Positions 1-39,011 of a stretch of DNA of 39,011 bases are shown here, one piece after another. The DNA is from Oscillospiraceae bacterium. Its GTDB lineage: Bacteria > Bacillota > Clostridia > Saccharofermentanales > Fastidiosipilaceae. Position 1 is the first letter of the stretch. Every line of letters begins with the position of its first letter. The notes under the pieces are model-generated. The model did no database searches. It was not told the origin of the DNA and saw only the letters and a program-made list of their open reading frames with translations. The stretch covers positions 45,445 to 84,455 of the forward strand of contig JAQWFM010000001.1 in the NCBI GenBank assembly GCA_028704415.1, in the 5' to 3' direction. The position numbers were made by a program, and so were the translations under genes.

Positions 1-95
1 GGCCGCCGGATATCCCCGGCCAGCGGGGCGGTCTGGCGGATGGATGCGGGCGCCGGCCGTTTGGCTTGATCTTCAGATCTGTCAGAACGTTTCAC
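1..95 (-). CDS. Possible partial gene downstream of acpS (5' end only)
   Basis: A reading frame starts at a GTG (93-95) ten bases after the acpS stop and stays open to the window edge, about 31 codons. A weak AGGT ribosome binding motif lies five bases upstream of the GTG. The visible N-terminus is basic and matches no family I recognise. Genes such as nnr (NAD(P)H-hydrate repair) often follow acpS in Bacillota, but this peptide does not look like Nnr, so the position is the only argument. It could equally be non-coding. Confidence 0.25.
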   Translation of the reverse strand, partial: MKRSDRSEDQAKRPAPASIRQTAPLAGDIRR

Positions 96-105
96 GTTTA
101 CCTAC

Positions 106-543
106 TTATTCAGACTGGGCCGGACTCAGCGGCTCCGGCCGCTTACCCTCGCCCCACATGATGACACTGGCCAGGGCATAATCTCCGTCATGACTGAGGC
201 TCAGTTCCACCGCCGTCAGCCCCAGCCGGTTCATGTGCGCTTTAGCGGCGCCCTGTACCCTGAGATACGGGCGGCCGGAGGGCTCATGGTCTACGGCAAA
301 ATCAGCCAGGCTGACCCCCTCCCGTCCCAGCCCGGTCCCCAGCGCCTTTGCCGCAGCCTCCCGGGCTGCAAAAGCCGCGGCCAGGGAGGCCGCGGCCGCC
401 AGGCTGTCAAGCCCGCTTTGACCGGCGCGCGCCAGCTCCGCCGCGGACCAGATCCGCCGCAAGGCCGCCGGATTTTGCTGGCGCCGGCATAAGGCGGCAA
501 TGCGGGCTATTTTGACCATATCAGTCCCAAGACGTATCAGCAT
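106..543 (-). CDS. acpS: Holo-[acyl-carrier-protein] synthase
   Basis: AcpS transfers the 4'-phosphopantetheine arm of CoA to a serine of apo-ACP, which activates ACP for fatty acid synthesis in the cytoplasm. The 145-residue product is slightly longer than the usual 120-130. It has the N-terminal GTDMV motif (Asp8, expected Mg2+ ligand) and the second family block FAAREAAAKALGTG, with Glu62 as second metal ligand and Lys66. The SLSHDGDYALA block near residue 115 is also typical. The start is fixed by alignment of the GTD motif at residues 6-8. No convincing ribosome binding site precedes it, and the best promoter places the transcript start next to the ATG. The C-terminal tail after residue 130 is Pro/Glu-rich and probably disordered. 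It is divergent from manA. Confidence 0.95.
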   Translation of the reverse strand: MLIRLGTDMVKIARIAALCRRQQNPAALRRIWSAAELARAGQSGLDSLAAAASLAAAFAAREAAAKALGTGLGREGVSLADFAVDHEPSGRPYLRVQGAAKAHMNRLGLTAVELSLSHDGDYALASVIMWGEGKRPEPLSPAQSE

Positions 544-550
544 AGCCTAC

Positions 551-579
551 ATTATGACATCTAGCCGCAGTAAGCTCAA
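551..579 (-). promoter_or_regulatory. Candidate acpS promoter
   Basis: Read on the minus strand, TTGAGC (574-579) is followed after 17 bases by CATAAT (551-556). The predicted transcript start lies near 544, directly at the acpS ATG (541-543), so the message would be almost leaderless. The site overlaps the region from which manA is transcribed in the other direction. Confidence 0.4.
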
Positions 580-590
580 GCGATAAACGG

Positions 591-596
591 TATAAT
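591..596 (+). promoter_or_regulatory. Candidate -10 element for manA
   Basis: A perfect TATAAT lies 67 bases before the manA ATG, on the correct strand. I see no good -35 hexamer 16-18 bases upstream, so this is a partial promoter call. An AAAGGAG ribosome binding site precedes the ATG. Confidence 0.35.
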
Positions 597-663
597 AACA
601 GCTGCACAGGACAACAAATGCACCTGGCTTAATAAAGTCCGGTGCTGGTTAAAGGAGTTATTT

Positions 664-1761
664 ATGGTCTACCCTCTTATTTTCCAGGCAGTTTATAAAG
701 ATTACCTTTGGGGCGGCCGGCGGCTGGCTGACTGGGGTAAAAGTTTGCCCCCGTCAGGTACCGTCGCAGAAAGCTGGGAGCTATCCTGCCACCCTAACGG
801 CCCCTCGGTCATCGCCAACGGCCCTCTGGCCGGTCAGCTATTTGATGAGGTTTGGAAGCAGGATCCTGAAGCCTGGCTGGGACGGGATATGTCTGAGCGG
901 GACCGGGCAAAATTCCCGCTGTTGATTAAGCTGATTGACGCCAATGCCGCTTTGTCCGTTCAGGTTCACCCCACTGACGCCTACGCCTTAAAAAATGAAC
1001 AGGGCGAATACGGCAAAAATGAAATGTGGTACGTGGTTTACGCCCCTGAAGGCGCCACGCTTATTGCCGGCGTTAAAAGCGGCCTGACCCGGGAGCAGTT
1101 TGCCAGGGCCATCGCGGATGGGACCTGCGAAGACTGCCTGCAGCACGTCCCGGTTCAGGCCGGCGACTGCATCAATATTCCCGCCGGTTTAGTCCACGCC
1201 ATCACCGCCGGCCTGATTATCTATGAGGTGCAGCAGAACTCGGATACCACCTACCGGGTATATGATTACAACCGGCGCGACGCAGCCGGAAACCTGCGCC
1301 CGCTGCATGTGGCCAAAGCGCTGGATGTTATTGATTACGCCAACGCCGGCGGCCATGTGCGCTTCCCCGGCCTGAACCTGACGGCTACCGGCCCTTTGCG
1401 CCGCCGGATGCTGGTAATAAACCGCTATTTTACAGTTGAAGAGGATCGTCTGGACGGGGCTTGCCGCCTTGAAGCTAATGGCAGTCAGTTTCGCATCCTG
1501 ACCTGTCTGGGCGGGCAGTTGAGCCTCACCTATGAAAAGGCCTCAGGGACCGACACGCTGCTCCTGAACAAGGGACAGACGGTCTTTATTCCGGCTACCC
1601 TGGGAGCTTATGAGCTGCAGGGGCAAGACGCGCTGTTCGTCAGTTCCTACACCACCAGGGTCAGCCAGATTTGGACCCAGTTAAAACAAGCCGCTCCGCC
1701 AGAGCGCTGGGATGAGCTCATGGGCTTACGGCCTTACGCAGCCTCCCTGTTGCAGCGCTGA
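664..1761 (+). CDS. manA: Mannose-6-phosphate isomerase, class I (zinc-dependent)
   Basis: The enzyme interconverts mannose-6-phosphate and fructose-6-phosphate, linking mannose use or GDP-mannose supply to glycolysis. The 365-residue length fits the short Bacillota form. The cupin zinc site is visible: His102 in QVHPTD, Glu120 in KNEMWYV and His178 in GLVHAI. The opening residues YKDYLWGGRRL are a family hallmark. The start ATG follows AAAGGAG at a good distance. The gene stands alone between divergent acpS and convergent dnaI-like, and ends at an unusual inverted-repeat structure. Nothing looks broken. Confidence 0.95.
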   Translation: MVYPLIFQAVYKDYLWGGRRLADWGKSLPPSGTVAESWELSCHPNGPSVIANGPLAGQLFDEVWKQDPEAWLGRDMSERDRAKFPLLIKLIDANAALSVQVHPTDAYALKNEQGEYGKNEMWYVVYAPEGATLIAGVKSGLTREQFARAIADGTCEDCLQHVPVQAGDCINIPAGLVHAITAGLIIYEVQQNSDTTYRVYDYNRRDAAGNLRPLHVAKALDVIDYANAGGHVRFPGLNLTATGPLRRRMLVINRYFTVEEDRLDGACRLEANGSQFRILTCLGGQLSLTYEKASGTDTLLLNKGQTVFIPATLGAYELQGQDALFVSSYTTRVSQIWTQLKQAAPPERWDELMGLRPYAASLLQR

Positions 1762-1816
1762 CTGGCAGGGGCTCAAGGCTTTTTTTAGCCCAGACCTGCC
1801 AGTCAGCCTTGAGCCC
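1758..1816. repeat. Two interleaved perfect inverted repeats between convergent genes
   Basis: Arm A (1758-1769) pairs perfectly with A' (1795-1806). Arm B (1769-1780) pairs perfectly with B' (1805-1816). The order is A-B-A'-B', so the two 12-bp stems are either alternative structures or could form a pseudoknot. A run of seven T's (1780-1786) lies in the middle rather than after a stem. The element sits between the 3' ends of manA and the DnaI-like gene and may act as a bidirectional transcript end, but it is not a standard hairpin/T-run terminator in either direction. Confidence 0.7.
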
Positions 1817-1851
1817 GGGGCGTGTCTGAATCACGATTTGTCAGGTGTTGT

Positions 1852-2895
1852 TCAGACGCTTTTGTAGGCCCGGAGATCATTTCCGTAAAAATGCAGAATC
1901 TTAAAGCGGCCTAACAGCCGGGACATCAGACGCTCGTCATACATTTCCTGCAGTTCCTTTAGGGACAGATTGCTGGACACCATAGTCGGGCGGCCATTTT
2001 GATAACGCTCATTCAGGACGCCCAGCAGATTAGCCTGCCGCTCCTCCATCTGTCCCGCCTCAGTACCCAGATCGTCCAGGATCAGCAGCTCAGCTTCGCA
2101 AATATTGGTATAGGCAGCCCGGCTTTGCTCCTGGCGTTCCGGATCCGGCGCATAAGCCGCTTCCAGTCTGCGGTAGCCAAGCATCTGGTCAAAAAACTCT
2201 GACGAGGTAAGATAGAGCACAAAAATACCGCGGTCAAGCAGCGCGTTGCCGACAGAGGCCGCCATAAAGGTTTTGCCGGTGCCCGGCCGGCCCATCAGGA
2301 AATAGCTGGTCATATCTTCGGCTGACGGGTCAAAAGCCGCGCAATATGCCTGCAGGTCAGCCGCAATAATGCCCGCGGCCTCGCGCGGGGCGCGCCTGAA
2401 CCGGTCATTGGGCAGCGGCCAGGGCTGGTCTGAAAACAGGTCCGGCTGAAACTGTTCAAACCGTAAACCCGCCAGGGCCTGCAGGTTTGAAACCTCCCGC
2501 AATATAGCTTTGGCACTGTCGCGATAGCAATGGCAGAGACTGCCATCAGGCCGTCTGCCGCGATCCTGACAATCCGGGCAGCTAAACTGCGGCCCGTCAA
2601 ATGCAGGCGCGGTCAGACCGGTCAATTGTTGGAGCAGCGTCTCCCGGGCCTGACTGGCCGCCTCAAAGTCCAGGCCGGCCTGCTGCAGCCGCTCGCCGCC
2701 GCTCCGTATCGCTTTCAGTCTGGCGGCGGCTGTCTGGCGGTAGCGGGCATCCGCGGCCGCCAGCTCCGGATACCGCTGCAGCAGCTGGCGTCGCCGGGCC
2801 TGACCTCTGGCGGCGGCGGCTTGCTGCTTATCGTGATAGATCGCGGCTATCCTTTTACTCAGGGCAGGATTATTCAAAAATGGCTGTTTATCCAT
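1852..2895 (-). CDS. DnaI/DnaC-like helicase loader ATPase
   Basis: This is a AAA+ ATPase that probably loads the replicative helicase at origins or restarted forks. The 347-residue protein has a helical N-terminus, then a zinc-type cluster (Cys106, Cys109, Cys121, Cys123; CPDCQDRG followed by CHC) as in Bacillota DnaI. An ATPase domain follows with Walker A GRPGTGKT (202-209) and Walker B LLILDDLGTE (Asp274, Asp275). IstB of insertion sequences has the same ATPase but lacks the zinc block. It lies 43 bases downstream of a DnaD-domain gene on the same strand, which is the common dnaB/dnaD-dnaI arrangement. A GGAG motif sits 12 bases before the ATG. Confidence 0.88.
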   Translation of the reverse strand: MDKQPFLNNPALSKRIAAIYHDKQQAAAARGQARRRQLLQRYPELAAADARYRQTAAARLKAIRSGGERLQQAGLDFEAASQARETLLQQLTGLTAPAFDGPQFSCPDCQDRGRRPDGSLCHCYRDSAKAILREVSNLQALAGLRFEQFQPDLFSDQPWPLPNDRFRRAPREAAGIIAADLQAYCAAFDPSAEDMTSYFLMGRPGTGKTFMAASVGNALLDRGIFVLYLTSSEFFDQMLGYRRLEAAYAPDPERQEQSRAAYTNICEAELLILDDLGTEAGQMEERQANLLGVLNERYQNGRPTMVSSNLSLKELQEMYDERLMSRLLGRFKILHFYGNDLRAYKSV

Positions 2896-2938
2896 GACAG
2901 CTGTATTCTCCTTATTCAGGTGGTATGGTTTGACGGCA

Positions 2939-3994
2939 TTACGGCTCCGGGTCCGGGCCGGGCCTGGGCGGATCCGCGGCCGGGTTGGGGTCCGGCCCGA
3001 CCTCCGCCGGATTCAGTAAAAATCTTGGATCTTCTTCAAATTGTCTGAAAAAATCATCACTGTACTGGCGCTGTTTGAAATTAGCCACATTGCTGCCTTT
3101 TTTCGCCCCCGCGGCCGCGGTCTTCCGGTGCCTGGCGGCCTGCTCGGCCCGCCGTTTTTCCTCATAGCTTTTTACGGCCTCCGGTGTTTTCAAACCCGCT
3201 TCATGCCATTCAGACAGGATTTTATCAAAGTAATTTAAACTGGCCTTTGGGGTCTGGGTGGCTTTAGCTAAAGCCAGTTTAATAATGTCCATGTCATAGC
3301 CATAATCCGCAGCCCAGTGATTGACCAGCTGCTCCTGCGCTTCCGTCAGCGGACCCTGATTCAAGCTGCGGCTGACCTGCCGTCCCAGGCTGTTTTGGGC
3401 CTCATGCAGGGCTTGATCCTGTTTCCGGTCTTCATAGGTTTTGATGCCTCGTTCATGCCAGCTTTTGGCTACCGCGGACACATAAGAGCGTTTGAGCTTG
3501 CCGCTTTGATAAGCCTCAGAAAACAAGGTATACATTACCTCCGGTTTAAATTGATAGGTTTCAAACCAGACATCGATCAGGTGATACCAATCCAGACCCA
3601 TAATGCCGTTAAAAAAACTCTTGTTAATTGAGTCCACTACATCCTGGCGCCGGGGATCAGCGGTCATGCGCCGGACCGCATCCTCCGGGCTTATCACCGG
3701 CTCCGGCAGAGTTTTCAGGTCCCGTAAGATCATTTCATTCCGCGCAGCGGCCGGGCGCAGCAGCAGGCCTGCCAGCTGCAGGTGCAGCAGGCCGGCCTTA
3801 ATGTCATCTGCTGCTGACTGCAGTTGCCGCGCGGCCTCGGTCAATTCAAAGGGCAGCGCGCGGACCTGGCAGTGCAGTAAGTAGAGGTACAGCTTAACCG
3901 CTGTACCATCTAAACGCGGCAGATACTCCGTGACAAAAACATCCGGCAAAGCCAGATCCATATACTGCGGGTCGTTTTCAGATCTGATCAACAA
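2939..3994 (-). CDS. DnaD-domain replication initiation protein
   Basis: The protein has two tandem DnaD C-terminal-type domains, each ending with a W(H/x)E.G(I/L)KT-like helix: one around residues 130-200 and one around 235-295. It starts with a winged-helix-like N-terminus rich in Leu/Tyr, and the C-terminal tail is Pro/Asp-rich and disordered. DnaB/DnaD-type proteins help remodel origin DNA and recruit the helicase loader, here encoded next door. The frame is open to a TTG at 4022-4024, but a perfect AGGAGG (4007-4012) lies inside that extension. I therefore favour the TTG at 3992-3994, 12 bases after the AGGAGG. The longer form would be 361 residues. There is no ATG until codon 22 of the long form. 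Confidence 0.85.
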   Translation of the reverse strand: MLIRSENDPQYMDLALPDVFVTEYLPRLDGTAVKLYLYLLHCQVRALPFELTEAARQLQSAADDIKAGLLHLQLAGLLLRPAAARNEMILRDLKTLPEPVISPEDAVRRMTADPRRQDVVDSINKSFFNGIMGLDWYHLIDVWFETYQFKPEVMYTLFSEAYQSGKLKRSYVSAVAKSWHERGIKTYEDRKQDQALHEAQNSLGRQVSRSLNQGPLTEAQEQLVNHWAADYGYDMDIIKLALAKATQTPKASLNYFDKILSEWHEAGLKTPEAVKSYEEKRRAEQAARHRKTAAAGAKKGSNVANFKQRQYSDDFFRQFEEDPRFLLNPAEVGPDPNPAADPPRPGPDPEP

Positions 3995-4081
3995 AACAGT
4001 CGCTGTCCTCCTTTGCTTGCGCAATTTGGTTTATGTCCGGGGGTCCGGTCATTAAGCCCGCCCGGATCTTACGTTGCTCCT

Positions 4082-4087
4082 ATTATA
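4082..4087 (-). promoter_or_regulatory. Candidate -10 element for the dnaD/dnaI-like pair
   Basis: A perfect TATAAT reads on the minus strand about 90 bases upstream of the DnaD start, between that gene and the PFOR terminator. No clear -35 is visible; a TTGTTC lies 19 bases upstream. The position between a terminator and a gene supports the call. Confidence 0.4.
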
Positions 4088-4110
4088 GCCCAGGAAAGCC
4101 TGAACGGAAC

Positions 4111-4146
4111 AAAAAGGAAGACCGGGGTCACACACCCCGGTCTTCC
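4111..4146 (-). terminator. Intrinsic terminator of the PFOR gene
   Basis: A perfect 13-bp stem (4116-4128 with 4134-4146) with a 5-base loop is followed on the minus strand by five T's (4111-4115). It lies 56 bases beyond the PFOR stop codon. Confidence 0.92.
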
Positions 4147-4201
4147 CTTTAAAGACAGCCTGGTCAGCTAACGGCTGAAACGCCCGACCCGGCCAGTCTG
4201 A

Positions 4202-7750
<3,549 letters not shown>

Positions 7751-7779
7751 TTATCTTAACAAAGGCCAAGATGATTTGC

Positions 7780-7829
7780 GGCCAGATACTGGCCACGTTT
7801 GAGTATATCACATTAAGCATTAATGCGAA
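7780..7829 (-). promoter_or_regulatory. PFOR promoter with two operator-like inverted repeats
   Basis: On the minus strand, TTCGCA (7824-7829) is followed after 16 bases by TATACT (7802-7807), which also carries an upstream TG at the extended -10 position. An inverted repeat, CATTAA-gca-TTAATG (7811-7825), fills the spacer. A second, GGCCAG-ata-CTGGCC in top-strand order (7780-7794), lies just downstream of the expected start near 7795. Both positions suit a repressor. I could not match either to a known operator such as Rex. Confidence 0.45.
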
Positions 7830-7948
7830 CGTCCTGACATGTGGCCAGCGCAACCGGCAACGTCATCTTTTTCTCTGTCGTATCAGACTTAAAGGCATCT
7901 CGAGCGCGACCAGTCTGCGGGGACAAGAACCGCGCCCAGACGTCAGGT

Positions 7949-9910
7949 TCAGGCTTCTTCTATAAAGGCATTGGCGATAACGGCAAAGTCGTCGCTCTTC
8001 AGGGAAGCGCCGCCCACCAGTCCACCATCAATGTCGGTTTGCGAGAACAAATCAGCCGCGTTTTTAGCGTTGACCGAGCCGCCGTACAGGATGCGCAATT
8101 CATCCGCGCTGGTTTGGTCATAAAGCTCAGCCACTACGCCGCGGATATATGCGCAGACTTCCTCCGCCTGCTCATCACTGGCGGTGCGGCCGGTGCCGAT
8201 GGCCCAGATAGGCTCATAGGCAATCGTGACCAGGAAGAGTTTGTTCTGCGGAATGTCCTTGAAAGCGGCGACAATCTGAGATTTGACAAAATCAAAGGTT
8301 TCGCCATTTTCACGCTGCTCCAGCGTTTCACCGCAGCAGATGATGGGGCGCACACCCCAGTTGAGCAGGGCCAGGGCCTTTTGGTTAACGGTTGCGTCCG
8401 TCTCCGCAAAGTACTGACGGCGCTCGCTGTGGCCAATGATGCAGTAAGGAACCGCCATATGCGCCAGCATAGCCGCGGAGACCTCACCGGTATACGCGCC
8501 TTTATCCTCATAATGGCAGTTTTCAGCCGCGATCTTGATGTTGGTGAAAGCCGTGGCCTCCAACGCCGCCTGTAAAGCGGTAAACGGAACGCCCAGCGCT
8601 ACGGTGGCGTCAGCGTCCTTAACCTTGGGCTGCAGCTCGGTCAGGAACCTGGCAGCCTCAGCCGGCACACCCTTGTTCATCTTCCAGTTGCCGGCGGCAA
8701 AGATACGCCGGGGATTTTTATCCAGCAGGCAGTCAATACCGGGCAGGACCTTACCCTCAAGGAATTCCAGGGAAGCGCCGCCGCCGGTCGAAATATGCGT
8801 CACCTGATCCGCAAAGCCCAGGTGTTCAATCGCGGCCGCGGAATCGCCGCCGCCGATGATAGAAACCGCCTGGGATTCCGCCACCGCCCGGGCTACTTCC
8901 CGCGTGCCTGTGGCAAACTTTTCAAACTCAAACACGCCCATGGGGCCGTTCCAGACAATGGTGCCCGCGTGACGGACGGCAGCGGCAAACTGCTCAATTG
9001 ATTTGGGGCCAATATCCAGGCCCATCCAGCCATCCGGAACCTGGCCCGCTTCCACGACCTTACTGTCAGCATCTGCTGCAAAGTGGTCCGCAATCACGGT
9101 ATCCGCCGGCAGCAAGACCTTCACACCCTTTTGCCCGGCTTTTTCCAGCAAAGCTTTGGCAAGCTCCAGCTTATCTTCTTCACACAGGGAATCGCCGATG
9201 CTTAAGCCCTGGGCCTTAAAGAAGGTATAAGCCATACCGCCGCCGATTATCAGGGTATCGACTTTATCGATCAGATTTTCAATCACGCCAATCTTGTCCG
9301 ACACCTTGGCGCCGCCTAAGATGGCCACAAACGGGCGCTTGGGATTCTGCAGGGCCCGGCCCATCACCTCAATTTCCTTTTGAATCAGGAAGCCTGACAC
9401 CCCCGGCAGATAGTTAGCGATGCCGGCGGTTGAGGCATGAGCCCGGTGGGCGGTCCCAAAGGCGTCATTGACAAATACATCCGCCAGGGAAGCCAGCTCT
9501 TTGGCAAACTCCGGCGCGTTTTTGGTCTCTTCTTTATGGAAGCGGACATTCTCCAGCATCAGGATTTCACCGGGCTTTAAGGCCGCGGCTTTAGCCTTGG
9601 CATCCGGGCCAATGACATCTGCCGCCAGCTCCACCGGCTGACCCAGCAGCTGGCTCAGACGCACCGCCGCCGGCTTCATGCTGAATTTAGCCTCAGGTCC
9701 GTTTTTAGGCCGGCCCAAATGAGAAACCAGGATCACGCGGGCACCCTGCGTGACCAGATACTTAATGGTGGGAAGCGCGCCGCGGATCCGCTTGTCATCC
9801 GTGATCTCACCGGTGTCTTTATCCAAAGGAACGTTGAAATCTACGCGCGCGATCACGCGTTTGCCCTTCAGATCAATGTCCTCTACGGTCTTTTTCAGCA
9901 ACTTAGCCAT
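7949..9910 (-). CDS. pgk-tpi: Fused phosphoglycerate kinase / triosephosphate isomerase
   Basis: One 653-residue chain carries two consecutive glycolytic enzymes. Residues 1 to about 398 are a full phosphoglycerate kinase, with RVDFNVPL near the start, [22 protein letters not shown] and the GGGDSAAA nucleotide-binding block. From about residue 402 onward lies a full triosephosphate isomerase: the catalytic Lys in GNWKMN, the His in IGHSERR and the Glu in [11 protein letters not shown]. The linker is only a few residues (LLDKNPRR). The same fusion order is known from Thermotoga maritima, with nearly the same length. No stop, start-like break or frameshift is visible at the joint. AGGAGAGG precedes the ATG. 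No gapA lies in the window. Confidence 0.96.
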
Positions 9911-9952
9911 GTGTTACCTCTCCTGTACGTCAAAAGTAATAAAACAAAAAAC

Positions 9953-9981
9953 ATGATAAAACGGACTTGTTGATGGGGCAA
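9953..9981 (-). promoter_or_regulatory. Candidate promoter of pgk-tpi
   Basis: TTGCCC (9976-9981) and TATCAT (9953-9958) are 17 bases apart on the minus strand. An inverted repeat GACTTG...CAAGTC (9964-9969 with 9979-9984) overlaps the -35 and spacer and could be an operator. Confidence 0.5.
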
Positions 9982-9984
9982 GTC

Positions 9985-10302
9985 TCGATACAGCTATATT
10001 TTAGCACAAAGCTCCGGCGCGAGAAGCCGCCTGGCCGTTTAATTTAATAATTCATTACATAATGAATACAAATTGGCGCCAGCCCGGCGCCTGCGAAGCC
10101 TCCGGTAGAGCGGGCAGACCAGACCGACCCTAAGCCAGTCCGGATTGGCGGCCGGCTGCAGCAGTGAATTTGGTATAATAAAGCCAGTTACCTCAAGTCC
10201 GGACCCCGGCCGCGCGGCCGGGATGCATGGTCTGGTTTTGGTCTTGATGCCGCAAGCCAGGCCGCAGTGAGCCGGGATGAATTGGAGGAGCGTGATTGAG
10301 TC
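9985..10302. other. Divergent intergenic region, mostly without recognised features
   Basis: The stretch between pgk-tpi and the plus-strand membrane protein gene holds the pgk-tpi leader and promoter on the left and an extended -10 element on the right. Between them is GC-rich sequence with no open frame I would support, including a short palindromic CCCGGCCGCGCGGCCGGG around 10205-10222. I see no RNA gene there. Confidence 0.4.
10171..10179 (+). promoter_or_regulatory. Extended -10 promoter for the 10.3-kb membrane protein
   Basis: TGGTATAAT forms a consensus extended -10 (TGn then TATAAT). No matching -35 is seen, as is common for extended -10 promoters. The gene's ATG lies about 120 bases downstream, behind a GGAGGAG ribosome binding site. 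Confidence 0.5.
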
Positions 10303-10974
10303 ATGACTTTACTGACGGATATAAATGAAATAATAGATAAAATGAAGCAAACCTATGCCAGCTGGCCCCGGCAGCTGGCCCTCCTGGTGACCCTGGTCGC
10401 GGGTCTGGCCCTGTTGCTCTGGGGTTACAGGTTGTTCAGAGTCTGGCTGACTGCCTTTGGTTTGCTGTGCGGTTATTATGCCGGTCAGTATATGGGGCAA
10501 AAAGCTGAACTTGAGGGCTGGCCTGCTTTGGCGATTACGGTCCTGCTGGCCCTGGCCGGCGCCATTTTGTTTTGGCTGGCCATAAAATTGAGCGTGTTTC
10601 TGGCGGCTTTCTTTTTGGGGCTTTATTTTATGCGCTATTTTTCAGTTTCCCTGTTTGGCTACAGCAACCTCTGGGTATATCTGGCCGCAGCCTTAACCAT
10701 AGCCATCCTGGCGGTATTTTTCCTGCGGTTCTTTATTATTGCCGCCACGGCCTGGAGCGGCGCCAGACTAATCGTAGACAGTCTGTACGGGCTGATTGCG
10801 GGGGCGCCCGCCGGCAGCTGGCTTAAGTATGCGGCGCCGCTGCGGCAGCTTTATCCCACGCTGCTGTTTGTGCTGCTGCTCGTCCTGATCGCCATGGGTT
10901 TTATCTACCAATACCACCGCAGTGGTCACGGCCGCCGGATCAGGCTGCATGGGTATCCGCTGCGGTCCCGCTAG
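10303..10974 (+). CDS. Multi-pass membrane protein of unknown function
   Basis: The 223-residue product has about six or seven hydrophobic segments, beginning near residues 22-42 and continuing with Gly/Ala/Leu-rich helices at about 45-60, 72-90, 92-112, 120-150 and 185-208. The C-terminus is short and basic (RSGHGRRIRL), which fits a cytoplasmic end. The layout resembles TMEM198/DUF4203-like membrane proteins, but I see no motif that fixes the family. GGAGGAG lies 12 bases before the ATG. The gene ends two bases from the stop of the convergent minus-strand gene, leaving no room for a terminator between them. Confidence 0.8.
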   Translation: MTLLTDINEIIDKMKQTYASWPRQLALLVTLVAGLALLLWGYRLFRVWLTAFGLLCGYYAGQYMGQKAELEGWPALAITVLLALAGAILFWLAIKLSVFLAAFFLGLYFMRYFSVSLFGYSNLWVYLAAALTIAILAVFFLRFFIIAATAWSGARLIVDSLYGLIAGAPAGSWLKYAAPLRQLYPTLLFVLLLVLIAMGFIYQYHRSGHGRRIRLHGYPLRSR

Positions 10975-10976
10975 TT

Positions 10977-12473
10977 TCAGTCATCCTCTTCTGCTAAAGA
11001 TCTGCCTGAGCCGCGTTCCCGGCAGTCTTCCCGCCGTCTGGCATCGTCAGCGGCCGTCGCCGCCCGGCTGGCAGCCGTACTGACCGCAAAATCCGGGAAC
11101 AGATCTGAACGTTCCCGGGGCATATAGGCTCGGTCCCGCTGCCGGTAATCCAGCAAATCCTTAACCTTGTTGGGCCGCACGCGCATAGCCGTGCAGAGAC
11201 GCTCTAAAAAATCCAAAGCGTCTTTGGCCCGGCGACGCTGCCGGCGGATGATCCGCAGCTGCTCATAAACACTTTCTTCCTGATCCCGATCCACCTGATT
11301 GGTCAACTCTATGTAGTGTAAAAAATCCAGGGTCTGCCGGTCACAGGAATGCAGCAGCCGGCGGCAGCCCGCCCTCAGACTGTCCAAACGCGAAAAGACA
11401 TCATAGCAGGTCTGCAGCCAGTCCAGGTTTTCCAGCAAAGCCAGATCTGTTTCGCTGACCGGAGCCAGGGTTGGGCCCGGCCAAGCGGCAGCCGCTTCAG
11501 GCGCTGCGGCAGGTTCAGGCGGCGATTGCTCACCGGCCGCGGGCAGGGCGCCGCCGGCCGGATCATGATTGTGGTCAGGATCTTCCAGACCGGATTCCTC
11601 CGACAGATCTTCCTCGGTGGCCGCCGCCAGCGGCTGCGGAGCTGAGTCGGTTTCCGGCCGCGGGGGTTTTGCGGTGGGCGCAGCCGCTGCAGACGCGGTT
11701 TCCGGTCTGACGGCGGCGGAAGGTACCGGCCGGGGCGCGCGTTGGGCAGCTTCTGCTTCCTGATCGCGGACTTCAGCTACGGTCAGCAGCTGCGACGCCA
11801 GGGCTTCCTCTGCTTCCACTGCGGCGAATACGTCATCCCAGTTATCCTGGTCTGGTTCATCATGATCAAAGCTCAGCGCGTCCATGGTTTCCACGCTGGC
11901 GATTTTGGTCTTGGCGTTATGCCGCCGCGCCCGGTTACCCCGGCCGGGGCGGGGATGATTTTGCGGCGGGACCACCCGTCCGGCGGACTCAGGCTGAGCC
12001 AGCGGTTCCGGCAGGCCGGACCGCTCCGGGCTGCCCGACAGCCGCGGGGCGCGGGTTGCCTTACCGGTATTAGGCTCCGGACTGCTCTCCTGGCGCGCAT
12101 TGTTATTCTGCGCATTGCCATTCTGAGCGTTGTTATTCTGCACATTGCCATTCTGAGAGTTGCCATTCTGAGAGTTGCTATTCTGCGCATTGCCATTCTG
12201 AGCGTTGCCATTCTGAGAGTTGCTATTCTGCGCGTTGCCATTCTGAGCGTTGCCATTCTGCGCATTGCCATTCTTAAGTCCGCCGCTTTCTGTTTCCACT
12301 ATCTTATAACGGGCCTTTTTAGCGCTTTTGAGCCTGTCCAGATTAGCCTCCAGCTGAGCTCGGTCAGCGTATTCTGCCGGGGGCGCGTTCTTTTTGCGCT
12401 GAACCCAGTTGTTGTTTTGATTAAACCAATAATGTATGTCGTTCCCTTCCAGGGTTACGATTTTATAGGACAT
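10977..12473 (-). CDS. Asn/Gln-repeat protein of unknown function
   Basis: I do not recognise this 498-residue protein. Residues 1-65 form a charged domain with an aromatic motif (IHYWFNQNNNWVQRK). Residues about 67-126 are twelve imperfect copies of a five-residue Asn/Gln/Gly/Ala unit. Residues about 130-345 are Pro/Ala/Glu-rich and look disordered, with a basic RPGRGNRARRHN patch. Residues about 345-460 form a helical, Arg/Leu-rich C-terminal domain with many charged heptad-like stretches. No signal peptide or membrane helix is visible. The gene starts 57 bases after the PBP stop on the same strand and is probably the last gene of the RodA-PBP operon. This suggests, without proving, a role in cell-wall growth or division. 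Confidence 0.75.
   Translation of the reverse strand: MSYKIVTLEGNDIHYWFNQNNNWVQRKKNAPPAEYADRAQLEANLDRLKSAKKARYKIVETESGGLKNGNAQNGNAQNGNAQNSNSQNGNAQNGNAQNSNSQNGNSQNGNVQNNNAQNGNAQNNNARQESSPEPNTGKATRAPRLSGSPERSGLPEPLAQPESAGRVVPPQNHPRPGRGNRARRHNAKTKIASVETMDALSFDHDEPDQDNWDDVFAAVEAEEALASQLLTVAEVRDQEAEAAQRAPRPVPSAAVRPETASAAAAPTAKPPRPETDSAPQPLAAATEEDLSEESGLEDPDHNHDPAGGALPAAGEQSPPEPAAAPEAAAAWPGPTLAPVSETDLALLENLDWLQTCYDVFSRLDSLRAGCRRLLHSCDRQTLDFLHYIELTNQVDRDQEESVYEQLRIIRRQRRRAKDALDFLERLCTAMRVRPNKVKDLLDYRQRDRAYMPRERSDLFPDFAVSTAASRAATAADDARRREDCRERGSGRSLAEEDD
12095..12274 (-). repeat. Twelve 15-bp tandem repeats inside the Asn/Gln-repeat gene
   Basis: Twelve consecutive 15-base units, each ending in ATTCT on the top strand, encode the five-residue repeats. 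Units differ at a few positions, mainly in the first seven bases. Copy number is likely to vary between strains by slippage, with the reading frame kept because the unit is a multiple of three. Confidence 0.9.
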
Positions 12474-12530
12474 CTGTTATGTTCCTCTTTCCTTAAATAA
12501 TCTATAACTAAGCTATGTGCCGGGCTTGCT

Positions 12531-13940
12531 TCAGTCCTCGCCCAGACTGACAGCCGCGGAGAAAACCGCCGCTGCCACCGGCGCGGCTTTTTCCGCCGCA
12601 AAAGTGGTGTCTTCGCAGACGACCGCAATGGCCAGCGGATAGGTCGTGTCGTCTAAAAAGCCTATAAAGATAGCATTATTGCCTTCCTGGTTTTCCAGTT
12701 CAGGCGTACCAGTCTTGCCGCCGACCTGATAGCCTGCTACCGCCGCATTGGCGCCTCCGCCGTTTTCAACCTCATCAATCATTAAAGCTTTCATTTCTCC
12801 GGCCAGCTCACTGCTCAGGGGCGTATAAAGGGTGCTGCTCTCCATTTCCATATAATTTTGATCCAGCGGGTTACTGAGGTAGCTGACAATGTGCGGCTGA
12901 GGCATGGCTCCGTTGTTAGCGATGGCGGCGGCGATCAGCGCCATGTGCAGCGGCGACAGCGTGAGCTCAGATTCGCCGACCGGCTGGCCGATGCTGACCC
13001 AGGATAAGACCCCGTCATCGTCAGCCGGAATGCTGATTTTCGAGCCGGTCACCTGCAGACGGTCTAGTGTCAGCGGTTGGTTAAAACCAAAGGCTTCAGC
13101 CATGTCAATTAATTGTTCGGCTCCGATGTCAATCCCAACCGTGCCAAAAAAGGCGTTACAGGACACGTTAAAGGCCTGGCTCAGGTCAACCTCACCGTGG
13201 CCATCGCCGTCTGATTCCATGACGCCGTTAGGGACAATGGGCGTTGCCCCCTGGCAAAGGACCGTCAGGTCCGGATCATAGCTGGCAGAGCTTAACCAGG
13301 CTGAAGCCGTGATGGTTTTGAAGGCCGAACCCGGAAAATAAGCGCCGGACAACGCCCGGTTGAACAAGCCGGTATCGACCAGATTGGTGTAGTTGACAAT
13401 ATCATCCATAGTCATGGCCGGTTTACTGACGGAAGCCAAAACCGCCCCGGTTGAGTAATTCAGTAAAACCACTGAGCCGTTGAGATCCCCCAGCGCTTCG
13501 TAGGCCGCCTTCTCCAGCCGGCTATCCAGGGTCAGGTACACATCATCACCTTCCAGGCCTTTGCCGGAGATATCAAACAGCAACTGGTAAAGGGGATTGC
13601 GTTCCGTACCGGTCAGATACCCCTGATAGAGCGTTTCAATGGTATTGGAAATATTATGGGTATAGTCGCCTACCAGCTGACTTGCGGCCATCGCCAGTTC
13701 TTCATCCTCGGAATAGACGCGCTCGCCATCCACGCTTTGAGCCAGCACCTCACCATCAGCCGTATATATGGAACCGGCCTGGGCATAACGCGATTTTAAG
13801 GCAGACTTATTCTCCCCAACCGCAGCTTGCAGGGAATGAATGCTCCGGGTTTGCTGAACCACAATGCCGGCCAGCAAAGCTACGGTCAAAACCGAAAAAA
13901 TAATCAGGATGACCTTCAGATTACGCAGTAACTGTTTCAT
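12531..13940 (-). CDS. Class B penicillin-binding protein (peptidoglycan transpeptidase, PbpA-like)
   Basis: The enzyme crosslinks peptidoglycan outside the membrane. The 469-residue protein has one N-terminal anchor (about residues 8-28). A short region follows, and then a transpeptidase domain with the three active-site motifs: SxxK at Ser205-Lys208 (PGSAFK), SxN at Ser260-Asn262 (SCN) and KTG at Lys409-Gly411 (GGKTGTPE). It lacks a long PBP dimerisation domain, like the PbpA group that pairs with RodA/FtsW in actinobacteria and clostridia. It lies 46 bases downstream of the FHA-RodA gene, so the two probably form a polymerase/transpeptidase pair. An AGAGG ribosome binding site lies seven bases before the ATG. 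Confidence 0.93.
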   Translation of the reverse strand: MKQLLRNLKVILIIFSVLTVALLAGIVVQQTRSIHSLQAAVGENKSALKSRYAQAGSIYTADGEVLAQSVDGERVYSEDEELAMAASQLVGDYTHNISNTIETLYQGYLTGTERNPLYQLLFDISGKGLEGDDVYLTLDSRLEKAAYEALGDLNGSVVLLNYSTGAVLASVSKPAMTMDDIVNYTNLVDTGLFNRALSGAYFPGSAFKTITASAWLSSASYDPDLTVLCQGATPIVPNGVMESDGDGHGEVDLSQAFNVSCNAFFGTVGIDIGAEQLIDMAEAFGFNQPLTLDRLQVTGSKISIPADDDGVLSWVSIGQPVGESELTLSPLHMALIAAAIANNGAMPQPHIVSYLSNPLDQNYMEMESSTLYTPLSSELAGEMKALMIDEVENGGGANAAVAGYQVGGKTGTPELENQEGNNAIFIGFLDDTTYPLAIAVVCEDTTFAAEKAAPVAAAVFSAAVSLGED

Positions 13941-13986
13941 GATTGAACCTCTGTGTGCCTCATTGCTGCCAGACTAAAGCGCCTGG

Positions 13987-15765
13987 TCAGACGCTTTCAT
14001 GACGGCCGGCCAAGCCCAGAAATACCGCCACCATCATGGATTTTGCCAACAGCGAAGACCCGCCGCTGGCAATAAAGGGCAGGGTCGCGCCGGTCAGCGG
14101 AATGAGCCCGGTAGTCCCGCCGATGACGACCGCTGCTTCCACAAAAAAGAGCGTGGCTATGCCTAAACTCAGGCTGGAAGAAAAACCGTCCCGGACCTGC
14201 ATGGTGGCTTTGGCGCCGCGCAGCCAAAAGGCAATGTAAAGCAAAACCAGACACATCCCGACAATAATCCCAAACTCCTCACAAACGACAGCAAAGACCA
14301 TGTCCGAATGGGAAAGGGCCACACTTTCAGGACTGCCGTTCCCCAGTCCCCGGCCGAATAATCCGCCCCGGCCAATCGCCTGCAGGCCAAAAACAATCTG
14401 CTCGTTATTAGCCGTCACCTTATCCCACAAGGTGGTCCAGCCGCTGATACGGTTGCGGACATAGGGAAAGAGCGCGTAAGCCAGGGTACCCGCGGCGCCG
14501 CTGGCCAGCATAACCAGGAAGGTCAGCAGGTATTCCGAAGTCATGACCACAAAGACCACCAGGGTGGTAGGCAGCAGAATCATCGCGGAACCTAAATCCG
14601 GCAGCAGCATAATCAGGAAAAAGAAGGCGGCGGCCCAGCCGGCAAAGATGATCTGTTGTTTCAAGGGCGGCCGGTTTTTGAAAAAGCCCGCCAGTGCGAC
14701 CAGATAGGTCAGTTTGGCAAACTCCGTAGGCTGGACCGATAAAGGCCCGATAGTAAGCCAAAGGCTGGCGCCGTGTTCGGCTTTGCCCGCGCCCAGGATC
14801 AAGGTAATGATTAACAGCAGCGGCGACAGCACCATACAGGCCGTCACCAGCATTTCCAGCAGTCTGGTGCGCTGCACAATCACCGCTATAACCGGCAGCA
14901 GCATAAAGCCCAGAAATAGGGCCAGACTCTGGGAATTCATCGCGCTGAGGATATCATTGAGCCGGTCCGTAGTGATGTCCGCGCTGCTGTAATTAATATT
15001 GATCGCAACCAGCCTGGCTTGCAGCAGTAAGCCCAAGAAGGTCAGGTTGGCAAAAACCAGATAAGCGGTCCGCTCAAAGGGTCGGATCAAAGCCGGCAGC
15101 GCAAAGTAATACAGATTGAACAACAGATAAAAAACTGCAAACACAGCGGCGTAGGGCCGGCGCAAAGGACTCAGGCCGTCCGTCAGCAAGAGCAGCAGCA
15201 GCAGGCTGCCGCCCAGCATCAAGAGGTTGGTTAAAAACCAGGCCCCGCCGGTATGGACCTGCGGCAGGAGTTCCAGCAGGTCCTCCGAGCGGTCGGCATA
15301 AAGGGTGCCACCCGCTTCCGCGGCAGCCTCCTCCTGATCAACATAAAGCAGCTGCGAGCGGCCTACCCGCACCAGATCCTTATTTTCCAGCGGCACCGGA
15401 TCTTTGACGGGGACCCCGTTAAGCAGGACGGCCGTCTTTTCCGACATGGGGCGCACATACCACAGTCCGTCATACAGATAAATGACGGCATGCCGCAGAC
15501 CGACTTGCTCATCATGAATCCGGATATCACAGATATGGCCGCGGCCCAGGATGGTCGTGTGAAACAGCGGCAGCTGCTTTACGGGGTATAGATTACTGCC
15601 GCTGCCGCCCAGTGCCAGGAGGTAGCGGCCACGCACCGGGCGCAGGTTGGTTTTACTGCGGCCGCGCAGATCCCTGACCGCGCTCCGGAGCAACAACAAA
15701 GAAATAGCCGCGATCAGCAGCGTAAAACCATAGCGCGCTAAATAAGCGAGACCCTGTGGTGTCAT
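13987..15765 (-). CDS. RodA/FtsW-family glycosyltransferase with an N-terminal FHA domain
   Basis: The C-terminal 400 residues are a SEDS peptidoglycan polymerase with about ten membrane helices and the conserved LLPDLGSAMI segment holding the catalytic-type Asp. Near the C-terminus lies the GLIPLTGATLPFIASGGSS signature. Ahead of it, after one N-terminal membrane segment (residues about 8-28), residues about 45-145 form an FHA domain: ILGRGHICDIRI, then GLRHAVIY, then LLNGVPV and LENKDLVRVG. FHA domains bind phosphothreonine, so a Ser/Thr kinase may control this polymerase. In mycobacteria, separate FHA genes lie beside rodA and pbpA; here the domain is part of the enzyme. AAAGGAG precedes the ATG. 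The PBP gene follows on the same strand. Confidence 0.93.
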   Translation of the reverse strand: MTPQGLAYLARYGFTLLIAAISLLLLRSAVRDLRGRSKTNLRPVRGRYLLALGGSGSNLYPVKQLPLFHTTILGRGHICDIRIHDEQVGLRHAVIYLYDGLWYVRPMSEKTAVLLNGVPVKDPVPLENKDLVRVGRSQLLYVDQEEAAAEAGGTLYADRSEDLLELLPQVHTGGAWFLTNLLMLGGSLLLLLLLTDGLSPLRRPYAAVFAVFYLLFNLYYFALPALIRPFERTAYLVFANLTFLGLLLQARLVAININYSSADITTDRLNDILSAMNSQSLALFLGFMLLPVIAVIVQRTRLLEMLVTACMVLSPLLLIITLILGAGKAEHGASLWLTIGPLSVQPTEFAKLTYLVALAGFFKNRPPLKQQIIFAGWAAAFFFLIMLLPDLGSAMILLPTTLVVFVVMTSEYLLTFLVMLASGAAGTLAYALFPYVRNRISGWTTLWDKVTANNEQIVFGLQAIGRGGLFGRGLGNGSPESVALSHSDMVFAVVCEEFGIIVGMCLVLLYIAFWLRGAKATMQVRDGFSSSLSLGIATLFFVEAAVVIGGTTGLIPLTGATLPFIASGGSSLLAKSMMVAVFLGLAGRHESV

Positions 15766-15791
15766 ATGATCTCCTTTGTTCAGGCTTTAGC

Positions 15792-15821
15792 AAAAGGCAG
15801 CCCGGACAAAGGTCAGCTGCC
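15792..15821 (-). terminator. Possible weak terminator after pspA
   Basis: GGCAGC (15796-15801) pairs with GCTGCC (15816-15821) and is followed on the minus strand by four T's (15792-15795). The stem is only six pairs with a 14-base loop, so read-through into the FHA-RodA gene is likely. Confidence 0.35.
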
Positions 15822-15871
15822 GGCCGCGGCCGCCGCCAGCCTGAACCTGATCCTGAGGCTGCCTGTGTCAG

Positions 15872-16552
15872 TTAAAGTCCCAGCTGCTGTTTCAGCTTGG
15901 ACAGCTCATCCTCCACCGATGCGTCGGTGTCGCCTCTGCGGTATTTGTCCTCCAAAGCCTGAGCCTCATCCACCGGTTTGCTGTTCAGCTCTGTCATGGC
16001 ATTAGCCTCATCCAGCATCTGATCCGCCTTGGCTTCCATCCGCTCAAACGCGCCCATATTATCCTGCAGCTTGTCTGAGGAAGCGCCCAGTTCATTGACT
16101 TTCTTTTGCGTTTTGGCCACGGCTACCTTAGCTTTGATGCTCTGGCGCCGGGCATTAAGCGTATTAATATCCTTGACCAGCTTGTCATGCAACTGGCGCA
16201 TCTTGATAGCGTTTTCATGCGCGGCGGCATAAGCGGTCTGCAGGCTGGCGCCTTCCGCTTCAAGCTGTTGCTTTTTGCCCAAAAACACGCGTGCATCGTC
16301 TTCACTGCCCGCGGTCAGCGCCTTTTTGGCTAAGTCCATATATTTAGCCACTTCCGCCTTGTTATCGTCAACCAAACGCTTGCAGCGGCTTTCTTCCGCC
16401 ATAACGCCGGCCGTCTCCTGCTTGACATCGGCTAAATCCGCAGTCATCTTGCGCAGATACTCGTCAACCATTTTGGACGGATCTTCCGCCTTATCCAGCA
16501 AAGCATTGATGTTGGATGAAATGATGTCACTGAATCTTGATAAAATACCCAT
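15872..16552 (-). CDS. pspA: PspA/IM30 family membrane-stress protein
   Basis: PspA-type proteins coat and stabilise stressed membranes as ESCRT-III-like helical assemblies. The 226-residue protein is almost entirely alpha-helical. It has the amphipathic N-terminus GILSRFSDIISSNINALLD, the EDPSKMVDEYLRKM block and long charged coiled-coil helices up to about residue 190. The frame extends upstream to a GTG at 16627, but the family start MGILSRF and its AAAGGAG motif show that the ATG at 16550-16552 is the true start. It is 71 bases downstream of a TPM-domain membrane protein, a pairing often seen for PspA/LiaH relatives. Confidence 0.93.
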   Translation of the reverse strand: MGILSRFSDIISSNINALLDKAEDPSKMVDEYLRKMTADLADVKQETAGVMAEESRCKRLVDDNKAEVAKYMDLAKKALTAGSEDDARVFLGKKQQLEAEGASLQTAYAAAHENAIKMRQLHDKLVKDINTLNARRQSIKAKVAVAKTQKKVNELGASSDKLQDNMGAFERMEAKADQMLDEANAMTELNSKPVDEAQALEDKYRRGDTDASVEDELSKLKQQLGL

Positions 16553-16623
16553 TTGAGCTCTCCTTTTCTGTTGCAAACTTGCATACCCCGGTCTGCGGGG
16601 ACAATGCGCCATGTCACGTCGGA

Positions 16624-17706
16624 TCACTTATCGCTTTGGTCTGATTTATTCTGGTACTTTTTAGCCAGATCTTCAGCCTGACTGTCGCCAAAAGATTCCA
16701 GCGGCGTGTTCAGGATCTCCTCAGTCCGCTTATCCTGCTCGGCCTTTTTTTCTTTAGACTTCTTCCACCAGTAATAAGCAAAGGCTAAAATTATTATAAT
16801 TCCCGCCACCACCAAAACCGGTATCCAGGGGGACCGCGTCACGGTCATAATCCGTTTGCCCGCCTGCTGGTAGGCTTTGCTGAACATTTCATCCTCAGTC
16901 AGGGAGGATTCATAGTAGTAGCGATCCACATAGTCCAGCAGGATATCCATGGCTTCCTGATCAAGCACGGTTTTAGCCTGAGTCCCATTAATATACCAGG
17001 TATGGTATTCACCATTATACTCGAAAAATATGAGCAAACTGTGAGCTTCATCCGTAAACAAGCTGTCATACAGCCCATTGGCAAAGGTTTCCGCCTGGGT
17101 ATCCGTAGGATAATGCTCCCCGTCAAGGTTATCCGTGATATACAGGTAAGGCTGAACCCCGGTTGCCTGGTAAAACGATTTCATGCCCGACTCCAGGGTG
17201 GTGACGTTTTTAACCCAGTCCAGCTCATCCGTGTAGTATCCCGTCTCATTTACAGAACCGGCCGGAAGCGGCTCGCGCTTGACCGTGGAGCGGGTGATCG
17301 AGCTGCTGCTGCCGCTTCCGGCAGATACAGCCGAAAAGCCTGAACCCATAGCGGCAAAAATAATGCTGATAGCCACCACAAAAATGATGACCGCGCCTAA
17401 AACGGTAGAACAACCCAGCGTCCCGCAGCCGCAGCCATTATTACGGCGATAGCGCGGTCCCCCGAAGCCCGGGCCAAACCAGCCCGGTCCGCCCCACATC
17501 GGGCCAAAACCGCCGCCGCCCGGCCGCGGCCCGCCAAAGCCACCGCCGCCAAAGCCGCCGCCGGCACGACCGCCGCCGCCAAAACCGCCGCCCGCACGGC
17601 CACCGCCGCCGGAGCGACCGCCAAAGCTGCGTCCGCCGCCCCCGCCAAAACTGCGGCCGCCACCGCCGCCGCCAAATCCGCCACCGCCGCCTCCGGCTCT
17701 TCCCAT
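16624..17706 (-). CDS. Glycine-rich TPM-domain membrane protein
   Basis: The 360-residue product begins with about 90 residues made largely of Gly, Arg and Phe. A cysteine cluster (NGCGCGTLGC) is followed by a membrane helix at about 108-128. An extracytoplasmic TPM domain (TLP18.3/Psb32/MOLO-1 type, about residues 165-290) has typical LLIFFEYNGEYHTWYINGT and LDYVDRYY stretches. A second membrane helix lies at about 303-322, and the tail is charged. The order matches TPM proteins encoded with PspA. The N-terminal Gly/Arg stretch is unusual and its role is unknown. AAAGGAG lies before the ATG. A weak promoter (TTGGGT, 15-base spacer, TATGAT) may lie at 17816-17842. Confidence 0.82.
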   Translation of the reverse strand: MGRAGGGGGGFGGGGGGRSFGGGGGRSFGGRSGGGGRAGGGFGGGGRAGGGFGGGGFGGPRPGGGGFGPMWGGPGWFGPGFGGPRYRRNNGCGCGTLGCSTVLGAVIIFVVAISIIFAAMGSGFSAVSAGSGSSSSITRSTVKREPLPAGSVNETGYYTDELDWVKNVTTLESGMKSFYQATGVQPYLYITDNLDGEHYPTDTQAETFANGLYDSLFTDEAHSLLIFFEYNGEYHTWYINGTQAKTVLDQEAMDILLDYVDRYYYESSLTEDEMFSKAYQQAGKRIMTVTRSPWIPVLVVAGIIIILAFAYYWWKKSKEKKAEQDKRTEEILNTPLESFGDSQAEDLAKKYQNKSDQSDK

Positions 17707-17918
17707 TGCGCCACGCTCCTTTGCTGATGCTGCTTAAAAGCTAAATCAATTAGCCCGATGGCCCCTGAACTGAGCAAACGGGGAGCACCGGACCTGAGGC
17801 TGTCTGGATATATCTATCATAACCTAAAATAAGCTTACCCAACGTCTCCCGCGCGCCTTATTTCTGTTACACTTAGCCTGAAACCTGCGTATACAGGAAT
17901 TATATCAGACGAGGTTAG

Positions 17919-21317
<3,399 letters not shown>

Positions 21318-21363
21318 GGCCTGAGGACGGCGTCACGGCACAGACAGAAAGGAGTTGTACCCT

Positions 21364-21921
21364 ATGCAAGAACACCCCTCTGCCGAGCGTTTCCGGCGCA
21401 TCGCTCCGGAAAGCATCAAATTCAATCCGTTTGAACTGATTGGTGAAAACTGGATGCTGGTGACCGCCGGCACCCCGGAGCAGGCTAACGGCATGACCGC
21501 TTCATGGGGACAGCTTGGCGTCATGTGGAACCGACCGGTTGCGGAGCTGGTCATCCGCCCGGACCGTTATACCCGGGAGTTTCTGGACCAGTCTCCAGGC
21601 TTCAGTCTGAGTTTTTTAAATCGCGACTACCGTAAAGCGCTAAACTACTGCGGCAGCCACAGCGGGCGGGACGGAGATAAATTTGCCGCCTGCGGCTTAA
21701 CCTTACTCAGCGAAGACCAGGTACCCTATGTGGCGCAGGCTGATCTGGTGTTAATCTGCAAAAAGCTTTACCGCCAGCCTTACGACGCGGCAGGCTTTGT
21801 GGATCCCGACTACATGCGGCAGTTTTATCCCGCTAATGACCTGCATATCCGCTATGTGGGAGAAATAACCGCGGCCCTGCTGAGTCCACAGCATCTGCCT
21901 TCCGCCGCCGTGGCAGAATAA
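21364..21921 (+). CDS. Flavin-reductase-like FMN-binding protein
   Basis: The 185-residue protein has the split-barrel fold of the flavin reductase-like family: NPFELIGENWMLVTAG, then GMTASWGQLGVMWNRPVAELVIRPDRYT, and SFLNRDYRKALNYCGSHSGRDGDKF. Such proteins bind FMN and act as flavin reductases or NAD(P)H-dependent oxidoreductases; the substrate here is unknown. The ATG at 21364 follows AAAGGAG by nine bases. A TTG nine bases upstream is in frame but overlaps the ribosome binding site. It lies 46 bases after lacZ and is probably co-transcribed with it. The convergent neighbour is a riboflavin transporter, which is a thematic link only. Confidence 0.85.
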   Translation: MQEHPSAERFRRIAPESIKFNPFELIGENWMLVTAGTPEQANGMTASWGQLGVMWNRPVAELVIRPDRYTREFLDQSPGFSLSFLNRDYRKALNYCGSHSGRDGDKFAACGLTLLSEDQVPYVAQADLVLICKKLYRQPYDAAGFVDPDYMRQFYPANDLHIRYVGEITAALLSPQHLPSAAVAE

Positions 21922-21950
21922 AACCTGGCAGTCCGGCAGCGGAATACACA

Positions 21951-21988
21951 AACGGCGGAACCCTTGCGCTCAGGGGTTCCGCCGTTTT
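21951..21988 (+). terminator. Strong, probably bidirectional terminator
   Basis: A perfect 13-bp stem (21951-21963 with 21974-21986) with a 10-base loop ends in TTTT on the top strand and TTT on the bottom strand. It lies between the flavin-reductase-like gene and the end of convergent ribU, so it can serve both. Confidence 0.88.
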
Positions 21989-22017
21989 GTGCTGCCTGAA
22001 ATCCGCGCCGGGAAGCT

Positions 22018-22566
22018 TCAGTGCTGATAAACCCGGCGGTGCACCGGCAGCAATGCGTGATACAGGACAAAGCTGATCAGCATGTTAACCCCGCCCTTAA
22101 TTAAGTTAAAGGGCACAATAGCTGGCAGCAGCAACGGCACAATAGCCGAGCGCGGCATTCCGGTATATATGGGCGTAAAGATTAAGTTCCAGAAGGCCAT
22201 CATGGCGGCCATAGCCACCACCCCCAGCACGCCACCAACAATGACATTGCTCTTTTTAGCGCTATGCCGGAAGAAGAGGGCCGGCAGCAGCATCAGGATA
22301 CTTGACGCCAGAAAATGCATCACAAAGCCGATGATGCCGTCCCCCACAATCAAAAAAGCCTGGATCGCCGCCGCCAGGGCCAGAATCAGCAGGCCGGGCA
22401 GCGGACCCAGCAGCAGACCGCCCAAGATAACCGGCACATCCGCCATATCATACTTAAGATAAGGCGTGGCCGGAAAAATAGGGAATTGAATCAGCAGCAG
22501 CAAAACAATAGACAAGGCGGTGAGAATCGCCATTTCAGTCATCCGATACGTCGCTTTTCGTTCCAT
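22018..22566 (-). CDS. ribU: ECF riboflavin transporter, substrate-binding S component
   Basis: RibU captures riboflavin in the membrane and works with a shared EcfA/A'/T energy-coupling module, not present here. The 182-residue protein has about six membrane helices and the family patterns PYLKYDMADVPVILGGLLLGP near residue 35 and NLIKGGVNMLISFVLYH near the C-terminus. The frame runs upstream to 22665, but that part is the riboswitch expression platform. I place the start at the ATG 22564-22566, nine bases after GAGG; an ATG six bases upstream (22572) is the alternative. The FMN riboswitch directly ahead strongly supports the substrate. Confidence 0.94.
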   Translation of the reverse strand: MERKATYRMTEMAILTALSIVLLLLIQFPIFPATPYLKYDMADVPVILGGLLLGPLPGLLILALAAAIQAFLIVGDGIIGFVMHFLASSILMLLPALFFRHSAKKSNVIVGGVLGVVAMAAMMAFWNLIFTPIYTGMPRSAIVPLLLPAIVPFNLIKGGVNMLISFVLYHALLPVHRRVYQH

Positions 22567-22610
22567 CTTCATATACCTCATTTCTTGAAAGCAGCTGTGT
22601 ATTCGGACGT

Positions 22611-22648
22611 AAAAACGCCCCGGGCAGACGTTCTGCTCAGGGCGTTTA
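22611..22648 (-). terminator. Riboswitch-controlled terminator upstream of ribU
   Basis: On the minus strand a long hairpin (outer arms ACGCCC/GGGCGT, inner arms GCAGA/TCTGC) is followed by five T's (22611-22615). It lies between the FMN aptamer and the ribU start, and presumably forms when FMN is bound. Confidence 0.85.
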
Positions 22649-22664
22649 ATGTTCAGGCTGAACA

Positions 22665-22792
22665 ATCTTCTTTCATCCGGACTCTACCGTCGGCTCCGGA
22701 TTCAAACCGGGTCATGCCCTTACAGGCTCGCGGGCTTGTCACACTTGGTGCATCACCGCCGGTGGGGAATCTCACCCCGCCCCGAAGACAGC
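22665..22792 (-). promoter_or_regulatory. FMN riboswitch (RFN element)
   Basis: The minus strand carries the canonical RFN blocks in order: GGGGCGGGGTGAGATTCCCC, ACCGGCGGTGATG, AGCCCGCGAGCC, GAATCCGGAGCCGACGGT and AGTCCGGATGAAAGAAGAT. It lies between hydG and ribU and is followed by a terminator hairpin, which indicates transcriptional control of riboflavin uptake by FMN. Confidence 0.97.
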
Positions 22793-22806
22793 TTCTTCTA
22801 AAGCGG

Positions 22807-22836
22807 ATTATAGCACGCCTATATTTAAAAATACAA
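22807..22836 (-). promoter_or_regulatory. Promoter of the ribU transcript, overlapping the hydG stop
   Basis: On the minus strand TTGTAT (22831-22836) and a perfect TATAAT (22807-22812) are 18 bases apart, and TGC before the TATAAT makes an extended -10. The predicted start near 22800 lies just before the RFN element. The -35 lies within the last codons of hydG, so ribU has its own promoter despite the tight spacing. Confidence 0.7.
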
Positions 22837-24231
22837 GTCTCTTTCGCCCGCCTTCAGCCGGTTTAGTTTTTGCGTCAGCGCCTGACGGATGCGGAGATTT
22901 TCAAGGGCCGCGCTTTCTTTGGCCAGCAGGGACTCGCCCAGTTGTCTGAGCCTTGGATCGCCGTAATCCAGCAGGTATTCCTGCAGGGTCAGCAGCGCGT
23001 TAGGCGTGCAGACATTGTGGATCACGCCGGCTTTTGCCAGCTGCATAAAGCGGTCTCCGGTCCGCCCCTGCCGGTAGCAGGCGGTGCAGTAGCTGGGGAT
23101 GTAGCCTTGTTCCAGCAAAGCTGTGATCATCTGATCCGGCCGCCGCTCATCCGACAGTTCAAATTGGCCGCCGGCCGGCCGCCGCGGCTGCTCCGCTTCC
23201 TTTTTGTAGCCGCCGATATCCGTGTTGGAGCCGGCTGAGACCTGGGAGATCCCGCGGCTGAGCAAGCGGTCGCGCATGGCGGCGCTTTCCCTGGTGGACA
23301 TGATGATGCCGGTGTAAGGGACTGCCAGCCTGATAATGGCGACCAGACGTTCAAAGGTCCGGTCATCCACCAGGTGAGGAAAGTCTGCCAGTTCCATGCC
23401 TGTGGCCGGCCGCAGCCGGGGCATGGAGATGGTGTGAAACCCCGCGCCATAAGTGCGGTCCAGATAATTGTTGTGCAGCATCAGACCCAGCACTTCAAAC
23501 TCCGGATCAGCCAGGCCAAACAAGACGCCCGCGCCGACATCATCAATCCCGGCCTGCATCGCCCGGTCAAAGGCGGTCAGATGGTAATTGTAGTCACTTT
23601 TACGGCAGCTGGGGTGCATAGCGGCATAAGTGGGCTGATGATAGGTTTCCTGAAACAGAATATAAGTGCCGATCCCTTTTTCGTGCAGCAGGCGGTACTC
23701 CTCAACCGTAGTAGCCGCAATATTGACATTGACCCGGCGGATGCTGCCGTTATCAAGCTTAGTGCTGTAAATCGCGTCAAGACAGCCTAAGATATATTGG
23801 ATATCACAGTGCTGCGGATCTTCGCCGGCCTCCAGAGCCAGCCGTTTATGGCCCATCCGTTCCAGGACCCGCACTTCATCCTGAATCTCCTGATAGGTGA
23901 GCCTTCGGCGCGCCAGGCCATTGGACTGCTTAAAGCCGCAGTAGACACAGCGGTTGACGCAGTAGTTTGACACATAAAGCGGCGCAAACAGCACCACCCG
24001 GCGCCCGTAAATTTTAGTTTTCACCGCGCCGGCCGCCGCAAACAGGCGCGCCAGCAGATCAGGCCGCCTAATCTGCAGCAGTAAGGCGATATCCTGGTCA
24101 GATAATTTCACCCCATTGAGTTGATCCGGTATGGCTTCTGCCCGCTTGAGCGCGGCTTCCTGGGCGCTGACCTCAGCCGCGCGGGCTTGCTTAAGCAAGG
24201 TTTCTATATAGGCCTGATTTATTTCCATCAT
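22825..24231 (-). CDS. hydG: [FeFe]-hydrogenase maturase HydG (radical SAM tyrosine lyase)
   Basis: HydG splits tyrosine to supply the CO and cyanide ligands of the hydrogenase H-cluster. The 468-residue protein has the radical SAM cluster motif Cys91-x3-Cys95-x2-Cys98 (CVNRCVYC). Its diagnostic C-terminal motif is Cys382-x2-Cys385-x22-Cys408, which binds the auxiliary cluster and is not found in this form in thiamin ThiH. It overlaps hydE by four bases (ATGA), so the two are translationally coupled. Two consecutive ATG codons are possible starts; I used the first. Its stop codon overlaps the ribU promoter. Confidence 0.96.
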   Translation of the reverse strand: MMEINQAYIETLLKQARAAEVSAQEAALKRAEAIPDQLNGVKLSDQDIALLLQIRRPDLLARLFAAAGAVKTKIYGRRVVLFAPLYVSNYCVNRCVYCGFKQSNGLARRRLTYQEIQDEVRVLERMGHKRLALEAGEDPQHCDIQYILGCLDAIYSTKLDNGSIRRVNVNIAATTVEEYRLLHEKGIGTYILFQETYHQPTYAAMHPSCRKSDYNYHLTAFDRAMQAGIDDVGAGVLFGLADPEFEVLGLMLHNNYLDRTYGAGFHTISMPRLRPATGMELADFPHLVDDRTFERLVAIIRLAVPYTGIIMSTRESAAMRDRLLSRGISQVSAGSNTDIGGYKKEAEQPRRPAGGQFELSDERRPDQMITALLEQGYIPSYCTACYRQGRTGDRFMQLAKAGVIHNVCTPNALLTLQEYLLDYGDPRLRQLGESLLAKESAALENLRIRQALTQKLNRLKAGERDLYF

Positions 24232-25346
24232 AATTTTGTTTCCTCCCAGTCTACCGGATCTCCCCGGCTTGTATCAATGGTAAAGCCTGCGCTTTCTACT
24301 CGCTTTTGCAGGCAGGCACGGCACTCGGCGGCCTCGTCTCCCGTGCAGATTTTGTTATCGTACAACGCATAATCTTTCCGGTACTCTTGCGGCGACAGAT
24401 TAGGCATCAAGACGTTAGCGCCGGCGCTTAAAGCCAGCTCCCGGCCTAAGGGGTGCAGCGTACCGACCGCCGTGGTAGCAGGCAATAACGCCTTGGGGAA
24501 AAGCAGTCGCAGCAAAGAGAGCATCAGCAAGGTTTGCCTCAAGCGGCCGGGTTCAGCCTGGCTCAGCGGTGTATCATGCTGAGGAATAAACGGACCAATG
24601 CCAATCATCTGGGGCTGCAGCTCTTGCAAAAAAAGCAAATCCTGAGCCAGGCAATCGGCGGTCTGTCCCGGGGTGCCCACCATAAAGCCAGAGCCTACTT
24701 GAAAGCCTGCCGCCCGCAGCTCCCGCAGGCAGCTCAGGCGCCGCTGCAGGGTCTGGTCAGCCGGATGCAGACTGGCATAGTGACCGGCGTCCGCGGTTTC
24801 ATGCCGCAGCAGGTAGCGGTCGGCCCCGGCCTGGCGCAGCAGCCGGTAGTCGGCAGCGGACAGTTCGCCCACCGACAGGGTGAGCGCGGCGGCGGGATAA
24901 CGGCGGCGGATTTCCGTGACCAGCCGGGCCAGCCGGGGGGCCGGATAAGCCGGATCTTCCCCGGACTGCAGGACAAACGTGCGGTAGCCCAGCGCGTAAC
25001 CTTGCCGGCAGCAGTCCAGGATCTGAGCCTCACTGAGGCGATAGCGGCGCACGCTGGGGTTAGAGCGGCGGATCCCGCAATAAAAGCAGTCATTTTGGCA
25101 GACATTGCTGAACTCAATCAGGCCGCGCAGATAAACTTTTCGGCCATAGTAGTGCTCCCTCAGCAGGCCTGCTGCCTGCCGCAAAGCCGCTTCGGCTTCC
25201 GGGGTGGCCTGTTCAATCAGCCAGGCCAGCTGAGGGCGATTAAAACGGCGAAGCTGCTGGGACAAGCTTTCGGCCTCCTCAAGGGAGGTCACCGGCTGCC
25301 GCAGCGCGGCCGGGACCTGCAGACTTAAGGTTTCAGGCCGCCTCAT
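24228..25346 (-). CDS. hydE: [FeFe]-hydrogenase maturase HydE (radical SAM)
   Basis: HydE is a radical SAM enzyme needed to build the H-cluster dithiomethylamine bridge. The 372-residue length is typical. The cluster motif is Cys83-x3-Cys87-x2-Cys90 (CQNDCFYC), followed by GIRRSN and the family segments LQSGEDP, GFMVGTPGQT and GIGPFIPQHDTPL. BioB-like and PylB-like radical SAM proteins are related, but the neighbouring hydF and hydG settle the assignment. It overlaps hydF upstream and hydG downstream by four bases each. Confidence 0.96.
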   Translation of the reverse strand: MRRPETLSLQVPAALRQPVTSLEEAESLSQQLRRFNRPQLAWLIEQATPEAEAALRQAAGLLREHYYGRKVYLRGLIEFSNVCQNDCFYCGIRRSNPSVRRYRLSEAQILDCCRQGYALGYRTFVLQSGEDPAYPAPRLARLVTEIRRRYPAAALTLSVGELSAADYRLLRQAGADRYLLRHETADAGHYASLHPADQTLQRRLSCLRELRAAGFQVGSGFMVGTPGQTADCLAQDLLFLQELQPQMIGIGPFIPQHDTPLSQAEPGRLRQTLLMLSLLRLLFPKALLPATTAVGTLHPLGRELALSAGANVLMPNLSPQEYRKDYALYDNKICTGDEAAECRACLQKRVESAGFTIDTSRGDPVDWEETKL

Positions 25347-26593
25347 CGTGCGTCCTCCGCCTGTGGTTGCTCCGCCTCCCGGGAGCAGGACTCGTCCGGG
25401 AGCCAGGCAGATTCAAGCCCCAGGGGCCTAAGCGCCCGGGTCAGCACGCCCGTTGCCCAGGCTATCAGGATGCCGTAGTTAACCACCGCCACACCTTGCT
25501 GCTGCGCCTGCCGCAGCCGCGCCTGCATTTCACCGCGGTTAATCATACAGGCCCCGCAATGCACCACCAAAGCGTAAGGGGTCAGGTCCTGCGGAAAGCC
25601 ATTGCCGGCAGTAAAATCAAACCGGAGATTTAGGCAGCGCTTTTCCTGCAGCCACCGGGGAATTTTGACCCGGCCGATATCGTCCGCCTGGCGATGGTGG
25701 GTGCACGCTTCGGCCACCAGCACCCGGTCGCCGTCCTTCAAACCGTAAGCTGCCTGCCTGATACCTGCCACCAGCTGCGGCAGATCGCCTTTGCAGCGCG
25801 CCATCAGCATAGAAAACGAGGTTAACGGAACAGCTTGAGGCAATAACCGGTCAACCTGAGCAAAGGCCTGAGAGTCTGTAATGGCCAGGGCAGGTGTAGT
25901 TTTGCAGGCCTGCAGCGCCAGCGGGATAGCCGCAGGCTGCACGCAGAGCGCCGGCGCGCCTAAGTCCAGCAGGTCCCGCAAGACGCGCTGCTGAGGTAAA
26001 ATCAACCGGCCTTTAGGCGCGGACTGATCAATCGGGGTGATCAGTAAAACCGTATCGCCGGGTTGCACCAGCCCGTCCAGCAGCCCCGGCTCAACCGACT
26101 CCGGCCGGAGACTGCCCAGCCGCTGCAGCAGTAGCCGGATGCCGTTTTGCTTAAGGCTGGAAACCGCTATGGCCTCAGGCGGAGCCGGCAGGGCCGCCGG
26201 TTGATCGACTTTATGCCAGACTAACAAAGCCGGCAGGCCCCGGCGGTGCAGATCCGCATAAAAGGCCTGTTCCGCCGCATCCAGACCGCGGGCCGCGTCC
26301 GCTACATAAATGGCGATATCACAGCGGGCCAGGACCTCCAGAGTCTTTTGCCGCCGCAGCTGCCCTAATTCACTGTGGTCATCCAGGCCGGCTGTATCAA
26401 TCAGGACACAGGGGCCCAGTGGAAAAAGCTCGATGCTTTTATAAACCGGATCCGTGGTCGTGCCTTCCTGATCAGATACAATCGCTGCGGCCTGACCGCA
26501 CAGGGCATTGATTAAGCTGGATTTACCTGCATTAGTGCGGCCAAAGATGCCTATATGTGTCCGCAAAGACCGCGGCGTCGACGGCGCGGCCAT
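25343..26593 (-). CDS. hydF: [FeFe]-hydrogenase maturation GTPase HydF
   Basis: HydF is the scaffold that assembles the di-iron subcluster and delivers it to the hydrogenase. The 416-residue protein has an N-terminal GTPase domain with GRTNAGKS (18-25) and DTAGLDD. A dimerisation region follows. The C-terminal cluster-binding domain has Cys297 (in CTHH) and His345-Cys346-x2-Cys349 (HCGAC), matching the family CxH...HCxxC pattern. Its ATG overlaps the stop of the TM1266-type gene (TGATG). The C-terminal tail after about residue 395 is acidic and variable. Confidence 0.96.
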   Translation of the reverse strand: MAAPSTPRSLRTHIGIFGRTNAGKSSLINALCGQAAAIVSDQEGTTTDPVYKSIELFPLGPCVLIDTAGLDDHSELGQLRRQKTLEVLARCDIAIYVADAARGLDAAEQAFYADLHRRGLPALLVWHKVDQPAALPAPPEAIAVSSLKQNGIRLLLQRLGSLRPESVEPGLLDGLVQPGDTVLLITPIDQSAPKGRLILPQQRVLRDLLDLGAPALCVQPAAIPLALQACKTTPALAITDSQAFAQVDRLLPQAVPLTSFSMLMARCKGDLPQLVAGIRQAAYGLKDGDRVLVAEACTHHRQADDIGRVKIPRWLQEKRCLNLRFDFTAGNGFPQDLTPYALVVHCGACMINRGEMQARLRQAQQQGVAVVNYGILIAWATGVLTRALRPLGLESAWLPDESCSREAEQPQAEDAR

Positions 26594-26847
26594 CAGGGCA
26601 GCTCCTTTTTGGCCATGGCAGTCTTAACAGTAACATGCTCCAGCCGGCCCAGCAGGCCGGTCAGATGGTTGATCTGGTCCGCGTTGCCAACAACTACCAG
26701 GGCTACGACACCCAACTCTTGCTCAGGCATGGGGATGCCCAGACGGCCGCGGATCATATCCTGAAATTCAGAAATAATGCGGTTAAAGGCTTCCTGGCTG
26801 TAGCGCGGCTCTTCTATAATCGCGCTGATAACGGCTACTCGCTGCAA
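26593..26847 (-). CDS. TM1266-type putative iron-only hydrogenase system regulator
   Basis: The 84-residue protein matches the small ACT/ferredoxin-fold family encoded with [FeFe]-hydrogenase maturation genes: RVAVISAIIEEP at the start, FQDMIRGRLGIP in the middle and GVVALVVVGNADQINHLTGLLGRL at the end. Its biochemical role is unproven. The start is a TTG preceded by AAGGAG with a nine-base gap. It is the first gene of the operon and its stop overlaps the hydF start. The terminator hairpin just upstream suggests that the whole operon is attenuated. Confidence 0.88.
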   Translation of the reverse strand: MQRVAVISAIIEEPRYSQEAFNRIISEFQDMIRGRLGIPMPEQELGVVALVVVGNADQINHLTGLLGRLEHVTVKTAMAKKELP

Positions 26848-27146
26848 AGGTTTGCTCTCCTTGTCCTGGTCAGCGGAAAAAGGCTCTTCCGCCGGGGCGG
26901 AAAAGCCTTACTAAAGTCAGCTGAAAGGAAACCTGGTTTATCCCTTTATCAGGTAAACCGCAGTCAGATCTGTCAGTCCCTCAAACGCGCCGCGCCAAAA
27001 GTCAGACTAACTAAACCGCCCCGGGCTTCCGGATCAGCAAGCAGGCTTTTCCGTCAGGTGATGGCGTCTGTCCCAGCGCGCGATGATCAGGGGCGGGCTG
27101 CTGACAGGTCAGTGCAGATACTGCAGGAGCCGCGCAGGCGCTGAGT
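26848..27146 (-). promoter_or_regulatory. Structured leader of the hydrogenase maturation operon, candidate riboswitch or attenuator
   Basis: The roughly 300 bases between the predicted transcript start and the first gene contain no supported gene. Several stems can form: GUUAGUC with GACUGAC, CUGAC/GUCAG and GGUUUA/UAAACC. A nine-base segment, CCGGGGCGG (minus strand, 27016-27024), is perfectly complementary to CCGCCCCGG (26892-26900), which spans the 5' arm and loop of the terminator. It could therefore act as an antiterminator. I do not recognise any known riboswitch aptamer in it. Confidence 0.5.
26877..26907 (-). terminator. Intrinsic terminator in the hyd operon leader
   Basis: On the minus strand GGCTTTTCCGCC (26896-26907) pairs with GGCGGAAGAGCC (26882-26893), with one G-U pair, followed by five T's (26877-26881). 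It ends about 20 bases before the TM1266-type ribosome binding site. It is about 585 bases from the upstream gene's stop, so it belongs to the hyd leader rather than to that gene. Confidence 0.85.
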
Positions 27147-27152
27147 GCAGTT

Positions 27153-27182
27153 ATTATAAACAGCGGGCTATGCTGCCGTCAA
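27153..27182 (-). promoter_or_regulatory. Promoter of the hydrogenase maturation operon
   Basis: On the minus strand TTGACG (27177-27182) and a perfect TATAAT (27153-27158) are 18 bases apart, close to the sigma-A consensus. The predicted start near 27146 gives a leader of about 300 bases before the TM1266-type gene. Confidence 0.7.
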
Positions 27183-27491
27183 TGATTGCAGAAAAATCAT
27201 GGTGCGGTACTTTTGAAAGCTTCTGAAGCTTCCGGCTCTCCTCTGGGGCGCCTGAATCCGTCAAACAGCGGCAGAGATCGTCAAATTGCTGCACCATTTA
27301 AAAGGCTCTGTCTGTCTCAGAATGGATCTGACAAAGGTGAGCTACAACCGCCACTGCGGGACACGCCAGGATAGCCGATTCCGGTGACTCTGAATCACAG
27401 CGGTTTACCCGGGCAGGTGACCGGGGTCAGCCTGTCACGGCTCTGGTGCAGGAACTCACCTCAAAAGAAAACGGATCGCTTCAGGCAGCTC
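27183..27491. other. Gene-free stretch downstream of the adhesin gene
   Basis: No gene is supported in this stretch. A short minus-strand frame (27154-27297, 47 codons) has an ATG but no ribosome binding site, and it runs through the hyd promoter. A hairpin with TGACC-gg-GGTCA and flanking CAGG/CCTG arms lies at 27414-27434 but lacks a T-run. I see no standard terminator for the adhesin gene. Confidence 0.4.
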
Positions 27492-30275
27492 TTATACGGC
27501 CCGGCTCCGTAACCGTCTGAAATAGAACCTCAAGGCTGGCAGCAGGATAGCCATACCTAAAGAAATCAGGCCCAGACCCAGCCAGGGCGGCGGATTTTCA
27601 CCGGTGGATGGAATATTGACCGGAGATACTGGTGTGGGCGTGGGTGTGGGCGTGGGTTCAGGTGACAGGGTGGGAGTCGGGGTTGGCGCGGCGGTCGGGG
27701 CAGGTGTTGACGTTGGCTGAAGCAGATTCGTTACCTCCAGTTTACTTTGGTTTCCAAACCGGGATTGATCATCTATGGTGAAAGCGATAGCTTCCGCCAA
27801 CTGATATCCCGCCGGGGCCTCAACTTCACGCAAGATATAGTCACCATAAGGCAGCTGCCAGATTTCTAACTCACCTTGCTCTGACACAGTCAGCCGATCT
27901 GCCGACGCCGTGTCCGAGCTTTGGTTTAGCCCGAGCCAGCGGTAGCTGCCGTCTGCTTCCTGGATAAAGCGCTGCGCCTCTCCTGCTGTGTCTTCTATCA
28001 CAAAAGACGCGCCGGGCAAGATCTCTCCGCTGCCCGCAGCTGTTTTAATCAGCTGCAGCCACGTAGGTTCATTGGCTACGTCAAGCTGCAGGACCACTGG
28101 CTCGCCCTCCGCCGCTGCGGTGAGGGAAAAGGGGATTCCCTCAGACTGAAGATGGTAACCTTGTGGCGCAGTCAGCTCCTCCAGTCGGTAGTTGCCATAA
28201 GGCAGCCCGAAGGGTAAGATCACCATGCCGCTGTCATCAGTAGTCCAGCTTTGCTCTACCGCCGCATTTTCCCCAGCCGGCTGCCAGCTCACATAGCTGT
28301 CCTGATCCAGGCTGTATATTTTGAAAGTAACGCCTGCCTGCGGTATCTGCTCCTTAGTTCTCGCATCTGTTTTCACGATTTGCACAGCGCCAAGCGGCAG
28401 TTCATTTTCTATCTCAAGCTCAGTCCAGGCTGCGGGTTGGTCGTCCTGCGGGAGATGCAGGACGGTCTCAAAGCCGGTTTCCGCCCAGGCTGGCGCCAGT
28501 TCCCTGAGTTGATAATCGCCATATGGCAGGTCGGTCCAGACCGCCTCTCCCTGCTCATCTGTCTGAACCGTTATGGCCAGCTCCGGCTGATCAACCGGAT
28601 ATAGCTCGAAGCTGACGCCGGCTAACGGCCAGTCTCCTGTTTCCGCTAATTCACTGACTTCAGGAGAACTGGAGGCCGTCTTTCTGATCTTCAGATTACC
28701 GCGGAGTAGCGCCTCCGTACTGGTCACTGTTACCTGCACAAGTTTGCTGCTGCTGTCCTGATAAGTCAGATCAACCGGATAAACCTGCGGATCCAGGGCA
28801 AAGCCAGCCGCGGCCTGCTGCTCCTGCAGGGTATATTGGCCCAGGGGCAGATCAGCCGGACTGGCTGCCTGGCCGGCAGCATCTGTAGTCAGTTCTGCGA
28901 CGGTATTTCCTGCCTGATCCTTAAGCACATAAACTGCCCCGGCCAGGCTCAAACCCGCTTTGTCCGCAGCAGCTTTATCAGCCTTGGCGCACTGTTTTTG
29001 CAGTAAAACCTGAGCTTTAGCGGCCAGATTTGTAACCGTTGTACTGAAGACAAATTGCCCCTCAGGATTAGCGGTGGTGAGATCAGCTTCAATAATCTCA
29101 GGATTCAGCAAATATGGTGCAGGTACGGCTGTTTCCTCAATTTGATAATGTCCCAGCGGTAACTGCTTCCAAATAATACGCCCGTCAGAATCACTGCTTT
29201 GTTCGCTGATGACGTCTCCCGCTTCATTTTTAAGCCTGAAGGTAACGCCGGCCAGCGGCTTACCATCTTCGCCGCTTTTTTGCAGGCTGATGGTCCCGGT
29301 CAGAGCCGGAAGCTGTAAGGTTAAGGTTTGCCCCGGCCGTTCAATATTGCCCGGATGTCCTACAACATCCTGCGTCACGCCCGAGCCGCTGTACCAGCCG
29401 TAGACTGCCGCGCTCCCGCCTTCTACAACACTGCTGAGCTTGATCTCCTGAGCCTGGGCCGCGGCTAGAGCTGAGGCGCTTAACTGTATGGTGGTGCCCG
29501 GCCCGCCTTCGCTCGGCTCAGCGCTGACGCCCTCCGGTAAATCCAGTGTAAAGCGGCTGAACTCCCCCTCTACCGTTAGCTTTGCAGTAGCGGACTGACC
29601 GTCAAACTGCCATTCCGGAGCTTCCGGATTGGTCCATAAGCTTGATTCTGCCGGGTTCTGTTCACCATCCCGGGCCGCGACCGCCAGATCATACAGGCTC
29701 AACATAAACTCAGCCGCCGCCGGATCTGTATTGGGATCAGCCGCGTATGCGGCCAGATTAGCCCGGCCAAAGTTGGGATTATTGCCCAGGCCCTGATCCC
29801 CCAGATAGGCCCAAACGGCCAGACGAGTAGCTTGAATTGAGCCTGACCAGTCTCCGGCGCCATTGGCATAGGGCGCGCCATGGTCCAGCAAAGCCAGCAA
29901 GCCTTGCACAGCCGCCTCATTTTGCTCCAGTATATTATCCCAGTCTGAACGGACCGGTTGGGTGTCAACCCCATTGATCGCATAGTCCAGACAGTAAAAA
30001 ACAGTACCTTTACCGTCCGGACCCTGTCCGTCAGCAATCCTCAGGTCATGATTTTGCAGATAATACCCATTGCCGGGATCATAAAAAAAGCCATCATGTA
30101 CCCCAACAGATACGACGGTCACGGTTTCCGGCCAGTCATAGGCCAGGATTGGCAATGGCCCCGCCAAAGCCAAATATAACAGGCTCAATATTATGGCCAG
30201 CCAGCCCGGCGGCCGGCCTTTCCTGTGCCGGACAAATTGCTTATGGCTGCTGCTCAGCCTGAATCTCTGCCGCAT
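27492..30275 (-). CDS. Surface adhesin with thioester domain, SpaA/Cna-B repeats and IPSTG sorting signal
   Basis: The 927-residue secreted protein starts with a basic stretch and a hydrophobic signal segment (about 24-46). Residues about 50-210 look like a thioester domain: Cys95 in VFYCLDYAING and Gln148 in SIQATRLAVWAYLG are the pair that would form an internal thioester able to bind host targets covalently. After a beta-rich linker come five SpaA/Cna-B-like domains, starting near 330 with phrases such as ISLQKSGEDGKPLAGVTF and VQIVKTDARTKEQIPQAGVTF. A Thr/Pro stalk follows. The C-terminus has an IPSTGE sorting motif (888-892), a membrane helix and an RRLRSR tail. AGAGGTGG precedes the ATG. 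No sortase is nearby. Confidence 0.9.
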   Translation of the reverse strand: MRQRFRLSSSHKQFVRHRKGRPPGWLAIILSLLYLALAGPLPILAYDWPETVTVVSVGVHDGFFYDPGNGYYLQNHDLRIADGQGPDGKGTVFYCLDYAINGVDTQPVRSDWDNILEQNEAAVQGLLALLDHGAPYANGAGDWSGSIQATRLAVWAYLGDQGLGNNPNFGRANLAAYAADPNTDPAAAEFMLSLYDLAVAARDGEQNPAESSLWTNPEAPEWQFDGQSATAKLTVEGEFSRFTLDLPEGVSAEPSEGGPGTTIQLSASALAAAQAQEIKLSSVVEGGSAAVYGWYSGSGVTQDVVGHPGNIERPGQTLTLQLPALTGTISLQKSGEDGKPLAGVTFRLKNEAGDVISEQSSDSDGRIIWKQLPLGHYQIEETAVPAPYLLNPEIIEADLTTANPEGQFVFSTTVTNLAAKAQVLLQKQCAKADKAAADKAGLSLAGAVYVLKDQAGNTVAELTTDAAGQAASPADLPLGQYTLQEQQAAAGFALDPQVYPVDLTYQDSSSKLVQVTVTSTEALLRGNLKIRKTASSSPEVSELAETGDWPLAGVSFELYPVDQPELAITVQTDEQGEAVWTDLPYGDYQLRELAPAWAETGFETVLHLPQDDQPAAWTELEIENELPLGAVQIVKTDARTKEQIPQAGVTFKIYSLDQDSYVSWQPAGENAAVEQSWTTDDSGMVILPFGLPYGNYRLEELTAPQGYHLQSEGIPFSLTAAAEGEPVVLQLDVANEPTWLQLIKTAAGSGEILPGASFVIEDTAGEAQRFIQEADGSYRWLGLNQSSDTASADRLTVSEQGELEIWQLPYGDYILREVEAPAGYQLAEAIAFTIDDQSRFGNQSKLEVTNLLQPTSTPAPTAAPTPTPTLSPEPTPTPTPTPVSPVNIPSTGENPPPWLGLGLISLGMAILLPALRFYFRRLRSRAV

Positions 30276-30684
30276 AGTTCCACCTCTTTTCAGTTTTTAC
30301 GACTTCAGCGCCGTAAAATCATTCTAAAAAGAGCTGCGGCCCGGCCGGAGGGGTGATTTCCGACAAAGAGCGACAAGCAGACAAAGCTGCTGGGCCGACA
30401 GGATCAGGGCCGACACAGAGGGTTGCGGCGTTAATCGGATATTACCAGCTCTCCCTGCAATCAAAACGCAGCATTTATGGCTTGCAAAGTATTTCCCCCC
30501 TGCCGGAGCAAAGGCGAGCACAGCGCTGTCTTTTTCTATCGTACCTTCGTTCTCCGTATCGCGAAGCAGCTGCCAGATGGGTAAGGCGTCTGCGCCTGAA
30601 AGGTCACCGCCAATGTACGCGGGTACCGATGAACCATCGCCGTTATTAATCCGAGCGAAGGATTAGCATAAGTTGTACTGAGGA
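30276..30684. other. Gap with a possible decayed reading frame upstream of the adhesin gene
   Basis: This stretch holds the adhesin 5' region and two direct copies of GGGCCGACA around 30392-30416. A minus-strand frame is open from 30674 to 30324 (about 117 codons). Its first half has a protein-like composition (e.g. NGDGSSVPAYIGGDLSGADA, then WQLLRDTENEGTIEKD), but it has no good start, no ribosome binding site and a second half of low plausibility. It may be a remnant linked to the degraded island next to it. I do not call it a gene. Confidence 0.25.
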
Positions 30685-30888
30685 TTAGTAGTCAGGGATT
30701 ATGTCATCATGGATGTCAAGTAATGCCTCACCAAGGTCACTGACGTCATCGTGCCGGATCTCATGGCTCACCACATAGTCGGTTATGTAATCGCACAAAT
30801 CATCAAGCTGCTCCTCGGACAGGTCGTTCTCAAGGTGAGGCGCCGATATCTGAGTCAGCTTGGCAATCTGGTACTTGGTTAATCTCAT
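30685..30888 (-). CDS. Small acidic protein, candidate immunity protein
   Basis: The 67-residue product is rich in Asp and Glu and probably all-helical (EEQLDDLCDYITDYVVSHEI, then SDLGEALLDIHDD). I do not recognise its family. Its ATG lies six bases after the stop of the toxin-like remnant, with GGAG embedded in the end of that frame, so the two were one transcription unit. Small acidic proteins encoded directly after a nuclease toxin domain are commonly immunity proteins; that role is inferred from position and charge only. It appears intact although its partner is broken. Its base composition is lower in GC than the flanking genes. Confidence 0.6.
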   Translation of the reverse strand: MRLTKYQIAKLTQISAPHLENDLSEEQLDDLCDYITDYVVSHEIRHDDVSDLGEALLDIHDDIIPDY

Positions 30889-30894
30889 TTGATC

Positions 30895-31181
30895 TCAGCT
30901 CCATATTTTTCGTCGCCTGTGCCCGGTAGCCCACCCGGTCACAGCGGTGTCCGTGTCGGGGTTGTACGCCACAGTAACTCGCTTGCCGGTGTATTGTACT
31001 GACGCTCGTCACGGGGCGAGTGCTTAAGATCCGTAATGTGCAAGGGCGACTGCAGCGAATTAAGTGTATCGTCAACTGTGTAGCCCCGCTCAATCAGCTT
31101 ATCCCAAAAGTGGGGTTTAATCGCCTTAACCGTAGCCCCGGTCTTGGTCTGGACGGCATGGATGAAAAGGAATAAAAAAGG
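30895..31181 (-). pseudogene. 5'-truncated, frameshifted phage/polymorphic-toxin nuclease-like domain
   Basis: One frame reads from about 31160: AVQTKTGATVKAIKPHFWDK, then LIERGYTVDDTLNSLQSPLH and ITDLKHSPRDERQY, then runs into unrelated residues. A frame shifted by one continues with VQYTGKRVTVAYNPDTDTAV and ends at a stop at 30895. Joined, they form one domain like the C-terminal nuclease modules of phage MuF/head-morphogenesis and polymorphic toxins (BECR-type: an ERG helix, a PLHIT strand, then a GK-V-V-NPDT hairpin). The break lies near 31000, at a TACAATAC repeat. No start codon is present; the frame opens only at 31181, in the tRNA terminator. It is therefore an orphan 3' fragment. Family placement is by eye. 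Confidence 0.6.
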
Positions 31182-31205
31182 TCACATTCATTCATGAATG
31201 TGACC
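31174..31205 (-). terminator. Intrinsic terminator of the tRNA-Arg gene
   Basis: A perfect 12-bp stem (31180-31191 with 31194-31205) is followed on the minus strand by six T's (31174-31179). It lies 33 bases beyond the tRNA 3' end. The hairpin loop as drawn is two bases, so one or two inner pairs probably open. Confidence 0.92.
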
Positions 31206-31238
31206 TTCAGCCGATCCAAAATCCGGCTTGTTGTGGAA

Positions 31239-31313
31239 TGGTACCTCGGACAGGAATTGAACCCGCATCAACAGCTCCGGAAACTGTTGCCTTATCCATT
31301 AGGCCACCGAGGT
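31239..31313 (-). tRNA. tRNA-Arg (anticodon CCG)
   Basis: The minus strand folds into a cloverleaf of 75 bases with the CCA end encoded. The 7-bp acceptor stem is ACCTCGG/CCGAGGT with discriminator A. The D stem is GCCT/AGGC, and the anticodon loop TTCCGGA places CCG at 34-36. The T arm has GGTTCAATTCC. It reads CGG codons as arginine. It is flanked by its own promoter and terminator. The toxin-like remnant begins directly after the terminator, which fits the common use of tRNA genes as integration sites, though no duplicated attachment sequence was seen. Confidence 0.95.
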
Positions 31314-31339
31314 TTTTAACGGTTTAGACCGCGAAAGTT

Positions 31340-31368
31340 ATTATAACCAGAGATGCCGCCAATATCAA
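31340..31368 (-). promoter_or_regulatory. Promoter of tRNA-Arg
   Basis: TTGATA (31363-31368) and a perfect TATAAT (31340-31345) are 17 bases apart on the minus strand, about 27 bases upstream of the tRNA. The -35 overlaps the stop codon of the upstream metallo-beta-lactamase-fold gene. Confidence 0.85.
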
Positions 31369-32318
31369 GCGTCCGGCAGGTAAAATACTGTCTCAGCCTG
31401 CTCTTGAAGCACGATTGGCGTCTTATTCCAGTATAACTTTTGCCCATCACTCACCGCATAAATTGCGCCCTGCACATCCGTCCTGAACAGCCGAATCCCT
31501 TGTCTGGCCAGGCGTTCCAGGGTCGAAGCCGCCGGATGCCCGTAATCATTATCCTTTCCGCAGCTGATCACCGCAAAAGCCGGTTTGACCGCGGCTAAAA
31601 ACGCCGCTGAACTGCTGTAAGCCGAGCCATGGTGGGCCAGCAACAGGACATCTGCCTTCAGGTCCCAGCCTTCCGCAATTAGCTCTGCCTCCCGCTGGCT
31701 GCTTTGGTCCCCCATGATCAACACCCGGATTGAATCCAGGGTAATCATGGCCGCCAGCGAACAGTCATTATCATCCTGATAGTTATAGTCAGGCGGGACC
31801 AGCAGTCGGACCTCCGCCCGGCCCAGGCTGAAGCGATAATCGCGGTCCGGCACGGTCAGCTGCAGCTGCTGAGTCAGGAGTGCGGTTTGCAGTGCCTCAT
31901 AGGTCTCCGTATCGCTGATGTAATCCGGCCCCAGCAACAGCTGTGGCCGGACTTGCTCCAGTAAGCCTGCCAGGCCCCCGATATGGTCAGCATCATAGTG
32001 GGTAGCCAGCACAACCTTAAGCTGGCCCTGCAGCCTTGGATCCAGTTGCTGCCAGAGCTCAGGAAAATGCGCCGCATCTCCGCTGTCAATTAAGACATGT
32101 TCCTCACCGTAACTAAGCAAGGTAGCCGCGCCCTGACCAATATCCATAAAATTCAGCTCCAGGCCTTCAACCGGATAGCTAACGGCCTCAGCCCCGTTAA
32201 GCCTGGCCGTCCACAGACCCAGGGCCAGCAGCAGGCAAGCTGAGATCAGTGTCAGCAACGCTAAGCTGCGCGTTTTAGGCTGCCGGCAGACGGACCGGCG
32301 GCTCTGGCTTGCTTTCAC
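31365..32318 (-). CDS. ComEC-like metallo-beta-lactamase-fold hydrolase, membrane-anchored
   Basis: The 317-residue protein has an N-terminal signal-anchor (about residues 17-37) and then a metallo-beta-lactamase domain. The metal motif THYDADHIGG replaces the usual HxHxDH with its ComEC-type form. DIGQGAATLL, GDAAHFPEL and MGDQSS, with LLLAHHGSAYSS following, are also typical of the C-terminal domain of ComEC and its free-standing relatives. These act outside the membrane; some are nucleases, but the substrate here is unknown. The start is a GTG with GGGAGG six bases before it. It is not full-length ComEC because the competence membrane channel is missing. Confidence 0.87.
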   Translation of the reverse strand: MKASQSRRSVCRQPKTRSLALLTLISACLLLALGLWTARLNGAEAVSYPVEGLELNFMDIGQGAATLLSYGEEHVLIDSGDAAHFPELWQQLDPRLQGQLKVVLATHYDADHIGGLAGLLEQVRPQLLLGPDYISDTETYEALQTALLTQQLQLTVPDRDYRFSLGRAEVRLLVPPDYNYQDDNDCSLAAMITLDSIRVLIMGDQSSQREAELIAEGWDLKADVLLLAHHGSAYSSSAAFLAAVKPAFAVISCGKDNDYGHPAASTLERLARQGIRLFRTDVQGAIYAVSDGQKLYWNKTPIVLQEQAETVFYLPDA

Positions 32319-32490
32319 CCTGTGCCTCCCGCTTTGATGCTGGCTGACCCCGGCGCCTGGTTTAAGGCCCCCTGATCATGCTGCGGTTCCAGTTTAAGCC
32401 GTTAAGCTCTGGCCTGGAGAGCAGGCTTAGGGCAAAAAGCGACAAACCCTCCATCTGAAGGCTTGCCCTTGCGGCCCGGAGGGGGCCTAT

Positions 32491-32528
32491 AAAAAAAGCC
32501 GGGCGGCCTTTTGCAAGGCGGCCCGGCT
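32491..32528 (-). terminator. Intrinsic terminator of the NlpC/P60 gene
   Basis: A GC-rich stem (about 32497-32510 with 32515-32528) is followed on the minus strand by six or seven T's (32491-32497). It begins 35 bases beyond the NlpC/P60 stop. Confidence 0.9.
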
Positions 32529-32562
32529 CAGCGGGTTAATTTAATCTGGATTTCAGGTTAAC

Positions 32563-34248
32563 CTAGCGGTAGCGCAGATAACCGGTGATGGGGTAATATC
32601 CGCCACCCAGGCGGTAGTCCTGAATTCTGATCTGACCCGCAACGGTATTAACATGGCAGACCTGACCGTCACCTAAATAAATGGCTACGTGGGTGGTATA
32701 GCCTACGCCCAGAGAGTCGTACAGGATCAGGTCTCCCGGCAGTAAGTCAGAGAAGGAATCCAGCCAGATAGAGTCACTGGAGCTGGAATAGCTGCCGGTA
32801 TCACGCGGAATATAAATCCCGGCCTGGCGGAAAACAGTCTGGACAAAGAGGGAGCAGTCAAAGCTACCCTGCGGATCGCCCTCATAGGAGCGGGCGATGC
32901 TGGCGATTTCCTGGCCGATCGCCAGGTCTGAATCATCCACCGGAGCGGATGTTGGGGTTGGCTCCGGCGTGGACGTAGGCTCAGCCGGCGCTTCGGTCGG
33001 CTCCGGTGCCGCCGTGGGTTCAGCCGGTGCTTCCGTTGGCTCCGGCGCCTCCGTGGGCTCAGCCGGCGCTTCGGTTGGCTCTGGCGCATCTGTGGGCTCA
33101 GCCGGCGCTTCCGTTGACTCTGGCGCCTCCGTCGGTTCAGCCGGCGCTTCGGTAGGCTCCGGCGCCAACGTCGGTTCAGCCGGCGCTTCGGTAGGCTCCG
33201 GCGCCTCCGTCGGTTCAGCCGGTGCTTCGGTCGGCTCCGGTGCCGCCGTAGCGCTATCCTCTGTGATATGCCAGCTCAATGCATAGGCGTAGGTACCGTC
33301 TTCCTGCAAAATCTCCAGCCATTCGCCGTCCCGGCCAATGACCTCCACCGCGTCTCCGGTGTACAAAACCCCGATCGCCGTACTGTCCACATCAGCGCTT
33401 TCATGCAGGATAACGCCATCCTCCTGACAGTACATGGTTGCCAGATAGGTAGGGAACACATAAGTATCCGACAGTCTTTCCGTTTCAATATAATAGACGT
33501 CATCGGTAATATCACCATCTGCCGGAGTAACCTGGCTGAAGCCCCCGCTCTCTCCATACACCAGTACGGGGAAGCCGCGCTGAACGGTCTCAAAGACATC
33601 CGCATCAGTACTTGCCCAGGTATATAAAGGTGTGTCCAAGCGCTGAACATATTTCAGCGTTGCCTGCTCAGCAGGCGTAGGCTCCGGCGTGACAGTCGCA
33701 GCCGGGGTAGTGGTTGGAGTCGGGGTAGCTGTGGTCGGAGCCGGCGCAACAGTCGGTTCCGGTGTGGCCGTCGGAGCTGGTGTAGCAGTCGGAGCTGGTG
33801 TAGCAGTCGGCTCCGGCGTGGCCGTCGGAGTCGGGCTGGGCGCGGCCGTAGTCGCTGCAGCCGTAGTCGCAGCGACCGTCATATCAGCCACCGCTACCGT
33901 CGGCACCGGCGTGGCCGCGGCCGTCACCGCCGCCGCTGCTTCCGCGCTACTCTGGGCTGAGGCGCTGCCGGTTTCCGTATCTATATAAGCGCCTGAAGAT
34001 GGAGTTTCATCCCCGGCGCTGCGGTTTAACTGCGAACGGCCAGCCACATAAAGATTAACGCTTAAGGCCGCGGCAGTCGGCGTTGGTGTGGTCACATTCA
34101 GTTGATCCTGCTCCTCCGCAGAAACCGGTTCAGCGGTTTTAGGCAGCAGCTGAGAGCTCTTGCCAGCCGCCCGGACCAGTAAAAACGCAGCGGCTCCGGC
34201 GCAAATAAGCCCTGCCAAAGCAATCTTTATGCCTATTTTCATACTCAT
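32563..34248 (-). CDS. Secreted SH3/NlpC-P60 peptidoglycan hydrolase with Pro/Thr/Glu-rich linkers
   Basis: The enzyme probably cuts peptide bonds in peptidoglycan stems. The 561-residue protein has an N-terminal signal or anchor helix (about 8-27). A Thr/Ala/Pro-rich linker to about 195 is followed by an SH3-like region with TMYCQEDGVILHES and EVIGRDGEWLEIL (about 200-330). Seven 13-residue Pro/Glu/Thr repeats come next. The C-terminal NlpC/P60 domain has Cys465 (FDCSLF), His520 (THVAIYLG) and His532 as the expected catalytic triad. AGGAGG lies 13 bases before the first ATG; an ATG two codons later is also possible. A near-perfect sigma-A promoter precedes it, so it is probably well expressed. 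Confidence 0.92.
   Translation of the reverse strand: MSMKIGIKIALAGLICAGAAAFLLVRAAGKSSQLLPKTAEPVSAEEQDQLNVTTPTPTAAALSVNLYVAGRSQLNRSAGDETPSSGAYIDTETGSASAQSSAEAAAAVTAAATPVPTVAVADMTVAATTAAATTAAPSPTPTATPEPTATPAPTATPAPTATPEPTVAPAPTTATPTPTTTPAATVTPEPTPAEQATLKYVQRLDTPLYTWASTDADVFETVQRGFPVLVYGESGGFSQVTPADGDITDDVYYIETERLSDTYVFPTYLATMYCQEDGVILHESADVDSTAIGVLYTGDAVEVIGRDGEWLEILQEDGTYAYALSWHITEDSATAAPEPTEAPAEPTEAPEPTEAPAEPTLAPEPTEAPAEPTEAPESTEAPAEPTDAPEPTEAPAEPTEAPEPTEAPAEPTAAPEPTEAPAEPTSTPEPTPTSAPVDDSDLAIGQEIASIARSYEGDPQGSFDCSLFVQTVFRQAGIYIPRDTGSYSSSSDSIWLDSFSDLLPGDLILYDSLGVGYTTHVAIYLGDGQVCHVNTVAGQIRIQDYRLGGGYYPITGYLRYR
32971..33243 (-). repeat. Seven 39-bp tandem repeats in the NlpC/P60 gene
   Basis: Seven consecutive 39-base units encode the 13-residue unit APEPTEAPAEPTx, with x being E, L, E, D, E, A and S in order; one copy has S for P at position 4. 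The unit makes a stiff, acidic spacer between the SH3-like region and the catalytic domain. Copy number is likely to vary between strains. Confidence 0.9.
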
Positions 34249-34355
34249 GCGAATCGTGTTGCCTCCTGAATACTGGGCAAAAAGCGTTAGCGAAACCGCA
34301 GAACGGAGTCCGGCCTGCTCCCCCGGCGGTTCCTCTGCAGTTAAAACATAAGGCC

Positions 34356-34385
34356 ATTATAGTGATTGCCCCTTCAAAGTGTCAA
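34356..34385 (-). promoter_or_regulatory. Strong sigma-A-type promoter of the NlpC/P60 gene
   Basis: On the minus strand a perfect TTGACA (34380-34385) and a perfect TATAAT (34356-34361) are 18 bases apart. The predicted start near 34349 gives a leader of about 100 bases. Confidence 0.88.
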
Positions 34386-34467
34386 CAAAGCCGCAATTCT
34401 TAAGCATTTATTTATACAGCTTTACCTTTAAGTAATAGTTTTGTAACAATCGTAAAACCTCCCTGTA

Positions 34468-35577
34468 TTAAGCCCTCAGCTCCAGCTTCATCTGCCCTGG
34501 TTTGAGCCACCCTTTCTTTCTCATAAATTCGCTGACTAGCCAGGCAATCAAGGCCGGCAGTAAAACGTGTAAAAACAGAATTTGAATCAATAGCAAAGGG
34601 CCGGAACGCGTTCCCTGCATAACCGCCCAAGTAGTCAGCTGACCTACCAGACCGCTGGTACCCATACCCGCGCCGTAAGCATTATTGGATAAACTAAAGG
34701 CCAGCGTAGACAGCGGCCCGCAGATTATGGCCGCAACCGAGGGCGGTATGACAATCTGCGGATATTGCAGGGCATTGGGCAGTTGAATTTTGGAGGTTGC
34801 GATACCCTGGGCAATCAGGCCGCCAACTTTATTATCCCCGTAACTGGCCACGGCAAAGCCGATCATACTGCAGGCGCAGCCCACCGTGGCCGCCCCTGCC
34901 GCCAGGCCGCTGAGGTTCAGCATAATCGCCAGGGCCGCGGAGCTTAGCGGCGAAAGAATCACCAGCGACATGACCAGCGATACGGCTATACCCATGGCAA
35001 AGGGGCGCAATTCAGTCATGCGATTGATAAAACCGCCCAGACCGCTCATGACCCCGGCCACAGCCGGTCCCACCAGGATAGCCGTGAGCGTACCGCTTAA
35101 TACACAGACCGCCGGCACTAAAATGATATCCACCGGCGTTTTTCCTGCCACTAAACGGCCTAATTCTGCCGCCGCAATCACAGCCAGGATCGCCCCGACC
35201 GGTCCGGCGCTCACCCCGCCGGAACTGACCGAGTAGCCGATCGCCCCCACCACACAGGCCGAGGCTGCCACCAGTGGCCGGGCCTTCATACCTAACGCTA
35301 CGGCCACGCCAATGGCCGCGCCGACGACCGGCGAAGCCGCGGCGCTCTGACTGTCAATTAACGTCGCAAAGGCCTGCAGTCCCGCGTTTTGCGGCAGCAA
35401 GCCAAAGATCTGTTTCAGGATCATACCAATCAGCAGTGAGGCAAACAGGCCGTTAATCATAGAGCCCATAGCCTCAATCAGATAACGGTGATAAATGTAG
35501 CTCAGGACCCGCTTCCAAAGCGGGCGGCCGGGGACCGGCAGTGGGTTTTTAGGGGCAGTTGAAACCGTTTGAGTCAT
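34468..35577 (-). CDS. PTS EIIC-like sugar permease (PTS_EIIC_2 type), stand-alone
   Basis: The 369-residue membrane protein has about nine or ten helices with long Gly/Ala-rich segments. It starts with WKRVLSYIYHRYLIEAMGSM and contains the GINP-like region ASYGDNKVGGLIAQGIATSK and later SNNAYGAGMGTSGLVGQL. This is typical of the PTS EIIC-type family that occurs as a single polypeptide without fused EIIA or EIIB domains. No EIIA, EIIB or HPr gene lies nearby, so classical phosphotransfer is unproven and the substrate is unknown. AGAGGAG precedes the ATG with a good gap. I see no clear terminator downstream. Confidence 0.85.
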   Translation of the reverse strand: MTQTVSTAPKNPLPVPGRPLWKRVLSYIYHRYLIEAMGSMINGLFASLLIGMILKQIFGLLPQNAGLQAFATLIDSQSAAASPVVGAAIGVAVALGMKARPLVAASACVVGAIGYSVSSGGVSAGPVGAILAVIAAAELGRLVAGKTPVDIILVPAVCVLSGTLTAILVGPAVAGVMSGLGGFINRMTELRPFAMGIAVSLVMSLVILSPLSSAALAIMLNLSGLAAGAATVGCACSMIGFAVASYGDNKVGGLIAQGIATSKIQLPNALQYPQIVIPPSVAAIICGPLSTLAFSLSNNAYGAGMGTSGLVGQLTTWAVMQGTRSGPLLLIQILFLHVLLPALIAWLVSEFMRKKGWLKPGQMKLELRA

Positions 35578-35961
35578 ACTAGCATTTCTCCTCTGAAATG
35601 GTCGGATCTGAGACCGGCCTTAATAAAGCCCGCCTGCCGCGTACGCAAAAAGCCCGCTGCGAATCCGCCAATTACAAGACTGAAGCCGTAATTGTACGGA
35701 TCAGGATTGCTTTGCAAAAATCGCACCGGGCTGATTTATCTACAGAATGAGAAATGCCATCAGATTCTGCTGCAAGAAACAAGCAGGATTGATTGCTGCT
35801 ATACCAAAGAAGCGGCCGGCTTGATCAGCCTTGATCCGGGTTTTGGCGGGGCAGGTCTGCTTTTCTGGGTTATAATAGCAAAATCAGCGCTGGCTGCCAA
35901 GCACCACCTTGACAGCGTCGCTTACACATTTAATTCTGGCTTTTGAAAGGTTACAAATCCG
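35578..35961. other. Divergent intergenic region with inverted repeat and dus -10 element
   Basis: This region separates the EIIC-like gene and dus. An inverted repeat CAATTAC...GTAATTG (35669-35694) with a 12-base loop lies upstream of the EIIC-like gene and may be an operator or an RNA hairpin. A perfect TATAAT at 35871-35876 on the plus strand, 86 bases before the dus start, is probably its -10, but no good -35 was found. No gene is supported here. Confidence 0.45.
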
Positions 35962-37065
35962 ATGCAGGCAATGGCTTCAGACATCAGTACCGCCCCCGCT
36001 CCCCTGGTCCATCCGTTACAGATAGGTCCGTTACAGGTGCCCTCAAATCTCTGGCTGGCGCCTTTGGCCGGTATATCTGACCTGCCCTTCCGCCGGATTG
36101 CCCACCGGCTGGGCGCAGGCCTGGTCTGCACTGAGCTGGTCTCTGCCCGCGGCATCCGCTTCAGCGGGGGCGTTCGCTCCAGCCTGCGCTATCTGGCGCT
36201 GGCGGCAGATGAGCATCCGGTCGCCATTCAGTTATTCGGCTTTGATCCGGATGACTTTGTATTTGCGCTTGAAAAAATTATGGAAGATCCCCGGCTGCGG
36301 ACCTTTGATGTTTTGGATATCAATATGGGCTGTCCGGTACCCAAAGTCGTCAAAACCGGCGCCGGCAGTCACCTGATGGAAACACCGGAGCTTGCGGCCG
36401 CCATTGTGCGGCGCTGCCGGTTATTTTTAGATCCGTACCGGAAACCGGTCACCGTCAAAATCCGCCGGGGCTTTGCCGCGGACAGCAACCAGGCCGCGGA
36501 CTTTGCTACACGCATGGCAGCAGCCGGCGCTCAGGCGGTGACCGTACACGCCCGGACCCGCGAGCAATATTATAGCGGTAAAGCTGATTGGTCGGTTATC
36601 CGGGAGGTTCGCCAGGCCCTGCCGTCCGGGATTCCTGTGATTGGCAACGGAGATATTACGGACGCGGCGGCAGCGCGCCGCTGTCTGGAGCAGACCGGTT
36701 GTGACGGGCTGATGATCGGGCGGGCCGCCAGCGGTGATCCCTGGATTTTTGCCAGACTGCAGGCAGAGCTGACCGGTAAGCCCTGGCAGGAGCCTGATCC
36801 CCTGAGCCGCGGGGCAGTGATCTGCGAACACTTTGACGGCCTGACCGCGCTTTTGGGCGATCCGCTGACCGCCGCGCGGGAAATGCGGCATCTCCTGATG
36901 CATTATTTCAGGGGCCAGCCGGACGCGCGGCGGCTGCGGCAGGCCGCCGGACAGCTGGCGTCACGGCAGGATTTGCTGGCTATTTTACAGATGGCCGGAC
37001 TGCTGCCGGCTGCTGGCCTGCCTACTGCCGGCCCTGGTTGTATATCCCCGGTAAATAGACAATAA
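35962..37065 (+). CDS. dusB: tRNA-dihydrouridine synthase (DusB type)
   Basis: The FMN enzyme reduces specific uridines in the tRNA D loop. The 367-residue protein has the family start LAPLAGISDLPFRRI, and the catalytic Cys124 in DINMGCPVPKVVKTGAGS. The phosphate/FMN-binding segments VHARTREQYYSGKADW and IGNGDI, and GLMIGRAASGDPWIF near residue 255, are also present. The C-terminal helical tRNA-binding region follows. Bacillota usually carry DusB/Dus1-like proteins; the exact target position cannot be told from sequence. AAAGG lies 11 bases before the ATG; an ATG three codons later is possible. It is followed by nadE on the same strand after 78 bases. Confidence 0.94.
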   Translation: MQAMASDISTAPAPLVHPLQIGPLQVPSNLWLAPLAGISDLPFRRIAHRLGAGLVCTELVSARGIRFSGGVRSSLRYLALAADEHPVAIQLFGFDPDDFVFALEKIMEDPRLRTFDVLDINMGCPVPKVVKTGAGSHLMETPELAAAIVRRCRLFLDPYRKPVTVKIRRGFAADSNQAADFATRMAAAGAQAVTVHARTREQYYSGKADWSVIREVRQALPSGIPVIGNGDITDAAAARRCLEQTGCDGLMIGRAASGDPWIFARLQAELTGKPWQEPDPLSRGAVICEHFDGLTALLGDPLTAAREMRHLLMHYFRGQPDARRLRQAAGQLASRQDLLAILQMAGLLPAAGLPTAGPGCISPVNRQ

Positions 37066-37143
37066 TAATCAGGCGGGCGGCCGGGCCGCAGGCGGCTGGC
37101 CGGTACCCCGCCGCAGCAAAAGGAAAGCGCAGGTCAAGAGTCC

Positions 37144-39011
37144 ATGGAACAGTCATCCGGTTTTTTAAGTGTTGCTACCGCGTCACCTTCGCTCAAAGTA
37201 GCTGATCCCGGCTTCAATCAGGCGGTCATCAGTGAGCTGGCCCGGACGGCAGCCCGGCAAGGCGTAGCCCTGCTGCTGCTGCCGGAGCTGTGTCTCACGG
37301 CCTACACTGCCGGTGATCTGTTTTTTCAGCAAACACTTTTAGATCAGGCGGAAGCCGCCTTGCAGGAGCTGGCCCGACAGAGTAAAGACTGGGGCTCGCT
37401 GGTTTTAGTGGCAGGGCTCCCCCTGAGGCACGCCCAGCGCCTGTTCAATTGCGCCTGTGTCATTCAGGCCGGGCAAATTCTGGCCGCGGTCCCCAAACGC
37501 CAGCTGCCTAACAGCTGGGAGTTTTATGAAAACCGCTGGTTCACCTCCGGAGAAGTACTGGATGGTCACACCGCAACGATCACGCTGGGAGAGCACACAG
37601 TTCCACTGGGCCAGCAGTTGCTGGCCCTGCCCCTGACCGCTGAGGATCCGCTGCTGATCGGCATTGAGATCTGTGAGGACCTCTGGGTGCCCCAACCGCC
37701 TTCAGCTGAGCTGGCGCTGCGCGGCGCCCGGCTGATCCTGAACCCCTCTGCTTCCAATGAACTGGTCGGCAAAAGCTCCTACCGCCGGCAGTTGGTTCAA
37801 CAGCAGTCCGGCCGGCTGAACGCCGCTTACCTGTACGCCGATGCCGGTCCGGATGAATCTACCACGGATCTGGTCTTTGCCGGCCACTCTCTGATTGCGG
37901 AAAACGGCCGCCTGCTGGCAGAAACGCCGCTGTTTGCCCAGAACGGTCCGGCTTTGCAAATAGCTCAGCTGGATCTGCGCCATCTGGCCGCGGAGCGCTG
38001 GCACAACAAAGGCTTTGCCAATCAATCCGCCGGTCTGGCCCCCCTGCCAGTGGTCCGGCTGCCGCAGCCAGGCCGCTGCGTTTCCTGGGCCAAACTGACG
38101 CGCCAGCTGCCCCCGCAGCCTTTTGTCCCGGCGGACCCGCTGACGCTGGATGAGCGCTGCCGGGAAATTTTTGCGATTCAGGCGGCCGGACTGGCCAAAC
38201 GCCTGCGCCATACCGGGGCCCGTCACGCAGTCATAGGCATCTCCGGCGGTCTGGATTCTACCCTGGCCCTCCTGGTCTGCTGTCAGGCCTATACCCTCCT
38301 GGACTGGCCGCTGTCAGACATCCTGGGCGTAACCATGCCGGGCTTTGGCACGACTGCTCTGACCCACAGCAACGCCACCCGCCTGATGGAAAGCCTGGGG
38401 GTATCAGTACGGGAAATTTCCATCAGCGCGGCGGTTCGACAGCATTTCCAGGATATCGGTCATGATCCCGCGCGCCAGGACATCACTTATGAAAACAGCC
38501 AGGCCCGGGAGCGGACCCAGATTTTGATGGATCTGGCCAATCAGGTGGGCGGCCTGGTTATAGGAACCGGTGATCTGAGTGAGCTGGCCCTGGGCTGGTG
38601 CACCTACAACGCAGACCAGATCAGCATGTATAACGTCAATGTGTCCATCCCCAAGACCCTGGTTAAGCACCTGGTCAACTGGCGCGCCCGCCAGGCTGAG
38701 GCCGCAGGGCAAACGGAAACCTGCCGCCTGCTGGACTCTATCCTGGCTACTCCCATCAGCCCGGAGCTGCTGCCGCCGGATGAAAACGGCCAGATTGCCC
38801 AACATACGGAGGCGACCACCGGTCCGTATGAATTGCATGATTTCTTTTTATATTACATGCTGCGGTTTGGCGACAGTCCGGAACAGGTCTTTCATCTGGC
38901 CTGCCAGGCTTTTAGGGATCGGCCAGAGTATCCGCCGGCGGTGATTTTAAAATGGTTGAAGAATTTCTACCGCCGCTTCTTTTCTCAGCAATTTAAGCGC
39001 AGTTGTATGCC
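37144..39011 (+). CDS. nadE: Glutamine-dependent NAD+ synthetase (3' end cut by the window)
   Basis: The enzyme makes NAD+ from nicotinate adenine dinucleotide with ATP, using ammonia from glutamine. The visible 622 residues contain an N-terminal nitrilase-type glutaminase with the triad Glu48 (LLPELCL), Lys118 (VPKRQLPN) and Cys177 (IEICEDLW). The C-terminal NAD synthase domain has the ATP-pyrophosphatase loop SGGLDS (367-372) and GTGDLSELALGWCTYN. The last visible residues, FYRRFFSQQFKRSC, are near the normal C-terminus, so probably only about 20 residues are missing. The start is the ATG in CCATGG; the ribosome binding site is weak (AAAGGAAAG about 16 bases upstream). Confidence 0.95.
   Translation, partial: MEQSSGFLSVATASPSLKVADPGFNQAVISELARTAARQGVALLLLPELCLTAYTAGDLFFQQTLLDQAEAALQELARQSKDWGSLVLVAGLPLRHAQRLFNCACVIQAGQILAAVPKRQLPNSWEFYENRWFTSGEVLDGHTATITLGEHTVPLGQQLLALPLTAEDPLLIGIEICEDLWVPQPPSAELALRGARLILNPSASNELVGKSSYRRQLVQQQSGRLNAAYLYADAGPDESTTDLVFAGHSLIAENGRLLAETPLFAQNGPALQIAQLDLRHLAAERWHNKGFANQSAGLAPLPVVRLPQPGRCVSWAKLTRQLPPQPFVPADPLTLDERCREIFAIQAAGLAKRLRHTGARHAVIGISGGLDSTLALLVCCQAYTLLDWPLSDILGVTMPGFGTTALTHSNATRLMESLGVSVREISISAAVRQHFQDIGHDPARQDITYENSQARERTQILMDLANQVGGLVIGTGDLSELALGWCTYNADQISMYNVNVSIPKTLVKHLVNWRARQAEAAGQTETCRLLDSILATPISPELLPPDENGQIAQHTEATTGPYELHDFFLYYMLRFGDSPEQVFHLACQAFRDRPEYPPAVILKWLKNFYRRFFSQQFKRSCM

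Follow-up and report, generated by a model that had tools for sequence, protein, structure and literature searches.

The [FeFe]-hydrogenase maturation operon carried by the 39,011-nt stretch of DNA analysed here (the window) is preceded by a long leader, and an intrinsic terminator stands at the end of that leader, before any maturation gene has been reached. What such a terminator does in front of a biosynthetic operon is the question raised by this locus. A preliminary description, made from sequence alone, had proposed an unrecognised RNA attenuator or riboswitch, and this proposal is supported: the leader contains a hairpin that covaries across relatives, has no match in Rfam, and is followed by a terminator or a Shine-Dalgarno site. 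It is likely (probability roughly 0.82 for the best explanation as a whole) that the leader belongs to a widespread and hitherto uncatalogued family of cis-regulatory RNAs serving the genes for [FeFe]-hydrogenase (H-cluster) maturation. The evidence is computational, with no expression, binding or probing data.

Organization of the hyd Leader and Operon

The leader and the operon lie on the minus strand of the window. The promoter (27182..27153) is composed of a −35 hexamer, TTGACG, at 27182-27177 and a −10 hexamer, TATAAT, at 27158-27153, separated by an 18-nt spacer; it scores 11 of 12 matches and was the sole promoter-like site in the 1.1 kb scanned, where shuffled sequences are expected to give 0.6. 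The leader RNA (27147..26848) is about 300 nt long and runs from the promoter to the TTG start codon of a TM1266-type gene, its 5′ end near 27147 being inferred from the position of the −10 box. Inspection of the leader sequence by eye revealed no reading frame starting with ATG. The Shine-Dalgarno sequence of the TM1266-type gene, AAGGAG, is recognised in the sequence at 26862..26857, about 14 nt 3′ of the terminator T-run; as this distance is too short for another promoter, hyd transcripts must cross the terminator. The promoter, the gene-free leader of about 300 bases and the terminator before the ribosome binding site had all been described previously, and all held.

The operon has the gene order TM1266-type gene, hydF, hydE, hydG. 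The first gene (26847..26593) begins with TTG and encodes 84 aa matching PF21699 at 80 bits; the structure model of the protein (pLDDT 96.7) has a small NikR-C-terminal/ACT-like fold without a DNA-binding domain, with 2nzc (TM1266) as its best PDB match and NikR C-terminal domains next. It is followed by hydF (26593..25343; PF18133 and PF18128), hydE (25346..24228), which has a radical SAM domain and whose identity is inferred from the operon and not from NCBIfam, and hydG (24231..22825), with radical SAM and BATS domains and a TIGR03955 match above cut-off at this site in its own genome. Two neighbours of the operon were also observed. A gene for a 927-aa surface protein with SpaA repeats (30275-27492) lies immediately upstream of the leader on the same strand, and directly downstream of hydG there is a RibU-like ECF S-component gene (22665-22018) preceded by an FMN riboswitch (RF00050, 106.9 bits) at 22793-22661 on the minus strand.

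The Terminator and Its Competing Strands

The intrinsic terminator (26909..26877, minus strand) reads AAGGCTTTTCCGC/CCCG/GCGGAAGAGCCTT followed by T's, with the 5′ arm at 26909-26897, the 3′ arm at 26892-26880 and the T-run ending at 26877. It was detected by a fold-based scan at −18.5 kcal/mol and missed by a simple scan. The fold gives a stem of 13 base pairs, including one U-G pair, in place of the 12 reported earlier; the five T's in all were confirmed.

Two segments of the leader are able to pair with this terminator. The preliminary description had named a 9-nt segment, here strand B (CCGGGGCGG, 27024..27016, minus strand), which lies just 3′ of the core hairpin described below. It is perfectly complementary to CCGCCCCGG (26900..26892), as claimed, and matches of at least 9 nt arose in 18 of 2000 dinucleotide shuffles. 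A longer match had been missed: strand A (CGGAAAAGCCT, 27053..27043, minus strand), overlapping the 5′ half of the core hairpin, is perfectly complementary over 11 nt to AGGCTTTTCCG (26908..26898), a length that none of 2000 dinucleotide shuffles reached. The pairing of strand A is invariant in a congener, where strand B carries a change (CCAGGGCGG) that breaks its pairing down to 6 pairs. The role of main antiterminator given earlier to the 9-nt segment is thus probably wrong, being damaged in the congener and bettered by the 11-nt match; the main antiterminator is likely the segment at 27053-27043, an inference from sequence alone. An attenuator should possess a promoter, a leader and an intrinsic terminator before the first gene, and an alternative pairing that excludes the terminator. 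Both requirements are met, the latter by the invariant 11-nt strand A and by complementarity to the leader's own terminator across the family.

A Covarying Core Hairpin

TM1266 genes were gathered from relatives and their upstream regions were inspected. An intrinsic terminator lay no more than 120 nt from the start in 57 of 110 TM1266 loci (a few of these loci are duplicates of one place), and the leaders were found to share a two-part motif: CUGA followed by a tetranucleotide and AAG and, beyond a short loop, a second CUGA followed by the complement of that tetranucleotide and RAAG. A strict pattern picked out 22 TM1266 leaders at a score of at least 5; no control, whether reversed, reverse-complemented or shuffled, scored as high. 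With the window and its congener excluded, 11 seed sequences were used to build a covariance model, R1, the seed having been cut to this number after members with a 3-bp P2 helix and locus L213 were misregistered in the first seed alignment. When the whole 39-kb window is scanned with R1 and filters off, the leader core ranks first (E 8.6e-4) with all pairs standard, and it is again the top match in the 2.5-Mb genome. The second-best match in the window, at 12707-12675 on the minus strand (13.6 bits, E 0.29), falls inside the frame of a penicillin-binding-protein-like gene (12531-13940), and the second match in the genome (L241, 19 bits) is also in a coding frame; both are attributed to chance.

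The conserved hairpin, here called the hyd core, occupies 27057..27026 on the minus strand, is present in the minimum free energy fold of the leader, and had gone unrecognised in the preliminary description. It comprises about 32 nt with about 14 conserved bases and in the window reads CUGA-CGGA-AAAGCCUGCUUG-CUGA-UCCG-GAAG. The first strand consists of CUGA (27057-27054), the 5′ side of P2, CGGA (27053-27050), and AAA (27049-27047); in the inner part, AGC (27047-27045) pairs with GCU (27038-27036) around a loop at 27044-27039; and the second strand consists of CUGA (27037-27034), the 3′ side of P2, UCCG (27033-27030), and GAAG (27029-27026). The architecture is that of two facing copies of CUGA-N4-RAAG. 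Their C-G and U-A pairs are followed inward by a purine loop of two by two bases, the variable 4-bp helix, another purine-rich loop, and finally the inner stem with its loop; the whole is pseudo-two-fold symmetric.

The pairing is supported by covariation across the family. In 97 aligned sites (93 distinct), 94% of cells pair, and 156 both-side changes are seen against 43.7 in shuffles; the covariation score is 0.617, compared to 0.163 ± 0.014 for shuffles and 0.03-0.13 when the partner is slid by 1-3 columns. When column pairs were ranked by mutual information with background correction (84 non-redundant sites, 42 columns), the six variable modelled base pairs took ranks 1-6 with z of 8.6-31.6, and the next ranks suggest two unmodelled inner pairs. 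The aligned sites were partly selected for pairing, and the pair counts therefore lean towards structure; this bias is avoided by a test in which anchors were placed by the CUGA and RAAG letters only. In that test 52 of 87 sites show a P2 that is complementary along its whole length, against 11.2 expected (maximum 18 in 1000), and 24 distinct P2 helices are represented. A conserved, covarying, aptamer-like domain across species, as a riboswitch would need, is present.

Conservation of the Leader Within the Genus

Identity between the window and its congener (G001) is 82% over the leader; it is only 36% in the 150 nt that precede the promoter, and stands at 66-71% for third codon positions in hydF and the TM1266-type gene. 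Both promoter hexamers are identical in the congener, with about half of the spacer bases differing; in the terminator, strand A and the block around 27066-27026, either the sequence is unchanged or the pairing is kept. The sole change in the terminator is C to T in the 5′ arm, where pairing is kept as U-G. As P2 is identical in the two genus sequences (n = 2), no covariation is available within the genus. A direct DNA search found no homologues of the whole leader beyond the congener. The next-best DNA match to the leader (G047, 86% over 41 nt) was rejected as lying within the hisD coding sequence, and short matches at L006 and L018 were rejected as having no leader-like context. The preliminary description would have been refuted by a leader without conservation or covariation in relatives, and in this respect the leader passed.

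Genes Behind the Core Across Bacillota

Surveys of the phylum and the class were performed with improved covariance models. Among 398 genomes in the phylum survey, 18 matches were obtained at E ≤ 0.01, 16 of them directly before TM1266, hydE or hydG, with one before an ECF S-component-like gene and one within a coding sequence. The class survey of 391 genomes gave 50 matches, most of which precede TM1266, hydE, hydF or hydG; HydG and HydF identities were confirmed by NCBIfam for nine earlier loci. Survey matches at L284, inside a coding frame, and L329, apparently coding, were set aside as chance.

The genes behind the core also include aspA, which it precedes at L304 and L308, and at L346 the order is core-terminator, aspA, then hydF. 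A place for aspA in the hyd regulon makes functional sense: the dithiomethylamine bridge is supplied with nitrogen by ammonia-lyases, and the gene adjoins hyd genes (PMC11736057). The core is found as well before three or four SsuA/NMT1-type ABC transporter operons that do not adjoin hyd genes (L341, L342, L343 and L330). In three of these loci the transporter operons span 8298-10664 (L341), 7185-9525 (L343) and 5964-8458 (L342); their substrates are unknown.

Several arrangements were observed alongside these. A gene for an ECF S-component-like membrane protein (L345, 4437-4928; L347, 4257-4781) either has two core-like hairpins upstream or is itself located after TM1266. The genome G607 (L273/L288) has a core-terminator leader in front of TM1266 and another, about 450 bases away, in front of a hydG-like gene. 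A purine riboswitch (RF00167) in a Clostridium locus (L066, 1680-1781, minus strand) is unrelated to the core.

Detection of the core is far from universal, with only 29 of 139 HydG-bearing genomes positive at E ≤ 0.01 under strict filters. Many maturation operons are without a detectable core; therefore, the core is not essential and other control exists.

Proposed Mechanism of the Switch

The 94 distinct sites fall into two main versions: at 65 a terminator able to pair with the core lies no more than 200 nt downstream, and at 23 the 3′ strand of the core (RAAAGG) is located at the Shine-Dalgarno of the gene. Of the other six, three or more have a terminator visible by eye. Across the family, the complementarity of the core to the 5′ arm of its own terminator scores 15.75, compared to 13.16 ± 0.33 with the terminators of other leaders, a difference reached in 0 of 2000 permutations. 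For the window leader folded up to the T-run, core plus terminator is at −103.5 kcal/mol versus −99.4 kcal/mol for antiterminator A; before the 3′ arm of the terminator has been transcribed, the antiterminator is preferred (−92.3 versus −82.0 kcal/mol); and at full length the two states are level (−114.4 versus −114.3 kcal/mol, equal within error). The state built on strand B is 9 kcal/mol worse than the core and terminator state. The window leader is predicted by this model to be a poised switch, the energies being approximate.

In the proposed mechanism, a factor reporting the supply of, or demand for, the H-cluster would bind and stabilise the core. When the core is absent, the core strand would pair with the 5′ arm of the terminator as an antiterminator and the genes would be ON; when the core is formed, the terminator would be free to fold and transcription would stop before the first maturation gene, the OFF state. 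In other members of the family the core would bury the Shine-Dalgarno of hydG or TM1266, also giving OFF. Since a single strand serves either to build the core or to permit expression, whether as antiterminator or as free ribosome site, both versions should be OFF once the core has formed. The conservation, the covariation, the gene association, the overlap with terminator or Shine-Dalgarno, and the mutual exclusion in the window are shown by sequence. That core formation is OFF is inferred from the architecture without expression data; that a bound factor drives the switch, with binding giving OFF, is likewise inferred, and the core is its putative binding site in the absence of binding data.

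The Proposed Sensed Factor and Alternative Readings

The preliminary description had left a riboswitch and a protein-dependent attenuator as alternatives, and both remain, being judged nearly equal in likelihood: the core may bind a metabolite, a cofactor precursor or a metal, or it may bind a homodimeric RNA-binding protein, for which TM1266 is the first candidate. In the former reading, which falls a little short of an even chance, the core directly binds a small molecule or metal for feedback shut-off of the maturation genes, with an H-cluster precursor, a tyrosine- or SAM-derived metabolite, or Fe(II) as mere candidates. It is favoured by the presence in the family of both expression platforms typical of riboswitches, and by a regulon that mixes cofactor biosynthesis (hydE, hydF, hydG, aspA) with transport away from hyd genes, as in cofactor riboswitches like Moco (PMC2408646), the transport members being the SsuA/NMT1-type ABC transporters (L341, L343, L342, L330) and the ECF S-component-like gene (L345). 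Against it, the core is small and two-fold symmetric, unlike most aptamers; there is no ligand evidence; and no genome among those examined convincingly has the core without TM1266. A bolder form, which is held tentatively and as no better than its parent reading, is a new riboswitch class whose ligand is a metal, a precursor or an intermediate in H-cluster assembly and which controls the whole maturation regulon of TM1266, hydE, hydF, hydG, aspA and ABC/ECF transporters of unknown substrate; such a class might possibly bind two ligands in its two-fold symmetric hairpin. In the protein reading, for which the odds are again slightly adverse, an RNA-binding homodimer, with TM1266 as the simplest candidate, attaches to the symmetric core and in doing so represses both the operon that encodes it and the other maturation genes. 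The symmetric CUGA-N4-RAAG strands with identical loops flanking the variable helix resemble hairpins bound by dimers, TM1266 is the commonest downstream gene, as autoregulation would have it, and its NikR-C-terminal/ACT-like fold without a DNA-binding domain is that of a sensor. TM1266 is also present in 44 of 47 core-bearing genomes; in one exception, G201, the contig ends inside hydF, where its congener G677 has TM1266 next. However, the association is weak in HydG-bearing genomes (the core is present in 27 of 112 that have TM1266 and in 2 of 27 that lack it, Fisher p 0.066), so that TM1266 presence is only suggestive as a discriminator between the two readings. Further, the median pI of TM1266, 6.6, is not that of a basic protein, and the draft genomes G759 and G508, which are unresolved, show the core without TM1266.

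Two readings that dispense with the proposed family are both very unlikely. The terminator could merely end the upstream SpaA-type surface-protein gene, leaving the leader without regulatory function, and this is suggested by that gene being on the same strand and by the congener, in which no terminator was seen between the surface-protein gene and the hyd promoter. However, the sole good promoter precedes the terminator, conservation covers the leader and promoter but not the region upstream of them, and the same core-terminator layout occurs before hyd genes in unrelated genomes; with no room for a promoter between T-run and Shine-Dalgarno, ownership of the terminator by the upstream gene was rejected. 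Attenuation dependent on a leader peptide or tRNA (ribosome-mediated or T-box), or a divergent known Rfam riboswitch, would suit the layout of leader, antiterminator and terminator as any attenuator does, but neither an ATG-started frame nor an Rfam match was seen in the leader, Rfam T-box models included, and no support was found for leader-peptide or T-box attenuation.

Novelty, Significance and Comparison With Known Systems

No Rfam 15 family matched the leader at the gathering threshold, nothing of bacterial leader type was found in a permissive search, and no family was found at the leaders of 20 related loci; the earlier statement that no known aptamer was recognised therefore held. In the literature searched, no RNA element tied to hydE, hydF, hydG or TM1266 was found, nor any published RNA control of [FeFe]-hydrogenase maturation. 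The main texts of the structured-RNA discovery papers searched contained no hydrogenase element; their supplements and the 2017 224-motif paper were outside the search, and an unnamed earlier listing is possible. The element is a cis-regulatory attenuator RNA in kind and appears to be new as a family, with the reservation that such a listing cannot be excluded.

With the core, H-cluster assembly across Clostridia acquires a regulatory site that is defined and can be tested. The core also connects the maturases with aspA and with transporters, the substrates of which may possibly be, or relate to, H-cluster precursors. For the TM1266 family, described so far merely as a putative regulator, there is now a concrete hypothesis, and the core would offer a practical control point in hydrogen-producing and acetogenic strains.

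In comparing the hyd core to known systems, the Moco/Tuco riboswitch candidate (Regulski et al., 2008; PMC2408646) is similar in being a conserved leader RNA before the genes and transporters of one metal cofactor, with Clostridia among its hosts; however, the hyd core differs in sequence and structure, is unmatched by Rfam, and has as its target the H-cluster of [FeFe]-hydrogenase, with the ligand unknown. The THF-II (folE) riboswitch (PMC6800512) shares a simple architecture before a cofactor biosynthesis gene and has been shown to bind a small molecule, but its genes differ and the hyd leader is not recognised by Rfam scans. The pan motif (Weinberg et al., 2010; PMC2864571) is likewise a simple small stem before vitamin-biosynthesis genes, for which its authors suspected dimeric protein binding; it differs in sequence, in its pantothenate genes, and in its stems, which have bulged A residues and are mostly in tandem. 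The RAT hairpins of LicT, SacY and BglG are near-symmetric hairpins of about 30 nt with two internal loops around a short helix; they are bound by a protein dimer and overlap a terminator arm, and binding turns the genes ON. By analogy, the hyd core may be seen as another near-symmetric hairpin of about 30 nt with two internal loops that acts on an intrinsic terminator, though its sequence and genes differ from those of RAT and its formation should instead free the terminator, giving OFF.
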